A DNA stretch of 64,000 bases from Lachnospiraceae bacterium NC2004 (lineage in GTDB: Bacteria > Bacillota > Clostridia > Lachnospirales > Lachnospiraceae). The notes under the pieces were generated by a model. It saw only the letters and a program-made list of their open reading frames with translations, was not told the DNA's origin and made no database searches. A program made the translations under genes and the position numbers. The stretch lies in the NCBI GenBank assembly GCA_000621905.1, contig JHXB01000001.1, forward strand, positions 434,001 through 498,000. Reading direction: 5' to 3'. Numbering within the stretch: position 1 is the first letter of the stretch; each line of letters starts with the position of its first letter. Positions 1 through 64,000 of this stretch are shown piece by piece.

Positions 1-197
1 CCTGCGGTAAACGAGATTTTATCTTTTAATAAGACCAATGATGCCATTATAAGTGCAAAAGCATTTCTAAAAAATGCTTTCTCGTATGTCGGAAGGTCGC
101 CTGCAAGCTTTATAAACAGGTTCATGAATGCAAATGATAGCGCTGCGCCTAATATACATATGATTCCTTTTCTCTTTTCACTAAGTACTTTATCCAT
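1..197 (-). CDS. EamA/DMT-family permease, N-terminal part (runs off window)
   Basis: Only the first 65 codons are inside the window; the gene continues past the left edge. Read on the minus strand it begins ATG at 197-195, with a GAGGTG ribosome site a few bases upstream. The start has a short charged N-terminus, a hydrophobic helix (residues about 10-26), the motif YEKAFFRNAFAL and a second hydrophobic stretch. A first helix followed by an FFRN-type motif is typical of the drug/metabolite transporter (EamA) superfamily of ten-helix permeases. The substrate cannot be inferred. It is divergent from the sigma factor gene to its right. Confidence 0.65.
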   Translation of the reverse strand, partial: MDKVLSEKRKGIICILGAALSFAFMNLFIKLAGDLPTYEKAFFRNAFALIMASLVLLKDKISFTA

Positions 198-264
198 AAA
201 AACACCTCATTATCCATTATACACACCTTGTCAAATACCTATTTGATATAAATTAAAAAAAACA

Positions 265-305
265 TGAAACTTTTTTACTGAAATTACACACTATTAGTAT
301 GTAAG
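265..305 (+). promoter_or_regulatory. possible ECF-type, self-regulated promoter of the sigma factor
   Basis: TGAAAC followed by a T-run lies at 265-276, and CTATTAGTATGTAAG at 291-305, about 30-60 bases before the sigma gene. TGAAAC-type -35 boxes are typical of ECF sigma targets in Firmicutes, and such genes usually drive themselves. The -10 assignment is uncertain. Confidence 0.4.
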
Positions 306-332
306 ACAATTTTATGGAAAGGATTGTTGATT

Positions 333-854
333 ATGAGCTCAGAAAACAACAATTTTTTTGAACTGGTTTATAGAGATACGAATACAGATGTACTTAAGTA
401 TATAGTTGCAAAATGCAATAATATGGAGGATGTTTCTGATATTTTCCAAGATGTGTATATGGAATTTGCAGATGTTTTGAAGAAAAAAGGAAGTCAATAT
501 TTTAAGAATCCAAAAGCATTTTTACTGCATTTGACTAAGACTAAAATACATCGCTTCTATAAATCATCATTATCGTATATTGAGAATAATATTGAAGATA
601 TCAGGAATGAGGTTGATATTGAGAATATTAATATCACAGTTGTAGAGGATGAGGTTATTACAAATGAGCAGATTGATAAGGCTCTTAGTTTAATTGGGGG
701 TATGGATATGCTTACTCAACGAATACTTTATCTAAGATTTTATATTGATTGTTCTTTGGATGAGATTTCTAATAGTTTAAATATTAATGAATCGACCATT
801 AAGAGTCGGTTATATCGCGCGCTTAGATATCTAAAAGATAAGATGGAGGAATGA
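333..854 (+). CDS. ECF-type RNA polymerase sigma factor (sigma-70 family)
   Basis: A 173-residue extracytoplasmic-function sigma factor. Region 2 is visible at the N-terminus (DISDIFQDVYMEF-like helix containing ISDIFQDVYMEF), and region 4 at the C-terminus as a helix-turn-helix (LDEISNSLNINESTIKSRLYRAL). The length is normal for the group. I chose ATG 333, nine bases after GGAAAGGA, rather than TTG 324. Its stop codon overlaps the region where the next gene starts, and that gene encodes a membrane protein with an outside domain, the usual arrangement of an ECF sigma factor with its anti-sigma. The inducing signal is unknown. A TGAAAC-type motif upstream suggests self-regulation. Confidence 0.88.
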   Translation: MSSENNNFFELVYRDTNTDVLKYIVAKCNNMEDVSDIFQDVYMEFADVLKKKGSQYFKNPKAFLLHLTKTKIHRFYKSSLSYIENNIEDIRNEVDIENINITVVEDEVITNEQIDKALSLIGGMDMLTQRILYLRFYIDCSLDEISNSLNINESTIKSRLYRALRYLKDKMEE

Positions 855-856
855 TT

Positions 857-1723
857 ATGAATAATGATGTTTTTTTTAAGAGTGTATTGGGAAAAAATAT
901 GCCAGACACTGAAAGTGTATTTGAGATGTGCACTAAACATATAGATTCAGATGCTAGAATACGAAAGAATTATAATTATTCATTTTGGGTTAAATTAGTT
1001 GCATCGATTATTATTGTATTTTCTATATTGCTTATTACACCTATAGGAACACATGCACGAACTTTGATATCTCATTTTATAGCTATAGTTACAATAAATG
1101 ATTGTAAGATTGAGTTTGATAATGATTCACATACAGTTTTTACTATCCCGAATGGGTGCAGCAAAGTCGAATTGGATGGAGATATATACAACACCAAAAG
1201 TTATACTTCGATTGATTCTTTAAAGCATGATACAAATATTGATATGCTAAGTTGGAATGGGTGTAAGAGTTATTCCGACATTCTGTTGGCAGTGAAGAAT
1301 AATGAATATGCAAGGTTAAGCATTATATATCAAATCTTTGATAACGGTGATATACCTAATGATATTGAAAATGGTACTGTGACAGATGTTATGATTCATG
1401 GATATGTGCCTATTAAAGATAGTGTTACATTTAAGGATATAGCTTTAAAGGATAATGAATTAAAGTATTCAACTATTGACGATGAAGGGAATTTAGTCAA
1501 GTATAGTAAAAATGAAGAATATGAGTCTATTGAAAAATATTATAGTAATTCTCTTTCTACTGATATCACTGTAGTTTCAGATAAAAATATACTGGACTCG
1601 GATGAGGTTACCAATTATAAGCAGGGATATATATTTTTCTTTGTTTATGATGGAGTGCTCTATCAGGTAAATGTGGTTGGAGCTATTGATAATGCTAAGG
1701 GCGTTATTGAGTCTCTAAGTTAA
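857..1723 (+). CDS. membrane-bound probable anti-sigma factor, DUF4179/DUF4367-like
   Basis: A 288-residue protein with a cytoplasmic N-terminus of about 50 residues, one membrane helix (about residues 46-64, WVKLVASIIIVFSILLI) and a C-terminal extracytoplasmic domain ending in a hydrophobic strand plus a final IESL motif, as in DUF4367-type domains. I chose ATG 857 because GGAGGA (845-850) is directly adjacent to ATG 851 and six bases from 857. The gene follows the sigma factor with no gap, so translation is probably coupled. By context it holds the sigma factor at the membrane until a signal arrives. There is no zinc-finger (HxxxCxxC) motif, so it is not a ZAS-type anti-sigma. Confidence 0.6.
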   Translation: MNNDVFFKSVLGKNMPDTESVFEMCTKHIDSDARIRKNYNYSFWVKLVASIIIVFSILLITPIGTHARTLISHFIAIVTINDCKIEFDNDSHTVFTIPNGCSKVELDGDIYNTKSYTSIDSLKHDTNIDMLSWNGCKSYSDILLAVKNNEYARLSIIYQIFDNGDIPNDIENGTVTDVMIHGYVPIKDSVTFKDIALKDNELKYSTIDDEGNLVKYSKNEEYESIEKYYSNSLSTDITVVSDKNILDSDEVTNYKQGYIFFFVYDGVLYQVNVVGAIDNAKGVIESLS

Positions 1724-1821
1724 TAGAGATAAATGATTGTTATATGTGTTACTGGCAATTTGAGTTGTTTTATTCTTTGATAATAATTATTTTGGAGAAC
1801 TGATTTGCAGCAATCCCAGAT

Positions 1822-1850
1822 AGAGACAGTCGATTTGGCTGTCTCTTTAT
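1822..1850 (+). terminator. terminator after the sigma/anti-sigma pair
   Basis: Arms AGAGACAG (1822-1829) and CTGTCTCT (1839-1846) form an 8-bp stem with a 9-base loop, followed by a moderately T-rich tail. The surrounding stretch 1724-1972 holds no gene I can support. Confidence 0.65.
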
Positions 1851-1972
1851 TCATTTTATATAGATTCATAAAATGGGGTATTTTTTTTAATAATTATATT
1901 ATATAATAGTATCGATTATGCAAATGAAAATGATTGACTATGTGTTAACTAAAAGACACATCAATCTATAAA

Positions 1973-2026
1973 TGTCATCCTGAGGAACGAAGTGACGAAG
2001 GATCTTTGACCTTCGAAGAAGGTCAA
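1973..2026 (+). repeat. dispersed repeat copy 1, with TTGACC hairpin module
   Basis: Variant core (GTCATCCTGAGGAACGAAG) followed by the perfect hairpin TTGACCTTC-gaa-GAAGGTCAA at 2006-2026. It ends 15 bases before the nadE ribosome site, so it lies in the nadE leader. Confidence 0.85.
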
Positions 2027-2051
2027 TATAATTATAGATATGGAGGACAGT

Positions 2052-3968
2052 ATGAAAGACGGATATATTAAGGTGGCGGCTGCAACCAACAAGATTACAG
2101 TTGCTGACCCGGTTGCCAACAGTAAAGAGATTATGGGGATTATGGATGAAGCTTGTAAGAAGGGGGTTAAACTCTTAGTATTCCCGGAGCTTTCAATCAC
2201 CGGTTATACCTGTGGAGATTTATTCTTACAGAGACTGCTTCTTGATAACGCCTTAAACAGTCTCATAGATATTGCTGAACACTCTAAAGGTCAGGGTATG
2301 ATTACAGTTGTCGGACTTCCTATGGCTATTAATGGCAAGCTTTATTCTGTTGCTGCCTTTGTTTATGAGGGTGTTATCCTTGGTGCCGTTCCTAAGAGCA
2401 ACATACCTAATTACTCGGAGTTTTATGAGTTAAGGCACTTCTCTGAAGGCTTTAATGACATGGGAGATGTTATTATAGGTGGGCAGATGGTGCCTGTCGG
2501 TACTAATATTCTGTTCTCTAACATCCTTATGGATGAGATGGTTATTGCAGCTGAGGTGTGTGAGGACTTATGGGTTCCTAATTCGCCATCGATTGCCCAT
2601 GCTCTTAATGGAGCCACAATTATTGTTAATCCTTCTGCAAGTGTTGAGACTACTTCTAAGGAGGCATATAGAAGAAACTTGGTTTCAATGCAATCTGCTA
2701 AACTCTTAAGTGCTTATATTTATGCAGACGCAGGAGAGGGAGAGTCTACAACTGATGTTGTATTCTCGGCGCACAATATCATTTGTGAAAATGGTACTGT
2801 TTTGGCAGAAAGTGAGCGCTTTAAGAATCAGATGGTTATCTCTGAGATTGACCTTTATAAGCTCGAGGCTGAGAGACGCAGGATGAATACTTTTTTAAGC
2901 ACGCCAAATGTTGAATATAAGACTGTTCTTTTTGAAATGTCTGTTGGTGATACTGAGCTTACAAGGAATTATCCTAAGACTCCTTTTGTTCCGGCTAATG
3001 ATAAGGAGAGGGAGTTAAGATGTGAGGAGATTCTTAATCTTCAGGCTATGGGGCTTAAGAAGAGGCTTGTGGCTGCGTATGCCAAGACAGCTGTTGTAGG
3101 TATTTCTGGTGGCCTTGATTCCACTCTTGCTTTACTTGTTACTGTAAGGGCATTTGACATGCTAAACCGTGACAGGAAGGATATTATTGCGATTACAATG
3201 CCTTGCTACGGTACGACTGACAGAACTTACTCTAATGCATGTAACTTGGTTAATGAGCTTGGTTGTACATTGAAGGAGATTCCTATAACCAAGGGTGTTG
3301 AGCAGCATTTTCTTGATATCGGGCACAATAAGGAAGATATGGATGTTACATTTGAAAATGTACAGGCAAGATACAGAACCCTTATACTCATGAATATGGC
3401 TAATCAGTCGGGTGGAATTGTTATAGGTACCGGTGATTTATCTGAGCTTGCACTTGGATGGGCTACATACAATGGGGATCATATGTCGATGTACGGAGTT
3501 AATGCGTCTGTTCCTAAGACCCTGGTTAGGCATTTGGTTAGATATTATGCAGACTATATGACAGATGGGAAGGAGACACTTAACAAGGTTCTTCTTGATG
3601 TTCTTGATACTCCTGTCAGTCCTGAGCTTCTGCCACCTAAGGATGGAGATATTTCACAGAAGACAGAGGACTTGGTTGGTCCTTATGAGCTTCATGATTT
3701 CTTTATGTACTACATGCTTCGTTTCGGATTCTCGCCTAAGAAGATATATAGGTTGGCTAAGTATGTTTTTGACGGAGATTATGATGATGAGACCATTCTT
3801 AAATGGCTTAAGACCTTTATAAAGAGATTCTTTGCGCAGCAGTTTAAGCGTTCTTGCATTCCGGATGGACCTAAGGTCGGTTCAGTTACGGTTTCTCCAA
3901 GAGGTGACTTAAGAATGCCTTCTGACGCGTCTGCCGCTCTTTGGCTTAGTGAACTTGATAATCTATAA
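2052..3968 (+). CDS. nadE: glutamine-dependent NAD+ synthetase
   Basis: This 638-residue enzyme makes NAD+ from nicotinic acid adenine dinucleotide, ATP and glutamine, the last step of NAD synthesis. The N-terminal half is a nitrilase-type glutaminase with the Glu-Lys-Cys triad visible in FPELSITGY, VPKSNIPNY and AEVCEDLW. The C-terminal half is the ATP-dependent synthetase with the PP-loop motif GISGGLDST and the later GTGDLSELALGW motif. Length fits the two-domain family. I chose ATG 2052, five bases after GGAGG (2042-2046), rather than ATG 2040, which overlaps that ribosome site. A dispersed repeat hairpin sits just upstream. The next gene follows after 15 bases. Confidence 0.95.
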   Translation: MKDGYIKVAAATNKITVADPVANSKEIMGIMDEACKKGVKLLVFPELSITGYTCGDLFLQRLLLDNALNSLIDIAEHSKGQGMITVVGLPMAINGKLYSVAAFVYEGVILGAVPKSNIPNYSEFYELRHFSEGFNDMGDVIIGGQMVPVGTNILFSNILMDEMVIAAEVCEDLWVPNSPSIAHALNGATIIVNPSASVETTSKEAYRRNLVSMQSAKLLSAYIYADAGEGESTTDVVFSAHNIICENGTVLAESERFKNQMVISEIDLYKLEAERRRMNTFLSTPNVEYKTVLFEMSVGDTELTRNYPKTPFVPANDKERELRCEEILNLQAMGLKKRLVAAYAKTAVVGISGGLDSTLALLVTVRAFDMLNRDRKDIIAITMPCYGTTDRTYSNACNLVNELGCTLKEIPITKGVEQHFLDIGHNKEDMDVTFENVQARYRTLILMNMANQSGGIVIGTGDLSELALGWATYNGDHMSMYGVNASVPKTLVRHLVRYYADYMTDGKETLNKVLLDVLDTPVSPELLPPKDGDISQKTEDLVGPYELHDFFMYYMLRFGFSPKKIYRLAKYVFDGDYDDETILKWLKTFIKRFFAQQFKRSCIPDGPKVGSVTVSPRGDLRMPSDASAALWLSELDNL

Positions 3969-3983
3969 TAGGAGTAACGGGAT

Positions 3984-5168
3984 ATGAGGCTTATCCTTAT
4001 GAAGGGTGGTGTTGAGACACTTACCTTCTTTGCAAATGAAATCGGCAAGTTCTTTATAGATAAAGGCTTTAAGATATTTTGGTATGATCTTGAAGATAGC
4101 AAGTCTTCGCTAAAACACCTTAAAAAGTTTATAAAGCCTAATGAGACTGCTCTTTTAACCTTCAACTTCCTCGGTGTATCCGGTGAGGATGGCCTTTTTG
4201 ATGAAGATAGGGGATATATATGGGAGCTTTATGACATACCTATATTTAATATTGTGGTTGATCACCCGCTATATTATACGGAACGCTATGAGTTCTTACC
4301 GCCTAGGTATTATCAGTTTCACATTGACAAAGATCATGAGAGATACTACCTAAAGTATTATCCTAAGCTTAAATCAGGTGGATTTCTTCCGCTTGCGGGA
4401 ACAAGTTTAGACTTTAAGTTATCTGATATAGATGAACATTTTAAAGGCAGAGATATAGATTGTTTATTTGCCGGAACTTACATGAATCCTGATGAATACA
4501 TGAAGTATATAACGAGGATAAATGATGAGTACACTGCATTTTATCTTGGTATAGTTGATGATATGTATGCTAATCCTATGCGTTCTCTTACTGATGTTGC
4601 CCATGAGCATTGTTTAAGAGAGATGGGTGAGATGAGCATTGAAGACTGGAGGACATGTTATCAATGTCTTAATTTTATTGATCTATATGTAAGAGCCATC
4701 GGCAGAGAGAGAGTTATTAAGGCTTTGGTAAACAATGGGATTAAGGTTGACATTTTCGGGCATAGATGGGACGAACTTAAAGGTGCTGATATTGATAACA
4801 TGGTATTTCATGGCCCTGTTGATTCTAAGACTTGTTTGGAATATATGAAGAGAGCTAAGATTTCGTTAAATGTTCTTCCGTGGTTTAGGGAAGGCGCTCA
4901 TGATAGGGTATTTAATGCGATGGCTAACGGCAGCATTTGCCTGACGGACAGGAGTACATATCTTGATGATATATTCGTTGATGATGAGGATTATAAGGTT
5001 TATGATATTAACGATTTAGATGGTTTGGTTGATAAGTATAAGTCGCTGATTAATGATAAGGATAAGATGTATGATATGGCTGTTAACGCGTATCATAAGG
5101 CGGTTAATGGACATTTGTGGAGCGATAGGGCTGAGGTATTATATGAATTCATTATGAGTCATATTTAA
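3984..5168 (+). CDS. CgeB-like glycosyltransferase (group 1, GT-B fold)
   Basis: A 394-residue soluble protein. The C-terminal third carries the signature of the Glyco_trans_1_2 (PF13524) domain: ISLNVLPWFREGAHDRVFNA, then ANGSICLTDRSTYL, where a nucleotide-sugar donor would bind. The N-terminal half (FIDKGFKIFWYDLEDS, FNIVVDHPLYY) looks like the acceptor-side Rossmann domain seen in CgeB/DUF3880-type enzymes. No membrane segment or signal peptide is present. It sits 15 bases after nadE behind an AGGAG site and is probably co-transcribed with it. Acceptor and product are not deducible. Confidence 0.75.
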   Translation: MRLILMKGGVETLTFFANEIGKFFIDKGFKIFWYDLEDSKSSLKHLKKFIKPNETALLTFNFLGVSGEDGLFDEDRGYIWELYDIPIFNIVVDHPLYYTERYEFLPPRYYQFHIDKDHERYYLKYYPKLKSGGFLPLAGTSLDFKLSDIDEHFKGRDIDCLFAGTYMNPDEYMKYITRINDEYTAFYLGIVDDMYANPMRSLTDVAHEHCLREMGEMSIEDWRTCYQCLNFIDLYVRAIGRERVIKALVNNGIKVDIFGHRWDELKGADIDNMVFHGPVDSKTCLEYMKRAKISLNVLPWFREGAHDRVFNAMANGSICLTDRSTYLDDIFVDDEDYKVYDINDLDGLVDKYKSLINDKDKMYDMAVNAYHKAVNGHLWSDRAEVLYEFIMSHI

Positions 5169-5198
5169 AAGATTCTTCGCTGCGCTCAGAATGACAGG
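5169..5198 (-). repeat. dispersed repeat copy 2 (inverted, no hairpin module)
   Basis: Reads AAGATTCTTCGCTGCGCTCA then GAATGACA on the plus strand, the reverse complement of the common core. It fills the gap between the glycosyltransferase gene and ispA. Confidence 0.85.
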
Positions 5199-5215
5199 AT
5201 ATTAAGGAGATTAAC

Positions 5216-6100
5216 ATGGATTTTAAACAAATGATGACAATAAGGGTTAATGATGTTGAGGTTATTCTAAAAAACTACCTCCCTGCAGACGAGAAACTCA
5301 CTTTTACCATAACAGACGCTATGAAATACAGCACCTTGTCTAACGGGAAGAGAATCAGAGCAATTATGATGCTTGAGTCTTACAAGATGTTTAACGGTGA
5401 TGGTGATGTTATAAACCCTTTTGTTGCTGCGATTGAGATGATACACGCATATTCTTTGGTTCATGATGATCTTCCTGCACTTGATAACGACGAATACAGA
5501 AGAGGCGCATTAAGCACCCATGCGAAATATGGTGAAGCTATGGGTATACTTTGTGGGGACGCACTTTTAAATTATGCGTTTGAGACTGTGGCGAAAGCAT
5601 TTGACATAGAATGCAACGAGAGAGTTGCAAGAGCTTTTAAGGTGCTTGCTACCAAAGCAGGTATTACAGGAATGATAGGTGGACAGGTTGTTGATGTTGA
5701 GACAGAGGGACGTGAGATTGACGCAGATACCATGATGTTTATTCATAAGAATAAGACTGCGGCTCTTATTGAAGCTTCTCTGATGATTGGCGCGATTCTT
5801 GCAGGCGCAAATGAAGACGAAATTGCGAAGGTTGAGTCAATCGGTACTAATGTTGGACTTGCATTTCAGATTCAGGACGACATCCTTGATGTAACAAGCA
5901 CGACCGAGGAACTCGGTAAGCCTGTTGGCAGTGATGATAAGAATAACAAGAACACTTATGTTAAGTATAAAGGCTTAGAAGAAGCTAAGAGAGAAGTGGA
6001 AGAGATTTCTAATAATGCTATTGAAACGATTGATTCTCTTTCAGTTACGAACGAATTCTTAAGAGAGCTTATTAAGAGTATGATTACGAGGAAGAAATGA
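5216..6100 (+). CDS. ispA: polyprenyl diphosphate synthase, farnesyl/geranyl type
   Basis: A 294-residue trans-prenyltransferase that condenses dimethylallyl/geranyl diphosphate with isopentenyl diphosphate to give C10-C20 prenyl diphosphates. The first aspartate motif is VHDDLPALDND (bacterial DDx4D form) and the second is QIQDDILD. GKRIRAIMM near residue 45 and GGQVVDVE in the middle are also family hallmarks. Length fits IspA. A GGAG site precedes ATG 5216. Its stop overlaps the next start by four bases. Chain length is inferred from overall similarity only. Confidence 0.9.
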   Translation: MDFKQMMTIRVNDVEVILKNYLPADEKLTFTITDAMKYSTLSNGKRIRAIMMLESYKMFNGDGDVINPFVAAIEMIHAYSLVHDDLPALDNDEYRRGALSTHAKYGEAMGILCGDALLNYAFETVAKAFDIECNERVARAFKVLATKAGITGMIGGQVVDVETEGREIDADTMMFIHKNKTAALIEASLMIGAILAGANEDEIAKVESIGTNVGLAFQIQDDILDVTSTTEELGKPVGSDDKNNKNTYVKYKGLEEAKREVEEISNNAIETIDSLSVTNEFLRELIKSMITRKK

Positions 6101-6543
6101 TGGATAGAAGATTAGTTTTAGCAGTAATATTTATCCTGTTGGCAATAGTTGTATTTATTACAGGGACTAAGAGCATAAGAGGCTATTATTCAACCAAGAA
6201 GTCCGACTGGGTTAAGAAGGAAGCGTTGATAGCCAAGATTCAGGATAAGGATGTTGAGTCTACAGGGTTTAGTCTTAGAGCTAAAGGGGTTAAGCGTGTT
6301 AGGACTGTGCTTTTGAGTTATGCAGTTAATGGAAGAGAGTATCTTCTTCCTTATGATAATTTTGTATCGGGAATGAGAGTCGGCAAGGAAGTTACGATTG
6401 CATATAATCCTGCTTCTCCTGACCAATTCGCGTATAAGCCTAAACTCGGAGAATATATTGGGTATATTGTGCTTGCGCTAGGACTTATTGTGCTAGGAGG
6501 GTATATTATAGTACTTGTTAGGCGTGACTATGAGATGGAATAG
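6097..6543 (+). CDS. DUF3592-like membrane protein
   Basis: A 148-residue protein with a hydrophobic helix at the N-terminus (residues about 5-24) and another near the C-terminus (about 119-140). Between them lies a small beta-rich domain with RVRTVLLSYAVNGREY, VGKEVTIAYNPASPDQF and a Tyr/Pro-rich turn. This layout is the usual form of DUF3592 proteins, whose role is not established. The start overlaps the ispA stop (ATGA), so the two are translationally coupled. Confidence 0.65.
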   Translation: MMDRRLVLAVIFILLAIVVFITGTKSIRGYYSTKKSDWVKKEALIAKIQDKDVESTGFSLRAKGVKRVRTVLLSYAVNGREYLLPYDNFVSGMRVGKEVTIAYNPASPDQFAYKPKLGEYIGYIVLALGLIVLGGYIIVLVRRDYEME

Positions 6544-6554
6544 TATAACTTAAT

Positions 6555-6602
6555 TGTCATTCTGAGCGAAGCGAAGAATCTTTGACCTTCGAAGAAGGTC
6601 AA
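6555..6602 (+). repeat. dispersed repeat copy 3, with TTGACC hairpin module
   Basis: Core TGTCATTCTGAGCGAAGCGA, then AATCTTTGACC leading into TTGACCTTC-gaa-GAAGGTCAA. It lies directly after the DUF3592 gene and may act as its terminator. Confidence 0.88.
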
Positions 6603-6613
6603 CTATAACTGAC

Positions 6614-6759
6614 GCGCTCGGCATATATATATCAACGCAGACCCGCTCTCGCTTCGGCAAAAACGTAGCGGTACTAAATTCGTGCTTCGTTTCACTTGCA
6701 CTCATTAAGTACCGACGTTTTTACAGAGTCTGCTTATGATATTCTACATACCAAGCGCT
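6614..6759. repeat. 146-bp imperfect palindrome, possible structured RNA or mobile repeat
   Basis: Outer arms GCGCTCGGCATA...ATATCA..GCAGAC (6614-6641) match in reverse GTCTGC..TGATAT...CATACCAAGCGC (6729-6758). Inner arms AAAAACGT..GGTACT and AGTACC..ACGTTTTT (about 6659-6722) continue the symmetry, leaving a 30-base centre. No reading frame is supported here. It may be a non-autonomous element or a folded RNA. The rest of 6544-6982 holds repeats 3 and 4 and the purF promoter. Confidence 0.75.
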
Positions 6760-6776
6760 GTGTATTAAAGCCTAAC

Positions 6777-6828
6777 TGTCATTCTGAGCGTAGCGAAGAA
6801 TCTTTATCCCGAATGAAATGAGGGATAA
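6777..6828 (+). repeat. dispersed repeat copy 4, with TTATCCC hairpin module
   Basis: Core TGTCATTCTGAGCGTAGCGA, then a different hairpin: TTATCCC (6804-6810) and GGGATAA (6822-6828) around an 11-base loop. The same second module recurs at copy 11. Confidence 0.87.
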
Positions 6829-6913
6829 TATAGTAGAAGATATGATGAACATAGCTAAAATGCAGGATTAAATATATTTAATTGCAAAATCTGAATAAAA
6901 TCTAAAAAAACAC

Positions 6914-6960
6914 TTGCAAAAATGAAAGAATTGTTATATTATACTTCACGATGGTATAAT
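6914..6960 (+). promoter_or_regulatory. promoter region of the purF operon
   Basis: Two overlapping candidates fit: TTGCAA (6914-6919) with 17 bases to TATTAT (6937-6942), and TTGTTA (6931-6936) with 18 bases to TATAAT (6955-6960). The leader to ATG 6983 is short; I see no purine riboswitch in it. Confidence 0.65.
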
Positions 6961-6982
6961 TAAGGCAAATAGGAGACTAACT

Positions 6983-8437
6983 ATGTATAACAACATTCAT
7001 GAAGAATGCGGTGTATTTGGTATTTATAAACCACATAATGCAGATGTCGCTAAAACTGTCTACTACGGGTTGAACTCTCTTCAACATCGAGGCGAAGAAG
7101 CGGCAGGTATAGCTGTCAACAAAGATCGTATCATCAAATGCGTTAAAGACCTAGGGTTGGTTAGCGATGTATTTGATGATGGTGTTTTCGACACTTTAGG
7201 TGACGGCAACATGGCTATCGGTCATGTTAGATATTCTACCAGTGGCAATTCCACTAAGGTCAATGCTCAGCCAATGCTTATCAAGCACATCAAAGGTCAG
7301 ATGGCTCTTGCTCACAACGGTAACTTAACTAACTCATTAGAATTAAGAGAAGAATTAGAACAAAAGGGATGTATCTTCCATACTACAAGTGACACTGAAG
7401 TTATCTCATACATCATTACAGGTGAGAGACTTAATTCCCCTTCTATTGAAGAGGCAGTGACTAAAGCAATGTACAAGATTAAGGGAGCATACTCCCTTAT
7501 TTTAATGTCACCGGCTAAATTGATTGCGGCGAGAGATCCAATGGGATTTAAACCTCTCTGTATGGGTGAGATGTCTGACGGTAGTATTGTCTTCTCATCT
7601 GAGAGTTGTGCATTCGCTACAATTGGTGCAAAATTTGTCAGGGATATTCTCCCTGGAGAAATCGTAGTAATTGAAAATGGTAACATAAGAACCATTAATG
7701 AACACATAGGTAGAGTCTCTCACTCGTCTATGTGTCTTTTTGAGTATATATACTTTTCAAGACCGGATTCAATCCTTGATGGTATTTCAGCTCATGACTT
7801 TAGAGAAAATGCTGGAAGGAGCCTTTCGATTGAGCATCCTGTTGATGCAGATATAGTTATCGGAGTTCCGGATTCCGGTTTAGAGGCGGCAAGAGGTTTT
7901 TCTAAAGAGGCCGGTATTCCTTATGAGATTGGTCTTATTAAGAATAAATATGTCGGAAGAAGCTTTATTGCACCTGATCAGGGTATGAGAGTTGACAAGG
8001 TTCACATGAAACTGTCTTCGGTTAGCTCGGTAATTAAAGGCAAGAGAGTGGTTTTAATAGATGATTCAATCGTCAGAGGTACAACCTCTAAGCAGATTGT
8101 TAAGATGGTAAGAGATGCGGGAGCTAAAGAGATACATATGCGTATATCATCACCTCCGTTTCTTAATCCTTGCTACTATGGTACAGATATTGATTCTAAA
8201 GACAATCTTATTGCATGTAAGTATTCTTTAGATGAGATACGAGATTACATCGGTGCAGACAGCTTGGGATATTTGAGTGTTGATGCTGCATTAAGCATTT
8301 TACATAAATTAAGTGAAAAAGATTACTTAGAACATGACGGAATGAAAGTGGATAGAGGTTATTGTACAGCCTGCTTTGATGGCAAGTATCCTACAGACAT
8401 TCCAAAGGAAACTGACAAACTAAGATTTGAGATTTAA
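6983..8437 (+). CDS. purF: amidophosphoribosyltransferase
   Basis: This 484-residue enzyme catalyses the first committed step of purine synthesis, making phosphoribosylamine from PRPP and glutamine. After a short propeptide of eight residues, Cys-9 (in EECGVFGIY) would become the N-terminal nucleophile of the Ntn glutaminase domain. The PRPP-binding loop VVLIDDSIVRGTTSKQ is clear in the C-terminal half. Cysteines in SSMCLFEY, LIACKYS and GYCTACFDGKYP match the [4Fe-4S] ligand pattern of the Bacillus-type enzyme. It heads a run with carA, carB and probably pyrG; carA starts 10 bases after its stop. Confidence 0.96.
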   Translation: MYNNIHEECGVFGIYKPHNADVAKTVYYGLNSLQHRGEEAAGIAVNKDRIIKCVKDLGLVSDVFDDGVFDTLGDGNMAIGHVRYSTSGNSTKVNAQPMLIKHIKGQMALAHNGNLTNSLELREELEQKGCIFHTTSDTEVISYIITGERLNSPSIEEAVTKAMYKIKGAYSLILMSPAKLIAARDPMGFKPLCMGEMSDGSIVFSSESCAFATIGAKFVRDILPGEIVVIENGNIRTINEHIGRVSHSSMCLFEYIYFSRPDSILDGISAHDFRENAGRSLSIEHPVDADIVIGVPDSGLEAARGFSKEAGIPYEIGLIKNKYVGRSFIAPDQGMRVDKVHMKLSSVSSVIKGKRVVLIDDSIVRGTTSKQIVKMVRDAGAKEIHMRISSPPFLNPCYYGTDIDSKDNLIACKYSLDEIRDYIGADSLGYLSVDAALSILHKLSEKDYLEHDGMKVDRGYCTACFDGKYPTDIPKETDKLRFEI

Positions 8438-8447
8438 GGAGGAAGTT

Positions 8448-9542
8448 ATGAATTCATATTTAATCCTGGAGGATGGAACAATTTATGAGGGTACTTCAAT
8501 CGGTGCTGCTAAGGAGGTTATATCAGAGATTGTATTTAACACTTCTATGACCGGATATTTAGAAGTCATGACAGACCCTTCTTATGTAGGTCAGGCAATA
8601 TGTATGACATATCCGCTTATAGGTAACTACGGAATATGCTTCGAGGATATGGAGTCAAGAGGACTCTGGCTTGATGCGTTTATAGTAAGAGAGTTATCAG
8701 AAATCCCAAGTAACTGGAGATCTGAGAACACAATCCAGAACCTCTTAAAGCAGTACGCAATTCCTGGAATTGCAGGGATTGATACAAGAGCGCTTACCAA
8801 GCATTTAAGAGATAAAGGAACCATGAATGGAATGCTTACCAACAAGCATTACGAGGGTGACGAATTAAAAGAAGCATTAGAGAGAATCAAGAAATACAAA
8901 ATTAAAGATGCTGTTAAGATTGCAACAGAAAAGAATGTTGAGTTGTTCCCTGCCAATGACGACGATCATCTTAAGAGTCATAAGAAAGTCGCATTACTTG
9001 ATCTTGGAGCTAAGAGAAATATCATTAGAAGCCTTAACAATAAGGGATTGGATGTTGTTTGTTATCCTTCAGATGCTAAGGCTGAGGACATAATTGCAGA
9101 CAATCCTGATGGAATCATGCTTTCAAACGGCCCTGGAGATCCTAAGGACAACGAGGATGTAATTAAAGAAATCAAGAAGTTATATGACACAGATATTCCA
9201 ATATTTGCAATATGTTTAGGACATCAGCTTATGGCACTTGCAACGGGTGCAGATACATATAAGCTTAAGTTCGGACACAGAGGTGGTAATCATCCGGTTA
9301 AGGACGTTGAGACCGGAAGGGTCTATATAACATCTCAGAATCATGGTTATGCGGTTGATATGAACACAGTTAATCCTGAAGTTGCCGTTGAGGCATACAA
9401 GAATGTTAATGACGGAACCAACGAAGGATTAAAGTATATCGGTAAGAATATAGTCACTGTTCAGTTTCATCCGGAGGCAAGTCCGGGACCAAAGGACTCT
9501 GAAATCTTATTTGATAAATTTATTGAAATGATGGAGGGATAA
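8448..9542 (+). CDS. carA: carbamoyl-phosphate synthase small (glutaminase) subunit
   Basis: A 364-residue subunit that frees ammonia from glutamine and channels it to CarB. The N-terminal CPSase_sm domain begins LILEDGTIYEG and includes FNTSMTGYLEVMTDPSY. The C-terminal class I glutamine amidotransferase shows the nucleophile in FAICLGHQLMALA and the His/Glu pair in VQFHPEASPGP. I chose ATG 8448 because AAGGAGGA lies seven bases before it; a longer frame from 8427 would overlap purF. CarB starts one base after its stop. Confidence 0.96.
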   Translation: MNSYLILEDGTIYEGTSIGAAKEVISEIVFNTSMTGYLEVMTDPSYVGQAICMTYPLIGNYGICFEDMESRGLWLDAFIVRELSEIPSNWRSENTIQNLLKQYAIPGIAGIDTRALTKHLRDKGTMNGMLTNKHYEGDELKEALERIKKYKIKDAVKIATEKNVELFPANDDDHLKSHKKVALLDLGAKRNIIRSLNNKGLDVVCYPSDAKAEDIIADNPDGIMLSNGPGDPKDNEDVIKEIKKLYDTDIPIFAICLGHQLMALATGADTYKLKFGHRGGNHPVKDVETGRVYITSQNHGYAVDMNTVNPEVAVEAYKNVNDGTNEGLKYIGKNIVTVQFHPEASPGPKDSEILFDKFIEMMEG

Positions 9543-9543
9543 T

Positions 9544-12500
9544 ATGCTTAACAAGGATATAAAGAAAGTATTGGTTATAGGCTCAGGTCCTATTGTAATT
9601 GGACAGGCGGCAGAATTTGACTATGCAGGAACTCAGGCGTGTAAGGCATTAAGAGAAGAGGGCGTTGAGGTTATTCTTCTTAACTCTAACCCTGCAACAA
9701 TTATGACAGATAAAGATATCGCAGATCATGTATATATTGAGCCTCTTACTATCGAGGTAGCTGAGAGCATCATTGAAAAAGAGAAGCCTGACTCTATTCT
9801 TCCTACACTTGGTGGTCAGGCCGGACTTAATATGGCTATGGCTCTTTCTGAGAGCGGATTCTTAGAGAAACACAATGTAAAACTTATCGGAACATCTGCT
9901 GAGACTATTTCTAAGGCAGAAGACAGACTTATGTTTAAAGAGACCATGGACAAGATTCATGAGCCTGTTGCTGCTTCTCAGGTTGTTAAGAGCATTGAGG
10001 ATGGTTTAAAAGTTGCAAATGAAATCGGATATCCGATTGTTTTAAGACCTGCTTACACACTTGGTGGTGCCGGTGGCGGTATCGCTGAAAATGAAGAGCA
10101 GTGCAGAACAATTCTTGAGAATGGACTTCGTCTTTCGAGAGTTCATGAGGTTTTGGTTGAGAGATGTATCTCTGGTTGGAAAGAGATAGAGTATGAGGTT
10201 ATGAGAGATGGTGCAGGCAATGTTATTACAGTCTGCTCAATGGAGAACCTTGATCCTGTAGGTGTTCACACCGGTGACTCTGTTGTTGTTGCTCCTACTC
10301 AGACTTTATCAGATAAAGAGTATCAGATGCTTAGAACTTCAGCTCTTAACATTATTACAGAGCTTGACATCAAGGGTGGATGTAATGTTCAGTATGCTCT
10401 TGATCCTGAGAGTTTTGAGTACTGTGTTATTGAGGTTAACCCAAGAGTTTCCCGTTCGTCAGCTTTAGCTTCTAAGGCTACGGGTTACCCTATTGCGAGA
10501 GTTGCAGCTAAGATTGCACTTGGATATAACCTTGATGAGATTAAGAACGAGATTACAGGCAAGACTTACGCGTGTTTTGAGCCTATGCTTGATTACTGTG
10601 TAGTTAAGATGCCTAGATTACCATTTGATAAATTCATATCAGCAGACCATCACCTCAGCACGCAAATGAAGGCTACCGGCGAGGTTATGGCTATTTCAAG
10701 CTGCTTTGAGGGAGCTTTGATGAAGGCTATAAGATCGTTAGAGCAGCATGTTCATGGTTTGATGTCATATGATTATTCATATGTTGATGACAAAGGTTTA
10801 AGAGCGCTTATTTCTGATACTGATGACAGGCGTATATGGACTGTAGCTGAGGCTATGAGACGCGGTATGAGTGCTTACGAGATTCATCAGTTAACTAAGA
10901 TTGATGAGTGGTTCATTAAGAAGATAAGCAATCTCTTAGATATGGAGAAGCGTCTTTCTTCTGAGACTTTAGATGAGAACCTCTTAAGAGAAGCTAAACA
11001 TATGGAGTTTCCTGATAGAACTATTGCTAAGCTTCAGGGTATTACCGAGGAAGAGGTTTACAATCTTAGAAAGAAGCTTGGTATAGTTGCTCATTTTAGA
11101 ATTGTTGATACTTGTGCTGCTGAGTTTGAAGCAGAGACTCCATATTTTTACTCTGATTTCAACGTTGAAGATGAGGATATTCCTACTAAATCTGACAAAA
11201 AGAAGGTATTAATCTTAGGTTCAGGACCTATTAGAATTGGTCAGGGTATTGAGTTTGACTTCTGTTCGGTTCATTCAACATGGGCGTTTAAGAAAGAGGG
11301 ATATGAGACAATCATTATCAACAATAACCCTGAGACTGTTTCTACCGATTTCGATACTGCAGACAAGCTTTACTTTGAGCCTCTTACCAAAGAGGATGTT
11401 AGAAATGTAGTAGATAAAGAGCATCCGGACGGAGCTGTCGTTCAGTTTGGTGGTCAGACCGCTATTAAGCTCAGTCAGTTCTTGACAGAGATGGGTGTAG
11501 AAATCCTTGGTACCAAGCCTGAGGATGTTGACGCTGCAGAAGATAGAGAACGTTTTGATGAGATTTTAAATGAAACAGGTATTAAGAGACCTGAAGGTTG
11601 TACTGTATTTACTGAGGATGAAGCTATTGAAGCTGCTGAGTCTTTAGGTTATCCGGTTCTTGTAAGACCTTCTTATGTCCTTGGTGGTCAGGGTATGCAG
11701 ATTGCAATTAATGATTCTGATGTTAGAGAGTACATAAGAGAGATTAATAAAATCGAGCAGGAGCATCCTATCCTTGTTGATAAATACATCAAGGGTATTG
11801 AGCTTGAGATTGATGCTATCTGTGACGGCGAGGATGTATTGATTCCTGGTATCATGGAGCATATTGAGAGAACCGGTATTCACTCAGGAGATTCAATTTC
11901 TGTTTATCCTGCGCGTTCTATTTCAGAAAATGCTAAGAGTACGCTTCTTGATTATACTAAGAGATTAGCTAAGGCTTTACATGTAATTGGAATGATTAAC
12001 ATTCAGTTTATTGCTGATGGAGATGACATTTACATTATTGAGGTTAATCCTAGATCTTCAAGAACTGTTCCTTATATTTCAAAGGTTACAGGTATTCCTA
12101 TTGTTTCTTTGGCTACCAAGATTATATGTGGTCATACAATTAAGGAACTTGGTTACACTCCTGGACTTCAGAAGGATTCAGGTTACTATGCTATTAAGAT
12201 GCCTGTGTTCTCATTTGAGAAGATCAGAGGTGCTGATATTTCTCTTGGACCTGAGATGAAGTCAACCGGTGAGGCTCTCGGTATTTCTAAGGACTTTAAC
12301 GAAGCTTTGCATAAGGCTTTCTTGGGTGCTGGCGTTAAGCTTCCTAAGTATTACAATATGGTTATTACCGTTAAGGATGAAGACAAAGAGGATATCATTC
12401 CTATCGCTAAGAGATTTGAGGCTGTTGGATATAATATTTACTCTACCAGAGGTACTTATAACGTGCTTAAAGAGGCTGGTGTTGATTGTATAAGGACGAG

Positions 12501-12738
12501 AAAGGTTGAGCAGGAGTCACCTAATATTCTTGATCTTGTTCTTGGACATGAGCTTGATATTGTTATTGATACTCCTAGGGACGGTGCTTCTAACAGAAGA
12601 GATGGATTTATCATCAGGAGAAATGCGGTTGAGACCGGAGTTAATGTAATTACTGCGATTGATACCGCGGAGGCGCTTATCACTTCGCTTGAGAACAGGA
12701 AGAAGAATATTAATCTTGTAGACATTGCAGAGATATAG
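9544..12738 (+). CDS. carB: carbamoyl-phosphate synthase large subunit
   Basis: A 1064-residue synthetase that makes carbamoyl phosphate for pyrimidine and arginine synthesis from bicarbonate, ammonia and two ATP. Two homologous ATP-grasp halves are visible, each beginning with a Rossmann motif (VLVIGSGPIVIGQAAEFDYA near residue 10; VLILGSGPIRIGQGIEFD near 556) and each with VRPxYxLGGxG. The C-terminal 130 residues form the MGS-like allosteric domain (ITVKDEDKEDIIPIAKRFE). Length is normal. It is tightly linked to carA. A dispersed repeat separates it from pyrG. Confidence 0.97.
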   Translation: MLNKDIKKVLVIGSGPIVIGQAAEFDYAGTQACKALREEGVEVILLNSNPATIMTDKDIADHVYIEPLTIEVAESIIEKEKPDSILPTLGGQAGLNMAMALSESGFLEKHNVKLIGTSAETISKAEDRLMFKETMDKIHEPVAASQVVKSIEDGLKVANEIGYPIVLRPAYTLGGAGGGIAENEEQCRTILENGLRLSRVHEVLVERCISGWKEIEYEVMRDGAGNVITVCSMENLDPVGVHTGDSVVVAPTQTLSDKEYQMLRTSALNIITELDIKGGCNVQYALDPESFEYCVIEVNPRVSRSSALASKATGYPIARVAAKIALGYNLDEIKNEITGKTYACFEPMLDYCVVKMPRLPFDKFISADHHLSTQMKATGEVMAISSCFEGALMKAIRSLEQHVHGLMSYDYSYVDDKGLRALISDTDDRRIWTVAEAMRRGMSAYEIHQLTKIDEWFIKKISNLLDMEKRLSSETLDENLLREAKHMEFPDRTIAKLQGITEEEVYNLRKKLGIVAHFRIVDTCAAEFEAETPYFYSDFNVEDEDIPTKSDKKKVLILGSGPIRIGQGIEFDFCSVHSTWAFKKEGYETIIINNNPETVSTDFDTADKLYFEPLTKEDVRNVVDKEHPDGAVVQFGGQTAIKLSQFLTEMGVEILGTKPEDVDAAEDRERFDEILNETGIKRPEGCTVFTEDEAIEAAESLGYPVLVRPSYVLGGQGMQIAINDSDVREYIREINKIEQEHPILVDKYIKGIELEIDAICDGEDVLIPGIMEHIERTGIHSGDSISVYPARSISENAKSTLLDYTKRLAKALHVIGMINIQFIADGDDIYIIEVNPRSSRTVPYISKVTGIPIVSLATKIICGHTIKELGYTPGLQKDSGYYAIKMPVFSFEKIRGADISLGPEMKSTGEALGISKDFNEALHKAFLGAGVKLPKYYNMVITVKDEDKEDIIPIAKRFEAVGYNIYSTRGTYNVLKEAGVDCIRTRKVEQESPNILDLVLGHELDIVIDTPRDGASNRRDGFIIRRNAVETGVNVITAIDTAEALITSLENRKKNINLVDIAEI

Positions 12739-12758
12739 TAAATAACAAGGTATTATTA

Positions 12759-12787
12759 TGTCATTCTGAGCGAAGCAAAGAATCTTT
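12759..12787 (+). repeat. dispersed repeat copy 5 (core only)
   Basis: TGTCATTCTGAGCGAAGCAA followed by AGAATCTTT, between carB and pyrG, with no attached hairpin module. Confidence 0.83.
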
Positions 12788-12817
12788 ATGAATACTCTAA
12801 TATAAAGGAGAATAACT

Positions 12818-14425
12818 ATGAGTGTTAAATATGTATTTGTAACAGGTGGAGTTGTTTCAGGCCTTGGAAAGGGTATTACTGCTGCATCTTTGGGAAGACT
12901 TTTGAAGGCAAGGGGATATAAGGTGACCATGCAGAAGTTTGATCCTTATATCAACATTGACCCTGGTACAATGAACCCTATACAGCATGGTGAGGTGTTT
13001 GTTACCGAGGACGGAACTGAGACAGACCTTGACCTTGGACATTATGAGAGATTTATTGATGAGTGTCTTGATAAAAATTCTAATGTTACTACAGGTAAGA
13101 TTTACTGGTCTGTTCTTAACAAGGAGAGACATGGTGATTTCAAGGGTGGTACGGTTCAGGTTATCCCTCATATCACCAATGAAATCAAGGATAGATTTTA
13201 TAAAGGTAAGGATGACAGTGATGACACGATTGCTATTATTGAGGTCGGCGGTACTGTTGGAGATATTGAGAGTCAGCCATTCTTAGAGGCAATCAGACAG
13301 TTCCAGACTGATATCGGACATGAAAATGCAGCTCTTATCCATGTTACTTTAATCCCTTATCTTAAGGCTTCAGGAGAGATGAAGACCAAGCCTACACAGG
13401 CGAGTGTTCGCGAGCTTCAGGGTATGGGTATCAGACCGGATGTTATTATGTGTAGAACCGAGCATCCGATCTCAGATGATGTAAGAGATAAGATTGCATT
13501 ATTCTGTAATGTTCCTGTAAGTCATGTTCTTCAGAACCTTGATGTAGACTATCTTTACGAAGCTCCTCTTGCTATGGAGAAGGAGAAGCTTGCAGATGTT
13601 ATCTTAAATGTTTTGAAGCTTGAGAATAAGGAACCTGATTTAGAGGATTGGACAGGACTTGTTGATGCTCTTAAGGCACCTAAAAATGAAGTTACAATTG
13701 GTATAGTCGGCAAATATGTAACCTTACATGACGCGTATTTGAGTGTTTCTGAGGCTCTTAAACATGGTGGAATAAGCTGTCATGCCAAGGTTGATATGAA
13801 GTGGATTGATTCTGAGGATATCACTGAAGACAATCTTGCTCAAACATTTGCAAATGTTGACGGAATTCTTGTACCTGGTGGATTTGGTAAGCGTGGAACA
13901 GAAGGCATGATTCTTGCTTCTAAGTACGCTAGAGAGAACAAAATCCCTTATCTTGGAATCTGTCTTGGTATGCAGATGGCGATTGTTGATTTTGCAAGAA
14001 ATGTGCTTAATTTATCCGACGCTAACAGTTCTGAGTTTAATCCTAACAGTACGAATCAGGTTATACATCTTATGCCTGATCAAGAAGGTGTTGAGAATCG
14101 TGGTGGTACGTTAAGACTTGGCGCTTACCCATGTCATTTGTCTAAAGATTCTAAGTCATTTATGTTATATGGCAAAGAGGATATTTCAGAGCGTCACAGA
14201 CACAGATATGAGGTCAATAACGATTATCGCGAGCAGCTTTGTGATGCCGGGATGATGATTGTAGGTAAGTCACCTGATGATAAGATTGTTGAGATGATTG
14301 AGCTTTCTGATCATCCTTACTTTATCGGAACCCAGGCTCATCCTGAGTTTAAATCAAGACCTAACAAGGCACATCCATTGTTTAAGGGGCTTGTAAGAGC
14401 TGCAATTGACAGACAGGATGCGTAA
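12818..14425 (+). CDS. pyrG: CTP synthase
   Basis: A 535-residue enzyme converting UTP to CTP with ATP and glutamine. The synthase domain starts [16 protein letters not shown], with the P-loop and [15 protein letters not shown] substrate motif. The C-terminal glutaminase domain shows the nucleophile in [14 protein letters not shown] and the His/Glu pair in [17 protein letters not shown]. Length is standard. It lies 79 bases after carB, in the same direction, with only a dispersed repeat between, and AAGGAG before the start. It closes the nucleotide synthesis run; a hairpin terminator follows. Confidence 0.97.
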
Positions 14426-14438
14426 TAATATGTATATT

Positions 14439-14470
14439 AAACTTCGTGGCAACTGCCGCGGAGTTTTTTA
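14439..14470 (+). terminator. terminator after pyrG
   Basis: AAACTTCGTGGC (14439-14450) and GCCGCGGAGTTT (14455-14466) form a 12-bp stem with wobble or mismatch positions and a 4-base loop, running into a T-run. Confidence 0.85.
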
Positions 14471-14494
14471 TTAATCCGTTTTGTTGCTCTTATG

Positions 14495-14523
14495 TTGCGG
14501 TATATGTGATAAAATGGTACTAT
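14495..14523 (+). promoter_or_regulatory. candidate promoter of the 1165-residue protein gene
   Basis: TTGCGG (14495-14500), 17 bases, TACTAT (14518-14523). It lies between the pyrG terminator and the AGGAGG site at 14542-14547. Confidence 0.5.
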
Positions 14524-14556
14524 ATTAACAATGTAATTGTAAGGAGGACGATGTTT

Positions 14557-17500
14557 ATGCCTAATTTAGCACCGTTTGATGGATTTATTAAGAATAAGGA
14601 TGTAGAGAGTGCTGTTAAAACCTTTTACAGCATGATTTTTGATGATGTAGAAGCGACAGCTGATAATCAAAGAACCTCTTATAACATTGAGCAGAGAGAG
14701 CTATGCAAGAATTTCCTTAATGAGATAACTAAAACTTCAGAGGGAACTAACGAGATAGCTCCTGATAACAAGGATTTTTTACTCGCATTTATGAACGAGT
14801 TCTCTAAGAAATATAATGATGTCGTTGTGAAGCTCGGTAAGAAGCGAGACACTTGGCGTGACATGCTTCTTAATGGCAAGGTTCAAGGCGCTGAGCTGAT
14901 CAAAGGTGATAGAGATATTGCTCCTCTACTTGCTCATGATATTGTCCTTGAAAAAGAGACAGACGCTAAGGTAATTATGGATGTCTACAGGACGTTCATG
15001 GATAGCCTTAAAGGGAAGACTATAGATGGTAAGGATGCCGTATCGACTTATGATGATATTAATAAGACTATTGCCGATACAGTTAAAACATCTAATAAGG
15101 TTTATGATTTTGAATATGATAGATATATTAAAGATCTTACCAATGATAAGGCGTTTATGCCTGATGGTTATAGGGTTAATCCTGGACCATATATTGAGGG
15201 AGAGGAAGTGTTTAAGCGTCTTCCTAGTTGTATGTACACTATTAATTTTACCAGCGACTGGAAAGTTCTTGAAGATATGGAGAATGCTTACGATAAAACT
15301 ATCAATGAATATCGCAGGCGTGAACAGGTTGTTAAGTCAAGTATCGATCTTTTAAAGCAGTTACTTTTAGAACTTAATAATAATCTTGGTAATGAAGATA
15401 AGTCTAAGGATTGCCAGGATACAATTAAGCTTCTTAACAATTATATCAAACTTAGTGAGCCTAATACCGAATACTCATATAATGCTATTAAAGACGCAAC
15501 CGATGAACTCGTTAACTCTGCTAAACGTTTTAGTGATGAAATAAATAGCGCTTTTAACAGTGCTAAGAAGAATATTAAAAAGGGAGCACCTATTTATGAT
15601 AAGATTAGTAAGACTGCAGAGCTTTCTAAAAACATATTCAGATTAACCGAAACTGTATCTAAGATTAATGAAGAACTTGAAGGTAAGGATAATACTCTTA
15701 AAGAAGTAAAAGAAGCTGAAATAGGAATTAAATATATAGTTAGGAAAAAGAATGCACTTAAGTATGAAGGAACTCGCTTAAAGGATGATAAATCGGATGG
15801 ATTTAAAGATACACTTAATGCACAGATTAATCTTTTAAGTGATAGTCTCATTAAAGATTGTATCTTTAACAGTGATTACGAAGAGTTGATTAATGCTCTT
15901 AAAGATAATATAGTAATTGAATACAGACTTAGAAATGCGAGGAAGGAGGAGCATTGGAGTAGATACGACAAAATAGAGCCAAAATATAAAGACAGCATTA
16001 GGAGTATTAATACTCTCATAGATAAGTGTGTAAAGTTTGAAAATAACAATAAGTCAAATGCCGGAATTTTTGGCAAAGCAGAAGATAGAACTGCAGTTTT
16101 GGATCGTATTAAACTTAATGTTTCAAGAAAACCAAATAACCTTGATATAAGTAAGATTAATACTATTTGGAGTGATCAAATTAATGACCGAGATGAATTA
16201 TGGTTAGTTCATACCGAGTATTTTAAGAATTCTCTTAAGCAAAATGGTAATCTTTTTTCTGAAAAGGATCGAGTGAGATTAGGTTTTAATATTGATGGTG
16301 AAGTTAACCAAGACGAAGAAGAATATGTTAAAGATCGCCAGGAACAGATATTTGATGATTGTACAAAAGATAATACCATAGAAGCTTTTAAAAGACTTGT
16401 GGAAAATATGAACAGAAATCGTATAAAGTCATTTGTAAACATGGGTAAAGATTATCTTAACATATACAATGCTCTAGAAGATGAGGAGCAGCGTGATTTA
16501 AAGGCTAGATTTCTTTTTTATAAAAGCCATGGCAATATTGATGCATTAACGGATGGAGAGATTTTAGTCCAGACTCAAGAGTATATTTTTAATAACATTG
16601 AAAAAACAGGAATAATTAATGAGGTACTTGCTGATAAGGATCTTACTTTTGATGGACTTTTCGACAAACTTGGTTTTTCTAAAGAAGATAAAGAACATAT
16701 TATGAGTCAGAAGAATTTTAAAGACGTTAAGCTTGATGATAATGTTAATGATAAGATTGAAGCGTTGCCTAAACTTACTAGTTATGAGACAAATGCCGAT
16801 AGCGCCCAAGCGTCTAAGATGAAAGAATTTATATCAAGTATCTTTTTAGCTGTACATACCGAGAGGGCAATGAATGATGAGATAAGTCGACTTTCTGAAC
16901 AAGAATTAAAGTACTATAAATCAGCTGATATTAATAAAAAAGAAGAAGATTATAAAGAAGAGCTAAAGACTATTAATGATTGGATTAAACAAAAAGGTCA
17001 AAAGTATTCATATGATCTGTCGAAGATTAATTTGGTAGATAAAATCCAAAGGGCCAATGCAGTCCTTAATTGTAGAAAACTTCTAGGAGTTGATCCGTCT
17101 ACAGAGATAGGCAGATTCTATCACAACAATTTGAAGAGTGAGAATACATACATAAGAGACTATCTTAAGAATGGCATGTCGGCTGATGATGTAATCGAGA
17201 AGATTGTAAGTGAGAAGAAGTATCAAAAACTTGTTGCGCTCAATCCGAAAAAAGTACCTGTTAACTATGATACTTATATTGAGCTCCATACAGCCGGAAG
17301 AGGAGGAGATACTCCTGAGCAAATGATTGAGAATCTCACTAAAACTATGGCTGCGGCATACTTACAAAAGAAAAACGAAAAGTTTGATGTAAAAAAGATA
17401 CATAAAATTGCTGATCGTTTTAGAGAAATGTACAGTGTTGATGTACTTAAAGCTGACAATGCTACTCTTAGAGAAGCTCTTAGAGGCAAGCAAAGTGCCA

Positions 17501-18054
17501 AAGCAATGCGCAAGAAACTTCGAAATGTAATGTATAAAGTTGAGGATGTAAGAATTAACGAATACACATCGGATATGAAGAAGCTTCTTGACAATATGTG
17601 GAGTCCTGAGGGCAGATCCGAAGAATATAACAATCTTTATAATGCCGTACAAGCTGCTTCAGAGATTAATGGCCTTAATATTGCCGGCAACCAAAAATCT
17701 TTAAAGATTATTAAAGCTAATCGTGATATATTAAATGCAGCTGCTAAGTACATTAAGGGTAAGGAAAAGGTTAGAAGATCATCTGATGGTAATGCTCGTT
17801 TTGCCAATGCATTAGATTCTATTGCAGTTGTCTTTAAGCATGCACCTAGGACAGTACATCGTGTTTCTAAGATTGTTGATAAGATCAATAATGTGCGAGG
17901 TGCTAAAGCAGCTAATGATGCAGGCTTTATTAATAAAGAGACGCTTATGCACACTTACGGCGCTAACAGAGCGGAGAATGCCAAGAACGAAGCTGAGGCT
18001 GCTAAACAAGCCAAGAATAGTGCTAAGAAGAGAAGCCCTCAAGCACATTTATAA
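14557..18054 (+). CDS. large cytoplasmic helical protein, function unknown
   Basis: I do not recognise this 1165-residue protein. It has no signal peptide, membrane segment or nucleotide-binding loop. It is highly charged and reads as long alpha-helical, partly coiled-coil stretches: NAYDKTINEYRRREQVVKSS near residue 245, SKINEELEGKDNTLKEVKEA near 390. The C-terminus is Lys/Ala-rich (NAKNEAEAAKQAKNSAKKR). Cysteines are few. I chose ATG 14557, nine bases after AGGAGG; ATG 14551 is also possible, and a start at 14446 would lie in the pyrG terminator. AddB begins 28 bases after its stop with no terminator between, so it is probably the first gene of the addBA operon. Structural or scaffolding roles are guesses. 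Confidence 0.75.
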   Translation: MPNLAPFDGFIKNKDVESAVKTFYSMIFDDVEATADNQRTSYNIEQRELCKNFLNEITKTSEGTNEIAPDNKDFLLAFMNEFSKKYNDVVVKLGKKRDTWRDMLLNGKVQGAELIKGDRDIAPLLAHDIVLEKETDAKVIMDVYRTFMDSLKGKTIDGKDAVSTYDDINKTIADTVKTSNKVYDFEYDRYIKDLTNDKAFMPDGYRVNPGPYIEGEEVFKRLPSCMYTINFTSDWKVLEDMENAYDKTINEYRRREQVVKSSIDLLKQLLLELNNNLGNEDKSKDCQDTIKLLNNYIKLSEPNTEYSYNAIKDATDELVNSAKRFSDEINSAFNSAKKNIKKGAPIYDKISKTAELSKNIFRLTETVSKINEELEGKDNTLKEVKEAEIGIKYIVRKKNALKYEGTRLKDDKSDGFKDTLNAQINLLSDSLIKDCIFNSDYEELINALKDNIVIEYRLRNARKEEHWSRYDKIEPKYKDSIRSINTLIDKCVKFENNNKSNAGIFGKAEDRTAVLDRIKLNVSRKPNNLDISKINTIWSDQINDRDELWLVHTEYFKNSLKQNGNLFSEKDRVRLGFNIDGEVNQDEEEYVKDRQEQIFDDCTKDNTIEAFKRLVENMNRNRIKSFVNMGKDYLNIYNALEDEEQRDLKARFLFYKSHGNIDALTDGEILVQTQEYIFNNIEKTGIINEVLADKDLTFDGLFDKLGFSKEDKEHIMSQKNFKDVKLDDNVNDKIEALPKLTSYETNADSAQASKMKEFISSIFLAVHTERAMNDEISRLSEQELKYYKSADINKKEEDYKEELKTINDWIKQKGQKYSYDLSKINLVDKIQRANAVLNCRKLLGVDPSTEIGRFYHNNLKSENTYIRDYLKNGMSADDVIEKIVSEKKYQKLVALNPKKVPVNYDTYIELHTAGRGGDTPEQMIENLTKTMAAAYLQKKNEKFDVKKIHKIADRFREMYSVDVLKADNATLREALRGKQSAKAMRKKLRNVMYKVEDVRINEYTSDMKKLLDNMWSPEGRSEEYNNLYNAVQAASEINGLNIAGNQKSLKIIKANRDILNAAAKYIKGKEKVRRSSDGNARFANALDSIAVVFKHAPRTVHRVSKIVDKINNVRGAKAANDAGFINKETLMHTYGANRAENAKNEAEAAKQAKNSAKKRSPQAHL

Positions 18055-18081
18055 TAATATAATTCATGTGGAGATGATTCA

Positions 18082-21000
18082 ATGCGTTTAATATGCGGTG
18101 GTAGCGGTCTTGGTAAGACGACAGTCGTTTTTAATGAATTAATTAGTGAGTCTGTTAGGCACGAGGATACAAGATATTTTCTTGTCGTGCCTGAACAGGC
18201 TTCTTCGTTTTATGAAAAAGAACTTATTAAGAGGCATCCTAGACATGGTGCGCTTAATATTGAGATTCTTAGCTTTAACAGGTTGGCATATAGGATTGCT
18301 GATGAGTTAAATGCTGATTTAGGAGATGTCCTTGATGATATCGGCAAGGCTATGCTCCTTAGAAAAGTTGTCTACGATAACAAGTCTGAGCTTAAGATTT
18401 ATCACAGAATGAATAACAGAGCCGGTTTTATTGACCAGTTAAAGTCAATTATATCGGAGTTCTATCAATATGAGATTTATGATGGAGATCTTAAAGCAGT
18501 TCTTAATGAAGACATTGATGATTATTTAAAGTATAAGCTTAGCGATCTTATACTTTTATATAATGCGTTTGTTAAAGAGATAGAGGGTAGATTCAGAGTT
18601 ACTGAAAGCTTGCCTGACTATCTTGCGAAGCTTACCCCTGATTCTAAATTGCTTCGTGATTCTATATTCTATTTTGACGGTTTTACCGGTTTTACCCCAA
18701 ATCAATATGTATTTATAAGTGAGCTTATGAAGGTGGTTAAGGACATTACATTTACCGTAACCGTCTCTAATAATGCATTTTCTAAAGAGGGTTCAAGTGA
18801 TATGTTTAGGCTTAGTATCGATATGATCAACAAGCTTAAAACTATCTATCAGTCAGTCTGCCCAGGCAAAGATATCAAGACAATCAATCTTGATTATAAA
18901 GAAGAGTCATATAGACAGTATGGCAAGCCTGATTTACTTGCTTTAGAGACTGCGCTTTTCAGAAGAAGAATGCCTATTCCTTCAGGTATTGATATAGCAA
19001 ATGTTAAAGGTTATGAGGCAGTAAGCACAAGAGCAGAGGTTAATGCCGTTGCAAGAGATATAAGAGATTATATTGATAATCATAACTTAAGATACAGAGA
19101 TATTGCTATTATTAGTCCCGGTTTAGACGAATATAATGGCATTATTAAAGAGACATTTGACGATTATGAGATTCCTTATTTTATCGATAAGAAAGAGGAT
19201 ATTGTTAATAATCCTTTTATTGAAGGACTTAAGGTTTCGATAGATATCGCTCTAAAAGGTCGTAATGGCTTCAATAAAGATTCTGTAGAGAGACTTTTAC
19301 AGACTAAGGTTACTAATCTTACAGATGATGAGGTATATGAGCTTAGAAACTACCTTGCTGAGACTGATTCATTTAGATATAACTATTTCATTAAGGGCTT
19401 TACAAGGGTTCCTAAGTATCTGTGGAACAATGATAAGGATGACAGTAAAAGAGCGTTAAAAGAAGAGAGAAAGAAGATTCTATTAAACAGGGTAAATGAT
19501 ATAAGACTTAAACTTGTCACTCCTTTACTCACTATTATTGATGCGGTTAAGAGTAAGGATAATAAGCTTATCATTGAAGAAATCTATAATTATACGGTTT
19601 CTCTTTCGTATCAGCAGAGATTAGAAGAGTATGCAAAAAAGTATAAAGATAAGGACATTAACCTTTATTCTCTATGGTCAAGGATATATCCTTCTATCAT
19701 TTCACTACTTGATAAACTATATAATCTTGTTAAAGATTATGAGAATATGTCAGGTGATGAGCTTAATGACATAATGTGTGAAGGACTTGACGAGATTGCG
19801 ATTGGTAGCACTCCGTCTACATTTGACCAGGTATTAGTGGGAGACCTTTTTAGGACAAGGGTTGATAACGTTAAAGTTATGTTTATGATTGGACTTAATG
19901 ATAGTGTTCTACCTATGAGCAATTCATCTACCAATCTTTTAAATGATAAGGACAGAAGCGCATTTAAGGCAACTTCTCTTAACCTTGCGCCTGACAGGGT
20001 TGACAAGATTTATCAGGAGAGATTCTATCTTTATCTGATGGCTACTAAACCTAAAGATAAGCTTATATTCAGCTATTCAAGAATGAACTCTGAAGGCTCG
20101 TCTATGGCTCCTTGTTATTTTATCAAGGAGATTAAGAGGGTGTTAAATGATGTCAGGATTGAAGTGGTTGATGCTGAAGTTTATCTGTGCTCCAAGAATA
20201 CCTTATACAGAAGTACGGTTGATAAGCTTGTGTCATATGAAAATGGTGAATCAGGTGTTTCACCTCTTAATACTATGCTTAAATATATCAAAGAATATGA
20301 TGACGTGCTTCTTAAGAGACTTAATGAGGCATACAGTTATAAGAATCACGTTGCACCTATTAGCAACAAGCTTATTGACAGACTGTTCGGCAAAGACTTA
20401 TACCTTTCAGTTTCAAGACTTGAAAAATACGAAGAATGTCCTTTCAGACACTATATTAATTATGGACTTAAGATTTCTGAAAACTATGACTATAGCTTTC
20501 AGAATAATGACTACGGTAATCTGTTTCACAGAATTCTTGAGATATACGGGTCAAGAGTTAGGGATTTAGGTTTATCGTACAGTGAGCTTAGTTATGAACA
20601 GCATATCAAGATATCTGATGAAGCGATTAATCAGGCTTTCTTAGAGCTTGATTATAGTTTTGATGAGAATAAGAGACTGCATTTTTATGAAGATATTATA
20701 AGAGATATTGCTGAGGATAACATTGATGTTGTTGCTTGGCAGAATAAGAGAAGTGCATTTACTCCGATTGGTTTTGAAATGTCATTTAACAAACATGGAG
20801 ATTTAAATTCTCCTGTTATATCGCTTGATGACGGAAGAAATATCACGCTCACCGGCTTTATAGACAGGGTAGATGAATATAATGATGGAGATAAGCGGTA
20901 TCTTAGGGTGATTGATTATAAATCAGGACGTACAACATTTAATATGACAAAGGTTTACTACGGATTACAGCTCCAGCTTCTTACTTACCTTAATGTTCTT

Positions 21001-21522
21001 AAGACTGATGGTTTAGGTGAAGCTAAGGCAGCATATTATTACCACGTAGATAAGCCGATTGTTGATGGAGTTACTGATGATGAGATTAACTACGACACCT
21101 TGTTAAAGAGGCATGATTATTACAAATCATACCTTGATAAGTTTAAACTTGACGGATTTGGTGAAGGTTCTTCGGATGTTTTATCTAAGCTTGAACTTCA
21201 TGAACCTTCCGGTAAGCTTGATACTATAAATGTCACTTACAACAAAGATGGGGCGTTATCTAAGAACTCCTCAGTTTTTAGTGCTGATGATATTGATATT
21301 CTTCTTAAGTATCAGGAACATAAACTTAAGAAGATTGCAAATGATATGTTTAACGGAGATATATCGATATCGCCTTATGTTCTTGATAAGAAGACACCAT
21401 GTGATTATTGCAATTATAAAGATATATGTGGTGTTAAGAAGTCTGATGGCAATGCCTTTAGAAAACTTACCAAGAAAGGAATTGACGATATAAAGGAGGT
21501 GCTTAACGATGAAGAAGTGTAA
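18082..21522 (+). CDS. addB: ATP-dependent helicase/nuclease subunit B
   Basis: This 1146-residue subunit works with AddA to resect double-strand DNA ends for RecA-dependent repair, the Firmicute counterpart of RecBCD. The N-terminus has the Walker A motif GGSGLGKTT. The RecB-type nuclease is near the C-terminus (RVIDYKSGRTTF), and the iron-sulfur cysteines that staple the nuclease are present as YEECPFRHY and CDYCNYKDICG. Length fits AddB. It overlaps addA by 14 bases, so expression is coupled. The unrecognised large protein lies directly upstream. Confidence 0.93.
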   Translation: MRLICGGSGLGKTTVVFNELISESVRHEDTRYFLVVPEQASSFYEKELIKRHPRHGALNIEILSFNRLAYRIADELNADLGDVLDDIGKAMLLRKVVYDNKSELKIYHRMNNRAGFIDQLKSIISEFYQYEIYDGDLKAVLNEDIDDYLKYKLSDLILLYNAFVKEIEGRFRVTESLPDYLAKLTPDSKLLRDSIFYFDGFTGFTPNQYVFISELMKVVKDITFTVTVSNNAFSKEGSSDMFRLSIDMINKLKTIYQSVCPGKDIKTINLDYKEESYRQYGKPDLLALETALFRRRMPIPSGIDIANVKGYEAVSTRAEVNAVARDIRDYIDNHNLRYRDIAIISPGLDEYNGIIKETFDDYEIPYFIDKKEDIVNNPFIEGLKVSIDIALKGRNGFNKDSVERLLQTKVTNLTDDEVYELRNYLAETDSFRYNYFIKGFTRVPKYLWNNDKDDSKRALKEERKKILLNRVNDIRLKLVTPLLTIIDAVKSKDNKLIIEEIYNYTVSLSYQQRLEEYAKKYKDKDINLYSLWSRIYPSIISLLDKLYNLVKDYENMSGDELNDIMCEGLDEIAIGSTPSTFDQVLVGDLFRTRVDNVKVMFMIGLNDSVLPMSNSSTNLLNDKDRSAFKATSLNLAPDRVDKIYQERFYLYLMATKPKDKLIFSYSRMNSEGSSMAPCYFIKEIKRVLNDVRIEVVDAEVYLCSKNTLYRSTVDKLVSYENGESGVSPLNTMLKYIKEYDDVLLKRLNEAYSYKNHVAPISNKLIDRLFGKDLYLSVSRLEKYEECPFRHYINYGLKISENYDYSFQNNDYGNLFHRILEIYGSRVRDLGLSYSELSYEQHIKISDEAINQAFLELDYSFDENKRLHFYEDIIRDIAEDNIDVVAWQNKRSAFTPIGFEMSFNKHGDLNSPVISLDDGRNITLTGFIDRVDEYNDGDKRYLRVIDYKSGRTTFNMTKVYYGLQLQLLTYLNVLKTDGLGEAKAAYYYHVDKPIVDGVTDDEINYDTLLKRHDYYKSYLDKFKLDGFGEGSSDVLSKLELHEPSGKLDTINVTYNKDGALSKNSSVFSADDIDILLKYQEHKLKKIANDMFNGDISISPYVLDKKTPCDYCNYKDICGVKKSDGNAFRKLTKKGIDDIKEVLNDEEV

Positions 21523-24500
21523 CGGATATCGCATTCTTTCTGAAGAAGAGTGGAAAGAATACACCGAGTCTTCTATAAAAGAAGATGTTAAGATTACTGA
21601 TGCACAAAATGCAGTCGTTAAGAAGAGAGACTCTAATATATTGGTCAGTGCTGCCGCAGGTTCAGGTAAGACATGGGTTCTTGTTAAGAGAATTATCGAC
21701 AGACTTATCAGTGAGAGGATTGATATTACCTCGTTTTTGATAGTAACATTTACCAATGCTGCTGCTAATGAAATGAGAACCAGAATTGCCGATGAGATAA
21801 ATGATGAGCTAAAGAAGGCAATCGAAGCCGGTGATGAAGACTTGGTTTCGTTCTTGAGTCGTCAGGCTGCCTTGGTTAATATAGCTGACATTTCTACAAC
21901 GGATGCGTTTTGTAATACTTTAGTTAAAGAACATTTTATGGAGCTTGGTATCGATCCTTCTTACAGAATAGGTGACGATACAGAGATTAACGATCTTTCA
22001 AATGAGGCTATTTCTGAACTTATGTCTAATCATTATGACAGTGATGACGAAGACTTTATTAAGCTTGTTAAGAGTTATAAGAAGGGTAGAACCGATGAGA
22101 ATATCGAGTCGTTGATTAAGGAGATATATGACTATCAGTCCTCTATGCCTGATGCAGATAAGTGGATTGATGACTGTATCAGTATACTTGATAATGACGA
22201 CATGTATTTTGAGATTATTATTGAGCATGCCAAGTATTATATTGAGGCAGCTTATGATTACGCTAAAAAGACTAATGAATTTGTTCTGACTTTAGAAGCT
22301 GCAGACAAGAATTCTGCCGCAATAACTGAAGATATAATTATGCTTGATGACTATAAAAGCATGTTAAACAATGAGAAGGTGTCATATGTTAAAAGATATG
22401 ACAGCATTTTTAGTGCGCTAAAGAATATACCTAAGGCAAAGACTCTTTCGTATAAGCCACTTGATGATAGTGATGCTGATAAGCTAAAGAAAATGAAGAA
22501 GCATTATAGAGATGATTTATTCAAGGGATCATTTGCATCATTATTTAGCAGTAACAGCGAGGAACTTATCTCAGATAAAAATACTATTAAACCTCATGCT
22601 AAGTTATTGTTAGAACTTTCTAAAGAGTTCAGATCAATCTTTGAGGGGAAGAAACTTGATAAACTGACATTTGAATTCTCTGACATAGAGCATATGGCGT
22701 TAAGTATTCTAAAGACTAAGAACGAAGATGGTGAATATGTTAACACTCCTGTTGCGGACGAGTTAAAGAATAACTACAAAGAGATTATGGTTGATGAGTA
22801 TCAGGACAGTAACTTCTTGCAGGAGGAGATTCTTACTTCCTTAGTATCTGACAATATGTTTATGGTTGGAGACAGGAAGCAGAGTATATACAGGTTCCGT
22901 ATGGCAAGACCTGAGTTGTTTAACTACAAGTACAATACTTACGGTCAGGATGACAAGAATACTCTTATTGAACTTGACTGTAACTTTAGAAGTTCATCTA
23001 ATGTTCTTCAATCGATTAACTACATTTTCGATAAGATAATGCACGAGTCTATCGGAGATGTTGAGTATGATGAGGCTGCAAGTCTAAAGCCTGGCGCTTC
23101 ATATCCTGAGGGAGTGTTCTCTCTTGATACACATCCTTGGCTTAAAGATAATGAAGATTGCTTTTACTATGACAATGATTTAGAGATTGCTATATATGAT
23201 AAGGGAGCAGATTTGGCAAATGATGATGAAGCTTTAGATAACGAAGAATATGATAAAGCTGAGCTTGATGCAAGAACTATAGCTCTTAAGATTCACAATA
23301 TGATGGATCCTAAACATCATTACCTTGTAAAAGATAAGAGCGTAAGTCCTTACGAGGCTTCAATGTACAGACCGCTTGAATATAGAGATATAGTGATTAT
23401 ACTTAGATCTGTAAGCGGTGTTGCGGCAAGCTACCAGAATATCCTTCAAGACAGCGGTATTCCTACAGTAGTTCAGAATTCAAAGGGATTCTTTGAGGCG
23501 AGCGAGATAAGCATGTTTTTAAGTCTTCTTGAGACGATTTACAATCCTGCTGATGATATTGTTCTTACTGCGACTATGAGACATTATTTTGGCGGGTTCG
23601 ATATGGAGGAGCTTGGTTATATAAAGGTTATATTTGATCTTGCTCTTAAAGAAGAGATGGTTGAGTATGATTATGACATCGGAAGATATCATTTGTATGA
23701 TAAGCTTAAGTTTATTGCGGATTGTGATATGAGCGATTTAACTGAGCTGATTGACGATTATGATGGACTTGAAGCATTGCACAACAAGATTATATCTTTC
23801 CTTGATAAGATGGATGAATATATATCATTATCAAGAATCATGAGTGTCAGTGAGTTCATAAGACATATATTTAACGATAGCGGATATCTTGATTATTGTC
23901 TCGCGTTAAGTGACGGTATCAAGAGACATGGCAATCTTAATATGCTTCTTACTAAGGCTTCTCAATTTGAGAACAATGGGTATAAAGATTTATACAGCTT
24001 TATTAAGTACATAAAGGCCAACAAAGAATATGAGATTGATTTCGGTGAGGCAAGTGTCCTAAGTGATAGGGATAATGTTGTAAGGATTATGTCTATTCAT
24101 AAGTCTAAAGGTTTGGAGTTCCCGGTTGTATTTGTTGCCGGGATGGACAAACAGATTAATCTTATGGATTTTAATAATGACATGCTGCTCTCGATGGATT
24201 ACGGTTTGGCACTTCCTATGATTGACTATGTTAAGCGAATTAAAAGAAAAACGATTATGAGCGATGTTCTTAAGATAGTCGGCAAGAAGGACACATACGG
24301 CGAGGAACTAAGACTTCTTTATGTTGCAATGACGAGAGCAAAAGACAAATGCATACTGACCGGAGTCACTAAAGATTACGATAAGCTTATTGAAAGTGTA
24401 AGCGAAGATGTCGGTTATGTAGATTTATATAAATCCTTGTCTTACCTTGATTGGGTAATGAAGTCGCTTTATTATAAGATTAATACTAAAGTTCCTGATC

Positions 24501-25396
24501 CATCTTCTTATAAGGATGCTATAATCAAGCTTTATCATTTGACAAATGATGATTTTAAAGAAGAGGTTAAAGCCAATACCGAGAGCAGAGAAGAGATCTT
24601 TAACGAGCTTTTGTCTAAACTTGATGATGTCAGTACTGATGATTTAATAAACCTTGATGAACAGCTTAGGGTAGACTATCCGTATAATGACTCAACCAGG
24701 CTTAAGACTAAGTTTTCTGTAAGTGAGATTAAGCATCATTTTATAGATAAGGTTGATAATGATGAGGAAGAGCCTGTTATGCTTGTTCCAAAAGTGGAAG
24801 AAGATGAGGAAGCAAAAGACATAAACATTATGAAGCCTGAATTCTTAGGTGGTGGAGCAGAAGAGAATATCGGTGCATTTAAAGGAACGGCTATTCATAA
24901 GTTTATGGAGATTTATGACTTCAATAATGGATATAGCGATGAAGAGTATGATAGAACCATTAAATCAATGAAAGATATCGGTATTGAAGATATTGATAAA
25001 TACATGCCTAAGACTAAGCTTTCCAAATTCTTTGCAAATAATCTCGGAAAAGAGATGGCGAACGCTTCAAAATGTGGTAAACTCTATAAGGAGGCACAGT
25101 TTATTGCGGGACTTCCGGCAGTAGATATATATAAGGATTTGGATGTTGATGTAAGTAATATGGATGATGAGCTTGTAATGGTTCAGGGTATCGTCGATGG
25201 ATATTACATCAATGACGATGGTTCGATTACCATAATGGATTACAAGACAGACAATGTTAAAGATTTAGATGCTTTAAAGTCCTTATATAAATCGCAGCTT
25301 GATTATTATGAGAGAGTATTAAGAACTCTTACGAACAGAGAGGTTAAGGCTAAGATACTTTATTCATTTAAGTTTGACGATTGCATTAGTGTGTGA
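21509..25396 (+). CDS. addA: ATP-dependent helicase/nuclease subunit A
   Basis: This 1295-residue UvrD/Rep-type helicase with a C-terminal nuclease is the motor of AddAB. Motif I is SAAAGSGKTWVLVKR. Motif II is VDEYQDSN. LLYVAMTRAKDK is motif VI, and ITIMDYKTDNV is the RecB-family nuclease motif near the end. The ribosome site AAGGAGG lies inside the addB 3' end. The CoA-transferase gene follows after nine bases with its own GAGGTGG site, so it is in the same transcript. Confidence 0.94.
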   Translation: MKKCNGYRILSEEEWKEYTESSIKEDVKITDAQNAVVKKRDSNILVSAAAGSGKTWVLVKRIIDRLISERIDITSFLIVTFTNAAANEMRTRIADEINDELKKAIEAGDEDLVSFLSRQAALVNIADISTTDAFCNTLVKEHFMELGIDPSYRIGDDTEINDLSNEAISELMSNHYDSDDEDFIKLVKSYKKGRTDENIESLIKEIYDYQSSMPDADKWIDDCISILDNDDMYFEIIIEHAKYYIEAAYDYAKKTNEFVLTLEAADKNSAAITEDIIMLDDYKSMLNNEKVSYVKRYDSIFSALKNIPKAKTLSYKPLDDSDADKLKKMKKHYRDDLFKGSFASLFSSNSEELISDKNTIKPHAKLLLELSKEFRSIFEGKKLDKLTFEFSDIEHMALSILKTKNEDGEYVNTPVADELKNNYKEIMVDEYQDSNFLQEEILTSLVSDNMFMVGDRKQSIYRFRMARPELFNYKYNTYGQDDKNTLIELDCNFRSSSNVLQSINYIFDKIMHESIGDVEYDEAASLKPGASYPEGVFSLDTHPWLKDNEDCFYYDNDLEIAIYDKGADLANDDEALDNEEYDKAELDARTIALKIHNMMDPKHHYLVKDKSVSPYEASMYRPLEYRDIVIILRSVSGVAASYQNILQDSGIPTVVQNSKGFFEASEISMFLSLLETIYNPADDIVLTATMRHYFGGFDMEELGYIKVIFDLALKEEMVEYDYDIGRYHLYDKLKFIADCDMSDLTELIDDYDGLEALHNKIISFLDKMDEYISLSRIMSVSEFIRHIFNDSGYLDYCLALSDGIKRHGNLNMLLTKASQFENNGYKDLYSFIKYIKANKEYEIDFGEASVLSDRDNVVRIMSIHKSKGLEFPVVFVAGMDKQINLMDFNNDMLLSMDYGLALPMIDYVKRIKRKTIMSDVLKIVGKKDTYGEELRLLYVAMTRAKDKCILTGVTKDYDKLIESVSEDVGYVDLYKSLSYLDWVMKSLYYKINTKVPDPSSYKDAIIKLYHLTNDDFKEEVKANTESREEIFNELLSKLDDVSTDDLINLDEQLRVDYPYNDSTRLKTKFSVSEIKHHFIDKVDNDEEEPVMLVPKVEEDEEAKDINIMKPEFLGGGAEENIGAFKGTAIHKFMEIYDFNNGYSDEEYDRTIKSMKDIGIEDIDKYMPKTKLSKFFANNLGKEMANASKCGKLYKEAQFIAGLPAVDIYKDLDVDVSNMDDELVMVQGIVDGYYINDDGSITIMDYKTDNVKDLDALKSLYKSQLDYYERVLRTLTNREVKAKILYSFKFDDCISV

Positions 25397-25405
25397 GGTG
25401 GTATC

Positions 25406-26746
25406 ATGGTTGATAATTTTGAGGCTGAGTATAAGAAGAAACTTGTATCTGTGGAGGACGCTGTTTCGGTCGTTAAGAGTGGAGACTGGATTGACTATAC
25501 AAGTTCTCTTGGTAAGCCGGTATTGTTAGATCAGGCACTTGCTAAACGTAAAGATGAACTTCGTGATGTTAAGGTTCGTGGTAATCTGATGGACGGACCT
25601 ATATGTGTTGCTGAGTGTGATGAGAGTAATGAGCATTTTGTTTATCACAGTTGGCATTGTTCCTCGTATGAGAGAAAGCTTTGTGACAAGGGGCTTTGTT
25701 ACTATATACCTATGGTGTTTCACAACAACGCAGCCTACTATGAGTTCTTCTTGAACGTCAACGTTTGCATGGTTAGCGTAGCGCCTATGGACAGGCATGG
25801 ATACTTTAATTTCTCCGTTAATACAGGTGTTGCTGCGCCTATTACAAGGATGGCTGATATTGTAATAGTTGAAGTCAATGAGAACATGCCTAAAGTATAT
25901 GGTGGATATGATGAATGCATTCACATTTCACAGGTTGACTATATTGTTGAGGGCAAGCACGAGCCTTTTAACTACGGTAAGAGGATAGTTCCTACCGATA
26001 TAGACAGAGAGATATCTAAGAAGATTATCCCCTACCTTGTTGATGGTGCTACCTTACAGTTAGGTATCGGTAGTATGCCTAACGCTTTGGGTGAGCTTAT
26101 TGCAGAATCTGATCTTAAAGATCTTGGTATGCATACAGAGCTTTGTTCGGATGCATTTTTAACACTTTATAAGTCCGGTAAGCTTACTAACAGGGTTAAG
26201 AATATAGACAGGGGCAAGGGCGTGTTTGGTTGTGCGATAGGTTCTGAGGACTTGTTTGACTGGCTTAAGGAGAATCACGGCGTTGCTGCTTATCCGCTTG
26301 AATATGTCAACAGACCTAGTATTATTCAACAGATTGATAATATGGTTTCTATTAACTCGTGTCTTGCTGTTGATATATACGGTCAGGTTGCTGCAGAGAG
26401 CGCCGGTGCAAGACAGATTAGCGGTACGGGCGGTCAGCTAGACTTTCTTGTTGGAGCTTCAGCTTCTAAGGGCGGCAAAGCCTTCATTTGCATGAGTTCA
26501 ACATATAAGGATAAGCAAGGCAATCTTCACTCTAGGATTGTACCGCAATTCCATGGAGACATCATAACATCACCAAGAAGTCAGGTATATTTCGTAACCA
26601 CCGAATACGGTATAATTAACCTTGAAGGTCGCTCTACGTGGGAGAGGGCAGAAGACCTTGTATCCATTGCACACCCTGATTTTAGGGATGATTTGATTAA
26701 AGAGGCGCAGAAGCAGAATATATGGAGAAGGTCCAATAAGAGATAG
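25406..26746 (+). CDS. acetyl-CoA hydrolase/transferase family CoA-transferase (butyrate or 4-hydroxybutyrate type)
   Basis: A 446-residue class I-type CoA-transferase that would move CoA between acyl-CoA and acetate or a related acid. The catalytic glutamate is in MHTELCSDA (about residue 245), after the glycine-rich GIGSMPNALGE loop. RQISGTGGQLDF and YGIINLEGRS are further family motifs. Length matches the butyryl-CoA:acetate and 4-hydroxybutyrate CoA-transferases found in butyrate-forming Clostridia. Which acid it prefers cannot be settled by eye. Its place directly after addBA is not functionally obvious. A strong terminator follows. Confidence 0.88.
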   Translation: MVDNFEAEYKKKLVSVEDAVSVVKSGDWIDYTSSLGKPVLLDQALAKRKDELRDVKVRGNLMDGPICVAECDESNEHFVYHSWHCSSYERKLCDKGLCYYIPMVFHNNAAYYEFFLNVNVCMVSVAPMDRHGYFNFSVNTGVAAPITRMADIVIVEVNENMPKVYGGYDECIHISQVDYIVEGKHEPFNYGKRIVPTDIDREISKKIIPYLVDGATLQLGIGSMPNALGELIAESDLKDLGMHTELCSDAFLTLYKSGKLTNRVKNIDRGKGVFGCAIGSEDLFDWLKENHGVAAYPLEYVNRPSIIQQIDNMVSINSCLAVDIYGQVAAESAGARQISGTGGQLDFLVGASASKGGKAFICMSSTYKDKQGNLHSRIVPQFHGDIITSPRSQVYFVTTEYGIINLEGRSTWERAEDLVSIAHPDFRDDLIKEAQKQNIWRRSNKR

Positions 26747-26798
26747 CATTTGTCAAAATAACTAATCTCATGTGGACATATATCACAAAATGAAATTG

Positions 26799-26860
26799 AT
26801 TGGATGGTAGAGTACAGAATCTTTTGTTATTTTTGTATAAACCATCCAATATTTTTTATT
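26799..26860 (+). terminator. terminator after the CoA-transferase
   Basis: Perfect 10-bp arms ATTGGATGGT (26799-26808) and ACCATCCAAT (26841-26850) around a 32-base loop, followed by TTTTTT. The long loop is unusual. Confidence 0.75.
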
Positions 26861-26878
26861 AAAAATTGTCAAAAATTC

Positions 26879-26907
26879 TTGAAACAATGATTTTATTATG
26901 ATAGAAT
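26879..26907 (+). promoter_or_regulatory. promoter of the 694-residue protein gene
   Basis: TTGAAA (26879-26884), exactly 17 bases, TAGAAT (26902-26907). The transcript would start near 26914 and carry an 85-90-base leader. Confidence 0.75.
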
Positions 26908-26951
26908 AATCTACAGGTGTAGTGGGTCATATAATGCATTGACTCTATATC

Positions 26952-26981
26952 TTGATGATTGCGCGTGTTGCGTATCATCAA
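26952..26981 (+). promoter_or_regulatory. leader hairpin before the 694-residue protein gene
   Basis: TTGATGAT (26952-26959) and ATCATCAA (26974-26981) pair perfectly, with GCGC/GCG extending the stem inward. It ends only five bases before AAGGAGG (26987-26993), so it could affect translation or RNA stability. Confidence 0.6.
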
Positions 26982-27000
26982 TATCTAAGGAGGTTTTTAG

Positions 27001-29085
27001 ATGAATAGTTTATCTGTTAGTAACATGTCACAATCAGATCACAGTTTGATGAATCTTGCTGCATCAGGTAATAAAGGATTGTTTATACATTTCCTTAATG
27101 AGCAGTTAGAAGATGGTTTCTATACACTTGTTATAGATTACCTTAAGGACAATGATTTTGATTTGACGCAGATGAATGTCCCTGATGATGTCAGAGCTTC
27201 GTCTGAGAGATTATTTGCTTTACAGGAGTTTGTTAATACTTACATCAAGCAGGGAGACAAGTTTGAGATTGAAGATTGGATTGAGCCGCTTTATCGTCAT
27301 GTTTACGGTGATCATAATCCTTCTGATATCGATTCTGAGATTTCTATTGGCGGTATTTATCGCTACAGTGTATGGCTCATTTATCTCTATCAGTCAGAGC
27401 GCTTTGAAGACGCTATGCGCTTGATTGGTGAGAAGGTCGCTCCGCAGCTTATCAATGGTTATTATCAGGCTGTCGAGGAAGAGGATCGCCCTAAGAATTT
27501 TGATAAGGCTGTTATGGGATATCTTGATCTCATCAGTGTTGTTATGGATATGGATGTTACTAACCGTACCAATTCTGAGGTTTATCTCAACAACCTTGAA
27601 GTATTCTATGATTACTTAATTGAGGATGACGATGTTGCCAACGACTACAAGATTCAGTTCTCAATGGGTATGTTCAATGAATATATCAAGAATCTTAATT
27701 ACGATAAAGCATTTGAATTCTATGGTCTTAATGCTGAATATATACCTGTTGACAATCTCAAGGTATATGACAGTTTTAAAGATCTTATCAGGAATTGCGA
27801 TAACACCAGAAATACCAACGTTCTTAACAGAGCGGTAGTTACTGCTATATCTAAGCAGGAGATTTATAACAGACGTATTGATGGCCTTATTGCCGAGGTT
27901 TCTATATTTATCAAGAAAGTATGCAGATACATAGAAGACGATCCTACCATGAAGCGTAACCTCCAGATTTTAGGTACCGGATCTTCATTATCTGACAAGA
28001 GCAATATATTCGAGGGACTTTATGAGTACAATCTTGTATTCTATGAGTGCGGAATTAAAGCGGTTGTTAACCAGGATGTATCTAATCATTCATGGGAAGA
28101 GAAGTATGAGATACTTGATATGCTTTATACTACTCTTAATGTATTGTTCAACGGTGACAATGTTTACGAGCTCTCTAACAAGATTGAGCATCAGTTTGTA
28201 GAGTGTAACTGGATTGGCAATTATATCAACGGTAATCCTGCTATGCTTAAGGGTCTCTTTAGTGTAAGAGAGAAGATTAAAGCATTTAAGATTCGTAAAG
28301 ATACAATTATAGAGAAGAACAAGACCAACCTTGAGATTAAGGGAATGCTTGAAGACAGACAGAAGCATCTCGTATTTATGGCTGCAGACGATATGATTCA
28401 GAACGGCGTTGAGCACGCTAAGGTTCAGGTTATGAGCAGCTCTTACGATCCTAGAAAGATTGAGAAGCAGCTTTCTAAGACTTATGACAGCGTTGTTCTT
28501 TCTAATAAATATCAGACATCAACCAAGTCAGGCGGCTTCTTCGGAGGCGGCGGTGGCAACGATGATTTAAGGAAGCTTCTTTCAGATCCTAAGGTTGCCG
28601 ATTGTGTATATAAATCAGAGTGGCTCTGGTATCAGTATATGGAGAAGGGACAGGATGCTGCTACTAAGGAAGAGCGCACATATTCTGTTGCTTATCTTAT
28701 CAAGGCAGTCGAGAGTATACTTACCAAGTCTGCTCCTAGAGCTTCAGCTCCTTCTGGTGCTGCAAGTAACAAGAGAGTTATCGTTACCAAGACCGGTAAG
28801 GTTATTGAGCTTTCTGATGAGACCGGAGCAGGCGGAGCACCAGGCGGCAATGCATCATCTGCGCCTGATAGCAATGTTATCAGTTATATCAATAACATCG
28901 GAGATTACTTAGTAGTTAATTCACCTGAGCATACAGAGTATGTTCAGAGCTATATCAACGATCTTATCAGTACTCTAATGGATGTTAACTTTGACAAGGA
29001 TTCATTCCTTACAATCTTTGAGGCTGATGATCTTAGAAGTAAGGCATGGAAGGTTATCAAGAAACTTGAGTTTGATATGGCTTAA
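27001..29085 (+). CDS. cytoplasmic protein of unknown function, 694 residues
   Basis: I do not recognise this protein. It has no signal peptide or membrane helix. Residues 1 to about 500 are mainly helical and acidic, with aromatic-rich segments such as YRYSVWLIYLYQSERFEDAM that could be TPR-like, though no clean repeat is seen. A flexible Gly-rich link (SGGFFGGGGGNDD) lies near residue 520, then a helical block (KSEWLWYQYMEKG), then a Ser/Ala/Pro/Gly-rich linker around residues 580-625, and a final helical domain of about 65 residues. Start ATG follows AAGGAGG. It has its own promoter and leader hairpin and stands alone between terminators, which suggests independent control. Confidence 0.75.
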   Translation: MNSLSVSNMSQSDHSLMNLAASGNKGLFIHFLNEQLEDGFYTLVIDYLKDNDFDLTQMNVPDDVRASSERLFALQEFVNTYIKQGDKFEIEDWIEPLYRHVYGDHNPSDIDSEISIGGIYRYSVWLIYLYQSERFEDAMRLIGEKVAPQLINGYYQAVEEEDRPKNFDKAVMGYLDLISVVMDMDVTNRTNSEVYLNNLEVFYDYLIEDDDVANDYKIQFSMGMFNEYIKNLNYDKAFEFYGLNAEYIPVDNLKVYDSFKDLIRNCDNTRNTNVLNRAVVTAISKQEIYNRRIDGLIAEVSIFIKKVCRYIEDDPTMKRNLQILGTGSSLSDKSNIFEGLYEYNLVFYECGIKAVVNQDVSNHSWEEKYEILDMLYTTLNVLFNGDNVYELSNKIEHQFVECNWIGNYINGNPAMLKGLFSVREKIKAFKIRKDTIIEKNKTNLEIKGMLEDRQKHLVFMAADDMIQNGVEHAKVQVMSSSYDPRKIEKQLSKTYDSVVLSNKYQTSTKSGGFFGGGGGNDDLRKLLSDPKVADCVYKSEWLWYQYMEKGQDAATKEERTYSVAYLIKAVESILTKSAPRASAPSGAASNKRVIVTKTGKVIELSDETGAGGAPGGNASSAPDSNVISYINNIGDYLVVNSPEHTEYVQSYINDLISTLMDVNFDKDSFLTIFEADDLRSKAWKVIKKLEFDMA

Positions 29086-29151
29086 TTAAGCTTATCATTC
29101 ATATTAATTAAGGCGATTTACTTTTCATAATTATCATTTTTCCTTTCTTAT

Positions 29152-29192
29152 GACATACATGGCTGCACTTGTTGTGGTCATGTATGTCTTAT
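29152..29192 (+). terminator. terminator after the 694-residue protein gene
   Basis: Perfect arms GACATACATG (29152-29161) and CATGTATGTC (29179-29188) with a 17-base loop and a short T-containing tail. Confidence 0.65.
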
Positions 29193-29211
29193 TAGTTATT
29201 CGGAGGTATAT

Positions 29212-29484
29212 ATGTTAGAACGAAAGACTTTATATGTGCTTGATTATTACAAGAAGAATACTTTTATGGGCAGTGATGGACCTCTTTACTTTAGAATCTT
29301 TGGTGTCCCTGTGAGCGATGAGGATAAGACAATTAAGAATCTTACCGTAATTACATGGAAGGGACCTTTTATATTTGACAAGACTCCGGAAGAGGAGAAG
29401 AAATACAAAGATTTCCCGTATTCTGAGGAAGGAATGGAAGAAATAATAAAATATTTAGAAAATGAAAAAAATCTCTTGACATAA
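29212..29484 (+). CDS. small conserved-looking protein, 90 residues, unknown
   Basis: I do not recognise this 90-residue soluble protein. It has aromatic and mixed-charge segments (GPLYFRIFGVPVSDED, TVITWKGPFIF) suggesting a compact beta fold, then an acidic C-terminal helix (EEGMEEIIKYLENEK). A good CGGAGG site precedes ATG 29212. Codon use looks like its neighbours. The last nine bases overlap the -35 box of the downstream tRNA-Gly promoter. Confidence 0.7.
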   Translation: MLERKTLYVLDYYKKNTFMGSDGPLYFRIFGVPVSDEDKTIKNLTVITWKGPFIFDKTPEEEKKYKDFPYSEEGMEEIIKYLENEKNLLT

Positions 29485-29504
29485 ACTTCATGCTATGCTA
29501 TTAT
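29476..29504 (+). promoter_or_regulatory. promoter of tRNA-Gly, overlapping the upstream gene's end
   Basis: Consensus TTGACA (29476-29481), 17 bases, TATTAT (29499-29504). The -35 lies inside the final codons of the 90-residue protein gene. Confidence 0.85.
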
Positions 29505-29538
29505 ACATCTTGTGCTGATGAGCACAACATATTTATTA

Positions 29539-29610
29539 GCGCGAGTGGCTCAGTGGTGGAGCGTCTCCTTGCCAAGGAGAAGGTCGCGGGTTCGATCCCC
29601 GTCTCGCGCT
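29539..29610 (+). tRNA. tRNA-Gly (anticodon GCC)
   Basis: A 72-base cloverleaf. Acceptor arms GCGCGAG (29539-29545) and CTCGCGC (29603-29609) pair perfectly, with discriminator T. The anticodon stem CTCCT/AGGAG encloses TGCCA, giving GCC. The TpsiC arm shows GGGTTCGATCCCC. CCA is not encoded. A T-run directly after the 3' end probably ends the transcript. Confidence 0.97.
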
Positions 29611-29650
29611 TTTTTTGTACCCAAAAATACTTCGAAAATGCCTTGTTTCA

Positions 29651-29679
29651 TTGACTAAATATGCTAATTGTGGTATTTT
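29651..29679 (+). promoter_or_regulatory. promoter of the acyl-CoA synthetase gene
   Basis: TTGACT (29651-29656), 17 bases, TATTTT (29674-29679). A perfect short inverted repeat GTGTTAT-tc-ATAACAC follows at 29720-29735, just before the GGGAGG ribosome site. Confidence 0.6.
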
Positions 29680-29752
29680 AATATATGTGTTTAGTGCGTA
29701 AAAGCAGTAAAGTGATAAAGTGTTATTCATAACACATAATGGGAGGATTATT

Positions 29753-31387
29753 ATGCCAGTTACTGATTATCTTGAAAGGAATTGTAAACTCTACGGTGAA
29801 GAAGTGGCTTTAGTTGAGCTTAATCCTACTATGGAGGACAATAGACGTACCACATGGAAGGAATATGATCTCGTTCAGGCTACGGAGTTTCAGCCATATA
29901 GAAGAGAGATTACCTGGAGCGTATTTGATGAGAAGGCTAACAGAGTAGCCAATATGCTTTTGGAAAGAGGTGTTAAGAGAGGAGATAAGGTCGCCATATT
30001 GATGTTTAACTCGTTAGAGTGGCTCCCTATCTACTTTGGTATTTTAAAGAGTGGCGCGATTGCGGTGCCGTTTAACTTTAGATTTGATTCTAAGGAGATT
30101 GAGTATTGTGCTAATCTCGCTGAGGTCAGTGTTCTTTTCTTTGGACCTGAGTTTATTGGAAGATTGGAAACTATTGCAGATAGATTTATAAAGGGTAGAT
30201 TGCTTATTTATGTTGGCGATCATTGTCCAACATTTGCAGAGAGTTACTTAAGTCTTGTTGCTGACTGCTCTAGCAAGGCTCCTTTGGTAAGAATAGAAGA
30301 TGAGGATGATGCTGCCATCTATTTCTCATCAGGAACTACAGGATTCCCTAAGGCTATTCTTCACAATCACGAGTCGCTTTTGCAGGCTGCACAGATGGAG
30401 CAGAAACATCACAGTACAGGAAGAGACGACTGCTTCTTATGTATTCCTCCGCTTTACCACACGGGAGCTAAGTTCCATTGGATGGGAAGCTTATGTGCAG
30501 GAAGTAAGGCAGTCTTACTTAAGGGTACTAAGCCTGATGTAATATTAAAGGCAGTATCTCAGGAACATTGTACATTGGTTTGGTTACTTGTTCCTTGGGT
30601 TGAAGATATACTTGATGCTTTAGATAAGGGTGAGCTTAAGCTTAAAGATTACGATCTTGATCAGTGGAGACTTATGCATGTAGGTGCACAGCCTGTACCT
30701 CCTTCACTTATTAAGAGATGGAAGGAATATTTCCCTAAGCATGACTACGATACCAACTATGGTCTTTCTGAGTCTACAGGTCCCGGCTGTGTTCACTTGG
30801 GTGTTGAGAATATTGAGAAAGTTGGAGCTATCGGAGTTCCTGGCTATAGATGGAAATGCAAGATTGTTGACGAGAACGGTGTAACTGTATCGCAGGGCGA
30901 TGTAGGAGAGCTTTGTGTTAAGGGACCAGGAGTGATGACTTGCTACTACAACGATCCTGAGGCTACTAAGGAAGCCTTAAAGGATGGCTGGCTCTTCACA
31001 GGTGATATGGCGATGCAGGACGAGGACGGGTTCATTTATCTTGTAGACAGAAAGAAAGATGTTATTATCAGTGGTGGTGAGAACATCTATCCTGTTCAGA
31101 TTGAGAACTTCCTTACAGCTTACGATAAAGTCAAGGATGTTGCTGTTATCGGTCTTCCTGATAAGAGATTAGGTGAGATTACAGGTGCGATTGTTGCTGT
31201 TAAAGACGGCATGGAGTGTACTATAGAAGAACTTGAAGAGTATTGTCTTGATCTTCCAAGATATAAGAGACCTAAAAAATTCATTCTTGCCGATGTTCCA
31301 AGAAATGCAACAGGTAAGATTGAGAAACCTCTTCTCCGTAAACTTTATGGAGCAGAGAATCTTGTTGCCATGGAGAACAAGAGTTGA
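29753..31387 (+). CDS. AMP-forming acyl-CoA synthetase (class I adenylate-forming enzyme)
   Basis: A 544-residue enzyme that activates a carboxylic acid to an acyl-adenylate and then acyl-CoA. Core motifs are all present: AIYFSSGTTGFPKA (phosphate loop), NYGLSESTGPG, GWLFTGDM, DRKKDVIISGGENIYP, and the catalytic lysine near the C-terminus in NATGKIEKP. Length fits the CaiC/fatty-acyl ligase group. I chose ATG 29753, which follows GGGAGGATTATT; a frame from 29720 would start in the leader inverted repeat. Substrate is unknown. It is a single-gene transcript with its own promoter and terminator. Confidence 0.88.
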   Translation: MPVTDYLERNCKLYGEEVALVELNPTMEDNRRTTWKEYDLVQATEFQPYRREITWSVFDEKANRVANMLLERGVKRGDKVAILMFNSLEWLPIYFGILKSGAIAVPFNFRFDSKEIEYCANLAEVSVLFFGPEFIGRLETIADRFIKGRLLIYVGDHCPTFAESYLSLVADCSSKAPLVRIEDEDDAAIYFSSGTTGFPKAILHNHESLLQAAQMEQKHHSTGRDDCFLCIPPLYHTGAKFHWMGSLCAGSKAVLLKGTKPDVILKAVSQEHCTLVWLLVPWVEDILDALDKGELKLKDYDLDQWRLMHVGAQPVPPSLIKRWKEYFPKHDYDTNYGLSESTGPGCVHLGVENIEKVGAIGVPGYRWKCKIVDENGVTVSQGDVGELCVKGPGVMTCYYNDPEATKEALKDGWLFTGDMAMQDEDGFIYLVDRKKDVIISGGENIYPVQIENFLTAYDKVKDVAVIGLPDKRLGEITGAIVAVKDGMECTIEELEEYCLDLPRYKRPKKFILADVPRNATGKIEKPLLRKLYGAENLVAMENKS

Positions 31388-31401
31388 TTTTATGGAATAT
31401 A

Positions 31402-31430
31402 GGGGCTGACATATAGTCGGCCTCATTTTC
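31402..31430 (+). terminator. terminator after the acyl-CoA synthetase
   Basis: GGGGCTGAC (31402-31410) pairs with GTCGGCCTC (31416-31424), including two wobbles, around a 5-base loop, then ATTTTC. Confidence 0.7.
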
Positions 31431-31456
31431 TTGATGAAGAGCAAAGGTGTAAGTAT

Positions 31457-32674
31457 ATGCGCAAGTTTTTATGGTTTATACTGAAAATGTTATATGTTGT
31501 TGTGATATTTGCTATTGTTGGCGGCTCAGCAGGACTTATGGGATATCATTTTGTAAAACATTGGCAGAGTACTGAACCTAGGACTTCGTATAAAGATACT
31601 GTTGTTAAACCGCTTCACAATGATTTTAGTTTCCATACATCATTGCTCGGGTATTCTTTCATCAGAAAATCCGTCCAGGAATATCAGGAAGAGAATACCA
31701 AAGATGCTATCGTTATACCTGGCCTTTACGGTGCTAAGACTATGCGAAGCGGAGTTAAGGATATATGTACCAATATGGTTCCGCAAAGTATATGCATAGC
31801 GGAAGATTATCTGCTGATTGGTGCATATTGTAAGACCGGGCAGCATTATTCTGTTATTTATGTGCTTGATAAGGATACTAACGAGTACCTTAATACTATC
31901 ATTCTTCCGGCAAGATATCATGTGGGTGGACTTGCATATGATAGGGTTAATAAGCGTCTGTGGGTATCGGCGCATGATAAGCGTGCTCAAGTTAATGCGA
32001 TATCATATTATCGACTTATGATGTATAGTTATGATAGATATAAGAAGCCGATTAAGTTCGACTCGGTTAATGATCTTTATTCTATACCGAGGAATTCGTT
32101 TCTTGCATATTACAATTCGAGTCTTTATATTGGGTATTTTCAGGTGAAGGACAGGAGTGTATTGCAGAAGTTTGATATTGATAATAGTACAGGTGAGCTG
32201 GTCAAGGTCAACAGTGCCAAGTATCAGGAGAGTTATCATGGTAAGTTGCCGCCTACCTGTGTTATGCCGTCTAATGTATCGATAATCAACTCCAAGGCTC
32301 AGGGGGTTGCATTTTCTAAATACAGGATGTTTGTTACTGAGTCATATGGCGTTACTGAGTCTAAGTTGGCGACATTTTCAATATTGACTGATGATATAGA
32401 GAATCAGGTATACACTAACGATAATGCTATAAGTGTGATTGAGCTTCCGCAGAAGCTTGAACAGGTTACTGTTGATGGAGATGACATGTATTCAATATAT
32501 GAATCTGCTGCTTATGCATACAGATACTATTCATTTCCGAGTATAGACAGGGTTATCAAGATGAAGACTGATGATGTTATCAGGCATGGTGTTGATAAGG
32601 ATGTATTTGAACGCATAAAAGCTTCAGAAGATGCTGCGAGCAGCGAGGCAAATGAAACCGTTATAGAAAGGTAG
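31457..32674 (+). CDS. membrane-anchored extracellular protein, propeller-like, unknown
   Basis: A 405-residue protein with an N-terminal membrane helix (about residues 4-31) and no cleavage site I would trust, so probably anchored with the rest outside. The body has repeated beta-sheet signatures of a propeller: SICIAEDYLLIGAYC, YVLDKDTNEYLNTIILP, HVGGLAYDRVNKRLWVSAHD, SSLYIGYF, AQGVAFSKYRMFVTESYG. The tail is Ser/Ala/Glu-rich (SEDAASSEANE). The LtaS-like gene starts seven bases after its stop, so the two form an operon and may act together at the envelope. No enzymatic motif is visible. Confidence 0.65.
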   Translation: MRKFLWFILKMLYVVVIFAIVGGSAGLMGYHFVKHWQSTEPRTSYKDTVVKPLHNDFSFHTSLLGYSFIRKSVQEYQEENTKDAIVIPGLYGAKTMRSGVKDICTNMVPQSICIAEDYLLIGAYCKTGQHYSVIYVLDKDTNEYLNTIILPARYHVGGLAYDRVNKRLWVSAHDKRAQVNAISYYRLMMYSYDRYKKPIKFDSVNDLYSIPRNSFLAYYNSSLYIGYFQVKDRSVLQKFDIDNSTGELVKVNSAKYQESYHGKLPPTCVMPSNVSIINSKAQGVAFSKYRMFVTESYGVTESKLATFSILTDDIENQVYTNDNAISVIELPQKLEQVTVDGDDMYSIYESAAYAYRYYSFPSIDRVIKMKTDDVIRHGVDKDVFERIKASEDAASSEANETVIER

Positions 32675-32680
32675 TTACTC

Positions 32681-34534
32681 ATGAAGAGTTGTTTCAAATG
32701 GAATATACTTAGATTTGTTGTTATTTTCATATATTCTTTCTTATTCCTGGTCGGGCTTGAATATACTGCATTTAAAGATATTGAGCCTGTTGTAACCTGG
32801 TTTAAGGAGTATCCTTTATACTTTATATTGACTGCCGTTGCGATTTCGTTTTTATTTTTTGCATTTACCGCGTTATGTAACTTCTTCGTAGGTTCACTGC
32901 TTACAGGTATATTGGCATGGGTATTTGGAATGGTTAACTATTTTAAATACTCTATGCGTAAAGATTTTGTGACAGGAGACGATATATATAACTTCTTTCA
33001 TGGCAATCTTGAATTCTCCAATTCTGATATAGATTATTCCAAGCATTTGTTTTATTTTTTAGGAGCCTATATATTTCTGACTCTTATTTCATTTTTTATA
33101 AATAAGGGTTTTAACAGTGCCAGAGATTTCAAGTACCGCTGGTATATGAGAACTATCGGTATGTTTGTCGGAGTATTGCTTACCGCGTCTACCTGCTTAA
33201 TTGTTTATTTTCAGGAAAATATGAAAGATTTTATCGAAGGAAGCGAGTATATCGGCGGCAAATACGGCTTGATATTAGGCTACATTCCTTCCAACACAAT
33301 GCCTCATATGGTGATTTCTAAAGATTACAAGCCTTTGCTTAATAAGGATTATGTAAGAAAAGGACACGATAAGATTGAAGGTAATGTTGATAAGAGTAAG
33401 ACCAATGCTTTTATTAAGCCTAATGTAATAGTCATTATGAGCGAGTCTTTATATGACACCGATCATTTTGATAATGTTAAGTGTGATACGGATCCTCTAA
33501 ATAATATTCACGAGATACAGTCTAAGTACGGTGGCGGAAGCATTGAGGTAGATATATTCGGTGGCGGAACTGCCAACACCGAGTGGGAATTCTTAACAGG
33601 AATGGGACATAAGTATTTCTCGTCTAATCTTATGTATTATAAGTACGGAGATGGAAGCGTTGAGCATAAATCAATGGTTTCTTACATGAAGGATATGGGC
33701 TACCATACGGTTGCCATTCATCCTTATAAGGGCTCATTCTTTAACAGAATAGATACATACAAGAGTATGGGATTTGACGAGACATACTTTAGAGAGAATA
33801 TGACTCATACCAAGGAGCTATTCGACGTCAATATATCGGACTATGCGCTTACAGACGAGATTATAGAAAAGTACGAGAATGTCAATGCATCATCAGATGC
33901 GCCGTTCTTTAATTTCTCTATATCAGTCGGTTCACATAAGCCTTGCCTTGATTATGACGAGGGTAAGCCTTACGAATATAAGGAGCATCTTAATGTTCTT
34001 CCAAAAGAGGGCAATTTTGACACTACTTCATCAAGGGATTTAAAGAGGTATTATAACGCTGTATACGAAGCTGATGAGGCGTTTAAAGAGCTTTGTGATT
34101 ATTTTGCAAATGTCAGCGAGCCTACTGTAATTATGATGTTTGGAGATCACGCTCCGCCTTTGATGGATGAGACTTACGCTGATGCTACGATTAAGGATCT
34201 CAGTGATGAGGAGCTCTATGAGACACCGGTTGTGTGTTACAATAACTATGGACTTGATAAGTTTGAAGTTAATAGGATTAATGCCAACTATTTGACAACC
34301 GAGTTCTTTAAATACCTTGATTTTCCACTTCCTAAGGCGTTAATTTATAATGACAACCTTATGAAGTATTGGTATCAGTGTAATAACAAGAAGGTTGTTA
34401 AAGATAAAGACGGTAATGATATAATCAAGATGTCCAAAGAGATGATGAAGCTTGAGAAAGCGACTCTTTCATTATATCAGGGAGAGCTTAGGAATAAAGA
34501 GTCACTTAAGGATATTTGGGATTATAAGGAATAA
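32681..34534 (+). CDS. LtaS-like phosphoglycerol transferase / sulfatase-family membrane enzyme
   Basis: A 617-residue protein with five predicted N-terminal membrane helices (about residues 1-180) followed by an extracellular alkaline phosphatase/sulfatase fold. Family motifs are visible: PNVIVIMSESLYD (metal-binding Glu), GGGTANTEWEFLTG (the Thr nucleophile region), HPYKGSFFNR, and MMFGDHAPP (metal-binding Asp/His). LtaS-type enzymes move glycerol phosphate from phosphatidylglycerol onto lipoteichoic acid or other glycopolymers. Whether this copy makes the main polymer is not clear. Start follows AAAGG. It pairs with the upstream anchored propeller protein. Confidence 0.88.
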   Translation: MKSCFKWNILRFVVIFIYSFLFLVGLEYTAFKDIEPVVTWFKEYPLYFILTAVAISFLFFAFTALCNFFVGSLLTGILAWVFGMVNYFKYSMRKDFVTGDDIYNFFHGNLEFSNSDIDYSKHLFYFLGAYIFLTLISFFINKGFNSARDFKYRWYMRTIGMFVGVLLTASTCLIVYFQENMKDFIEGSEYIGGKYGLILGYIPSNTMPHMVISKDYKPLLNKDYVRKGHDKIEGNVDKSKTNAFIKPNVIVIMSESLYDTDHFDNVKCDTDPLNNIHEIQSKYGGGSIEVDIFGGGTANTEWEFLTGMGHKYFSSNLMYYKYGDGSVEHKSMVSYMKDMGYHTVAIHPYKGSFFNRIDTYKSMGFDETYFRENMTHTKELFDVNISDYALTDEIIEKYENVNASSDAPFFNFSISVGSHKPCLDYDEGKPYEYKEHLNVLPKEGNFDTTSSRDLKRYYNAVYEADEAFKELCDYFANVSEPTVIMMFGDHAPPLMDETYADATIKDLSDEELYETPVVCYNNYGLDKFEVNRINANYLTTEFFKYLDFPLPKALIYNDNLMKYWYQCNNKKVVKDKDGNDIIKMSKEMMKLEKATLSLYQGELRNKESLKDIWDYKE

Positions 34535-34554
34535 AATACGAATAAGAACAAAAA

Positions 34555-34588
34555 TGTCATTCTGAGGAACGTAGTGACGAAGAATCTT
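34555..34588 (+). repeat. dispersed repeat copy 6 (left arm of an inverted pair)
   Basis: TGTCATTCTGAGGAACGTAG then TGACGAAGAATCTTA. Pairs with copy 7. Confidence 0.87.
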
Positions 34589-34604
34589 ATAAATTGATAT
34601 TATA

Positions 34605-34632
34605 AAGATTCTTCGCTTCGCTCAGAATGACA
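34605..34632 (-). repeat. dispersed repeat copy 7 (right arm of the inverted pair)
   Basis: AAGATTCTTCGCTTCGCTCA then GAATGACA: a clean reverse-complement copy of the core. Confidence 0.88.
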
Positions 34633-34666
34633 TATTTTTTTATGACATATTTTTTTATATCATATT

Positions 34667-36592
34667 TTATTCCTCTATATTCTCCTCAGCCAACTCTTCC
34701 CAAGTCTCATAAAGCATAGAAAGATTATCTAAAGCCTCTTGCCTCTTGATAGATAACTCGTTGAGCTTGGTGTGATCTGACATGTTCTCTGGAAGAGCAA
34801 TCTCTTCATCTATACTTTCAATCAATGCTTCAAGCTCTGCGATTTTTTCCTCGGTCTTTTTAAGATCGTTCTTAATCTTACGTAGTCTAGCCTGTTCCTC
34901 TTTCATTGACTTCCAGTCGTCTTTGCTCTTGGTAGTCTCTTTGACAGCAGCAGAAGAGGAGTTGGCGGTTTCATTTGCCAAAGATAATTCTTTCTTCTTG
35001 TCTATGTAGTAGTCGTAATTACCTTTGTATTCGGTAAAATGCTTATCCTCAAGTTCAAGAATCCTGCTGGCTGTACGATTGACAAAGTATCTGTCATGTG
35101 AAACATAAAGCACAGTGCCTTCGTAGTTTAAAAGAGCATCCTCTAAGATTTCCTTCGACTCAATATCTAAGTGGTTAGTAGGCTCGTCAAGAATCAGGAA
35201 ATTATAACTTCCAAGCATAAGCTTTGCAAGACTCACTCGTCCACGCTCGCCACCGCTAAGTGAAGAAATCTTCTTAAATACATCCTCACCGGTAAATAAA
35301 AACGCAGCTAATACATTTCTAATCTTGGTGTTGTTAAGGTCCGGATAAGCATCTGAAATCTCTTCAAAGATGGTGTTGGTATCAGTAAGGTTGGCACTAG
35401 CCTGATCGTAGTATCCAATCTTAACCTTGGTTCCAAGTCTTACCTTTCCGGACGTTTGATGAAGCTGCTTGGTAATAATCTTAAGAAGAGTAGTCTTACC
35501 TGTACCGTTTCTACCGATTATTGCAACCTTCTCGCCGCGCTTTATAAATATATCTGTGCTTTCAAAGAGAACATCGTTAGAAAATGCCATGCTCAAGTCT
35601 GTAATATCGATTACATCATTACCGCTTGCAATTGAAGGTTCAAGCTTAAGTGTCATCTTGGACTTAACTTCTGTAGGCTTATCAATCACTTCCATCTTAT
35701 CAAGCATTTTAACTCTCGATTCGGCGCGTTTGATTGATTTCTCGCGGTTAAACTGTCTAAGTTTATCAATAACTTCTTCCTGATGCTTGATCTCAGCCTG
35801 TTGTTTCTCGTAAGCGTTAAGTCTAGCTTTTCTAAGTTCGGCCTTCTTATGAGCATAATCAGTGTATCCGCCTGAAAATGTAGTCGATACGCCGTTATCT
35901 AAATCAACAACCTTAGTTACAACCTTATCTAGGAAATATCTGTCGTGGCTGACAATTAAGACAGCACCGTTATAAGATGATAAGAATTGTTCAAGCCAAG
36001 CTATAGATTCAATATCTAAGTGGTTGGTCGGCTCGTCAAGTATGATAAGGTCAGGACTCATAAGCAGAAGTCTTGCGAGCTCAACTCTGGTCTTATATCC
36101 GCCGGAGAGAACGTTGATAGGCTTGTCATAGTCTTCCTCAGTGAACTTTAGACCTTTTAAGACACCTATTATATCACTTTTATATTGATATCCGTTAAGC
36201 TGCTCGAATCTGGTTGTGTAATTGGTATACGAGTTCATTAAAGACTCTAATTCGTCACCGCTTAAGGATTTCATCTTGATTTCAGTTTCTCTTATCTTGG
36301 CCTCGAGTTCAATAACCTCTTTTTTGGCGTCTTCCATCGCTTCGTAAATGGTAAGATTAAGATTGGTGTCAGGGTGCTGTGAAAGATAGCCTATGGTTGC
36401 TCCGTTCATAATGTGAACAGAACCGCTGTCAGACTCGTATTCTCCGACTATACACTTGATAAGAGTTGATTTGCCGGAACCGTTGATTCCGACTAAAGCA
36501 ACCTTTTCTCTTTCTTCGATAATAAAACTAACCTTGTTAAGTATGGTAACATCAGCAAATGATTTGGTGATGTTTTGACAGTCAAGTATCAT
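34667..36592 (-). CDS. ABC-F family ATPase (ribosome-associated type)
   Basis: A 641-residue protein with two ABC ATPase domains and no membrane segment, as in ABC-F proteins that act on ribosomes (EttA, Uup, YdiF/YkpA type). Domain 1 has GINGSGKST, signature LSGGYKTRVELARL and LIILDEPTNHLDIES. Domain 2 has GRNGTGKTT, LSGGERGRVSLAKL and a second LILDEPTNHLDIES. The linker between domains (about residues 250-300) is Lys/Arg-rich and helical, and the C-terminus is a coiled coil (KKTEEKIAELEALIESIDEE). The two domains do not tell whether it is a housekeeping factor or an antibiotic-protection factor. An AGAGG site precedes ATG. Confidence 0.9.
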   Translation of the reverse strand: MILDCQNITKSFADVTILNKVSFIIEEREKVALVGINGSGKSTLIKCIVGEYESDSGSVHIMNGATIGYLSQHPDTNLNLTIYEAMEDAKKEVIELEAKIRETEIKMKSLSGDELESLMNSYTNYTTRFEQLNGYQYKSDIIGVLKGLKFTEEDYDKPINVLSGGYKTRVELARLLLMSPDLIILDEPTNHLDIESIAWLEQFLSSYNGAVLIVSHDRYFLDKVVTKVVDLDNGVSTTFSGGYTDYAHKKAELRKARLNAYEKQQAEIKHQEEVIDKLRQFNREKSIKRAESRVKMLDKMEVIDKPTEVKSKMTLKLEPSIASGNDVIDITDLSMAFSNDVLFESTDIFIKRGEKVAIIGRNGTGKTTLLKIITKQLHQTSGKVRLGTKVKIGYYDQASANLTDTNTIFEEISDAYPDLNNTKIRNVLAAFLFTGEDVFKKISSLSGGERGRVSLAKLMLGSYNFLILDEPTNHLDIESKEILEDALLNYEGTVLYVSHDRYFVNRTASRILELEDKHFTEYKGNYDYYIDKKKELSLANETANSSSAAVKETTKSKDDWKSMKEEQARLRKIKNDLKKTEEKIAELEALIESIDEEIALPENMSDHTKLNELSIKRQEALDNLSMLYETWEELAEENIEE

Positions 36593-36622
36593 AATAAACC
36601 TCTTCTTTAAAGTATTTATACT

Positions 36623-36651
36623 ATGATATATAAATTTCTTGATATCTTCAA
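36623..36651 (-). promoter_or_regulatory. promoter of the ABC-F gene
   Basis: On the minus strand: TTGAAG (36651-36646), 17 bases, TATCAT (36628-36623). It lies back-to-back with the rex promoter. Confidence 0.6.
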
Positions 36652-36658
36652 GTGTAGT

Positions 36659-36687
36659 TTGACATTTTTTTCACATAATTTTATAAT
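36659..36687 (+). promoter_or_regulatory. consensus promoter of the rex operon
   Basis: Perfect TTGACA (36659-36664), 17 bases, perfect TATAAT (36682-36687). No obvious Rex operator (TTGTTAA-type palindrome) overlaps it. Confidence 0.85.
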
Positions 36688-36719
36688 ATATAAGACTATG
36701 TACGGAAGGAAGTGAGGTT

Positions 36720-37352
36720 TTGAAAGATAAAGGTATTTCCAGCGCAGTTACCAAGAGACTGCCGAGGTATTATAGATATCTTTCTGATCTCAAGGCTAGT
36801 GGTGTAGAGAGGATTTCATCCAAGGAATTATCGGAGAGAATGAAAGTTACCGCATCACAGATTAGACAGGATTTCAGCAATTTTGGTGGTTTCGGTCAGC
36901 AGGGATATGGATACAACGTAGAGAATCTCTGTACCGAGATTGGTAAGATTTTAGGATTAGATACCAAGCGTAAGCTGGTTATAATCGGAGCCGGTCATAT
37001 TGGTCAAGCTTTAGCTAATTATCAGGGCTTTTCTAAACGCGGTTTTATACTCAGTGGTATTTATGATGCTGATGAATCCCTTGTCGGAAGCCATGTGGGA
37101 GAGTATAGTGTTAAATCCGTGTCTTCTCTTAAAGAGGACATTAAGAACGACGATATCAAGATAGCGGTTATTGCTGTTCCTAAGCATGCAGCGCAGGATG
37201 TCGCTAATATGGTATGTGAATATGGAATAACAGGTATTTGGAATTTTGCTTTAGTTGATTTAAAGGCTCCTGAAAGCTGCGTTGTGGAGAATGTCCACTT
37301 GGTAGAGAGCCTTATGAATCTTGCGTACAATATAAGCGTTAAGGAGTCATAG
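36720..37352 (+). CDS. rex: redox-sensing transcriptional repressor Rex
   Basis: A 210-residue repressor that senses NADH/NAD+ and controls fermentation genes in Gram-positive bacteria. The N-terminal winged helix is clear (LPRYYRYLSDL, ISSKELSERMKVTASQIRQD, FGGFGQQGYGY), followed by a Rossmann domain (KLVIIGAGHIGQALANY). It starts with TTG 36720, seven bases after AAGGAAG; no in-frame ATG gives the full winged helix. It leads a run with a coiled-coil protein and nnr. The NADH link with the downstream NAD(P)HX repair enzyme is suggestive. Confidence 0.95.
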   Translation: MKDKGISSAVTKRLPRYYRYLSDLKASGVERISSKELSERMKVTASQIRQDFSNFGGFGQQGYGYNVENLCTEIGKILGLDTKRKLVIIGAGHIGQALANYQGFSKRGFILSGIYDADESLVGSHVGEYSVKSVSSLKEDIKNDDIKIAVIAVPKHAAQDVANMVCEYGITGIWNFALVDLKAPESCVVENVHLVESLMNLAYNISVKES

Positions 37353-37355
37353 GAT

Positions 37356-38012
37356 ATGGGGCTTTTTAATAACGGCAAGAAGAAATCAGTAAGTATTAAT
37401 CAGAATGACTGGCAGTTTCTAAAGGCTGTACAAGGCAAGGAACTGCCTATTTTAACATTAGATCCCAATTGGCATGCTTTGTTTGCCATGAGAGGCAAGT
37501 CTTTAGAGATTAAGAATCTTGAAAGAAGGCTTACTGATTTGCTGAAAGAGCAATCAAGGTTAACGGAAGCAAGTCAGAATATGTCCGACAAGAAGAAACA
37601 GCTTATGACTAACATTATTCACTCAATGTCTGAAGATGATGAAGTCAACAACAATCTTAAGGCGAAGCAGAAGAAGATGATTGAGAAGATCAATCAACAG
37701 GCTGTTAATAACGAAGACGAGCTTAGAACTATTCCAGACAGGATTAAGAGAGTGAATGAACAATTGCTTTTAGAGACCTTTAGACAGGTTTACTATGAGA
37801 TTTCAATTAATAAGAACGATATAGCTGAACTTGAGAAAGTTATTGATAATTTAAGGGTTGAACTTAATCAGAAGATTATGGAGAAGGACGACAAGGAAGA
37901 GTACAATCATGGTGTTTTTAACACCATCAAGGAGATTGTTGGCATGAGTCCTATCAACATTTATGAAGAGACACACAAAAGTGCCAAAGAGTTAGGGGTG
38001 AGCAGGTCATGA
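37356..38012 (+). CDS. coiled-coil cytoplasmic protein, unknown
   Basis: I do not recognise this 218-residue protein. It is strongly helical with a coiled coil from about residue 50 to 180 (LEIKNLERRLTDLLKEQSRL, DIAELEKVIDNLRVELNQKI) and no membrane segment. The N-terminus has a possible globular motif (ILTLDPNWHALFAMRGKS). It starts four bases after rex and overlaps the next gene by four bases, so it is embedded in the rex-nnr operon. Confidence 0.7.
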   Translation: MGLFNNGKKKSVSINQNDWQFLKAVQGKELPILTLDPNWHALFAMRGKSLEIKNLERRLTDLLKEQSRLTEASQNMSDKKKQLMTNIIHSMSEDDEVNNNLKAKQKKMIEKINQQAVNNEDELRTIPDRIKRVNEQLLLETFRQVYYEISINKNDIAELEKVIDNLRVELNQKIMEKDDKEEYNHGVFNTIKEIVGMSPINIYEETHKSAKELGVSRS

Positions 38013-39649
38013 AATACATTCTTGATCAGAAGCAAATGAAGACGCTCGATAAGCACTCTGTTACCAAACTTCAGATTTCAGAGATTTATCTTATGGAGCA
38101 GGCGGCGACTGCTGTCGTTGAAGAGATTGATGACAGGTATTCTGTTGATCACAGGGTATTGGTGGTTGTTGAAGGTGGCAATAACGGCGGTGATGGTCTT
38201 GCGATTGCAAGACTTTTAACAGATAAAGGGTACAATGTGTGCTGCTACAATGTAGGCCAGATTAAGAAAGTGTCAGCTTCATTTACAGAGCAGTTAAGAC
38301 TCGCCAACGAGCATGGAGTTATTGTCTATGACAGTATACCGGCGTCGGAGTCATTTGACATTGTTATAGATTCAATATTTGGAATTGGTTTAAAACGCCA
38401 GATTAAAGGGGAACACGCTAAGGTTATTGAGTGGATGAACAGAATAGAGGCTGTCAAGATTGCGGTAGATATCCCAAGCGGTGTTCATTCTACTACAGGC
38501 GAGATTATGGGATGTGCTTTTAAGGCTGACCTTACAGTAACATTTGGCTACATGAAATTAGGTCTTACAATGTATCCCGGTGCCGATTTAGCAGGGCTTG
38601 TAGTTGTAAGAAATATCGGTTTTCCTGAGGAAGCGCTTATCTATGCTAAACCTACATACCTAACTTACGGTTCAGGCAAAGCGGCTGTCATGAATTCCAT
38701 GAAGCATTTTCCTAAGAGGGCGAGCAGAACCAACAAAGGCGATTATGGTCATGTCTTGATGATAGTAGGTAGTGAAGGAATGGCAGGAGCTGCTGTTTTG
38801 GCGTGTAAGAGTGCATTAAGAAGCGGATGTGGTCTTGTTAAGGTGCTTACTGCCTCCTCTAACAGAGATATAATACTAAGTTGTATTCCCGAAGCAATTG
38901 TACACACATATGATGATATTGATGAGGCATATAAGGCGATTGACGATAACTGGGCGTGGGCTGATGCTGTATTGATTGGATGCGGTTTATCAAGATCAGA
39001 TATGGCTACTGATATAACAAGAGCAGTAGTTACTTATGCTACAGCTTCTTCACCGAAGAAGCAGGTTATTATAGATGGTGATGCCTTATATATTCTTGGC
39101 AATAACAAGGATATCTTAGAGAGATATAAGAAGCTTGATCCTAACATGAGATGTTATCTTACTTTGACTCCGCACCTTAAGGAGATGTCATATCTTAGTA
39201 AGATGCCGGTTTCCGTTATAAGAGATGACATGTTTAAAGCGGTTAAGACATATATCAAAGAGAGTGGTTTGAGTGGTTTTGTCACTGTGGTATTAAAGGA
39301 TGCGAGAACAGTTATTTCTACCGGCTCAGGTTTGTCTTATGTCAATATGACCGGTAATCATGGAATGGCTACAGCAGGAAGCGGAGATTGTTTAGCCGGA
39401 ATGATGGCGTCTATTATTGCACAGGGTGTAACAAGACCTTCTGACTCAGAAGATAACAAATCACATGCGTCAGACAATCTTCTTCCTGATTTTGATAATC
39501 TTTGGATAAGACTTGCGACAGTTGCCTGTTGCTTACATGGTGCTGCCGGTGATTTCGCTGTTAAGAAGATAGGAACGGTGGCTCTTACGGCATCCGATAT
39601 AGTAGAGTTTTTACCTGAAGTTATGAAATACTACGATGAATTGCACTAA
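38009..39649 (+). CDS. nnr: bifunctional NAD(P)H-hydrate epimerase / ADP-dependent dehydratase
   Basis: A 546-residue fusion that repairs damaged NAD(P)HX. Residues 1 to about 215 are the YjeF-N epimerase (GGNNGGDGLAIARLL; DIVIDSIFGIGL; AVDIPSGVHSTTG). The rest is the ribokinase-like ADP-dependent dehydratase (TNKGDYGHVLMIVGSEGMAG; MATAGSGDCLAGMMAS, carrying the catalytic Asp). The order and length are those of the usual bacterial fusion. It overlaps the upstream coiled-coil gene by four bases, and alr starts 11 bases after it. Confidence 0.94.
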   Translation: MKYILDQKQMKTLDKHSVTKLQISEIYLMEQAATAVVEEIDDRYSVDHRVLVVVEGGNNGGDGLAIARLLTDKGYNVCCYNVGQIKKVSASFTEQLRLANEHGVIVYDSIPASESFDIVIDSIFGIGLKRQIKGEHAKVIEWMNRIEAVKIAVDIPSGVHSTTGEIMGCAFKADLTVTFGYMKLGLTMYPGADLAGLVVVRNIGFPEEALIYAKPTYLTYGSGKAAVMNSMKHFPKRASRTNKGDYGHVLMIVGSEGMAGAAVLACKSALRSGCGLVKVLTASSNRDIILSCIPEAIVHTYDDIDEAYKAIDDNWAWADAVLIGCGLSRSDMATDITRAVVTYATASSPKKQVIIDGDALYILGNNKDILERYKKLDPNMRCYLTLTPHLKEMSYLSKMPVSVIRDDMFKAVKTYIKESGLSGFVTVVLKDARTVISTGSGLSYVNMTGNHGMATAGSGDCLAGMMASIIAQGVTRPSDSEDNKSHASDNLLPDFDNLWIRLATVACCLHGAAGDFAVKKIGTVALTASDIVEFLPEVMKYYDELH

Positions 39650-39659
39650 GGAGAAGGTA

Positions 39660-40835
39660 ATGGAAGAGTATTTAAGAGTATTTGCAAAGGTCGATTTAGA
39701 TGTAATATATAATAATCTTGTTAATGTCAGAGCTAAGCTCAAATCTGACACCAAGCTTATGGCTGTCATCAAGGCCAATGCATACGGTCATGGTGCCAAC
39801 ATGGTAGCAAGACATGTTGAAGATATAGTTGATCAGTTCGCTGTTGCGATTATTGATGAGGCAAGAGAGCTAAGAAGAAGCGGTATCAAGAAGCCTATAT
39901 TAATCCTTGGTTATACTGATGAGTCACAATATAAGGAGCTTGTAGAGCTTGATGTAGCTGCTACGATATATTCGTATGAGCAGGCTAAGAGATTATCTGA
40001 TGTTGCTGTATCAATAGATAAAAAAGCCAAGGTGCATATCAAGATTGATACCGGTATGAGAAGAATCGGTTTCCTGGTTAATGATGACTCAGTTTCAGAG
40101 ATAGAGAAGATTGCCAAGCTTCCTAACCTTGTTATGGATGGCATATTTACTCACCTTTCTAAGGCGGATATGGCAGGTGATGACAATATATCATTTACCA
40201 AGGCTCAATTTGACGGGCTTATGTATATGATTGACGAGCTTTCTAAGAGAGGCGTTATATTCAATATAAGACACTGCGCTAACTCAGCGGGAATTATGGA
40301 TTTCCCTGAGTATCAGCTTGATATGGTGAGATCGGGAATCATCACATATGGATTATATCCTTCCGATGAGCTTGATGCGTCCCATATTGATATTAAGCCT
40401 GCAATGGAGCTTAAGAGTCATGTCATTCACATCAAAGAGATTAACAAAGGCGATTCTATAGGCTACGGCGGCACTTATGTTGCTGATGATGTAAGAAAGA
40501 TCGCGACAATTCCTGTAGGTTACGGTGACGGTTACCTAAGAAGCCTTTCCAATAAAGGAATAGTATTAATAAGAGGCAAGCGTGCTCCAATTGTCGGAAG
40601 AGTGTGCATGGATCAGTTTATGGTTGATGTTACTGATATTCCGGACATTGAGATTAAGGATGAGGTGACGTTGTTTGGAAGAGACGGCGATGAATTCTTG
40701 CCGGTCGATGAAGTTGCTAATCTTGCCGGAAGCTTTAATTACGAGTTCTGCTGTGATGTTGGACTTAGAATTCCAAGGATTTATCATGTCAACGGTAGAG
40801 AGGATGTAGTCATTTCTTATATAGACGAATTATAG
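39660..40835 (+). CDS. alr: alanine racemase
   Basis: A 391-residue PLP enzyme interconverting L- and D-alanine for cell-wall synthesis. The PLP lysine is in AVIKANAYGHGA, the catalytic tyrosine of the second base is in GDSIGYGGTYVA, and the substrate-site motif is GRVCMDQFMVDVTD. Length fits. I chose ATG 39660 behind AAGGAG; a longer frame from 39636 would overlap nnr. It belongs to the rex-nnr run; the next gene has its own promoter. Confidence 0.95.
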   Translation: MEEYLRVFAKVDLDVIYNNLVNVRAKLKSDTKLMAVIKANAYGHGANMVARHVEDIVDQFAVAIIDEARELRRSGIKKPILILGYTDESQYKELVELDVAATIYSYEQAKRLSDVAVSIDKKAKVHIKIDTGMRRIGFLVNDDSVSEIEKIAKLPNLVMDGIFTHLSKADMAGDDNISFTKAQFDGLMYMIDELSKRGVIFNIRHCANSAGIMDFPEYQLDMVRSGIITYGLYPSDELDASHIDIKPAMELKSHVIHIKEINKGDSIGYGGTYVADDVRKIATIPVGYGDGYLRSLSNKGIVLIRGKRAPIVGRVCMDQFMVDVTDIPDIEIKDEVTLFGRDGDEFLPVDEVANLAGSFNYEFCCDVGLRIPRIYHVNGREDVVISYIDEL

Positions 40836-40841
40836 CAAATG

Positions 40842-40870
40842 TTGACGGACACATGTAATTGTGTTACAAT
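40842..40870 (+). promoter_or_regulatory. promoter of the CBS/CorC gene
   Basis: TTGACG (40842-40847), 17 bases, TACAAT (40865-40870), directly after the alr stop. Confidence 0.7.
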
Positions 40871-40914
40871 CGCGAATGTTACTATAACTTTTAAGAAGGG
40901 GTGTTTATTAGCAC

Positions 40915-41754
40915 ATGTCTCAAGGTGGTCCCAAGCGGTTCTTCGGATTATTTAAGAAAGACAACGAAGAAGAGAACCAATTTGAAGAAGAGATTATTAA
41001 CATTTTAAATGAAGGTCACGAACAGGGCGCTATTCAGAACCAGGAAGCTGAGCTTATAAGCAATGTTTTTGAGTTCACAGACAAAGACGCCAAGGATATT
41101 ATGACAATACGTAAGAAGGTTGTCGGTGTAGAGAAGTCTTTGTCTATTAAGGAAGCGGCTGAGTTTATTCTTGATCAGAATTATTCGAGATTTCCTCTTT
41201 ATGAGGAAGATATTGATAATGTAGTCGGCATTTTACATCTTAAGGATGTTATGAAGGCTTATTTTAAGCATGAAGATGTTTCTTTAGAGGATATTGCTAC
41301 GGAGGCTTATTTTGTTCACGAGGCTCAGGATATATCCGATATGTTCAATATGATGCAGAAGACCAAGCAACATATGGCTGTAGTTGTTGATGAGTACGGT
41401 CAGACTTCGGGTATTGTTGCAATGGAAGATATAATCGAAGTTATTCTAGGTAACATTTTCGATGAACATGATGTTGAGGAGAGAGAGTTCGTTAGGCTTT
41501 CTAGACCTAATGAATACATTATCAGAGGCTCTATGAGGCTTGATCACATAACTGATGAGATTGAGGATTTAGTATTTCCTGATGAGGATATCGACACGCT
41601 AAACGGATTTATGATCAATCAGATTGGTCATCTTCCAAAGGAGAAGGAGAAGTATGATATCACATACGGCGGATACAGATTTAGAGCGATTGAGGTAAGA
41701 GATAATATGATTATCTTAGTCAGGGTTATAAAGCTTGATGAGCAACCAAGTTAA
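40915..41754 (+). CDS. CorC/HlyC-type CBS domain protein without membrane domain
   Basis: A 279-residue soluble protein. Two CBS domains are visible: around residues 60-120 ([40 protein letters not shown]) and 125-180 ([20 protein letters not shown]). The C-terminal CorC_HlyC domain follows ([20 protein letters not shown]). Full CNNM-type ion transporters add an N-terminal DUF21 membrane domain, which is absent here, as in the short CorC form. A role in magnesium or cobalt handling is suggested by family only. The nearest G-rich ribosome site is rather far (about 13 bases). Confidence 0.82.
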
Positions 41755-41792
41755 ATGAATACAAAGAATTTATATATTTTAAGGAGGACGTT

Positions 41793-42521
41793 ATGTCAGG
41801 ACATTCAAAGTTTTCTAACATTAAGCACAAGAAGGAGAAAAATGACGCAGCTAAGGGTAAGATTTTTACTGTCATCGGTCGTGAGATTGTAGTTGCTGTT
41901 AAGGCAGGTGGACCTGATCCTGAGAACAACTCAAAGCTTCGTGATGTTATAGCCAAAGCTAAAGCCAACAACATGCCTAATGATACTATCGAAAGAGGTA
42001 TCAAGAAGGCTGCCGGAGATGCCAATGCTGCCAATTATGAGTCAGTTACCTACGAGGGATACGGTCCTAACGGTGTTGCTATTATTGTAGATGCTTTGAC
42101 AGACAATAAGAATAGAACTGCAGCTAATGTAAGAAGTGCATTTACCAAGGGTAAAGGAAGTGTTGGTACACAAGGTTGCGTATCATACATGTTCCAGGAG
42201 AAAGGGCAGATCCTTATCGACAAGGAAGAGTGCGATATGGAAGCAGACGACCTCATGATGATTGCTCTTGATGCAGGTGCTGAAGATTTCAACGAGGAAG
42301 AGGATAGCTTCGAGATTCTTACCGCTCCTGATGACTTTACTGCAGTGAGAGAGGCTTTAGAGAAGGAAGGAATCAAGATGGCTGAGGCTGATGTTACCAA
42401 GATTCCTGATACCTATGTTGAGCTTGATGACGAGGAGGCTATTAAGAACCTCAATAAGACTCTTGATTTGCTTGAAGAGGATGATGATGTACAGATGGTA
42501 TATCATAACTGGGATGAGTAA
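41793..42521 (+). CDS. yebC: YebC/PmpR family regulator
   Basis: A 242-residue protein of the YebC/TACO1 family. The N-terminus [18 protein letters not shown] is diagnostic, followed by [19 protein letters not shown] and the middle [16 protein letters not shown] motif. Members act as transcription regulators or help ribosomes translate proline-rich stretches; which applies here is unknown. AAGGAGG precedes ATG 41793. It follows the CBS gene by 38 bases, probably in one transcript, and ends at a strong terminator. Confidence 0.95.
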
Positions 42522-42535
42522 TAACGAATGAAATG

Positions 42536-42560
42536 ACCGCCCTTTAGGGGCGGTTTTTTT
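42536..42560 (+). terminator. terminator after yebC
   Basis: ACCGCCC (42536-42542) and GGGCGGT (42548-42554) with a 5-base loop and a seven-T tail. The stretch 42561-42755 after it is AT-rich and holds nothing else I can support. Confidence 0.93.
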
Positions 42561-42755
42561 ATTTTAAGAATATTTAATAGTATACTTCACTTAAATGTAA
42601 CAGTAAAATGATAAATTATTATAGTGAAATGCTTTATATAAGCCTATTTGAGTAATTTGTGATGTGGCTTTTTATAATTTCAAAAAGTGCCGATATATTA
42701 TGTGAGTTGTAAATTAGGCGTATTGGCTATGTTTACAATATGTAGTGTGTATTGG

Positions 42756-42784
42756 TTGATATATAACGAGATTTAGTGTATAAT
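42756..42784 (+). promoter_or_regulatory. promoter of the surface-protein operon
   Basis: TTGATA (42756-42761), 17 bases, TATAAT (42779-42784), about 30 bases before the first start codon of the three-gene operon. Confidence 0.75.
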
Positions 42785-42814
42785 AGATTAGTTATATTTA
42801 ACGTGGAGGTTGGT

Positions 42815-45800
42815 ATGATGAGATATAAGAACGGCTTTAATATATATAATAATCATTTTAGGGGGATTATAGCAGCGTTTTTAGTCTGTATTATGATTGT
42901 TTCAACTACAATCACATCTGATTTTATAACACCTAAGGCTGACAAAGCACCGATAGAAGGCAATTCTGAGAATGCCGGCATGTTTAACTATGAGGGTGCA
43001 CCAAGCCTTTACGCAGGTGAAAGTATAACATTAACACTTCTTTCAGGAAGAGGATCTGATGTAGTTTGGTACTGTGACGATCCGGGGAACTACACATCAA
43101 TTCGTACATCTGCAGATAACAACCAAGGAGATACTTTTTATATGGACGTTGTCGGTGGAACCAGTGAAGGTGCAGATGTAACTATTACAGCGATCAATGA
43201 ATCTACACATCAATACAAGAGTATTACACTCAAGGTTTTGGCCAATAATATGTTTTGGTTCACACAGGGACCTGACCACACTAGGATTACAACAGGTAGT
43301 GTGGATCTTCCATATAACGGTAGTATCGTTATCGGTACTAATCAGCTTAAAGACATCAGTTTTACCAACACTACAGGATATGTTTACTACGAGGGTAGTG
43401 GTTCAGCAGGATATACCGTAAGTAACCAGGAGAGCGACACAACCACCAATCCTGAGAATCCTGTTGCATGTTCAAGTCAGTATTCATTTACCGATAATGA
43501 TGGCTATGCTCATAGCATTACAATCAAGCTTAACATACACGTTATTGATACTATTTCTTTGTCACAGCAGAGTGATATTACGGTTTATAAGGGTAGTGAG
43601 AACGGGCCGTCTACATTTGACGTAATTGCGACGGTTACCAATCTTACAGAGAACATCTCATGGAAGGTGTATAGTGGCGACCTTACTGCAGATGCATGTC
43701 TTGCACTAGAGACAGCTGACCCTACCAGAGTTAACCCTGAAGGTATTACTCTTAAGACATCTACAACCAAAGCCAATTCTTCCGTTAACAGGCAGCTTAA
43801 CGATATGGCTAATGTTTCAATTGACAAGGATCTTGATATATCTGTATACGACACATATACAATTCTTGTTTCTCAGCTTATTTACGGTGAGAGATCTATT
43901 AACGCTATATGTCATGTGCATGTATTGCAGCCAGCTACAGGACTTACTCTTTCACAGCATACGGCTAACCTTTTCCTTGGAGGTAACAACGAGCCTGCCA
44001 ATTCAAGAGTAACAATCACCGCAACATTGGTGGGTGACAACGGTTTAGAGCCTAACGATACTACAATCATATGGCAGTCTACAGATAATAGCATTGTTGA
44101 TATTACTTCTAACGGTACAGCCTGTACATTAACTGCAAAGCTTCCGGGTAGTTGTGTCGTAGTTGCTACCTCTAAACAGAATCCGTCTGCAACGGATGTA
44201 ATCTATGTAACTGTTTCGCCTAAGGTCAGCAGTGTAGATATTACTGCCGAAGACATGACGGTCAACTTAGCAGAGCAGTACATTCAGCTTTTTGCAAATG
44301 TTCAGTCAAATGCAGTAGACGAGACAGTTGATACTGCTGATTATGACGCATATGCAAGTGCGCTTAACAAGAATGTTGTATGGTCATCCAACGACAAGAG
44401 TGTTGCAACTGTCGATATGTACACAGGTAAGGTTACGCTTTTGTCTGCAGGTAAGGTCACAATTACCTGTTCTTCAGCGGATGATACCAAGATATCAGAT
44501 TCCATTATTATTACAATTAACGTTCCTGTTGCACAGATTTTCTTGCAGGATAACTATAAGAAGATAAGCGTGGGAGAGAGTTTTACGCTTTACTACCAAT
44601 TGATTTCCAATTATGCTGGTTATGAGCCTTCCAACAAAGAAGTTACCTGGGAGAGTTCTGACGATCAGGTTGCGGTAGTTGATAATGACGGTAAGGTTAC
44701 AGGTGTTTCGGGTGGTACGGCAACCATACTTTGCAGAGCTGACGAAGGTCAGATTACGGCTACGTGTACAGTTGAAGTATACCAGGCGGTTTCAAGAATT
44801 GATTTATCTGCTACATCAATGGAACTTAATGTTGGTCAGGAGGCAGTATTAGAAGCATTTGTCTATCCTACAACAGCTTCACAGCAGACCGTTTCATGGG
44901 AGTCTAACAAACCGGAGATAGTTTCTGTTACCGAAGACGGTGTTGTAACTGCCAATCAGCTTGGAGCTCCTGTTGTTATAACTGCGTATATTGTTGATAA
45001 AGACAGGACTGTTAAGGCTACTTGTATAGTAACTGTAGTTGTTCCGCTTACATCAATTACAGTATCACCGGCTACCAACAATCTTAAGAAGGGGGATACG
45101 GTGTTCCTGACAACATCAGTTACTCCTGAGAATGCTTCAACTAAATCGGTTGTTTATGGCAGTACGGACCCTTCTGTAGCCGTAGTTGACGCTAACGGAC
45201 TTGTTACAGCCGTCGGAGGCGGAGATTGCTATATAACCGCCAGGTCAAGCGGTAACAGGGATATGATGACGAGTTCGTATATAGTTGTTGATGAGAGCGT
45301 TGAGGGATTGACTCTTAATAAATACACTAAGACACTTTCTAAAGGAAGTCAGTTCTTATTGGTTGCCAAGATCAAAAACAAGACTGCTACCAACCAGGAT
45401 ATTTATTGGAGTAGCACTAATGACAGTATTGCTACAGTTAATCAGAATGGTGTTGTTACAGCCAAGGGTTACGGAAGCTGTTATGTAACGGCTCACACCA
45501 TGGATGGATCTAATCTGACAAGATCATGTAAGATTATTGTAAGGCGGTATGTATCAAGCATCAAACTTAAACCTTCAAAACTATATATAAAGGTTAAGAC
45601 CAAAGCGACTATTAAAGCGACGGTTAGCCCGTCCAATGCAAGCGTTAAGACGCTAAAATGGACAAGTTCTAACAGTAAGATTGCATCGGTTACCAATAAG
45701 GGAGTTGTAACCGGCAAGAAGATAGGCAATTGTACGATAACTTGTAAGGCTACGGACGGAAGCGGAGTCAAGAAGACGATTAAGGTTTATGTTAAGAAGT

Positions 45801-45841
45801 CGCTTACTAGAGATATGATTACAGCTAACAGGATTTCATAG
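42815..45841 (+). CDS. secreted surface protein with about seven Ig-like (Big_2) domains
   Basis: A 1008-residue exported protein. The N-terminus has a hydrophobic signal segment (about residues 15-35). After a unique region of about 350 residues with beta-rich character, repeated Big_2 domains follow, each with a W/Y-x-S-(S/T)...V(A/T)xVdxxGxVT pattern (VVWSSNDKSVATVD, VTWESSDDQVAVVD, IYWSSTNDSIATVN, LKWTSSNSKIASVT). The last domain is strongly lysine-rich. No LPXTG sorting signal is seen. I chose ATG 42815, five bases after GGAGG; ATG 42818 is also possible, and a start at 42776 would overlap the -10 box. First gene of a three-gene operon. Probable adhesin or wall protein. Confidence 0.85.
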   Translation: MMRYKNGFNIYNNHFRGIIAAFLVCIMIVSTTITSDFITPKADKAPIEGNSENAGMFNYEGAPSLYAGESITLTLLSGRGSDVVWYCDDPGNYTSIRTSADNNQGDTFYMDVVGGTSEGADVTITAINESTHQYKSITLKVLANNMFWFTQGPDHTRITTGSVDLPYNGSIVIGTNQLKDISFTNTTGYVYYEGSGSAGYTVSNQESDTTTNPENPVACSSQYSFTDNDGYAHSITIKLNIHVIDTISLSQQSDITVYKGSENGPSTFDVIATVTNLTENISWKVYSGDLTADACLALETADPTRVNPEGITLKTSTTKANSSVNRQLNDMANVSIDKDLDISVYDTYTILVSQLIYGERSINAICHVHVLQPATGLTLSQHTANLFLGGNNEPANSRVTITATLVGDNGLEPNDTTIIWQSTDNSIVDITSNGTACTLTAKLPGSCVVVATSKQNPSATDVIYVTVSPKVSSVDITAEDMTVNLAEQYIQLFANVQSNAVDETVDTADYDAYASALNKNVVWSSNDKSVATVDMYTGKVTLLSAGKVTITCSSADDTKISDSIIITINVPVAQIFLQDNYKKISVGESFTLYYQLISNYAGYEPSNKEVTWESSDDQVAVVDNDGKVTGVSGGTATILCRADEGQITATCTVEVYQAVSRIDLSATSMELNVGQEAVLEAFVYPTTASQQTVSWESNKPEIVSVTEDGVVTANQLGAPVVITAYIVDKDRTVKATCIVTVVVPLTSITVSPATNNLKKGDTVFLTTSVTPENASTKSVVYGSTDPSVAVVDANGLVTAVGGGDCYITARSSGNRDMMTSSYIVVDESVEGLTLNKYTKTLSKGSQFLLVAKIKNKTATNQDIYWSSTNDSIATVNQNGVVTAKGYGSCYVTAHTMDGSNLTRSCKIIVRRYVSSIKLKPSKLYIKVKTKATIKATVSPSNASVKTLKWTSSNSKIASVTNKGVVTGKKIGNCTITCKATDGSGVKKTIKVYVKKSLTRDMITANRIS

Positions 45842-45854
45842 GAAGGAGGATAAT

Positions 45855-48800
45855 ATGAAACAGCATAAATTAACATTTAAGACGACAATTATTATTATAT
45901 CTGCTGTTGTTGCATTTATCCTCGGAACAACGCTTATATATACCAAGTTTACAGGCAGTGTTACCGGCGCATCATCTTGGCCGGTTGGAGATCCTGATTT
46001 CTCCAAATACGAATCTATTAAAGTAGATAACGCGGATGATCAGACTTCTGTTGCTCCGCCAACATTTACAATAAGTAATGTTAAGTCCAATCACGGCAAC
46101 AATTCAACAGTGAATATCAACGCAAATGGTAACGATGCTACAATCAATGGTATCGGTAACTTCGAGATTGGTGATGAATTTACAATATCTGCAGCAAGAA
46201 CGGGATTTGTTGTAAAGAACATTAAGTTCACTTCTACAGATACGAGCGTTGTTAATGTTAGCGCAAGCGGTCCGGGTCAGTGTAAAGTTACTGTTGTAGG
46301 TCCGGGTTTTGGTAATATTCACTGGGAATATACTTATGAGAGATATTATATAGAGCAGACCTATGAGATTATCGGTACAAGCGGTGATGGCACACCTATA
46401 TATTCAACCACACCTATTGATGTATTCCATGTCGAACCTAAGACAGCATCTGTTATTTCAGGTAATATTGAGTCTAACATCAATCCTTCAATCGACAACA
46501 AGTCAGTATTTATGAAGCCTAATGATACTCTTTATTTGCCAACTAATATTCCGGTTACTATTCCTTCTAATAGGGTATCACCTACTTATACCGGCGGTAA
46601 CGGTATGGTACAGTCGTTATCTGCAATTAAAGGTGACAAATATTACACACTTGCTTTGACATCTAAGAATGTCAACCAGGAGGCAGAGATTAATGTCAAA
46701 GTTACAATTATGAATTCAACCGGTGGTGAGTTGACTTCAGATATAGTGAGGGTTTACGTTGTTGACACTTATGGATTGTTCCCAAGTTCAGCCAAGTATA
46801 ACTGCGTTGATTATCAGAAGATTTCCGATTACGATTATCTGCCTGTCAACCATGAAGAGACATTTACAGTCAATTCATCAAGTAATAACACGATTGTTTG
46901 GACATATATTGATGAAGATGGTAATTCTACAAATATCGGTGATGGTGAAGTTACTCTTAAGGAAGGTTTAAGAGTTAAGACTAACGGTAACAAAGAGATT
47001 GTTGTTACTACAGACAGCGATTTCTTCGAGAATATGGATAATGCCAATTCATACACTTTTACCCTTCATACAGAACAGTATGATACCTCATCAGGTACAA
47101 CTTATAAGGATTCTGCAACCGTAACTGTCACAAGACCTGTTATGGGTATTGAGGTTCATCAGTCAGGTACCGGTTATCTTATCAATAACAGACAGGAACT
47201 CTATACAGAGATTGGATATACTGTTAATGGTAATGATGTTACAATTCCTAAAGCTAAAGAAACCTTCTGTGCAGATACCGATGTACTTACCGCTTTGGTA
47301 GCAGGTTTAGGCGATGATCAGAACGGTAGCATTATGGGAACCAACGGAGAGACGGTTTCTGATGCATTTTCATTCAATTATACGCCGTACAACGGTAAAG
47401 TTAAGTGGAGTACAAGTAATCCAAATGTTATCAGCGTCGGTGGTATACAGACCGGTAACAATTACTCTACATGTAATGTTAAGGCGGTTGGAGCCGGTGA
47501 GGCGACAGTTCAGGCGGTTACAGAGGATGGAAGCTTTATGCAGACTATCCACTATATTGTAAGACCATATCCAAGATCTGTAACAATGAAAGATTCGACA
47601 TTAAGCGAGAAACTTGGAGACTCGACATCTAAGCAGGTAACTCTTTTAGCTAAGGTTACTACAGACCTTGATGCCTATGACGACAAGAAGCCTGCTGAAG
47701 ATGATTATGTTGATCAGAATCTCTTATGGGAGATTAACTCGGGTGGCTCTATTGGTTCGGTCGATCAGAACGGTATAGTTACATTTACCGGACCGGGAAC
47801 CATTGTAGTCAGGGCAACATCTAAGGTTGAACACAACGGTTTTCAGCAGTACGCTCCATGGGCGCAATGTACGATTACTGTTGAACAGCCTGTTGAGAGC
47901 ATTGTAATTACCAATAAACCGACAGAACCGATTGTTACAGGTGATGTCATTGCGTTAAAGACCAAGATTTTACCTACCAACGCTACTGATCAGAGCGTAA
48001 CCTGGACATCAGCCAATGAATCGATTGTTAAGGTTGATCAGGATGGTAAAGTAACAGCTGTGGGACCCGGTTCAACAACAGTTCGAGTGCAGACCAACTC
48101 GGGTGCTAAGTATGATAGCTGTACGATTGAAGTTAAGCAGGTTGCTTCGGGAATTGCTCTTAACAGATCAGAAGCGACTGTAAGTAGGGGTAACAAGCTT
48201 ACACTTATTGCAACTGTATATCCTGAAGACACAACAGATAAGACAGTTACATGGACAAGTAGTGACAAGACTATTGCGTCTGTATCAGACAAGGGTGTTG
48301 TAACAGGTATTTCTGTAAGCGACAAGCCTGTTATCATTACCGCGACAGACGTATATGGTAACTCGGCGGTATGTTACATTACTGTAACGGAGCCCGTCAC
48401 GGGTATTAAGATAAGTCCTACGACTAAGACGATATATGTAGGTAATACATTTAAGATAAAGACCACACTGTATCCTCTTAATAATCCTTCACTTAACAAG
48501 ACGGTATTTTATAAGAGTTCCAATGAAAATGTCGCAACTGTAAGCGCAGACGGAACGGTTACTCCACATCAGGGTGGTAGTGCTACAATTACTGTTACGG
48601 CAGAAGATGGAGGATATCTTGCAAGATGTAAGGTTACGGTTAAAGAATATGTTTCAAGCATTACATTAAATAGTAACGAGATTACAATTGCTGTTGGCAA
48701 GACCAAGACTCTTAAGGCATCTGTACTTAGAAAGACAGCAACCAACAAGAAGCTTAAGTGGACATCGAGCAATAAGAAGATTGCTTCTGTCACACAGGCA

Positions 48801-49622
48801 GGTAAGATTAAGGGTAACAAAGTCGGTAACTGTAAGATTACAGTTAAAGCCAAAGACGGAAGTGGAGTTAAGGCGACATGTAAGGTACATGTTGTAAGGT
48901 ATTGTAAGAAGCTTAAACTTGCTAAGACTTATATTAAGCTTATTACCGGACATCAGTACAATATGCCTAAGGTTACAATACTTCCTAACAACGCAACCAA
49001 CAAGAAGCTTAAATGGACTACTGCAGATCCTAACATAGTAAGCATCACAGGTGCTAAGATGTTTGCTGAGAGTGCGGGTACTGTGTACTTAACGGTTAAG
49101 ACGACAGATGGAAGTAACCTGTCTAAGAAGGTTAGGGTAGAGGTTATTGATCCTATTCCTGTAACCAGTCTTAATATAACAAAGAGTGAGATTACGATGA
49201 CACCTAACTCAAGCAATCAGTTAGAGGTTAGAGTTCTTCCTACTAACACGACAAGCAGTGTGATGTGGATGAGTGATGACAGGTCGGTTGCAACAGTTAC
49301 AAGTAACGGACTTGTTAAGGCGAAAGGTCCTGGTATTACAACAATTACAGCTTATTGTAAGGATGAGGGTATGGAGTCTCAATGTACGGTAAGAGTAATT
49401 CAGATGAATCCTACATCGATAGCCATAGAACAGTATGATACTTACAACTTGAACGTAACTGCTGCAGATGGGCAGATTACATGGACGAGCAGCAACCCTA
49501 ATATAGTTACTGTTACCAATTCAGGTAAGATTATGGGTATCAAGCCAGGATCTACAGTTATTAATGCAACATATAACGGTAAGACGGTAAGATGTTACGT
49601 AACCGTCAAATCAATAGTGTAA
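45855..49622 (+). CDS. secreted surface protein with about nine Ig-like (Big_2) domains
   Basis: A 1255-residue protein with one N-terminal membrane helix (about residues 10-30) that may anchor it or be cleaved. Residues 40 to about 450 form a divergent beta-rich region; then about nine Big_2 domains follow (for example VTWTSANESIVKVDQDG, VTWTSSDKTIASVSDKG, LKWTSSNKKIASVTQAG, ITWTSSNPNIVTVTNSG). Domains in the last third are lysine-rich. It starts 14 bases after the previous stop behind GGAGGA, and the next gene follows with AAGGAGG, so the three are one operon. Ligand unknown. Confidence 0.86.
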   Translation: MKQHKLTFKTTIIIISAVVAFILGTTLIYTKFTGSVTGASSWPVGDPDFSKYESIKVDNADDQTSVAPPTFTISNVKSNHGNNSTVNINANGNDATINGIGNFEIGDEFTISAARTGFVVKNIKFTSTDTSVVNVSASGPGQCKVTVVGPGFGNIHWEYTYERYYIEQTYEIIGTSGDGTPIYSTTPIDVFHVEPKTASVISGNIESNINPSIDNKSVFMKPNDTLYLPTNIPVTIPSNRVSPTYTGGNGMVQSLSAIKGDKYYTLALTSKNVNQEAEINVKVTIMNSTGGELTSDIVRVYVVDTYGLFPSSAKYNCVDYQKISDYDYLPVNHEETFTVNSSSNNTIVWTYIDEDGNSTNIGDGEVTLKEGLRVKTNGNKEIVVTTDSDFFENMDNANSYTFTLHTEQYDTSSGTTYKDSATVTVTRPVMGIEVHQSGTGYLINNRQELYTEIGYTVNGNDVTIPKAKETFCADTDVLTALVAGLGDDQNGSIMGTNGETVSDAFSFNYTPYNGKVKWSTSNPNVISVGGIQTGNNYSTCNVKAVGAGEATVQAVTEDGSFMQTIHYIVRPYPRSVTMKDSTLSEKLGDSTSKQVTLLAKVTTDLDAYDDKKPAEDDYVDQNLLWEINSGGSIGSVDQNGIVTFTGPGTIVVRATSKVEHNGFQQYAPWAQCTITVEQPVESIVITNKPTEPIVTGDVIALKTKILPTNATDQSVTWTSANESIVKVDQDGKVTAVGPGSTTVRVQTNSGAKYDSCTIEVKQVASGIALNRSEATVSRGNKLTLIATVYPEDTTDKTVTWTSSDKTIASVSDKGVVTGISVSDKPVIITATDVYGNSAVCYITVTEPVTGIKISPTTKTIYVGNTFKIKTTLYPLNNPSLNKTVFYKSSNENVATVSADGTVTPHQGGSATITVTAEDGGYLARCKVTVKEYVSSITLNSNEITIAVGKTKTLKASVLRKTATNKKLKWTSSNKKIASVTQAGKIKGNKVGNCKITVKAKDGSGVKATCKVHVVRYCKKLKLAKTYIKLITGHQYNMPKVTILPNNATNKKLKWTTADPNIVSITGAKMFAESAGTVYLTVKTTDGSNLSKKVRVEVIDPIPVTSLNITKSEITMTPNSSNQLEVRVLPTNTTSSVMWMSDDRSVATVTSNGLVKAKGPGITTITAYCKDEGMESQCTVRVIQMNPTSIAIEQYDTYNLNVTAADGQITWTSSNPNIVTVTNSGKIMGIKPGSTVINATYNGKTVRCYVTVKSIV

Positions 49623-49635
49623 GGAGGTGGTTAAT

Positions 49636-51900
49636 ATGAAGAATATGATTAATAAGATTATTGCAATTGCATTGACATTTGTTCTCGTAACCACCTACCT
49701 GCCTGCTATATCATTTGTAGATACTAATGCTGCGGTTTCTAAGTTTACATTTGACGGAACCAATGCAGATGAGTACGCTAATCAGACATATATCATTTTT
49801 GATATGGTTAATGTTGATGGTACCAATGCACAGCTTAATGAACTGGTTAAGAAGGTTAGAGAGCTTCCGACAGCTATTACCTTTGAGTTCTCAAGCAAAG
49901 TAAGAGTAATCGGCAAGGGTGTATATGCTGAAAATGGCACATATACCGGTGTGTTTGAGAACATCTATAACCTTGCAACCGTTAACTTTGCGAAAGCTAC
50001 TTCACTCACTGTTATTGAGAGTCAGGCATTTAGGAACTGTACAATACTTGCACAGTCGGTTTATAAGGCCAATAACAAGTATATAACAACTGCTATTGAT
50101 TCCGTTTCTACAACTCAGGGTGTTAAGCAGCTTGGAACTCTTCATTTGCCTCCTAATCTTACTTATCTTGGAGAGGCTGTATTTGCCAATACCTTGATGT
50201 ATAAGATTGAGATTGATAAGGCTAATGATTCGTATGAAAGTGTCGATGGTGTCTTATATAACAACACGTGTAATGAGATAGTTCTTTATCCACCGGCTAG
50301 ATACGGTAATTTCTCAATTCCTGAGACCGTTAGTTCAATTTACCAATATGCATTTGAGGAGTGTTTGATCGGTAAGGTTATAATTCCTGCATCAGTGTCT
50401 AACATCGGTAAGCGAGCGTTTTATAATTCTTCACTTACTGCGGTTACATTTGCTCAGGATTGTACTATCAGTATTGGGAACGGTGCGTTTTACCAGGATC
50501 CGAAGGATGACAGATTTATCGGCATGAACAAGTGGGACGGTATTTCGCAGGTTACGATTTCCGAGACAACATACAATAAGAGTACCAATTATATCAATAA
50601 TCAGGACAATACAGCATGCTTTACACCTTTCACTGAGAGTTCCGGAGCTGAGGGAAGCTTTGCTAAGGGTTGCGATATCTATGTTGAGCCCAATGTAACT
50701 GTAACCGGTATTCCACTTGTATGGACCGGAAGTGCCAATCTTAACTTCTATTGGGCTTCTAATGCGTTCTATACTATTGAGAGCCTATATTTGGAGAAGC
50801 ATGGTGAGGTAACTTTCGAGAAGGGGTCATATGCATCTAACTCTATCACTGTGAAAGAGAGTGGCTCTTATGATCTTACAATCGGATATGTCAATAAGAA
50901 CGGTAATTCTCAGACCAAGACAATTACGATTGATATCGATAAGATCGATTCATATGCACCATCGCTTGTAACTTATACTTTGATTGATGATGTATGTTAC
51001 CTTCATTCATACGATCTTGAGTCGGGCCTTGATCAGATTAAATACGAGCTTAACAACAATGATGTCAGAAATTATACGTCTAACGGATTTACTTTAAGCT
51101 CAGGATATAATACAGTTACCGCTTGGTCTACAGATAACGTAGGTAATGCCAGTGAGAAGGTTACATTTAAGATCCCTATTGGCAGTGAGAGTAGAGGCAT
51201 TAAGCTTAATATCAACTCTAAGGAGCTTGCCAAGAACAATACATTTACGCTTAAGACAACATTTACACCTGCTGATACAATCAACCAGGATGTCGTTTAT
51301 ACAAGTTCAGATGTCTCAATATGTACTGTTGATGACAATGGTGTTGTAAAGGGTATTAACTCCGGCTATGCTGTAATTACTGCTACCTCAGTCAGCGGAA
51401 TGAAAGATAAATGTGCAGTTGTTGTAACAGAAGGCCCTTATGTCATGAGTGAGCTCGAGATGTACAAGACCAACAAATACACTCTTTATATCAATGATTT
51501 AAGAGATGATTATGATTATTACTTTGAATCTGATGATCCTTCAATAGCTTCTGTCAACGAGCAGACAGGTGTTATCAAAGCCAAAGGAATAGGAGAGTGT
51601 ACAATCACTGCTACGGTTGATGCAGGTATGAGAGTATATAAGCTTCCTTGTACGGTTGTTGTATATGAACCGGAGGTCATAATTACTACAACACCTAAGT
51701 ATATCAAGGTTAAACAGAAGTACAAGTTTAAAGCTTCTAAGAGCGGGCTTTCGGCCGGCATTAAGTGGACTTCAAGTAATAAGAAGGTTGCTACTATTAA
51801 TAAGTCAACCGGAAGAGTAGTAGGAAGAAAGAAAGGTACAACCACAATCAAGGCCAAAGTCGGTTCTTACTACGATACATTCAAATTAAAAGTTAAGTAA
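49636..51900 (+). CDS. secreted BspA-type leucine-rich repeat protein with Big_2 domains
   Basis: A 754-residue exported protein with an N-terminal signal peptide (KIIAIALTFVLVTTYLPAIS). Residues of about 60-260 hold BspA-like leucine-rich repeats (LTVIESQAFRNCTIL, LTYLGEAVFANTLMYKI, VSSIYQYAFEECLIGKVIIP, SNIGKRAFYNSSLTAV). Then come a beta-rich region and three Big_2 domains at the C-terminus, the last very lysine-rich (IKWTSSNKKVATINKSTG). I chose ATG 49636; the GTG at 49627 overlaps the AAGGAGG site. BspA-type repeats commonly bind host or bacterial surface proteins. Confidence 0.87.
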   Translation: MKNMINKIIAIALTFVLVTTYLPAISFVDTNAAVSKFTFDGTNADEYANQTYIIFDMVNVDGTNAQLNELVKKVRELPTAITFEFSSKVRVIGKGVYAENGTYTGVFENIYNLATVNFAKATSLTVIESQAFRNCTILAQSVYKANNKYITTAIDSVSTTQGVKQLGTLHLPPNLTYLGEAVFANTLMYKIEIDKANDSYESVDGVLYNNTCNEIVLYPPARYGNFSIPETVSSIYQYAFEECLIGKVIIPASVSNIGKRAFYNSSLTAVTFAQDCTISIGNGAFYQDPKDDRFIGMNKWDGISQVTISETTYNKSTNYINNQDNTACFTPFTESSGAEGSFAKGCDIYVEPNVTVTGIPLVWTGSANLNFYWASNAFYTIESLYLEKHGEVTFEKGSYASNSITVKESGSYDLTIGYVNKNGNSQTKTITIDIDKIDSYAPSLVTYTLIDDVCYLHSYDLESGLDQIKYELNNNDVRNYTSNGFTLSSGYNTVTAWSTDNVGNASEKVTFKIPIGSESRGIKLNINSKELAKNNTFTLKTTFTPADTINQDVVYTSSDVSICTVDDNGVVKGINSGYAVITATSVSGMKDKCAVVVTEGPYVMSELEMYKTNKYTLYINDLRDDYDYYFESDDPSIASVNEQTGVIKAKGIGECTITATVDAGMRVYKLPCTVVVYEPEVIITTTPKYIKVKQKYKFKASKSGLSAGIKWTSSNKKVATINKSTGRVVGRKKGTTTIKAKVGSYYDTFKLKVK

Positions 51901-51913
51901 TCAATACCAGACA

Positions 51914-51948
51914 TGTCATTCTGAGGAGCATAGCGACGAAGAATCTTT
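51914..51948 (+). repeat. dispersed repeat copy 8 (core only)
   Basis: TGTCATTCTGAGGAGCATAG then CGACGAAGAATCTTT: the longer core variant, directly after the surface-protein operon. Confidence 0.85.
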
Positions 51949-51976
51949 TAAGACAATTGCTAATATATAAAGAAAT

Positions 51977-51998
51977 AGGAGAGGTAACAACCTCTCCT
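51977..51998. terminator. hairpin between convergent genes
   Basis: Perfect arms AGGAGAGGT (51977-51985) and ACCTCTCCT (51990-51998) with a 4-base loop. It lies between the surface-protein operon and the minus-strand gene. A T-containing tail is better on the minus strand, so it probably ends that gene. Confidence 0.65.
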
Positions 51999-52099
51999 AT
52001 AAATATATCAAATGAAGATATTAACTTGAACAACAACAAGTTAATATTAATTCATAAATAAGAACAAATTATGAACAAAGAAAAAATATTTTGTAAATA

Positions 52100-53302
52100 T
52101 TACCTCTTTTTAGCTATCAATGCATAGCATCCTGATGTTGCTTTCTTGGTCTTGGTAACCTTAAAATAATAGGTTCCTGCAGGCATTTCTGATGTTGAAT
52201 TAATGTACAAAAGTGATGAATTGGTACATTTAAAATTGGATGTTGATAGCTCTTTCTTACTGCTATCATATACTTCAAGCATAAAACTTCCCGATGTACA
52301 CTCCACGTAAAATGCTAATTGAAGCTTAGTATCTGATGTGAGTTTAAGCTTATAAAACTCGCCGACTTTAGCTTTCTTATTGGCATCAAGCAGTCCCACA
52401 ACAGTCTGATTAAGCTCCATAGACTTGGCGTTCTTAAGTGTTGTGCCGTATTTGGTAGGAACCTTAACCATCTTAGAATACAATTGATAAGATGCTGAAT
52501 AATCGGAAGTAACCTTGATATAGTAAGTTCCCTTCTTAAGTGCAAATGTTGTATGGAAGTTGTTGGCGCTCTTTAGCGGAACAACTGCAGATAATTTACT
52601 CTTCTTGGTTGAATTATATAAGCACACATTGATGTTGGTATTGTTGGATGTAAGCTGTAATGCGGTATATGTTGAGACATTTACCTTATAATATACACTG
52701 GAAGAAGTGGTAATAACTCGCTTCTTAGTCCATGTCTTGTTAGTTAATGTCTTGCTTTCATTAATCTCTTGTGCGGTTGCCGGATTAAGAGTCGCCTTGA
52801 TGTTAAAGTCCATCATTGATTCAACCGGGTCAGCGGATGCATCAGAACTTGCGTCAGAGGACGCGTCTGAGCTTGCGGTATCATTTGCCGAATCATCATA
52901 TATTCCGGCAGGTGAGAAATACATATATATTGTAGTGTTTCCACCCATTGTCATATCTATCTTATGAGATGTCTCGGAACTTGGCAGAAGAGTGGTCTGT
53001 ATAAGTCCGATATATGAATCGTCACTGTATATCCTTACAAGGTAGTCCTCTGTGAAATTGGTTAGATCGATGTCTAAGGATAAATCTCCGAGCGCTGCGA
53101 TTGATACAGGTATAACAAATGAAGCATCGGATGAAGCCTGATAAGAGATAGTAACAGTCTCGTTATAGAATGTAGAAATCGTATCAAATACAGGCACATC
53201 TTTAACATTGACCGCATGAGCTATGTTAGGTTTATCAGGTATAACATTTACAAAAGACGCAATCATTGCAAATGCAATCAATAGCGATATATATTTCTTC
53301 AT
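52100..53302 (-). CDS. secreted protein with PPC-like beta domains and Ser/Asp/Ala linker
   Basis: A 400-residue protein with a signal peptide (KKYISLLIAFAMIASFVNVI, then a polar region). Residues 45-165 form a beta domain; a low-complexity linker of SSDAS repeats follows (about 168-185). Two further beta domains look like pre-peptidase C-terminal (PPC) folds: KKGTYYIKVTSDYSASYQLY and MPAGTYYFKVTKTKKATSGCY both carry the GTYYxKV pattern. No protease domain is attached. It starts 28 bases after the 3' end of tRNA-Arg, on the same strand, with a GGAGG site but no room for a separate promoter. Confidence 0.72.
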   Translation of the reverse strand: MKKYISLLIAFAMIASFVNVIPDKPNIAHAVNVKDVPVFDTISTFYNETVTISYQASSDASFVIPVSIAALGDLSLDIDLTNFTEDYLVRIYSDDSYIGLIQTTLLPSSETSHKIDMTMGGNTTIYMYFSPAGIYDDSANDTASSDASSDASSDASADPVESMMDFNIKATLNPATAQEINESKTLTNKTWTKKRVITTSSSVYYKVNVSTYTALQLTSNNTNINVCLYNSTKKSKLSAVVPLKSANNFHTTFALKKGTYYIKVTSDYSASYQLYSKMVKVPTKYGTTLKNAKSMELNQTVVGLLDANKKAKVGEFYKLKLTSDTKLQLAFYVECTSGSFMLEVYDSSKKELSTSNFKCTNSSLLYINSTSEMPAGTYYFKVTKTKKATSGCYALIAKKR

Positions 53303-53330
53303 ATTAATTCCTCCAATTCACAATAAAAAC

Positions 53331-53403
53331 TGCACCAAAAGGGACTCGAACCCCTGACACACGGTTCCGGAAACCGCTGCTCTATCCGCTGAGCTATTGG
53401 TGC
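53331..53403 (-). tRNA. tRNA-Arg (anticodon CCG)
   Basis: A 73-base cloverleaf on the minus strand. Acceptor arms GCACCAA and TTGGTGC pair perfectly, with discriminator A. The anticodon arm GCGGT-TTCCGGA-ACCGT gives CCG, reading CGG codons. The D arm AGCTCAGCGGATAGAGC and TpsiC arm GGGGTTCGAGTCCC are standard. CCA is not encoded. A weak promoter (TTTACT, 17 bases, TATTCT) lies just upstream. GTTTTTATTG follows the 3' end. Confidence 0.97.
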
Positions 53404-53542
53404 AAACATAGTAAGAATAGCATATTTTGTGTGTAAAGTAAAGGTTTTAGCCCCTTTACACTTGATTAAATCTAATAAAAATGGTAACATATCTAATGCT
53501 TATTAAAAATATTAATGTTAAATATGTAAAGAAGGTTATAAT

Positions 53543-54598
53543 ATGGATAGTAAGAAGCGTAAAGAAAAGCTTTTAAATCAGATTAATAAGGATAAGCGTC
53601 CTAACATGCCAAAGAGCGATTTTAAACCATATCAGAAGGGTACAGGCTCTAAAGCTAAGAAAGAAGCTGCAATCAAGAGTACTAAGCCTAAGAAGGAATC
53701 TAAGCCTGCATATACTAACGATGAGGCTCTTATGAGCAAGATTGCCAAGGAGAAGAAGGCATACAAGTCAAGAAGCGAGAAGAGTGCCAAGAACGGTTTT
53801 GACAGGTTTAAGATAAGAGCTACCAACAAGTGGAATGCTAAGTCAGACCAGGATAAGTATAAGTTCATCGGTGCCTGGGTGATAGTTCTTCTTATAGTAA
53901 TTATTGTAGGAGGTCTCCTTATAAGTGGAGTATTCTCTAATAAGAAGAGTACGAAGAATAATGATAAAATAGCAGAAGAGACCAAGATTACAGAGGAAGT
54001 GACAGAAGAAGAGGCTACCACTGAGTTTGTAGATGACAATCCGCTTAAGGTGTGTGACAATACCGATGTTAAAGATCTTATAGTTAAGTATTTTACTGCT
54101 TTAAGAGATAATGATATCGAGACTTTAAAGTCTCTTGATATGTGTCAGACATCATATGAGTCATCAGCAAGCTACAATAACATTTCTAAAGTTATAGAAG
54201 ATTACACCAATCTTGATGTGTTTACCATGAACGGTCCTTACGACGGAGGATATCTTGCATATGTAGTAACAGATATCAAGTTCAAGGGTGTTGAACACAC
54301 CTGTCAGGGTATGTATAGAATCGTTGTCAGAAGAGATGGTGATGTTTTTAAGGTGGATACAACACCTGAAGATGATATCGAGGATGATGATGCATCAGAC
54401 TTATTGACTCAGATGTCTCTTAAAGATGATGTATTGGAGCTTTATGATAAGGTTAATGCACAGGCACAGGCTGATTTAGAGGCTGATGCTAAGCTTAAGG
54501 AGTATGTAACCGGCACATTGAAAGGCTCATCATCTTCATCGGGAGCAAGTGAAACAGCATCTGAAAATGCTACAGAAAGTGCTACTGCAACTGAATAA
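53543..54598 (+). CDS. single-pass membrane protein with NTF2-like outside domain
   Basis: A 351-residue protein. Residues 1-110 are cytoplasmic and very basic (KKRKEKLLNQINKDKRP, SKAKKEAAIKSTKPKK). A membrane helix is at about 111-133 (GAWVIVLLIVIIVGGLLIS). An acidic stretch of Glu/Thr follows, then an extracellular domain of about 120 residues (VKDLIVKYFTALRDNDIETL, YRIVVRRDGDVFKVDT) resembling small NTF2-like folds. The C-terminus is a Ser/Ala/Glu/Thr tail (SGASETASENATESATATE). The specific role is unknown. It is a single gene followed by a strong terminator. Confidence 0.7.
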   Translation: MDSKKRKEKLLNQINKDKRPNMPKSDFKPYQKGTGSKAKKEAAIKSTKPKKESKPAYTNDEALMSKIAKEKKAYKSRSEKSAKNGFDRFKIRATNKWNAKSDQDKYKFIGAWVIVLLIVIIVGGLLISGVFSNKKSTKNNDKIAEETKITEEVTEEEATTEFVDDNPLKVCDNTDVKDLIVKYFTALRDNDIETLKSLDMCQTSYESSASYNNISKVIEDYTNLDVFTMNGPYDGGYLAYVVTDIKFKGVEHTCQGMYRIVVRRDGDVFKVDTTPEDDIEDDDASDLLTQMSLKDDVLELYDKVNAQAQADLEADAKLKEYVTGTLKGSSSSSGASETASENATESATATE

Positions 54599-54617
54599 TT
54601 CATTTTAAAGAGCTTAT

Positions 54618-54655
54618 AAAGTGACTCATCAAAATGAAGATGAGTCACTTTTTTT
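54618..54655 (+). terminator. terminator after the NTF2-like membrane protein
   Basis: AAAGTGACTCATC (54618-54630) and GATGAGTCACTTT (54639-54651), a perfect 13-bp stem with an 8-base loop, running into T's. Confidence 0.92.
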
Positions 54656-54707
54656 ATTCAAACCTCTTGCAAAATAATAGATTTTTAATGTTGTTTTTTA
54701 ATTTTTT

Positions 54708-54733
54708 TGCAAGATTTTAAATTTAATCTTGCA
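54708..54733. promoter_or_regulatory. palindromic possible operator overlapping the gdhA -35 box
   Basis: TGCAAGATT (54708-54716) and AATCTTGCA (54725-54733), a perfect 9-bp inverted repeat with an 8-base AT centre. The right arm shares bases with the -35 box (54729-54734). Being followed by TTTTTT it could also be a weak terminator, but the gene upstream already has a strong one. Confidence 0.55.
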
Positions 54734-54757
54734 TTTTTTGAAATGTTGTAATATAAT
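54729..54757 (+). promoter_or_regulatory. promoter of gdhA
   Basis: TTGCAT (54729-54734), 17 bases, TATAAT (54752-54757). A short hairpin AATGAC-tttt-GTCATT (54770-54785) would lie near the 5' end of the mRNA. Confidence 0.72.
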
Positions 54758-54789
54758 ATCGTACTAGTGAATGACTTTTGTCATTTTAA

Positions 54790-56169
<1,380 letters not shown>

Positions 56170-56172
56170 GCA

Positions 56173-56296
56173 TTGAACACTTAACGAGCACAAACATAGT
56201 GTAGTGCGAGTTTAGTGAGAAAGCCCATCGTGACCCTTAATGAACACGAGTGTAAACGAAGTGTGAATTTAGTGGAGCGATGAACGTTGAACACTT
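56173..56296 (+). repeat. degenerate tandem segment flanked by TTGAACACTT
   Basis: The segment holds two diverged units (56183-56219, AACGAGCAC...TTTAGTGAG; and 56236-56278, AATGAACACGAG...TTTAGTGGAG). It is bounded by exact TTGAACACTT at 56173-56182 and 56287-56296. No gene is supported. It lies between gdhA and its terminator. Confidence 0.6.
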
Positions 56297-56315
56297 ATAT
56301 ATTATGTTTAATAGT

Positions 56316-56346
56316 CTTGCCACACTTAGTGTGGCAAGGTTTTTTA
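56316..56346 (+). terminator. terminator downstream of gdhA
   Basis: Perfect 10-bp arms CTTGCCACAC (56316-56325) and GTGTGGCAAG (56329-56338) with a 3-base loop and a T-rich tail. Confidence 0.92.
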
Positions 56347-56351
56347 TTTTA

Positions 56352-56400
56352 TTGACCTTCTTACGAAGGTCAAAGATTCTGAGCATAGCGAAGAATGACA
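56352..56400 (-). repeat. dispersed repeat copy 9, hairpin module present, core inverted
   Basis: TTGACCTTC-ttac-GAAGGTCAA (56352-56373), then AGATT-CTGAGCATAGCGAAG-AATGACA. Compared with copy 10, the outer flanks are in the same orientation while the central 15 bases are reversed. Confidence 0.8.
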
Positions 56401-56493
56401 GGATAGAGAGTGTTTTTATTTAATCTAGATATTTTGTTACGCTTTTGTTATACTTTATCTGATACTATAGTTTACGTGATGTTGGAGGATTGT

Positions 56494-57318
56494 ATGATAG
56501 TTGATATTCATGATGATTTCAATCTTTATAAGATAGCTAATTCCGGTCAATGCTTTAGGGCAATTGAAGTTAAAGAAGGAATATATCGATTTATAGTAGG
56601 GGATAATTTAATATATATGAAATCTCATGAAATCAATCCATCCAATGATCTAATTACTAAGATAGACATAAGCGTAGACGAAGGAGAGTGGAATAATGTT
56701 TGGTATAATTATTTTGATTTTGATACTTCTTATGTAGATATAAGAAACAGCATTAAGGATGATGATTATCTCTTGAATGCCGCAGGGTTTGGCAAAGGGA
56801 TAAGAATCCTTAATCAGGAGCCTTTCGAGATGCTGATTTCTTTTATCATATCTCAAAGAAAGAGTATACCGGCTATAATGACATCCGTAGAGAGAATCTG
56901 TAAGCTCTACGGCAAGAAGATTAAGACGGAGTATGAAACTGTATATACATTTCCTGACGCAGATACATTGGCCAATGCTAAAGAGCTTGATACCTGTGGT
57001 TTAGGATACAGACTGCCTTATGTATTAGGCGCCGCCAAAGATGTAGCTTCCGGTTTGTTAGATTTAAAGGAGCTTTATTCATATGACGATGAAGAGCTGT
57101 TTAATGAGCTTAAGAAGGTTAAGGGAGTGGGAGATAAGGTTGCTAACTGTATATGCCTTTTTGCGTACCATAGGATAGCGAGAGCGCCTAAGGATGTATG
57201 GATAAACAGAGTAATCGAAGAAGAATATTCCGGAATCGATCCATTTCCAAAATACGATAAATATGCAGGCGTAATGCAACAATATATGTTTTATAATGCG
57301 AAGAATAACCCGTTATAG
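56494..57318 (+). CDS. 8-oxoguanine DNA glycosylase (Ogg family)
   Basis: A 274-residue base-excision repair glycosylase/lyase. The N-terminal OGG_N-type domain is visible (NLYKIANSGQCFRAIEVK). The helix-hairpin-helix motif with the catalytic lysine is VKGVGDKVANCICLFAY, and the catalytic aspartate follows in RAPKDVWINR. Length and order match the two-domain Ogg1-type enzyme rather than the shorter archaeal forms. I chose ATG 56494, five bases after GGAGG (56484-56488); earlier in-frame starts would precede that site. Its stop codon lies inside the terminator stem. Confidence 0.88.
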   Translation: MIVDIHDDFNLYKIANSGQCFRAIEVKEGIYRFIVGDNLIYMKSHEINPSNDLITKIDISVDEGEWNNVWYNYFDFDTSYVDIRNSIKDDDYLLNAAGFGKGIRILNQEPFEMLISFIISQRKSIPAIMTSVERICKLYGKKIKTEYETVYTFPDADTLANAKELDTCGLGYRLPYVLGAAKDVASGLLDLKELYSYDDEELFNELKKVKGVGDKVANCICLFAYHRIARAPKDVWINRVIEEEYSGIDPFPKYDKYAGVMQQYMFYNAKNNPL

Positions 57319-57338
57319 TTAAATGCTATAGCGGGTTT
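57309..57338 (+). terminator. terminator overlapping the ogg stop codon
   Basis: CCCGTTATAG and CTATAGCGGG pair over 10 bp (one wobble) around a 7-base loop, then TTTG. The stop TAG is part of the left arm. Confidence 0.75.
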
Positions 57339-57349
57339 GATTTATATGC

Positions 57350-57378
57350 TAGACATTTGATATTCTTGGTGTTATAAT
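57350..57378 (+). promoter_or_regulatory. promoter of the cobalamin-riboswitch transcript
   Basis: TAGACA (57350-57355), 17 bases, TATAAT (57373-57378). Transcription would begin about 12-15 bases before the aptamer. Confidence 0.7.
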
Positions 57379-57398
57379 CACCTTTGTGGAATTAGTAG

Positions 57399-57572
57399 CT
57401 ATAAGGTTCTAAAACAGTTAATACTGTGATACGGATTAATAGGGAAGACGGTGCGAGTCCGTCAGAGCCCCCGCTGCCGTATATATGTGGATGAAAGTAG
57501 CAATATGCCACTGAGTATTTCGGGAAGGCGTTACTTTTAGATGAAGCACAACTCGGAAGACCTGCCTTATAG
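57399..57572 (+). ncRNA. cobalamin riboswitch aptamer
   Basis: A perfect 8-bp closing stem CTATAAGG (57399-57406) / CCTTATAG (57565-57572) encloses the class signatures: GGATTAATAGGGAA, GGTGCGAGTCC, GCCCCCGCTGCCGT, GCCACTG, GGGAAGGCG and the B12 box with GGAAGACCTGCC (57555-57566). These are the conserved elements of adenosyl/methylcobalamin-type riboswitches. It should repress the downstream genes when cobalamin is plentiful. Confidence 0.95.
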
Positions 57573-57647
57573 AGTGAGATATGACTTTTCGGTGGGAGAA
57601 GGAGTGTTTTGACTAGTTTTTCTTTTTATGGAATTCTATTCAACACA

Positions 57648-57675
57648 GGTCTTCTTGAAATCAAGAGGGCTTTTT
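57648..57675 (+). terminator. riboswitch expression platform: intrinsic terminator
   Basis: GGTCTTCTTGA (57648-57658) and TCAAGAGGGCT (57661-57671) form an 11-bp stem with wobbles and a 2-base loop, then TTTTT. The sequence CAGGTCTTC at 57646-57654 is also a perfect 9-base complement of GAAGACCTG (57556-57564) in the B12 box, which would make an antiterminator when the aptamer is unliganded. Confidence 0.8.
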
Positions 57676-57729
57676 CTATTTTCACTTATATTTTAATACG
57701 CGTAATATCGCGAGAAAGAGGTAATTAAC

Positions 57730-58974
57730 ATGAAATCATTCAAGAAATTGATTGCTTTGGTATTAACATTTGCAATCACATTAGCTTATGTTCCTGCTAC
57801 AGCTAGTTTTGCTGATGGTCAGACACTTGTTGCAACAAGTTCAGCAAATGCATCTGAAAACGCTTCAGATAATGCTTCTAAAGACGCTTCTAAGGATGCA
57901 ACAACAGTAGCAACAGCTACAACAGAGGCTGCTTCAGCAGACGCTTCTAAAGATGCTGCATCAGGCGATGCTTCTAAGGATGCTGCTTCTAAAGATGCTT
58001 CTGCTAACGCAACCGGAACAACTGAGACTGCAATTGTATCTATTACATTTGCAAATGCAGGCAAAGTAGTTGTAGGTAACGATGCAGACAAGACACTTTT
58101 GGCATCGCAGCAGCTTAAGGTAACAGATGCTGATAAAGATGGTAAATTAACTATTAATGACGCATTTTCTATCGCTGATACTACTTATAGCTTAGGTGGA
58201 TTTGAGGCCACTGCAGGTTGGATTACTAAGATATTTGGTATAAGTACTTCGAATACTGGTATCTACGTTAATGCCGCACAGGCTAATTCTACACTCGATG
58301 CTATTACTGCCGGTGATGTATTAGTAGGATTTATTTACAAGGATACAACAGGTTTTTCTGACAAGTTACCATATTATACTCCAGTAAGTGTTACTGCAAT
58401 AGCTAACGTTGAGACTGAGATTAACGTTAATTCTATTGGGTATGATTCAAGTTGGAATCTCGCAAAAGCTCCTGTAGCTAGTGCAGATCTTGTAACTGTT
58501 GATGCTAACGGTGAATTGGTTACCGGAATTGGAATTGTTGGTAAGACAGATGCAAGTGGTAATGCTAAGGTATACTTTGCTAATGCCGGAACTTACTATG
58601 TTACTGTATTTTCTTTAGATAATATTTATGTTCCTAATGTAATCAAGGTTACTGTTGAGGCTTCATCAGAGGATATCGCTCCAGTTCCTTCTGTAAAGAA
58701 GCCTGGTAAGGTTACATCATTAAAGGCTAAAGTTAAGAAGAACAACGCTAAGACGAAGAAGATTACTCTTTCTTGGAAGAAGATGGCTGAGGCTGAGTAC
58801 TACAGAGTCTATATCTCTAAGAAGAAGTCTAAGGGATTTAAGCTTGCTAAGCAGGTTAGCAGTAATAATTTAACACTTGTTAAGAAGAAAGGTACTTACT
58901 ATGTTAAGGTTAAGGCTTATAATTCAACAGGTGCAGGTTCTTACAGCAAGGTATTAAAAGTAAAGGCTAAATAA
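57730..58974 (+). CDS. cobalamin-riboswitch-controlled secreted protein, transcobalamin-like and FN3 domains
   Basis: A 414-residue protein with a signal peptide (residues 1-28, LIALVLTFAITLAYVPATA), then a low-complexity linker of about 70 residues built from DASKDAAS-like units. A beta domain spans about residues 100-240, with GWITKIFGI, GIYVNAAQANSTLDAIT and AGDVLVGFIYKDT. This matches the order of features in transcobalamin C-terminal-like (DUF4430) domains, though weakly. A further beta segment leads to a lysine-rich fibronectin type III domain (KPGKVTSLKAKVKK, KKGTYYVKVKAYNSTGAGSY). It is the first gene under the riboswitch, so a role in corrinoid capture is likely but not proven. Confidence 0.75.
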   Translation: MKSFKKLIALVLTFAITLAYVPATASFADGQTLVATSSANASENASDNASKDASKDATTVATATTEAASADASKDAASGDASKDAASKDASANATGTTETAIVSITFANAGKVVVGNDADKTLLASQQLKVTDADKDGKLTINDAFSIADTTYSLGGFEATAGWITKIFGISTSNTGIYVNAAQANSTLDAITAGDVLVGFIYKDTTGFSDKLPYYTPVSVTAIANVETEINVNSIGYDSSWNLAKAPVASADLVTVDANGELVTGIGIVGKTDASGNAKVYFANAGTYYVTVFSLDNIYVPNVIKVTVEASSEDIAPVPSVKKPGKVTSLKAKVKKNNAKTKKITLSWKKMAEAEYYRVYISKKKSKGFKLAKQVSSNNLTLVKKKGTYYVKVKAYNSTGAGSYSKVLKVKAK

Positions 58975-58975
58975 T

Positions 58976-60559
58976 ATGAATAAAAAGATATATGTCTTTT
59001 TACTCTTTATTACAAGTGCCGTCTATCTCTTATGTGGATGGACGGCATTTCGTAATGAAGGGGAATTAGGACTAAGGAATGTAACTTCATACGAAACTCC
59101 GACAGATACGCTTAATTCTAAAGGTGAGGTCATCTTTAAGACCGAAGATTATAATTACTTTGGAACTTCTATTAATTCTCCTGTTCTTATTGTTGGTGAC
59201 TATATCTATACCGCTAATTCAAAGCTCCTATATAAGCTTGATAAAAACGGTAATGTTAAGGAGAAGTTTAATTTAGATAAGCCTGTTAATTCAACATGCA
59301 GAACTGTTTATGAAAATGGGAATATATATATTCCGCTTTCTGACGGTCTTATTGAAGCGGTTAAGGTAAATGGTGACAATATCACCAAATTATGGATTAG
59401 CGAGGAGTTTGGCAACCAGACGCTTTCTGATGTAACATTCTATAAAGATTATCTTTATTCTGCTACAACCAACGGCAATGCAAGTGAAGGTGTATTCTTT
59501 TGTCTTAATAAAAATGATGGCAAGACCATCTGGACATATAAGGGTGATACAGGTTATTACTGGACTAACTCGGTTGTTTATAAGGATAAGTTGTATTTTA
59601 CCGGTGAGAACGGCTATCTGGTAATTCACAGTTTAACTGATGATACAGTATATGATACTGTTAAAATTACAGATAAAAAGATTAGATCAGGTATCACGAT
59701 TGATAAGGATAATGGTGTATTATATATTGTTTCTAAGGATGATGGTCATATTCATAAAATCGTTTTGAACGAAGCAGGAGAGTACGTTGATCGTTTTGAG
59801 GCACCGTTAGTCACCAAAGCAGAGTACTGTTATTCAACATCTACACCAACTTTATATGATAACAGACTATATGTTGGCTGTAGCATGACCATGAAGGATG
59901 AGAACCCTAAAGGTGCAATTGCGATTATAGATAAGGATACACTTAAGACTATATATACCGCAGTCGGCAATGAATATGCAGAGATTAAATCGAGTCCATT
60001 AGTCAATGTAGTATCATCAGAGCCTGATATCAGATGTCATGTTTATGTTACTGAGAATAACAGGCCTGGCAAGCTTTTAACATTTGCAGATTATAAAGGA
60101 AATGATAAAGATATCAGTTTAGATGCCTTATACACGCCGACAGGAGATTATACGCAATACTGTATGGATTCGGTATGTGTGGATAGTGATGGTACTTTAT
60201 ATTACTCCAATGATTCAGGGGCTTTATTTAAGGTAGCTTATAAGGAATTTAAGGGGCTAAACGGGGTTAAGAAGGCTAATATTAAGAAGGTATCAAAAAA
60301 AAAGGTTAATATCGCATTTGAGAGCGATGACGAGGATACTGATACGCTTGTTTATGCCAAGTTTAACTCTAAGAAATATAAAAATGTAGCTGTAGTTAGT
60401 GGGAATAGTTATGCTTTGACATATAAGAAGCTTGTAGGTAAGAACAAGAGCTTTAAGAAGAAGGATACGGTCAGTGTGAAATTTAGAACCAGGTTAAAGT
60501 ATAAGGATGAGTATATTTATTCAGGATATTCAAAAGTGTATAAATATAAGTTTAAGTGA
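58976..60559 (+). CDS. secreted PQQ-type beta-propeller protein with FN3-like tail
   Basis: A 527-residue exported protein with an N-terminal hydrophobic signal (IYVFLLFITSAVYLLCGWT). Residues of about 60-420 show repeated propeller blades: DYIYTANSKLLYKLDKNGNV, FFCLNKNDGKTIWTYKGDTG, KDKLYFTGENGYLVIHSL, GTLYYSNDSGALFKVAYKE. The KDGKTIWTYKG form is the PQQ/quinoprotein-alcohol-dehydrogenase-like blade. The C-terminal 110 residues are a lysine-rich FN3-like domain. It starts one base after the previous stop, so it is translationally linked to the first riboswitch gene. No enzyme residues are apparent; ligand-binding or scaffold function is inferred. Confidence 0.78.
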   Translation: MNKKIYVFLLFITSAVYLLCGWTAFRNEGELGLRNVTSYETPTDTLNSKGEVIFKTEDYNYFGTSINSPVLIVGDYIYTANSKLLYKLDKNGNVKEKFNLDKPVNSTCRTVYENGNIYIPLSDGLIEAVKVNGDNITKLWISEEFGNQTLSDVTFYKDYLYSATTNGNASEGVFFCLNKNDGKTIWTYKGDTGYYWTNSVVYKDKLYFTGENGYLVIHSLTDDTVYDTVKITDKKIRSGITIDKDNGVLYIVSKDDGHIHKIVLNEAGEYVDRFEAPLVTKAEYCYSTSTPTLYDNRLYVGCSMTMKDENPKGAIAIIDKDTLKTIYTAVGNEYAEIKSSPLVNVVSSEPDIRCHVYVTENNRPGKLLTFADYKGNDKDISLDALYTPTGDYTQYCMDSVCVDSDGTLYYSNDSGALFKVAYKEFKGLNGVKKANIKKVSKKKVNIAFESDDEDTDTLVYAKFNSKKYKNVAVVSGNSYALTYKKLVGKNKSFKKKDTVSVKFRTRLKYKDEYIYSGYSKVYKYKFK

Positions 60560-60563
60560 TTAG

Positions 60564-60612
60564 TTGACCTTCTTACGAAGGTCAAAGATCCTTCGCTTCG
60601 CTCAGGATGACA
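60564..60612 (-). repeat. dispersed repeat copy 10, with TTGACC hairpin module
   Basis: TTGACCTTC-ttac-GAAGGTCAA (60564-60585), then AGATCCTTCGCTTCGCTCAG and GATGACA. Normal core orientation. It follows the propeller gene and could reduce read-through to the DUF4430 gene. Confidence 0.87.
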
Positions 60613-60736
60613 TTTAGCTACGCTTTAGTACTCAAAGAGTTGATTTAGTATGACATTTAGCTACGCTTTAGTACTCAAAGAGTTGATTTAGTATGACATT
60701 TAGCTACGTTTTAGCATTCAAAGATCTGATTTAAGA
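60608..60736 (+). repeat. 43-bp tandem repeat, three copies
   Basis: Units at 60608-60650, 60651-60693 and 60694-60736. The first two are identical as read, each beginning TGACATTTAGCTACGCTTTA; the third has several substitutions. It is not a CRISPR: there are no spacers. No gene lies in it. Confidence 0.9.
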
Positions 60737-60752
60737 TGACAGTTTGTTTTTT

Positions 60753-60804
60753 TGTCATTCTGAGCGAAGCGAAGAATCTTTATCCCGAATGAAATGAGGG
60801 ATAA
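60753..60804 (+). repeat. dispersed repeat copy 11, with TTATCCC hairpin module
   Basis: TGTCATTCTGAGCGAAGCGA then AGAATCT and TTATCCC (60780-60786) / GGGATAA (60798-60804). Same composite as copy 4. It lies in the leader of the DUF4430 gene. Confidence 0.88.
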
Positions 60805-60829
60805 TAATATTAAGATAAAGAGGAAGTAT

Positions 60830-61615
60830 ATGAATATAGTTAAGAAAACAACGGCATTACTATTGTTGTCAATATTTATACTTGGGCTTACTGCGTGCAA
60901 TAAAAGCAAGAATTCTAATAGCAGTATCGCTGATAATAGCATTAATATAACAACCGAAGAAGCAAATGATATAACCGAGGAAGTAACTGCTGATACTGTA
61001 ACAGAAAGCACAGAAGATTCCGATGAAACCAATGATAAATCTAAAAAATCTTCTAAAGCTTCATCAAAAAAGAAATCTAAAAAAACAGCCAAGGAATCAA
61101 CTACTGAAACAGATAGTATCGATAAAGAAATCAACAAAAAGACTACCACCAAAACAACCAAAGACAGTAGTAAAAACAGTAATAAATCAAACCCAAAAAC
61201 TAGCAATAAAGAATCTCAAAAATCAAACGATAAACTAACTTGCTCACTAAAGATCGAGTGCAAAGAAATTCTTGATGGCAATATCGATAAACTGTCAGTT
61301 CCTAAGAGAGCATTAGTTCCTAAAGACGGGATAATATATGATAATGCAAGTGTTACATTTGAAAAAGGAGACACTGTGTGGGATGTACTTTCTAAGGAGG
61401 TTAAAAAGAATTCGATTCTGATGGAATACTCATATGTTCCGGTGTACAAGACCAATTATATCGAGGGAATAGCCGGACTTTATGAGTTTGACGCAGGAGA
61501 CACATCCGGTTGGCGATATATGGTAAATGGTCAATATCCTGCCTATGGATGTGATAAATATAAACTCAATAATAATGATCAAATAGTATGGCACTATACC
61601 GTTAAATTGGATTAA
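60830..61615 (+). CDS. DUF4430 (transcobalamin C-terminal-like) lipoprotein
   Basis: A 261-residue lipoprotein: signal peptide with lipobox GLTAC (Cys about residue 23), then a long Ser/Lys/Thr/Glu linker (about 25-140) that would span the wall. The C-terminal domain of about 120 residues has the DUF4430 pattern: NASVTFEKGDTVWDVLSKEV, GLYEFDAGDTSGWRYMVNGQ and NNDQIVWHYTVKL. DUF4430 (PF14478) is related to the beta domain of intrinsic factor and transcobalamin, which contacts cobalamin. I chose ATG 60830 behind AGAGGAAG; the frame from 60794 starts inside a dispersed repeat. EcfT follows after 10 bases. Confidence 0.87.
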   Translation: MNIVKKTTALLLLSIFILGLTACNKSKNSNSSIADNSINITTEEANDITEEVTADTVTESTEDSDETNDKSKKSSKASSKKKSKKTAKESTTETDSIDKEINKKTTTKTTKDSSKNSNKSNPKTSNKESQKSNDKLTCSLKIECKEILDGNIDKLSVPKRALVPKDGIIYDNASVTFEKGDTVWDVLSKEVKKNSILMEYSYVPVYKTNYIEGIAGLYEFDAGDTSGWRYMVNGQYPAYGCDKYKLNNNDQIVWHYTVKLD

Positions 61616-61625
61616 AGGTGACGAT

Positions 61626-62483
61626 ATGTGGAATGGCAAGTCAATTAAAATGTGCGAGTTTCATCCTCTGACATTTTTTGTATATTTTATGGTTCTGATA
61701 GGCAGTATCATATTCTTAGGTAATCCCTATTTATATGTTACTGTTTTATCTGTATCTCTTTTAATCTCGATATATTTTGAAGGACTTGCTATTTTTAAAC
61801 TATTCTTTAAATTGCTCATAATATCAATTCTGTTTGCTCTTATTAATCCTTTATTTTCTCATGAGGGAATGACTATTATAACATACTTTCCAAATGGAAA
61901 CGCATTAACTCTTGAATCCATATATTTTGGAATCAGTATGGGTGTCTTATTTATATCTATAATGCTCCTTTTTAACGTTTTTAACAAGACGATGTGGCCT
62001 GACAGATGGGTTGAACTTTTCGGCAATATATCTCCGACATTTGCATTGATGATTTCAATGATATTCAGGTTTATCAACAGGTTCATTGTTATATATAAAG
62101 AGCTAAAGCTTGTCCACAAGAACAAGAGTCCGTTCTTTTATTTCTCTATGTTAGTTACATATGCTCTTGAAAGCTCAATAGACACTGCGGATTCAATGGC
62201 TGCAAGAGGATATAAAACCTCTAAAAGAACTCATTACAAAAGGCAGAAGATTAAGTCAGCAGATATAGCTATTATTATTGCAAGCATTTTATTTCTTGCT
62301 TTTTCAATCTATATGAATAAAACTTATAAATTTACTTTTTATTATTATCCAAACACCGGATTATATACAGACAGATTAAGCTTTATCGCTGTTATACTAT
62401 CATATATTATTTATTCTATTATTCCATTAATTATTGAGATTACGGAGGATATAAAGTGGAGATTATTGACATCAAAAATATAA
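61626..62483 (+). CDS. ecfT: ECF transporter transmembrane subunit (EcfT)
   Basis: A 285-residue membrane protein with about six helices (for example TFFVYFMVLIGSIIFLG, VTVLSVSLLISIYF, LIISILFALINPLF). The cytoplasmic coupling motif MAARGYKTSKRTHYKR near residue 200 is the conserved Ala-Arg-Gly signature of EcfT proteins. EcfT joins the two ATPases to a substrate-specific S subunit. An AAGGTG site precedes ATG 61626. It overlaps the ATPase gene start by 28 bases, so the two are tightly coupled. The substrate is inferred as cobalamin from the riboswitch and the DUF4430 neighbour. Confidence 0.88.
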   Translation: MWNGKSIKMCEFHPLTFFVYFMVLIGSIIFLGNPYLYVTVLSVSLLISIYFEGLAIFKLFFKLLIISILFALINPLFSHEGMTIITYFPNGNALTLESIYFGISMGVLFISIMLLFNVFNKTMWPDRWVELFGNISPTFALMISMIFRFINRFIVIYKELKLVHKNKSPFFYFSMLVTYALESSIDTADSMAARGYKTSKRTHYKRQKIKSADIAIIIASILFLAFSIYMNKTYKFTFYYYPNTGLYTDRLSFIAVILSYIIYSIIPLIIEITEDIKWRLLTSKI

Positions 62484-64000
62484 CATTTTCATATCCAAAT
62501 CAAAAAGAGCCTGCTGTAATAGACGCTTCTTTTACTGCAAATGAAGGAGAGTTTGTTATATTAAGCGGATATTCAGGGTCCGGTAAGACAACCCTTTTAA
62601 AATGCTTGAAACCTGAAATTACACCAAACGGTAAGGTTGAGGGTGAGATTGTATATGACGGACAGAATATTGCTGCTTATACACCTAAAGATATCGCATC
62701 TAATGTCGGCTATCTCTTTCAGAATCCTTATACTCAAGTGGTGACTGACAGGGTTATGTCAGAGCTTGCATTTTCAATGGAGAGCCTTTCATATAAACAG
62801 GAGCTGATGAACAGAAGAATCGCTGAAATCGTTGCTATTATGGGCCTTGAAGGATTAATCGATAAATCATGTGATGAGCTTTCAGGTGGAGAACTGCAGC
62901 TTATCAATCTTGCCTCGATTCTTGTTACTGAACCTAAGATACTACTCCTTGATGAGCCGACTGCAATGCTTGACCCTATAGCAGAAGAGAAGTTTAACAG
63001 TACAATTAAGATGATCAATAAAGAACTTAATATTACGGTTATCTATTCTACGCATAATTACAATAACTTGCTTGATATCTCCGACAGGCTTATTGTCCTT
63101 GATTCAGGCCATATTATTGCAAATGATACTCCTAAAGGTGCTTTGATAAGCCTTTTAGATAATGGACATAAAGATCTTTTAAATATTTATTTAAGAGCAT
63201 GGAATCACTACGGAAAAGACAACACCTTTCCGCTTAATATGTCAGATTTAAAAGAACTTATTAGGTCTAACTATAAAAAACAGGATATTAAAATCGATGA
63301 TTCAAACGATAACACTGAGACTGTAATAGAACTAAAAAGTATATATTACAGATATAACAGGAATTCTAAAGATGTTATAAAGTCCTTGAATCTAAAGGTT
63401 AATAAAGGAAATGTAATAAGCATCCTTGGAGGAAACGGCTCCGGTAAATCAACGCTTCTTTCCATAATTAATTCATCGAGAAGACCGTATAAAGGCAAGG
63501 TTAAGGTTAGTGAAATAACTTCTTTAATGCCACAGTTAACCGAGCTTATATTTACCAAAGATAAAGTAGGTTTGATGTTAAGCGACGACGCTAAGAATCT
63601 TGCACCTGACTTTTATGACAGATATAAAGACGCGCATCCATATGATTTAAGTGGTGGAGAGAAGGGGTTACTTGGATTTTTAACTGCAATTTCAAGCCCT
63701 TATGACATACTTCTTCTCGATGAGCCGACCAAGGGTATGGATAACAAGCAAAAGAATATACTTAAGGACTACATCCTAAAGGTTAAGGAACAAGAAAAGA
63801 CCGTTATAATCGTCACACACGACATAGAATTTGCATCATATGTATCAGATAAGATAGGCATGATGTTTGACGGCAGTATTGTAGGAGAAGCATCACCTTT
63901 AGACTTCTTTAAGGACAACATATACTACAAGCCTTTTATATCAAGAGTTATGAAGAACATTGACGATTCTTTATATTTAGAGGAACAACTTTATGAACTA
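62456..64000 (+). CDS. fused double ABC ATPase of an ECF transporter (runs off window)
   Basis: At least 515 codons, open to the window edge. It starts with GTG 62456, seven bases after GGAGG; it overlaps the ecfT 3' end. Domain 1 has Walker A GYSGSGKTT, Q-loop LFQNPYTQVVTDRVM, signature LSGGELQLINLAS, LLLDEPTAMLD and the switch His in YSTHN. Domain 2 (from about residue 285) has GGNGSGKST, signature DLSGGEKGLLGFL, LLLDEPTKGMD and VTHD. The two halves correspond to EcfA and EcfA' fused in one chain, as in YkoD-type systems. Both ATP sites look intact. The stop codon and any S subunit lie to the right of the window. Confidence 0.9.
   Translation, partial: MEIIDIKNITFSYPNQKEPAVIDASFTANEGEFVILSGYSGSGKTTLLKCLKPEITPNGKVEGEIVYDGQNIAAYTPKDIASNVGYLFQNPYTQVVTDRVMSELAFSMESLSYKQELMNRRIAEIVAIMGLEGLIDKSCDELSGGELQLINLASILVTEPKILLLDEPTAMLDPIAEEKFNSTIKMINKELNITVIYSTHNYNNLLDISDRLIVLDSGHIIANDTPKGALISLLDNGHKDLLNIYLRAWNHYGKDNTFPLNMSDLKELIRSNYKKQDIKIDDSNDNTETVIELKSIYYRYNRNSKDVIKSLNLKVNKGNVISILGGNGSGKSTLLSIINSSRRPYKGKVKVSEITSLMPQLTELIFTKDKVGLMLSDDAKNLAPDFYDRYKDAHPYDLSGGEKGLLGFLTAISSPYDILLLDEPTKGMDNKQKNILKDYILKVKEQEKTVIIVTHDIEFASYVSDKIGMMFDGSIVGEASPLDFFKDNIYYKPFISRVMKNIDDSLYLEEQLYEL

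Follow-up and report, generated by a model that had tools for sequence, protein, structure and literature searches.

How Gram-positive bacteria of the gut and soil catch extracellular vitamin B12 is little known, and competition for B12 shapes communities. Firmicutes have been described as less well known in this respect (PMC8941943). We take up this question with a gene cluster at the end of a window of 64,000 nt from Lachnospiraceae bacterium NC2004 (GCA_000621905.1; JHXB01000001.1, positions 434,001-498,000, forward strand). All coordinates below are window positions, and all genes and leader elements lie on the forward strand. A cobalamin riboswitch is followed by genes for a DUF4430-like/FN3 protein (protein 1), a beta-propeller, a DUF4430 lipoprotein, EcfT, a fused double EcfA and an S component. 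What would three exported proteins do in one operon with a vitamin importer?

We consider the cluster, with a probability of about three in four, to be a B12-repressed operon for corrinoid scavenging, in which an ECF importer is joined by three exported proteins that would bind corrinoid. A preliminary description of this DNA had reported five genes behind a cobalamin riboswitch and read them as a system for capture and import. The locus was confirmed by riboswitch, ORF and domain searches. Of the reading, B12 or corrinoid import is well supported by sequence relationships (a CbrT-like S component, a conserved neighbourhood and a switch leader), and capture and hand-over by the exported parts are likely, judging from how the genes are linked and fused, from the export signals and from the way the domains are related.

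The DUF4430-T-A-S core is already known and widespread in Bacillota, where a cobalamin riboswitch often precedes it; the novelty of the window lies in its set of exported proteins. From this large, conserved and often riboswitch-marked locus family come four candidate binders: protein 1 with its DUF4430-like domain, the propeller, the lipoprotein with DUF4430 and the toroid proteins encoded at sister loci. Were binding confirmed, DUF4430 would gain a function in bacteria, surface proteins of bacteria would be tied to the pair of domains seen in human intrinsic factor and transcobalamin, and propellers would serve as B12 traps in a second, separate case.

A leader with the predicted parts of a B12-off switch

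The leader begins with a sigma-70-type promoter-like site (57350-57378; TAGACA and TATAAT spaced by 17 nt, extended -10 TG, 11/12 matches). It is the best of 26 such sites in the region, a number exceeded in shuffled sequences (mean 33.5). The leader and gene order are conserved in a sister species (G152), whose leader has the same promoter hexamers by eye. The proposed riboswitch was borne out: a full-length RF00174 aptamer lies at 57387-57583 (model positions 1-189 of 189; E 5.1e-22), scores 93.7 bits with the covariance model against a gathering score of 31.5, and is the sole RF00174 match in the whole genome at E 0.001.

Downstream of the aptamer, an intrinsic terminator, made of a hairpin with a run of T behind it, is predicted at 57647-57672 (z -4.2 against shuffles). 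In the alternative folds, the aptamer 3' strand GGAAGACCTG (57555-57564) pairs with 57646-57655 as a predicted antiterminator, so that the leader carries the putative parts of a B12-off switch. At low internal cobalamin, the 3' strand would engage the terminator's 5' arm, and transcription would continue; bound cobalamin would keep that strand within the aptamer and let the terminator form.

The insert between the propeller and DUF4430 genes (60584-60781) belongs to a dispersed palindromic repeat family (94 matching pieces in the genome) and contains internal tandem copies of 43 nt. It might split the operon, leaving only protein 1 and the propeller under B12 control here and the importer expressed separately, and the gap with its insert is indeed predicted to fold into a very stable hairpin of about -77 kcal/mol. 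We find such a split improbable: a terminator search found no terminator-like site in the gap, the corresponding gap in G152 lacks the repeat and spans 27 nt, and the genome yielded no second cobalamin riboswitch.

The importer and its substrate

The DUF4430 lipoprotein (60794-61615; likely true start 60830, lipobox LTAC by eye) was recognized as such in the preliminary description and matches PF14478 well above the Pfam cut-off (71 bits against 23.8; E 1.2e-19). The next gene, with an AARG motif (61626-62483), is assigned to the transmembrane component EcfT because its product is homologous to T proteins encoded at sister loci, and not through a CbiQ match of its own: neither CbiQ nor another ECF family matches it, and the only two matches listed are unrelated and below cut-off. 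Of seven related sister-locus T proteins, one matches CbiQ above the cut-off (L042, E 1.1e-7), two match below it (L109 and L045) and four not at all. The fused double ATPase has two complete motif sets (Walker A, LSGG and Walker B, each present twice) in a protein of 515 aa whose gene starts at 62456, runs to the window's edge at 64000 and has its stop codon ending just outside, at 64003. EcfA1 is the best solved relative of its first half in the PDB, and its best NCBI families are ECF ATPases, with scores below their cut-offs.

An S component had been suggested to the right of position 64000, and one begins at 63993 (63993-64571 in window numbering, of which 63993-64000 lie in the window; G000:C1:497993-498571; 192 aa). 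Its match to 6FNP chain A has an E-value of 2.4e-14 as a single sequence and 2.6e-23 as a profile, and the next-best solved matches lie at 0.011 for the single sequence and at 7.1e-5 and then 1.3e-4 for the profile. By these comparisons, it is CbrT-like, and CbrT is its nearest relative among the S components that have been solved structurally. 6FNP is ECF-CbrT of Lactobacillus delbrueckii, for which import of both cobalamin and cobinamide has been demonstrated (PMC5997447).

The two systems share an S component of the same family and EcfA components, and probably EcfT. They differ in that L. delbrueckii has one module common to several S components (PMC5997447), whereas the window encodes a dedicated T and a fused double A in the operon and adds the riboswitch and three exported proteins. 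In Lactobacillus rhamnosus, the DUF4430 protein LRHMDP2_2713/LGG_02295, near an AdoCbl-dependent reductase gene, is tabulated as an 'additional lipoprotein component of putative cobalamin ECF transporter' and described in the text as 'of unknown function'; the passages on it mention no further exported parts (PMC9963975). The L. delbrueckii cluster nrdJ-cbrS-cbrT-pduO names a cbrS (PMC5997447), which is possibly a DUF4430 protein of this type.

The neighbourhood recurs in related genomes. Among 80 CbrT loci from named records, DUF4430 is present in 63, T in 73 and a double A in 76, and DUF4430 lies directly 5' of T in 54 of the 67 testable loci. Riboswitch matches at E <0.01 occur at 37 of the 80 (34 upstream of the S gene and 3 downstream only); with the limit raised to E 0.1 there are 50 matches, every one on the operon strand. 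In the family, covered by 150 genomes, DUF4430 lies within 12 kb of 32 of the 35 strong S places, and of 107 DUF4430 places at least 76 have a listed riboswitch or an S component nearby. Against this, among the matches listed, 17 of the 35 strong S places are without a riboswitch within 12 kb, and 8 of 33 genomes with CbrT-type loci have zero riboswitch matches; some loci stop at contig ends. A riboswitch model built here adds one match, in G134. The locus in G051 is adjoined by genes of cobalamin-synthesis families. In the window's own genome, we found no match to PF02965 and no CbiD, the latter as expected for a scavenger.

The preliminary description would have been contradicted by an adjacent S component of another vitamin class or by the lack of a conserved neighbourhood, the two tests that sequence can answer. 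With a CbrT-like S component, a conserved neighbourhood and the parts of a B12-off leader, it passed both.

The imported compound might nevertheless be a precursor or relative of cobalamin, such as cobinamide, another cobamide or a cobalt chelate. L. delbrueckii CbrT moves cobinamide too (PMC5997447), and among 21 places with weaker S matches, 18 are near DUF4430 and at least 7 have a riboswitch within 12 kb. The switch and the CbrT relationship nonetheless indicate the cobalamin family, and we judge a substrate other than cobalamin itself to be quite unlikely.

Two further exported proteins

Protein 1 (57730-58974, 414 aa) has a signal-like N-terminus, read by eye, followed by a low-complexity linker, a DUF4430-like domain, a beta-sandwich and a Lys-rich FN3 domain. 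The preliminary description had proposed a possible transcobalamin-like domain here, and such a domain is present at about residues 97-215 (58018-58374), though not as a PF14478 match: PF14478 was not listed for the protein up to E 1, below what Pfam's cut-off demands, and an in-house DUF4430 profile gave no match with filters off. The relationship appears when the domain family is aligned with DUF4430 using hhalign (91.7%, E 7.9e-7; 20 shuffled controls reached at most 0.6%). On this comparison, we regard it as a divergent DUF4430 domain, related at the profile-profile level only. It contains an EF-hand-like loop, DADKDGKLTIND, the likeness being judged by eye. The FN3 domain (residues 322-414; 58693-58971; E 4.5e-5) scores marginally below its cut-off (24 bits against 25), and an AlphaFold2 model bears out the fold that had been proposed (Z 12.2, rmsd 1.8, 88 residues aligned).

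The second gene (58976-60559) encodes a protein of 527 aa, exported as judged by eye, that has a PQQ/BamB-type beta-propeller, apparently 8-bladed, and a Lys-rich C-terminal extension; no standard lipobox was seen by eye in its N-terminus. The earlier assignment to PQQ-type propellers agrees with its sequence matches, which are of ACSF4/PQQ_2 type and all below cut-off, and with its best fold matches, which include the eight-bladed propellers Cake8 (Z 36.2), YxaL and BamB. Among solved structures, it comes nearest to designed propellers, YxaL and BamB, and we know of no B12 binder among these.

Proposed capture at the surface

In our proposal, the lipoprotein with DUF4430 is placed next to the importer on the membrane's outer face, where it would hand corrinoid to CbrT. 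Protein 1 and the propeller, singly or paired, may catch corrinoid further out, perhaps held in the wall via their lysine-rich tails. Computation establishes the riboswitch, the relationship to CbrT, the DUF4430-like domain, the propeller fold and the conserved linkage; the binding, the order of hand-over and the wall attachment are what we infer.

Alternatively, only the lipoprotein and CbrT might bind corrinoid, with protein 1 and the propeller acting in wall scaffolding or adhesion and sharing the switch by position. Their domains are of generic surface types (FN3, BamB/PQQ-type blades and, by eye, Lys-rich tails), and the propeller is missing from 79 of 89 intact CbrT loci. Its presence in just 10 of these, together with its apparent lack in three of five genomes of the genus (two of the three being 84% complete), implies that it is not essential to import. 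Against a scaffold, however, propeller homologues in 12 other genomes are found mainly at B12 loci (at 11 of 13 places, a cobalamin riboswitch or strong S gene is no more than 12 kb away), six ORFs fuse the propeller to DUF4430 (four) or to a DUF4430-like domain (two), protein 1 contains a relative of DUF4430, and the two genes come first behind the riboswitch in two species. We consider a purely structural role fairly unlikely.

Bacteroides, too, has B12 loci under riboswitch control whose exported binders include a beta-propeller, namely BtuG/BtuH with BtuB (PMC6143338, PMC10404256, PMC8941943). That is a Gram-negative outer-membrane system with a TonB-dependent transporter, whereas the window has an ECF importer, and BtuG is a 7-bladed lipoprotein, whereas the window's propeller matches 8-bladed ones. 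The surface propeller BtuG2 removes B12 from intrinsic factor (PMC6143338), and the window's exported parts could similarly strip corrinoid from other binders (host intrinsic factor or haptocorrin, or proteins of other bacteria) instead of catching the free vitamin. We hold this to be decidedly improbable. Related loci also occur in several records of Paenibacillus or Bacillus, organisms unlikely to target host proteins, although the loci concerned mostly have toroids, not propellers. The propeller also appears to be of another type, and BtuG is absent from the fold matches listed for it, an absence that in itself rules out nothing.

Capture of corrinoid by the exported set, our preferred reading, invites a comparison with the vertebrate carriers. 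Transcobalamin pairs a toroid with DUF4430. The latter is the C-terminal domain of transcobalamin and intrinsic factor (PMC4350170). Tentatively, and with more doubt than confidence, we suggest that the exported set is a bacterial counterpart of transcobalamin, in which a DUF4430-type domain and a partner domain would hold corrinoid between them like a clamp. That partner would be a toroid in most sister loci and, as an alternative at the same kind of B12 locus, a propeller here, so that a Gram-positive, propeller-based surface B12 trap would have arisen independently of Bacteroides BtuG.

The window departs from the transcobalamin pairing in that its proteins have no significant toroid match, and profiles of the bacterial toroid or DUF4430 gave no sequence match to solved intrinsic factor or transcobalamin. 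Sister loci do pair DUF4430 with an exported alpha/alpha toroid, which is present in 68 of the 89 intact loci. There, the propeller occurs largely in place of the toroid, with only two loci having both (Fisher p about 1e-4, relatedness ignored). The pairing is often found within one chain, as in 37 sister-locus ORFs that carry toroid and DUF4430 together (e.g. in L118, L050, L055, L057 and L058).

The probable CbrT-type importer and its leader

Five + strand genes fill the right end of the window. The first two encode exported proteins of 414 aa (protein 1) and 527 aa (the propeller), the third a DUF4430 lipoprotein, and the last two EcfT and a fused double EcfA, whose stop codon lies just beyond the window end; export signals were identified by eye. 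The preliminary description pointed to the DNA right of position 64000 as the place to look for a small S-component gene, and such a gene runs into this DNA, starting at 63993, overlapping the double EcfA gene and encoding 192 aa. Downstream of it come an AAA_33-type kinase-like gene and two genes assigned by eye, mutL and one resembling miaA.

The same description regarded an S component of another vitamin class as incompatible with B12 import. The closest solved relative is Lactobacillus delbrueckii CbrT (6FNP chain A), with E-values of 2.4e-14 for the single sequence and 2.6e-23 for a profile of 11 sequences against solved structures; the next-best S components reach 0.011 with the single sequence, and 7e-5 and 1e-4 with the profile, so that CbrT is by far the best match. 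The S component also passes the cut-off of the Pfam entry ECF-ribofla_trS and weakly matches the NCBI folT family. A riboflavin or folate carrier was rejected because CbrT is a far better match among solved S components. Transport of both cobalamin and cobinamide has been demonstrated for ECF-CbrT (PMC5997447).

The first half of the fused EcfA matches EcfA1. For EcfT itself, neither a CbiQ nor an ECF match was obtained; it groups with the T family of the sister loci (the loci fetched around CbrT-like S genes), where one of seven T proteins scores over the CbiQ cut-off and two more score below it. We read the locus as a B12 import operon of the CbrT type that includes a conserved DUF4430 lipoprotein; import of B12 is very likely.

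Other S-component architectures were also seen. The two ATPases and the S component form one protein of ~800–1050 aa (EcfA-EcfA-S) in L038–L041, L047, L049, L051, L052, L059 and many of L127–L188, an unusual covalent tie present in many genomes. One CbrT locus encodes, 5' of its DUF4430 gene, an additional S-like protein that itself carries two S matches (L112:4779-5735), and two S matches within one ORF also occur in L061, L062, L063, L064 and L066.

The leader contains a promoter-like site (57350-57378) and a terminator (57647-57672). Between them, at 57387-57583, lies a cobalamin riboswitch that matches over its full length with 93.7 bits; no other was found in this genome. In the alternative folds, the aptamer 3' strand GGAAGACCTG (57555-57564) is able to base-pair with the terminator 5' arm, CAGGTCTTCT (57646-57655). 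When the RNA is cut before the terminator 3' arm, the predicted fold has the aptamer paired with the terminator arm (-32 to -33 kcal/mol), and when that arm is included, the terminator is predicted to form. This layout predicts a B12-off switch. The sister species (G152) has kept both aptamer and terminator upstream of the same gene. Just upstream of the operon lies an 8-oxoguanine DNA glycosylase-like gene (56410-57318) with its own terminator-like site (57307-57337).

A palindromic repeat insert (60584-60781), which folds as a stable hairpin within the gap, separates the propeller and DUF4430 genes. Its family is dispersed, with 94 matching pieces genome-wide; other copies within the window lie at 5180, 6555, 6777, 12759 and 34616. 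In the sister species, the gap is 27 nt without the insert, which suggests that the genes probably formed one tight operon before the insertion. A role for the repeats as functional operon parts was rejected, since the family is dispersed and the insert is absent from the sister species.

Conservation of the locus

Among 150 family genomes, S matches occur in 54, DUF4430 in 72 and a cobalamin riboswitch in at least 124. Where an S or propeller match was split, its second segment was left out of the linkage counts. Strong S places (E up to 1.2e-13) have a DUF4430 within 12 kb in 32/35 cases and lie, among the matches listed, within 12 kb of a riboswitch in at least 18/35, while at least 76 of 107 DUF4430 places are near a riboswitch or S component, again among the matches listed; the riboswitch linkage counts are lower bounds because the riboswitch list is incomplete. 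One place (G065, 3.8e-14) was put with the 21 weaker ones for its arrangement; counting it as strong, by hand, gives 33/36 and at least 19/36, respectively. Of the weaker places, 18/21 are near a DUF4430. A second, shorter arrangement was noted in G065, G024, G055, G042, G077 and others, comprising a riboswitch, a short DUF4430 gene and an S component that is more distant. The fetched loci of this kind (L065, L067, L068–L072) showed no T homologue.

We also took CbrT loci from named records, using the best 80 of 572. Their titles include Lachnospiraceae, Oscillospiraceae, Paenibacillus, Bacillus, Enterococcus, Lacticaseibacillus, Bifidobacteriaceae and Coriobacteriaceae, as well as one MAG titled archaeon, a kind of label that may be wrong. 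These 80 loci contain DUF4430 in 63, T in 73 and a double A in 76, and T is immediately preceded by DUF4430 in 54 of the 67 loci where this is visible. A riboswitch model built here gave 50 matches up to E 0.1 in the best 80, all on the operon strand. At E < 0.01, it matches 37/80 loci, with at least one riboswitch upstream of the S gene in 34 and only downstream in three (L124, L153 and L168). In the family loci, 24/26 matches are on the S-gene strand, the exceptions being L054 and L068 (strands read by eye). Rfam scans of 29 short loci (~3.5 kb each) did not find the riboswitch; in longer stretches and whole genomes of such loci, it is upstream in many.

Some neighboring genes deserve mention. 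CobB/CobQ-like, CbiB-like, aminotransferase and CobQ-like genes lie directly 3' of a CbrT-propeller locus (L090:11636-16658, G051 C33). Several CbrT or propeller loci are followed by MoxR ATPase, DUF58 and transglutaminase genes, identified by Pfam at L085:14068-18645 (G133 C72) and by N-terminal likeness at L088, L089, L091 and L061; Pfam bpMoxR, a model described for MoxR-vWA-propeller systems, also matches at L085.

The exported proteins

The AlphaFold2 model of protein 1 residues 97–414 is good (mean pLDDT 82), and its C-terminal domain is FN3 (fold search, Z 12.2); with the whole model, FN3 and further Ig-like domains took up the matches. The N-terminal domain, which has an EF-hand-like loop by eye, recurs in 22 copies in the fetched loci. 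The possible transcobalamin-like domain proposed earlier for this protein finds support in profile–profile comparison: the N-terminal family matches a DUF4430 profile of 163 sequences with a probability of 91.7% (E 7.9e-7), the alignment spanning most of the domain, against at most 0.6% for 20 column-shuffled profiles and at most 1.1% for propeller, S, T and A profiles. An earlier, smaller comparison (9 and 13 sequences) was weak, at 30%, and the DUF4430 HMM itself does not match protein 1 even with filters off.

The propeller model has a mean pLDDT of 70, with residues 1–34 and 392–497 of the fragment below 50. It superposes on the designed eight-bladed Cake8 (Z 36.2, rmsd 2.2, 315 aligned), on YxaL (Z 36.0) and on BamB (Z 34), the latter two likewise eight-bladed propellers. 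Homology to BtuG was judged unlikely, as the best fold matches include eight-bladed propellers. Propeller homologs are rare, occurring in 13/150 family genomes including this one, and the copy in the sister species is 84% identical. The other 12 genomes hold 13 propeller places, and at least 11 of these are no more than 12 kb from a cobalamin riboswitch or strong S gene, against a simple chance expectation of ~1%; the two others are weak partial matches (G090 and G142). Five propellers occur in the best 80 of 572 named loci, all at CbrT loci by construction of the set. The propeller is fused to DUF4430 in four ORFs and to the DUF4430-like domain in two.

Many sister loci encode an exported alpha/alpha-toroid protein instead of the propeller. 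Pfam SQHop/Prenyltrans matches, many below cut-off, were obtained for 2/7, 0/9, 6/7, 3/7 and 6/6 proteins in five sets, of which the 6/6 set was chosen from toroid-model matches, and the 0/9 set and part of the 3/7 set for being propellers, protein 1 or unknown. Among solved structures, the toroid profile matches squalene-hopene cyclase (E 6e-10). After removal of one duplicate, 123 loci were examined, of which 89, not including the window, were intact (S, T and A present, with at least 4 kb upstream of T). DUF4430 is found in 84 of these, the propeller in 10, both toroid and propeller in two, and the toroid in 68 by our own model. That model started from segments with Pfam support and was refined by iteration over these same loci; Pfam alone detects a toroid in fewer. 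The Fisher p for propeller versus toroid is 9.5e-5, a value that overstates the case because the loci were chosen by CbrT similarity, are mutually related and were compared post hoc after the genus-mates.

One genus-mate (G150) has a toroid ORF in the slot held here by the propeller, and in another (G153) a single 729-aa protein combines a DUF4430-like domain with a toroid and a weak match to FN3. Toroid and DUF4430 share an ORF in 37 cases. The other domain of transcobalamin is an alpha/alpha toroid, and its order is toroid first, DUF4430 last; the same order occurs in L118_15, L050_22, L055_25, L057_28 and L058_17 (~590–690 aa), directly before EcfT. The exported set of the window is of a rarer kind, with a propeller in the position that a transcobalamin-like toroid occupies in relatives.

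Possible relation to transcobalamin, and known systems

According to PMC4350170, DUF4430 is the C-terminal domain of transcobalamin. Our DUF4430 and toroid profiles (A5 and A7) gave no intrinsic factor or transcobalamin match against solved structures, and the link therefore rests on this published assignment, the toroid of transcobalamin, domain composition and PF01122 matches below cut-off. The DUF4430 lipoprotein sequence alone had no match in the PDB. The PF01122 matches occur in 4/35 genomes, all below cut-off: those in G113, G061 and G123 have a DUF4430 or propeller gene within ~3 kb, and that in G108 is 37 kb from the DUF4430 of the same contig.

The pairing of DUF4430 with a cobalamin ECF transporter is already known as annotation: PMC9963975 gives the DUF4430 protein LRHMDP2_2713/LGG_02295 the label ‘Additional lipoprotein component of putative cobalamin ECF transporter’. 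The portions of PMC4350170 and PMC9963975 available hold no function test of a bacterial DUF4430 protein. By title and abstract, we found no description of transcobalamin-like proteins with ECF transporters in bacteria; parts of the locus may have been reported earlier. Capture of B12 by the exported parts is likely, and a model in which they act as a clamp is a bold reading. The closest functional parallel is Bacteroides BtuG (PMC6143338, PMC10404256).
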